A stretch of DNA of 10,109 nucleotides from Deltaproteobacteria bacterium (GTDB lineage: Bacteria > Desulfobacterota > DSM-4660 > Desulfatiglandales > HGW-15), in the NCBI GenBank assembly GCA_019308525.1, contig JAFDIC010000109.1, positions 1 through 10,109 of the forward strand, written 5' to 3'. Shown piece by piece: positions 1-10,109 of the stretch. Below the pieces are notes generated by a model. It did no database searches. It was not told the DNA's origin and worked only from the letters and a program-made list of their open reading frames with translations. How positions within the stretch are numbered: the first letter of the stretch is position 1; the number at the start of each line of letters is the position of its first letter. The position numbers and the translations under genes are program-made.

Positions 1-289
1 TCGTTGAAAAACTTGGTCCTTAGGGCCAGTCGAAGATCCCGCTTTGCGGGGGTCAGAGACCGAAGGCTACGCCGTGCTATTGCGGCAAAGAATCCAGGAG
101 TCAGAATCCAGAATAAGAGTTTGGCCTTTTGCTCAACCAACAGTATAGATCTGTTGGAGCCAAGCGACATGAGAGTTCTTCTGGCTCCTGACTTCTGAAT
201 TCTGGCTTCTCAATGTCGTTGCTTGCTTTGGGCCATAGCCCCTTTCAGGGGTCAAGCAAAGCCGGGCCCTCTGGACCCGGATCTTTATT
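1..289. other. non-coding region with inverted repeats downstream of the cassette
   Basis: I see no credible gene here; the open frames have no recognisable content. The stretch holds a short GC hairpin at 38-50 (cccgc/gcggg), an imperfect inverted repeat whose arms lie near 91-113 and 180-207 and share gtcag/aatccag-type words, and an inner hairpin at 137-157 (ccaacag/ctgttgg, 7-nt loop) with an outer ttggc/gccaa pair at 121-125 and 159-163. Two further hairpins at 239-251 and 262-280 lie just past the minus-strand operon. Such piled-up small inverted repeats look like remnants of dispersed intergenic repeats, but this is inference. Confidence 0.6.
239..280 (-). terminator. probable transcription terminator of the dctPQM-BKACE operon
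   Basis: Nine bases past the BKACE stop codon, reading the minus strand, comes a stem ccgggtcc / gggcccgg with loop aga (262-280), eight pairs including one G-U, followed by a modest T-rich stretch (ctttgctt). A second hairpin, cccct/agggg with a 3-nt loop, follows at 239-251. Position and GC-rich stem fit an intrinsic terminator. The T-tract is weak, so termination may be partial or need Rho. Confidence 0.5.
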
Positions 290-1162
290 CTAATGATCCA
301 GACTCAGGATCTTCCGTGCTTCCCTGGGCGTGGCGATTTCCCGGCCTATCTGGCTGGCGATCCCGGCGATCTTGCTCACCATCTGGGCATTGCTTTCTGC
401 GAGCACTCCATCTGAAATGTATATGCAATCCTCAAGCCCCACGCGGACGTGTCCTCCTGTTCCAATTGCGACCGGCGCAAGGGTGTAAATGTCCAGCCCC
501 ACCACGCACAAAGACCAGGTCGAGCCCTGGGGCAGAGCAGCCTTCAGAAACACCAGGTTCTCCACTGCGGCCTGCATCCCACCCAGGACCCCCAGGACAA
601 ACTGGAAGTGAAGAGGTGGATCAATGGCGCTGATATCGTGAAGGATTTTGACATTGTTTATCATACCTGCATCGTAGATCTCGCTTTCCGGCTTCACCCC
701 GTGCTCCTTCATGGTATCAGCGAACCTCAGCAATTGGGACCATGGATTTAACTGGACGGCGTCGAGCACGAACTTCCTCTTCTTGCGGCTCAGGATCCCG
801 AAGTTAATCGAGCCCGAATTCAAGGACGCCATCTCAGGTTTTGTATCAGGTTCGGCCGAGAGGGACGGTATGATCCCTATCCTTTCGTCGAAAGTCATGC
901 CCGGACCTCCACCGGTAGATACATTTATGACAATGTCGCACTCCTTGCGGATGAGTCGAATCGTTTCCCTGAAGAGGTCTACATCCTGGACGGGCTTGCC
1001 GGTTGAAGGCTCTCGAACGTGCAGATGAACGACAGCCGCGCCTGCCCTGTGGGCTTCGATCGTGGAGCCCGCGATTTCCTCCGGGGTATGGGGGATATGA
1101 GGGTTCTGTTCCCTCGAGGTCAAGGATCCGGTGACAGCGACAGTGATAATGAGTTTCTCCAT
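290..1162 (-). CDS. BKACE-family beta-keto acid cleavage enzyme (DUF849)
   Basis: Family members are Zn-dependent enzymes that transfer the CoA of acetyl-CoA to a cleaved beta-keto acid, giving acetoacetate and a new acyl-CoA; the founding member Kce acts on 3-keto-5-aminohexanoate in lysine fermentation. From the chosen ATG the protein is 290 residues, the usual family length. Visible landmarks are the metal-binding HLH at 46-48, S82 in VSTGGG, the PEMASLNSGSINFG block at 109-122, FQFVLGVLGG at 186-195, and RVGLED at 240-245 with the third metal ligand E244. The numbering of H46, H48 and S82 matches what I recall for Kce. The Kce Glu14, which contacts the substrate amine, is Leu14 here, so the substrate is probably not an amino-keto acid. 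The start at 1162 has AGGAGG nine bases upstream; ATG codons at 1168 and 1240 are alternatives. It is the last gene of the TRAP operon, 90 bases after dctM. Confidence 0.93.
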   Translation of the reverse strand: MEKLIITVAVTGSLTSREQNPHIPHTPEEIAGSTIEAHRAGAAVVHLHVREPSTGKPVQDVDLFRETIRLIRKECDIVINVSTGGGPGMTFDERIGIIPSLSAEPDTKPEMASLNSGSINFGILSRKKRKFVLDAVQLNPWSQLLRFADTMKEHGVKPESEIYDAGMINNVKILHDISAIDPPLHFQFVLGVLGGMQAAVENLVFLKAALPQGSTWSLCVVGLDIYTLAPVAIGTGGHVRVGLEDCIYISDGVLAESNAQMVSKIAGIASQIGREIATPREARKILSLDH

Positions 1163-1252
1163 GGTCATCAACCTCCTAAAATCCTGATATGTTGTCATCC
1201 ATTCTCGGTCTATCCCTCTATTCCGAACCTGGCCCATCAAACCATTCCCTTT

Positions 1253-2566
1253 CTAAGGAAAAAGAAGATCGGGGAGCCATGTCACGATGCCAGGAAAGAC
1301 CATGCAGAGTCCGAGAACGATGAACTTAAGGGATACAAAGGGTATGATGGACTTATAGATATCAGTCATGTTGGTTTGAGGTGGGGCTACGGCCTTGAGA
1401 TAGAATAGGGCGAAGCCGTAAGGAGGCGTCTGGATGGCGATTTCCATGTTCAGGATCATGAGGATCCCAAACCATATGGGGTCAAACCCCAGTGAAACCG
1501 CCATGGGCGTGTAAAGGGGAGCGCAGATAAGAACGATGATAAACTCGTCGATGAAACATCCCAGCAAAAGCAGGCTCATTTGCATGAGAACGATTACGCC
1601 CATGGGACTCACGTTCCACTCAATGGTGAGCTTGTTCAACAGCTTACCCGCGCCCATGAGCATGTAGAAATTGCTGAAGGTCGTAGCCCCGATGATTATC
1701 CAGACAACCATCCCGGTCAGCTTCATGCTACCGATAGAGGCTTCCCTTATCACATTCCAGTTGAACTGCCGATAGAAAAGCGCAATTCCGGCCGCACCAA
1801 AAGACCCTACGGCGGCCGCCTCGGTTGGAGTGGCAACGCCGAAGAGAATGGATCCGAGAACCATGAAAACAAGGCCAAAGGCGATGGCCAAGTCACGGGC
1901 TGCGATCACTTTGTCTTTCAACACGCCCCTCTCCTTCTTTGAAAGAGGCGGCCCCATAGCAGGGCTGAAGAAGCACCTGCTCGCGATGTACAGGACGAAT
2001 AAGCTCGACATCAAGAGCCCGGGGATGACGCCTCCTGCAAACATCTTTCCGAGAGACGTGTTGGTCTGGGAACTGAACACTATCATGACAATACTGGGGG
2101 GTATCAGAATGCCCATCCCACCCCCCGCCATAACCGCTCCGAGGGTCAAGTGCTTGTCGTAGAGGCGTTTGAGCATGGGTGGGATGCATACCGTCCCGGC
2201 CGTGAGAATGCCGGCGCCAATGATGCCCACCATGGCGCTCATGAGGGTGCACATGATGATTACACCAATGGCCAGGCCGCCCCTCAGCCTCCCTGCGAGA
2301 ATGTGCATGGCGTGGAACATGGCCTCTCCCATTCCTGAACGGAGCAGGATCTGGCCCATAAAGATGAACAGAGGGATGGCCAGGAGGATGAAGTTGGTTA
2401 CCGCCCCCATGGCCGTCGAAGGTATGATCTGAAATGACTGGGGTCCCCACAGTATTGCTCCGAAGGCCATGGCCAGGCCTCCCAGCGCAAAGGCCACGGG
2501 GGTTCCGATGACAAAGGATATCAGAATACCGGCAAAGAGAAGCGCGGAAAGGAGTTCAATACTCAC
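1253..2566 (-). CDS. dctM: TRAP transporter large permease subunit DctM
   Basis: Large membrane subunit of a tripartite ATP-independent periplasmic transporter, which takes up carboxylate-type solutes with sodium or proton symport. The 437-residue product is hydrophobic throughout, with the family's repeated helices. It shows the GMGILIPPS motif followed by the SLGKMFAGGVIPG segment, and an early FVIGTPVAFALGG segment. I chose the GTG at 2566-2564 because AAGGAG lies eight bases upstream, because the GTG overlaps the dctQ stop as GTGA (typical translational coupling), and because the protein then begins with the first membrane helix (SIELLSALLFAG). A longer open frame back to 2692 only adds a polar sequence read through dctQ. 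It ends in TAG and is followed by the BKACE gene. Substrate cannot be read from this subunit. Confidence 0.95.
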   Translation of the reverse strand: MSIELLSALLFAGILISFVIGTPVAFALGGLAMAFGAILWGPQSFQIIPSTAMGAVTNFILLAIPLFIFMGQILLRSGMGEAMFHAMHILAGRLRGGLAIGVIIMCTLMSAMVGIIGAGILTAGTVCIPPMLKRLYDKHLTLGAVMAGGGMGILIPPSIVMIVFSSQTNTSLGKMFAGGVIPGLLMSSLFVLYIASRCFFSPAMGPPLSKKERGVLKDKVIAARDLAIAFGLVFMVLGSILFGVATPTEAAAVGSFGAAGIALFYRQFNWNVIREASIGSMKLTGMVVWIIIGATTFSNFYMLMGAGKLLNKLTIEWNVSPMGVIVLMQMSLLLLGCFIDEFIIVLICAPLYTPMAVSLGFDPIWFGILMILNMEIAIQTPPYGFALFYLKAVAPPQTNMTDIYKSIIPFVSLKFIVLGLCMVFPGIVTWLPDLLFP

Positions 2567-3084
2567 GGAATCATCTCCTTCCCGGTGATGGCCAGATACA
2601 GGCTCTTTATCCAGTTTGAGATCTGCTGTAGGAGGATCAGAAAGGCACCCGCTGGAATCATCAGTTTGTAATGTCCGATGGGAGGGGCCCATTCGCCGGG
2701 TCTTGTTTCGTGATTCACGATGGCATCAAAGGCGGGTCCCCAGGTCGTCATGATAGTCAGGATGATGAAGTAGAGAATGAGGAGGCCGTTTACCAGGTCC
2801 AGAACAGCCCTCTTCCTGGGTGAGACTCTGCCATAAACAATGTCCACGTTGATGTGCTCCCGAAGCCTGTGCACGTAGGCCCCTGCTAGAAGGCCCGTGT
2901 AACCGAACATGAAAATGGACACATCAAAGGCCCAGACCGTGGGTCGCCCAAAGATGTATCTGGAAACAACCTCGTATCCCAGGACACAAACCATGGCCGG
3001 CATGAGTACACTGACGGTCAAGGCAATGATCCTGGTCAACTTTTCAACGGCTCGAATATAGACCCTCAGGATTTTCATAGTCAT
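2563..3084 (-). CDS. dctQ: TRAP transporter small permease subunit DctQ
   Basis: Small four-helix membrane subunit that pairs with DctM in the inner membrane. The product is about 173 residues, normal for DctQ. It shows four hydrophobic segments and the family motif region YEVVSRYIFGRPTVWAFD after the first helix, then GLLAGAYVHRLREHINVD, a typical DctQ stretch. The start is uncertain by two codons. ATG at 3084 and ATG at 3078 are both possible, and the only ribosome-binding-like run (GGGG at 3089-3086) is better spaced for 3078. It overlaps dctM by four bases and lies about 150 bases after dctP, with a strong stem-loop between. Confidence 0.93.
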   Translation of the reverse strand: MTMKILRVYIRAVEKLTRIIALTVSVLMPAMVCVLGYEVVSRYIFGRPTVWAFDVSIFMFGYTGLLAGAYVHRLREHINVDIVYGRVSPRKRAVLDLVNGLLILYFIILTIMTTWGPAFDAIVNHETRPGEWAPPIGHYKLMIPAGAFLILLQQISNWIKSLYLAITGKEMIP

Positions 3085-3164
3085 GCCCCGAAATCTTTGG
3101 GGGTATTTCGCGAAGGTATGCTGTGGCCATAGTCATCACGCTATGGAGAGAGATCGGAGAATTT

Positions 3165-3211
3165 GGAACCGGCCTCCCCCTGTTGCAGGGCTCTCATGGT
3201 GGGCCGGTTCC
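3165..3211 (-). promoter_or_regulatory. intercistronic stem-loop between dctP and dctQ
   Basis: A perfect 10-bp inverted repeat, ggaaccggcc at 3165-3174 and ggccggttcc at 3202-3211, encloses a second small hairpin at 3178-3190 (ccctg/caggg, 3-nt loop). In the minus-strand message it follows the dctP stop directly and has no T-run after it, so it is more likely an mRNA-stabilising or partial-attenuation structure than a full terminator. A weaker 6-bp hairpin (ccatag/ctatgg) lies at 3127-3146. Such structures would let the periplasmic receptor be made in excess of the membrane subunits; this role is inferred. Confidence 0.65.
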
Positions 3212-3235
3212 CTTTACATAATCGATTTGGCAGTG

Positions 3236-4264
3236 CTACCGGAGGTTGTACTGCTTAATGAATTCGGTCATTGCTTCTATGGCATCTTGCGATGTCTGGT
3301 CCGCCTTGGCATAGTCGCCCCAGACACTCTTGCCGGCTTCAAACCACCTCGCCTTCTCGGCCTCGGTGATCATGGGACCGATCTTGAGACCCTGGCTTTT
3401 CATTTCGCTGAGTGCGTTTTGCTCCCAGAGAAGGCAGTATAAGCGCATTTCGATGATGTGGGTGTCGAAGGCTGCCTTGACAACCGCTTTTAGGTCCTCT
3501 GGGAGCTTGTTCCAGGCCTTGGCATTAACGAGAAAAGGAGCGGCCTGGTACCCGGCGATGGGCACGGGAAACAGGTACTTGGCGACCTCGTAAAACTTCC
3601 CCGCCTTGAAATCAAGAATCTGGGCTCCTACCACACCATCAACTACCCCTGTGGCCAGGCTCGTGTAAACTTCTCCAAAGGCCAGGGTCACGGGTGAGGC
3701 GCCGAGCTGCCTCATCATCTTGCCATACGCTCCCACCGCACGAAGCTTCATGCGCTTGAAATCATCCAGGCTGGTGATTTTCTTCTTTGTCAGGGCATAA
3801 CAAGCGGGTTGAAAGGCGTCGCCCAACCATTCGATTCCCCGTCCTGCGTAAGCCTTCCTGAACACTTGGGTCAACTTGGATTCACGGTACATGGCCAGCA
3901 GTCCGGCAAACACGGTCGGGCCCCCAGGCAACCCGGCCTCGATTTCGCCCACGGGAAGTTCCCCGGCATGGATGGGCATCCAAGGCTGGGCCATTTCCAG
4001 GAGTCCTGTTTTCACGGCCCCGAAGAGTTCGGGAGCGGGGACACCTTCTCCGTCATAAACCTCGTCAATTACCAGGCGGCCTCCTGACATGGCTTTCACA
4101 TCTTCGCAAAACTTGTGATATACCTTGTAGTAGTCGGATGCCCTCGGGTAAAGGAGGCCAATTTTCCACTTGAAGGTTGTCTGGGCGCCAAGCCCTGGAG
4201 GAAGGGTCGCGACAAGCAAAAATACCAGGCATGCTCCGATTGATGTGACGACTATTTTCTTCAT
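3236..4264 (-). CDS. dctP: TRAP transporter solute-binding protein DctP
   Basis: Periplasmic receptor that captures the substrate and hands it to DctQM. The 342-residue product has a clear Sec signal peptide (MKK, a hydrophobic core to about residue 22, likely cleavage near GLGA-QTT at 27-28). Family hallmarks are the GRLVIDEVYDGEG stretch at 62-74, the conserved carboxylate-binding Arg at about 175 (KLRAVGAY), and LGASPVTLAFGEVYTSLATG at 187-206 followed by VVDG. I chose the ATG at 4264 because it opens a proper signal peptide and has a G-rich run (4277-4272) seven bases upstream plus AAGGAA next to the start. It is the first gene of the dctP-Q-M-BKACE operon. The retained Arg suggests an organic acid as ligand; the exact ligand is unknown. 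Confidence 0.95.
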   Translation of the reverse strand: MKKIVVTSIGACLVFLLVATLPPGLGAQTTFKWKIGLLYPRASDYYKVYHKFCEDVKAMSGGRLVIDEVYDGEGVPAPELFGAVKTGLLEMAQPWMPIHAGELPVGEIEAGLPGGPTVFAGLLAMYRESKLTQVFRKAYAGRGIEWLGDAFQPACYALTKKKITSLDDFKRMKLRAVGAYGKMMRQLGASPVTLAFGEVYTSLATGVVDGVVGAQILDFKAGKFYEVAKYLFPVPIAGYQAAPFLVNAKAWNKLPEDLKAVVKAAFDTHIIEMRLYCLLWEQNALSEMKSQGLKIGPMITEAEKARWFEAGKSVWGDYAKADQTSQDAIEAMTEFIKQYNLR

Positions 4265-4775
4265 TTCCTTACCCCCCTTTCTTGGAAGAATGACCAACTC
4301 GCAAAAAAGTCAGAGTCGGGATGGCAAAGTAAAAAGCTTCAAGCTTCAAGTACGTTTTCAAGCCGAGCTTGGGAAATCTTACTTGCGGGAGCGCGCGAAT
4401 CTCGTGTAATGAGCCCTACTTACGCTACCTCGCAATCACCACCAGATGAAGGGCACCGCAGATCCCCAGATCCCGCTCTGCGGGGAATGGGACTTTTTAC
4501 GAAGCCATCAAAGAATGGTTCGAAAGGACATATACAGCAACCATCAGCTCTTGTTCTTCTCACCCCCCTTCTTGCCCGAATATGTCACCCAGATGGACAC
4601 GGCCCGACCCGCAAGTACGTTAATCGCCCTCTCAACAGGGCGGGTATCTGGCCAACCGGAACTCCTACAAGTCGTTCTCGGAATCTGAGGCACAAGACAT
4701 CTTATTCTTGGAGATGATCGCCACCGTTTGCTCTCTTGGGAGCCTCTACAAGGTAGCAAGGCAAGTCCCAAATGG
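4265..4775. other. long leader/intergenic region upstream of dctP
   Basis: No gene is supported here. It contains a tandem aagcttc duplication (4334-4347), the hairpin cccgc-tct-gcggg at 4472-4484 within an 18-base motif that matches 34-51 at 17 of 18 positions, the sequence gactttttacgaagccatcaa at 4491-4511, and a hairpin cgccct/agggcg at 4625-4642. If the dctP message starts at the minus-strand promoter near 4804-4832, all of this would be a 5' untranslated leader of roughly 530 nt. It resembles accumulated dispersed-repeat debris rather than a known riboswitch. Confidence 0.5.
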
Positions 4776-4786
4776 TAAAGAGATTG

Positions 4787-4815
4787 TTGACAATTAAAAC
4801 ATCTATATATACATT
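4787..4815 (+). promoter_or_regulatory. sigma70-type promoter of the GntR gene
   Basis: A perfect -35 TTGACA at 4787-4792 is followed after 17 bp by TACATT at 4810-4815 (four of six to consensus). Transcription would begin near 4822, giving an untranslated leader of about 100 nt before the regulator. The -35 box lies inside the left operator palindrome, so binding there should block the regulator's own promoter (autoregulation, inferred). Confidence 0.6.
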
Positions 4816-4832
4816 AGCCGACAAATTGTCAA
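4804..4832 (-). promoter_or_regulatory. candidate promoter of the dctPQM-BKACE operon
   Basis: On the minus strand a perfect -35 TTGACA (4832-4827) is followed after 17 bp by TATATA (4809-4804, four of six to consensus). It mirrors the plus-strand promoter and shares its spacer, so the two polymerase sites overlap fully. The -35 box lies in the right operator palindrome. The start would be near 4797, leaving a leader of over 500 nt before dctP. A closer dctP promoter is possible, but I found none convincing. Confidence 0.45.
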
Positions 4833-4919
4833 CGATCTTTTTAGCCCGATTTTTTTCAATACCTTCCCGGCCCATCGAGCCTGCGAACCGCATTCCTCCA
4901 AACCCGGCGAAGGGAGGTA

Positions 4920-5585
4920 TTGATAAGTGCTCACCACGGGGTTGAAACATTTTCCATGAACGAGAACAAGGTAGTCGAATATGTCAAGGATGCCATCATT
5001 CGAGGGCATTACCTGCCCGGGCAGAAGATTGTAGAGACACAATTATGTAAGCTCCTCGGAGTCGGGCGAAGCCGTGTTCGGGAGGCCTTTCGCCAGCTCG
5101 AGCAAGAGGACTTTATTGAAAGAATCCCCAATGCCAGCCCGGTGGTAAAGAAAATGTCCCAGAAGGATATTTCCCAGATCTGGGATCTTCTTGGCGTGCT
5201 CGAAGGGTTGGCAATGAGGGTTGCAACTCCCACCCTGAGAGAGAAAGAGGTGGGGAAGATAGAAGACCTTGTGGATAGGATGGAGCAGAACCGGGACAAT
5301 AGGTTCATGATCTATGAGTTCAATATGAGGTTTCACCAGTTTCTTACGGAGCTCGGGGGAAACAACAGGCTGACTTCCTTTGCAAATACCCTCCGGGATC
5401 AGGCCCGGAGGATGAGCCTCGAGAGTTTTTACAATCCCCAGCAAATAGAGTTTTCGCTACTGGAACATCGGGCCATACTTGAGGCCATAAAGCAAAGGCA
5501 GGCTCCAAGGGTAGAGGAACTAATAAGGGAGCACTATCTTACATCAAAAAACAGGTTGATAAGCTACATGAACAGGACCCTTTGA
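4920..5585 (+). CDS. GntR-family transcriptional regulator, FCD subfamily
   Basis: DNA-binding repressor or activator with a C-terminal ligand-sensing domain, typical of organic-acid catabolic loci. Counting from the TTG start (221 residues), the winged helix-turn-helix spans about 18-78 (PGQKIVETQLCKLLGVGRSR then VREAFRQLEQEDFIER). The all-helical FCD domain spans about 83-215, with metal-site histidines H139 (MRFHQFL), H183 (EHRAI) and H205 (REHYL); the usual Asp position before H139 is Asn135. The start is uncertain. TTG at 4920 has AGGGAGG only two bases away, while ATG at 4956 has little ribosome-binding sequence but gives a plausible 209-residue protein. It is divergent from dctP and preceded by the double operator, so it most likely controls the TRAP-BKACE operon and itself. 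The effector is probably the imported acid or its CoA ester (inference). Confidence 0.93.
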   Translation: MISAHHGVETFSMNENKVVEYVKDAIIRGHYLPGQKIVETQLCKLLGVGRSRVREAFRQLEQEDFIERIPNASPVVKKMSQKDISQIWDLLGVLEGLAMRVATPTLREKEVGKIEDLVDRMEQNRDNRFMIYEFNMRFHQFLTELGGNNRLTSFANTLRDQARRMSLESFYNPQQIEFSLLEHRAILEAIKQRQAPRVEELIREHYLTSKNRLISYMNRTL

Positions 5586-5696
5586 AGGAATGTGCGGCGG
5601 GTGGGGAAATCGCTACGAGTCTTTTGTGCCATCCTGAACTTGTGCTCTGAGGTGGGCAGAAGGATTATGAATGCGGGGTGAAACCCTATGCCCAGC

Positions 5697-6575
5697 TCAA
5701 GCCTCATTGGATTCAAGGTAGCCCAGATAACCCTTCACGGAATTTCGCAGGAACCATCGTTCCCTTTCCTTGACCGGAGGAGACATTTTGCTCCACGCCT
5801 CCAAGTTGGAATCTGTGGCCAGGAGTCGGCGCACGCAACTCTCGGCAAGGCCCTGATCTACCTGTGCTTTTTCCTTTTCAATGACTTCCTTCCACAGGAG
5901 TAACTGATCCCTCGATCTGCGCAACATCCTTTGTGAGTCCCCGGCCATTCCGAAGTGGGAATAGCAGATAGGAAGCCTGTCTCTTTCCAGCAAGAGATCG
6001 ATACTGTTGAGGGCCCTGTCAAGGTGGAAAACAGGAGGAGTTGCCGGCCGCAGGTACTCTGAATCGTCAATATGAAAGTAGTTGCCACCTGCCTCACCGA
6101 CAAAGAGGTGCCCCTCGTAGATGAAGCTCAGGTGATGGGGGGCATGGCCAGGAGTCTCAATGATGTCGAGGCCGTCTATCCTTGCGTGCATGTGGGAGAG
6201 CAGCCTTTCCTCGGGGACAGGTCCAGGGGAGCCGTAGCTGTCTGCAAGGTCGCCGAGGACATTGAGGCTGCCTTGCCACAACCTCGATGGTTCCACCAGG
6301 TGCGACAGTCCCTTATGGTGGCAGATCGCCGAGGCCATGGGAAATTGCTCCAGAAACTCCGCAAGCCCTCCCGCGTGATCCAGGTGGATATGGGAGAGAA
6401 GGACATAGTCCACCGTTTCAATACCCAACCCCCGCAGTGAACTAATTAGACGGTGAACCGATGCGGACGGTCCCACGTCGATCACAATTGTCTTCTCACC
6501 CCTCAATAGCCAGGAACCGATAAAATGGCCGAATCCAGCCCTATCCTGTTGGATCTCCACAAGCAAAGGCTCCAA
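5697..6575 (-). CDS. metallo-beta-lactamase-fold metal-dependent hydrolase
   Basis: Cytoplasmic MBL-fold protein of the glyoxalase II-like group, 292 residues from the TTG at 6575. The dinuclear metal site is readable: HIHLDH at 62-67, H144 in TPGHAPHH, and H207 in YSHFG. The bridging acidic residue, usually Asp in a GD motif, appears to be Glu161 (FVGEAGG). No signal peptide is seen. The start is uncertain: TTG 6575 has GGGGG seven bases upstream, and GTG 6560 has GGAG nine bases upstream, five codons further in. It is convergent with the GntR gene and divergent from pit, so it is probably monocistronic. The substrate cannot be deduced; thioester, lactone or phosphodiester hydrolysis are all possible for the fold. 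The C-terminal 80 residues are a helical extension of unknown role. Confidence 0.88.
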   Translation of the reverse strand: MEPLLVEIQQDRAGFGHFIGSWLLRGEKTIVIDVGPSASVHRLISSLRGLGIETVDYVLLSHIHLDHAGGLAEFLEQFPMASAICHHKGLSHLVEPSRLWQGSLNVLGDLADSYGSPGPVPEERLLSHMHARIDGLDIIETPGHAPHHLSFIYEGHLFVGEAGGNYFHIDDSEYLRPATPPVFHLDRALNSIDLLLERDRLPICYSHFGMAGDSQRMLRRSRDQLLLWKEVIEKEKAQVDQGLAESCVRRLLATDSNLEAWSKMSPPVKERERWFLRNSVKGYLGYLESNEA

Positions 6576-6623
6576 AAGGGTTCCCCCAAATGAAGAAATA
6601 ATAACGGTACGTCCGCTTCCGAG

Positions 6624-6652
6624 AACATAGAATGTGTTGCCCTGGAAATCAA
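6624..6652 (-). promoter_or_regulatory. candidate promoter of the MBL-fold gene
   Basis: On the minus strand TTGATT (6652-6647) and TATGTT (6629-6624) are separated by exactly 17 bp, each with four of six consensus bases. The start would be about 40-55 nt before the gene. It is moderate by sequence alone. Confidence 0.4.
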
Positions 6653-6687
6653 GAAAAACGGCGTGGAATTTTTCCTTGACTTATGCG

Positions 6688-6696
6688 TGGTATAGT
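6688..6696 (+). promoter_or_regulatory. candidate extended -10 promoter for pit-DUF47
   Basis: TGG-TATAGT is an extended -10 element with five of six bases in the hexamer. No good -35 is found at the normal distance; the nearby TTGAC at 6676-6680 is too close. The leader to the pit ATG would be about 145 nt and contains two CCATGG palindromes (6765-6770, 6774-6779) and a possible 15-codon upstream frame. I saw no clear Pho box. Confidence 0.4.
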
Positions 6697-6799
6697 TTAC
6701 TCGTAAAATCATAATGGAAAGGGTGTCGGCAACTATGAACAGGGGCCCTAAAGGCCTGTGAGTCCCATGGTGGCCATGGCTGGGAAGAGGGGAAAAGAT

Positions 6800-6847
6800 A
6801 TGCTGGAACCGGAAATAAAGTTGGTCTTTCATTCTGGGGGGTGTTGA
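6800..6847 (+). CDS. possible 15-codon upstream reading frame coupled to pit
   Basis: ATG at 6800 opens MLEPEIKLVFHSGGC and stops at TGA 6845-6847, sharing one base with the pit ATG (TGATG). A purine-rich GAGGGG run lies about nine bases before its start. The overlap is the geometry seen in translational coupling. There is no conservation evidence, and it may be chance; the peptide itself is probably not functional. Confidence 0.25.
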   Translation: MLEPEIKLVFHSGGC

Positions 6848-7776
6848 TGTGGGTACTGGCTGGTGGTTTATTGCTGGGGTGGGGACTGGGAAGCAATGAT
6901 TCTGCAAACATATTCGGTACAGCAGTTGCCTCAAATGTTATCAAGTACCGCACAGCAATCATACTAACCTCTCTGTTCGTAGTGACCGGGGCCGTGCTGG
7001 AGGGTCACAAGGCCATGGATACCGTCGGGGAGATGTCAAGGATGACTGCGACCGGTGCCTTCTTGGCCACCATTTCCGCAGGCCTTTGCGTGAGCCTGTT
7101 TTCTTACCTGGCCATCCCCGTCTCCGCTTCGCAGGCCATCATGGGTGCAGTTCTGGGGATAGGGATACTTACCGGAATACCGGATTTGACAAGGCTTTAC
7201 AGGGTCTTGATATGCTGGTTGTTTACACCCGTAGGCGGTGTTTTCTTTACTGCTGCTTTGTACCCCCTGGTCGGACGCTTGTTCCAGAAAGCCCTCCTGG
7301 ATATCCGATGGCAGAGCGGCGTCATCTACCTGGCACTGCTGGCATCCGGGTGTTATGGCGCTTACGCCCTGGGGGCCAACAATGTGGCAAATGTAACGGG
7401 CGTTTATGTAGGTTCCGGGATGCTGGGGCCAGTTGAGGCCTCCCTGATTGGCAGCATGGCGATTGCTTCAGGCGTCATCACCTACAGCAAGAAGGTCATG
7501 TACACGGTTGGAAGGAAAATAGTGGAGCTGGACAATTTCTCCGCTTTCATCTCCACTCTTTCAGCGGCCATAACCACGCACCTGTTCACCCAGGTGGGAG
7601 TCCCTGTCTCCACCTCCCAGGCGATCGTTGGAGCAGTGGCAGGGATAGGAATCATCAAGGGTTCCCAGACCCTGAGAAAGAAGGTGATCTTGGAGATCGT
7701 GGCAGGCTGGGTGTCCACTCCTCTTTTCAGCGGGCTCATGGCCTACCTGCTGATGAGGATTGTGATTGCATTTTGA
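6847..7776 (+). CDS. PiT-family inorganic phosphate (anion) permease
   Basis: Inner-membrane permease of the Pit/PiT group, driven by cations, normally for phosphate. The 309-residue product is a compact form; E. coli PitA is near 500. It shows the family's inverted duplication clearly: GSNDSAN at 15-21 and GANNVAN at 176-182, each followed later by PVSASQAIMGAVLGIGI (91-107) and PVSTSQAIVGAVAGIGI (253-269). About eight to ten hydrophobic helices are visible. The second signature carries Asn179 where Asp is usual. The start at ATG 6847 has GGGGGG five bases upstream, and the first signature falls at residue 15 as expected; GTG 6841 is an alternative. A DUF47 gene follows after 118 bases, the usual partner. 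Related sulfate permeases exist, so phosphate is likely but not proven. Confidence 0.93.
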   Translation: MWVLAGGLLLGWGLGSNDSANIFGTAVASNVIKYRTAIILTSLFVVTGAVLEGHKAMDTVGEMSRMTATGAFLATISAGLCVSLFSYLAIPVSASQAIMGAVLGIGILTGIPDLTRLYRVLICWLFTPVGGVFFTAALYPLVGRLFQKALLDIRWQSGVIYLALLASGCYGAYALGANNVANVTGVYVGSGMLGPVEASLIGSMAIASGVITYSKKVMYTVGRKIVELDNFSAFISTLSAAITTHLFTQVGVPVSTSQAIVGAVAGIGIIKGSQTLRKKVILEIVAGWVSTPLFSGLMAYLLMRIVIAF

Positions 7777-7894
7777 GGGAGGCCATTGGTATCATTTCAG
7801 GGGTTTGAAACGGCCATTTGAAAAGGGGAGCGGATAGACAGGACCTGTTTGGGCTGGAAACGCGAAACGCACGTGTTTCCCAGGGAGGGAATGG

Positions 7895-8548
7895 ATGTTT
7901 TTCTTTCAAAAAGAGAAGAAGGTCATTGAACTGCTGACAAGACATCTGGATACTGTGGAGGAATGTCTGAATCTTGGCATCAAGACCATTAAGGAGTACC
8001 TTTCCGGCGATATAAAGGAAGCCAAGGTCCTGGCCAAACAGGTGGATGCCATAGAAACCCAGGCGGACATTATTCGTTACGAGATTCGAGACGTCCTCTA
8101 TTCGGGCGCATATCTCCCGCGATTACGGGAAGACATATACAGGCTCGTGGAAAGCGTGGACGAAGTGGCAAATGCAGGGGAGGCATGCTGTGATTTCTTC
8201 CTAAATCAGCGTCCAAAGATACCCGAGTCTTTGCAGGTCATGTTTTTTGCTGCTGTTCAGGAATCCTTGGGCATTATCCAGCCCCTGAAGCATGCCATTG
8301 TGTGTTTCCTCAAGGGCGAGTGTCCTGTCGAGGTCTCCCGTCAGCATGCCAAAGAGGTGGGACTGAAAGAATCGGACGTCGATCAGATAGAATGGGATCT
8401 AACAAAAGAAATCTTCACCATGACCACCATTGATTACAGCCATAAGATCCACTTGAAGCTTTGCCTCAACTCCATTGCAAAGGTCTCGGACCAGGCAAAA
8501 GATGTCTCTGACCAACTCGACCTGGTCATTCTCAAATCCATCATTTGA
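7895..8548 (+). CDS. DUF47 (PhoU-like) Pit accessory protein
   Basis: Soluble all-helical protein of the DUF47/TIGR00153 family, which resembles PhoU and is almost always encoded beside PiT permeases, where it is thought to regulate transport. The 217-residue length is typical. Acidic metal-binding motifs characteristic of the fold are visible in two halves: DAIETQAD at 51-58 with ESVDEVAN at 86-93, and ESDVDQIEWDL at 159-169 with KVSDQAKDVSDQL at 196-208. The ATG at 7895 has AGGGAGG six bases upstream, strong support for this start over the out-of-frame ATG four bases earlier. No signal peptide or membrane helix is seen, which fits action at the cytoplasmic face of the permease. It is probably co-transcribed with pit. 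Confidence 0.94.
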   Translation: MFFFQKEKKVIELLTRHLDTVEECLNLGIKTIKEYLSGDIKEAKVLAKQVDAIETQADIIRYEIRDVLYSGAYLPRLREDIYRLVESVDEVANAGEACCDFFLNQRPKIPESLQVMFFAAVQESLGIIQPLKHAIVCFLKGECPVEVSRQHAKEVGLKESDVDQIEWDLTKEIFTMTTIDYSHKIHLKLCLNSIAKVSDQAKDVSDQLDLVILKSII

Positions 8549-8704
8549 GCTCTTCCCGGCACTATCCCGGAGAGATGTAATTTCTTCTTTGGCTTGGACC
8601 GGGGCAGAATCTGCTTTACGTGCCCGATCCGATATTCCCCAGAAAAATGGATTCTGGATATGGTGGGCCGGAGAAAAGAGGCTGTTCGCCTGAGATGAAT
8701 GCCC
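8549..8704. other. convergent intergenic spacer
   Basis: These 156 bases separate the ends of the DUF47 and OmpA-type genes. I see only a weak hairpin (ccagaa/ttctgg, 7-nt loop, 8639-8657) and no convincing bidirectional terminator or gene. Confidence 0.5.
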
Positions 8705-10109
8705 TTAGATCCTGGGGCCGATTATTATGTTGACTCGCCTGTTCTGAGCCCTTCCTTCGGGAGTGTCATTGCTGGCCACGGGATCATAAAATGCACGCCC
8801 CACGGCCTCCATGTTTCTGGGGTCCAGGCCGATTTGGTTCTGGAAGAATCTCACCACGGATGCGGCCCGGGCGGCAGAAAGTTCCCAGTTGGACGGGAAT
8901 TTCCATCGAAACTCAGGCCTTATCGGGACATCATCAGTATGGCCTACCACCCTGATGGTGCGGTCCTTTACTCCCTTCAAGATGTTCCCCACTTTCCTCA
9001 GTATAGCCCTCCCCTCCGGAGAGATAGAGGCTTTGCCAAAATCAAAAAGGATCCGGTCGACAAAGGTGACGGAAATTCTCTTCTGGAACTTTTCTATGGT
9101 GACTTCCTTGTTGGCGATCTGTTGCTTCAAGTCGGAAATAAGTGAATCGTAAGTCCTTTTCAACCTGTCCAGTTCGGTTTTGGTGAGCTGCGTTTCCTGG
9201 AGAAGCTCCATCTGCTGGCGTTTGAGCCTTTCAATGGTTACCTTGTCCCCGGATATGATACCGTTGAGGCGGGCGACCTCTTCCTTGGATAACCGGACCT
9301 GCCTCTCTAACCTTGCGACCAGCTCGTTTCTTGCCTTCAGTAGTTGTTCCAATTCAGCTATACGTCGCTTGGCATTTTCAAGCTCGTTCATGTCAGCAAG
9401 GAGGCTTTGGTACTTTGCCTGGAGCTTCTTCACCCTTTCCTCAGTAAACGCCTTTTCCCTCTGGAGGCCAGCGAGCCTGTCTTGAATCCCGGAAATGTCA
9501 TATCTGCACTTGTTGATCTCCTTTTCCAGTAGGGCAAGTTTTGCCTGTGAGGCCTGAAGCTGGTCCTGGAGTTCCCTTTCTTTAGCGCCCCTGGTGGAGA
9601 GTCTTGCTCTCAGGTCCTTGTTGATTGCCTTTTCCCTGGCAAATTGGGTTTCCAAGTCCCTGAGCCGTTTCATGAGGTCCGACAAGGCCTTGTCTTTGGA
9701 TATTATCGTCTTTTCAAGCCGTGGGAGCTGTTCCTTGGCCTTCTTTAATTCCTTGAGGTCCGCCACCAGGGTGTCATAGTCAGAGCTTAGTTTGTGCAGC
9801 GCATCCTCTGCCCTTTTCAGGCGATCCTTGGTCATCTCCAGTTCCTGCCTGTTGTCTGCAAGAAAGGCCTGGTATTTGGTCTCCAGTTCCCGGGCCCTTT
9901 TCTCGGCCAGGGCTTTTTCATCCCTGAGCACTGTAGTCTGGCTCTGGATGGCTTCCATCTCCCTTTTGGATCTTGCCATTTCTTGTTCAAGGGTAAGGAT
10001 ACGGGAACGGGAGTTCTTGATTTTCTCCTGGAGCCGGTTAATCAATGCTGTTTTCTCCAGGATCTGGTCCTTGAGGCTCATGCTGATCTTCTTTTCCTCG
10101 GCATAATCC
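8705..10109 (-). CDS. coiled-coil protein with C-terminal OmpA/MotB peptidoglycan-binding domain, 5' end missing
   Basis: The C-terminal 120 residues are an OmpA-like domain that binds peptidoglycan. Counting from the internal ATG at 10081, it shows ILFDFGKASISPEG (344-357), the diaminopimelate-contact HTDD at 381-384, the MotB-like SNWELSAARA (397-406), and the conserved Arg pair in NRRV (447-450). Residues 1 to about 335 are almost unbroken, highly charged coiled coil. The frame stays open upstream of 10081 to the window edge (DYAEEKKIS, still coiled-coil-like), and no signal peptide or membrane helix is present within the window. As the OmpA domain must be outside the cytoplasm, the true start with its export signal probably lies beyond 10109. 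A likely role is tethering an envelope structure to the cell wall; whether it is membrane-anchored or periplasmic cannot be told. An internal repeat is described in the findings. Confidence 0.9.
   Translation of the reverse strand, partial: DYAEEKKISMSLKDQILEKTALINRLQEKIKNSRSRILTLEQEMARSKREMEAIQSQTTVLRDEKALAEKRARELETKYQAFLADNRQELEMTKDRLKRAEDALHKLSSDYDTLVADLKELKKAKEQLPRLEKTIISKDKALSDLMKRLRDLETQFAREKAINKDLRARLSTRGAKERELQDQLQASQAKLALLEKEINKCRYDISGIQDRLAGLQREKAFTEERVKKLQAKYQSLLADMNELENAKRRIAELEQLLKARNELVARLERQVRLSKEEVARLNGIISGDKVTIERLKRQQMELLQETQLTKTELDRLKRTYDSLISDLKQQIANKEVTIEKFQKRISVTFVDRILFDFGKASISPEGRAILRKVGNILKGVKDRTIRVVGHTDDVPIRPEFRWKFPSNWELSAARAASVVRFFQNQIGLDPRNMEAVGRAFYDPVASNDTPEGRAQNRRVNIIIGPRI

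Follow-up and report, generated by a model that had tools for sequence, protein, structure and literature searches.

Recent work has shown that bidirectional promoters are widespread, while a 2026 study noted that little had been done on how they are controlled (PMC12825309). At the acrA/acrR bidirectional promoter of E. coli, AcrR represses both RNAs, and in tests of five E. coli promoters of this type the two directions were too weak at basal activity to compete, competition appearing once transcription was raised (PMC12825309). The E. coli bidirectional promoters described there and by Warman and colleagues share a −10 element, and the commonest distances between their start sites are 18, 10 and 23 bp. 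Divergent arrangements are also described for the FadR subfamily of GntR regulators, in which an FCD-type gene is divergent from an operon with two GT/AC palindromes in the gap (Suvorova 2015, PMC4494728); the spacing GT-N2-AC is given there for GntR, HpxS, HypR, MdcY, PrpR and UxuR. Atu1419 of Agrobacterium, which has an FCD metal site of the N-H-H-H type, likewise has a 10-bp GT-N2-AC operator, ATGTATACAT; its two palindromes, 190 bp apart, lie between atu1418 and atu1419 and coincide with promoter elements of the two genes, and the protein was shown to be a tetramer, with a DNA loop proposed (PMC7797058).

The stretch of 10,109 nucleotides analyzed here (the window) has the layout of such a divergon, with a transcription factor gene on the plus strand divergent from a predicted structural operon and two operator words between them (Table 1). 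The minus-strand genes are ordered DctP, DctQ, DctM and BKACE, and the best solved relative of the BKACE protein is the 3-keto-5-aminohexanoate cleavage enzyme. The regulator contains an N-terminal GntR winged helix (51 bits) and a C-terminal FCD domain (84 bits), both above the cut-off, placing it in the FCD (FadR/VanR) subfamily of the GntR family. The earlier note on this DNA had given the regulator as 4920-5585; the frame is that of an FCD-GntR protein, but the start is more likely ATG 4956 than TTG 4920, judged by the alignment, in which this column begins 10 of 16 rows. Its 15 closest homologues besides itself show 48-72% identity and are taken to be mainly metagenomic, judged by their source labels (jgi, ena, lgn). 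Residues N135, H139, H183 and H205 (numbered in the frame from 4920) align with the Atu1419 metal ligands N137, H141, H192 and H214 and are invariant in all 16 alignment rows, so that the D/N and three His of the FCD domain are present. This makes a metal-bound effector plausible, for instance a carboxylate, which would suit a gene set that includes a TRAP transporter and a beta-keto acid enzyme.

Table 1 Features of the gntR-dctP region and neighboring genes in the window
Feature	Coordinates	Strand	Remarks
BKACE, beta-keto acid cleavage enzyme	290..1240	−	domain match
DctM	1253..2692	−	domain match
DctQ	2563..3084	−	domain match
DctP, TRAP substrate-binding protein	3236..4297	−	start probably ATG 4264, by our own reading
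Long predicted operon leader	4265..4797	−	533 nt, no structure above chance (z 0.10)
Left arm of inverted repeat	4776..4795	+	18/20 complementary to right arm
Operator 1 (putative), TTGTTGACAA	4784..4793	+	GT-N2-AC palindrome, of a class enriched in upstream regions of 111 FCD-GntR relatives
−35 TTGACA, predicted gntR promoter	4787..4792	+	inside operator 1
−10 TATATA, predicted operon promoter	4804..4809	−	without final T; start predicted at about 4797
−10 TACATT, predicted gntR promoter	4810..4815	+	promoter scanner; start predicted at about 4822
Right arm of inverted repeat	4824..4843	−	28 nt from left arm
Operator 2 (putative), TTGTCAACGA on + strand	4826..4835	−	one mismatch to TTGTNNACAA
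−35 TTGACA, predicted operon promoter	4827..4832	−	inside operator 2
FCD-GntR regulator	4956..5585	+	PF00392, PF07729; open frame 4920-5585 from TTG 4920, ATG 4956 favored

The gap between gntR and dctP contains the inverted repeat that had drawn attention to the locus. Its 18/20 arms were never matched in shuffled sequence, where the best repeat with 20-bp arms reached 16/20 in 500 shuffles of the intergenic region and 17/20 in 200 shuffles of the whole window. The near-perfect two-fold symmetry over 68 bp that had been claimed thus holds for the arms but not for the whole site, which is symmetric at only 44 of 68 positions because the middle 28 bp are asymmetric. The small palindrome described in each arm is present as GT-N2-AC, with self-complementarity of 8/10 and 6/10, and each arm has its perfect TTGACA, on opposite strands. 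The words TTGTTGACAA and TTGTCAACGA are the only two matches to TNGTNNACNA in the window, and their centers are 42 bp apart.

To characterize the operator class, upstream regions of 111 mostly more distant FCD-GntR genes besides that of the window were gathered via 85 genomes of the order and further stretches. Each region was measured back from the point where the profile match begins and may include a few codons. The strict word TTGTNNACAA was present in 17 of the 111 regions, compared with a shuffle mean of 0.70 (maximum 3, 60 shuffles), and TNGTNNACNA in 29 (shuffle mean 6.9, maximum 12, 60 shuffles); the latter was absent from the other 82. The 111 loci are mutually related, and these counts do not represent independent events. 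Spacings of N0, N1 and N3-N8 in the same regions were at or below background. Since GT-N2-AC is enriched upstream of FCD-GntR genes while other spacings are not, the identity of the window words as putative operators is well supported, with clear specificity for one spacing, and the double GntR operator of the earlier note is borne out at this level. At the sequence level, both words have the GT/AC palindrome with short fixed spacing typical of the subfamily, and the enrichment agrees with the GT-N2-AC groups listed for the FadR subfamily (PMC4494728) and with the Atu1419 operator (PMC7797058). The enriched word also provides a practical operator motif for a set of FCD regulators that are uncharacterised, including some encoded next to beta-keto acid cleavage genes.

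Each −35 box lies within an operator word, and the two promoter-like sequences face each other and overlap. As the earlier note had stated, both have the same 17-bp spacer; each matches the consensus at 10 of 12 positions, with a perfect −35 box and a weak −10. The −10 hexamers abut, and the predicted starts are 25 bp apart. The promoter scanner listed the plus promoter and missed the minus promoter because it requires the final T of the −10, which TATATA lacks. Shuffling the middle of the site gave both −10 hexamers at 4/6 or better with 17-bp spacers 2.2% of the time, and 14.7% of the time when spacers of 16-18 were allowed, so that, given this AT-rich middle, the −10 hexamers alone are modest evidence.

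Overlapping pairs of this kind were then sought in the 112 regions that include the window. A face-to-face overlapping pair was defined by two promoters of at least 10/12, each with a −35 box of at least 5/6, and predicted starts −5 to 40 bp apart. Four regions contain one, namely the window (starts 25 bp apart), L040 (21), L065 (28 or 30) and L021 (28), compared with a mean of 0.025 in shuffles of whole regions (maximum 1, 40 rounds) and 0.183 in shuffles of 60-bp blocks, which keep the local AT content (maximum 2, 60 rounds). The placement of the operators on both −35 boxes of overlapping divergent promoter-like sequences, also claimed earlier, stands. The −35 boxes of L021 are 5/6 and its pair has no operator-type word, while both operator-type words of L065 have one mismatch each. 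Paired boxes of the TTGTTGACAA type, with a perfect TTGACA and at most one mismatch elsewhere, were likewise found in four of the 112 regions and in none of the shuffles. Three of these are head-to-head, with centers 42 bp (window), 47 bp (L040) and 38 bp (L065) apart, and the fourth, L001, is back-to-back at 15 bp; these spacings come from four cases only.

Beyond these regions, a tighter head-to-head pattern was found in one of the 85 genomes of the order, beside a helix-turn-helix/peptidase-like gene by our reading of the open frame. A looser pattern gave 13 places in 12 of 395 genomes of the phylum, compared with one genome for a reversed-pattern control. No FCD relative was detected by tblastn with ten FCD queries in any of the 13 loci as fetched (1.7-3.1 kb each), while the positive control L118 was found. 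The strict head-to-head pattern was accordingly rejected as a marker of FCD regulators across the phylum; the arrangement recurs, but it is uncommon and not a family signature. At E 1e-50 the regulator had a match in one of the 395 genomes, G001 itself, with at most seven candidates scored per genome among the matches listed. No relatives were found in viral contigs, and the 1521 plasmid records with FCD relatives, all below 60% identity (about 29-32% among the 20 matches listed), were left out of the analysis.

Loss of the inverted repeat in orthologous loci had been named in the earlier note as evidence against its reading, and in the two closer relatives read as DNA the overlapping form is indeed absent. 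L001, from a Deltaproteobacteria MAG, is 50% identical in its best segment and lies beside a BKACE gene, and has a different repeat; at L001:852-876 operator-type words like those of the window stand back-to-back, with −35 boxes pointing apart toward BKACE and gntR. L002, from a Desulfobacteraceae MAG, is 55% identical, its gene cut by the contig end, and has no pair, only one weak TNGTNNACNA word (TCGTTTACAA) near the start and one minus-strand box; its divergent genes encode an arylsulfotransferase and a TctABC transporter. L118, the full view of L040, encodes a regulator 29% identical to that of the window and is a stronger example than the window. Here TTGTTGACAA (1569-1578) and, with one mismatch, CTGTCAACAA (1616-1625) lie on the two −35 boxes, and TTGTATACTA (1593-1602) lies on the −10 hexamers, which overlap. 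The three operator-type words of L118:1569-1625, spaced 24 and 23 bp apart, thus cover every promoter element of the pair. In L118 about 620 nt separate the site from the divergent genes, as in the similarly long gap of the window; on the far side lie genes for an old-yellow-enzyme relative, a 3-hydroxyacyl-CoA dehydrogenase and a BKACE protein. In L119, which holds L065, the gene upstream runs in the same direction as gntR, so its paired boxes serve no divergent operon.

We interpret the site, with a probability of about two in three, as a locally autorepressed, overlapping (face-to-face) divergent promoter under the adjacent FCD-GntR protein. One dimer would bind each arm, covering the −35 box of one promoter and blocking it sterically; because each operator covers one −35 box, gntR and the dctPQM-BKACE genes, predicted to form one operon served from this site, would both be shut in the absence of inducer. 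Binding of a carboxylate, possibly the acid that is taken up or a beta-keto intermediate, to the metal-containing FCD domain would release the protein, after which polymerase could load in one orientation at a time. Competition between the two directions for polymerase is only possible, and is not to be assumed at basal activity, going by the five E. coli promoters (PMC12825309).

This arrangement resembles acrA/acrR (PMC12825309) in that overlapping divergent promoters separate a repressor gene from its target genes, that the repressor is predicted to shut both, and that two polymerases presumably could not occupy the site at once. It differs from the E. coli bidirectional promoters in that the predicted −10 hexamers abut rather than being shared, the predicted starts are 25 bp apart, and the −35 boxes are perfect and each inside an operator. 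The double palindrome recalls the FadR-subfamily divergons, for which the main text of Suvorova 2015 (PMC4494728) places sites relative to genes rather than promoter boxes, without the word 'overlap'; the common double sites there tend toward the center of the gap, while the window pair is nearer the regulator gene. Atu1419 (PMC7797058) shares the metal site, the operator class and the position on promoter elements of both genes, and differs in the distance between its palindromes. Autorepression of overlapping divergent promoters is thus a logic already published for acrA/acrR, as double sites are for FadR-type divergons. The titles and abstract openings searched contained no description of the present arrangement, which is not proof of its absence.

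The main weakness of the divergent-promoter reading is the operon side, where the predicted start lies 533 nt from the dctP ATG, compared with 134 nt from the gntR ATG, and the leader appears unstructured. The repeat might instead control gntR alone, the minus promoter-like sequence being an incidental mirror of the operator and the dctPQM-BKACE promoter lying in the 500 bp next to dctP. The missing final T of the minus −10 would fit this, as would L119, without a divergent gene, and L118, in which an operator-like word, TTGTTGACAT (2182), is close to the first divergent gene (2246). However, the minus −35 box of the repeat is the sole minus-strand −35 in 4298-4960 that gives at least 9/12 with spacers of 15-19, no minus-strand promoter-like match of at least 9/12 lies between 4298 and the repeat, and 4201-4960 contains no further operator-like word within one mismatch. 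A sigma-54 promoter for dctP was considered and set aside, the single match (9/12 at 4770) being unconvincing. We consider control of gntR alone unlikely. An RNA element on the operon side was likewise rejected, as the leader folds like its shuffles and the one match to Rfam was below threshold and fell in another part of the window.

The spacing of the operators bears on a further reading, in which the arms are occupied by two dimers or one tetramer and cooperation depends on helical phasing or a small loop, similar to what has been put forward for Atu1419, a tetramer. The earlier note had placed the operators four helical turns apart on one face; the 42-bp spacing was confirmed, and both the metal site common to Atu1419 and the window FCD domain and the FadR-type divergons with double sites at roughly constant spacing (PMC4494728) could be taken in favor of cooperation. 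However, the head-to-head spacings of 42, 47 and 38 bp correspond to 4.0, 4.5 and 3.6 turns, so that a common face is not conserved, and L001 is back-to-back at 15 bp. In addition, promoter geometry itself dictates 42 bp, and 42 bp is short for a DNA loop. Helical phasing was dropped as a key feature after the recurrence and spacing scans, and cooperation of this kind appears improbable. Binding by a regulator other than the neighboring FCD-GntR protein is more improbable still: the match between the arms extends to 20 bp, further than the 10-bp operator, and similar long repeats occur near genes other than FCD-GntR genes, but the enrichment upstream of FCD-GntR genes is specific to the GT-N2-AC spacing.

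Under autorepression of the overlapping promoters, the two perfect −35 boxes, being buried in operators, would offer a clean test of polymerase competition at derepressed overlapping promoters. A broader proposal is that a single 10-bp word acts as both repressor operator and −35 box, in both directions on the same DNA, with one FCD regulator setting which of two mutually exclusive polymerase orientations loads; that this arose more than once beside BKACE (the window and L118); and that the geometry is free to slide or flip, as in L001, while operator and −35 box stay fused. We put this forward tentatively and regard it as doubtful.

Several minor features were also observed. In the gntR leader, a possible 12-pair stem (4856-4867/4912-4923) covers GGGAGG and TTG 4920, with a folding z of only −1.37. 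L127 and L133 (G032:C9 88664-88708 and 89755-89799) are two inverted repeats that resemble each other, TTGTTGACAACTT to AAGTTGTCAACAA, separated by about 1.1 kb, in a stretch with a 344-aa open frame and no FCD relative. L125 and L126, with no FCD relative within the fetched loci, contain a 46-bp inverted repeat with 19-bp arms (TTGTTGACATGGAAACAAT) common to two genomes. In the window itself, 6841-8548 contains a PHO4-family permease gene, with a partial match to the CysP model, followed by a DUF47 (PhoU_div) gene.
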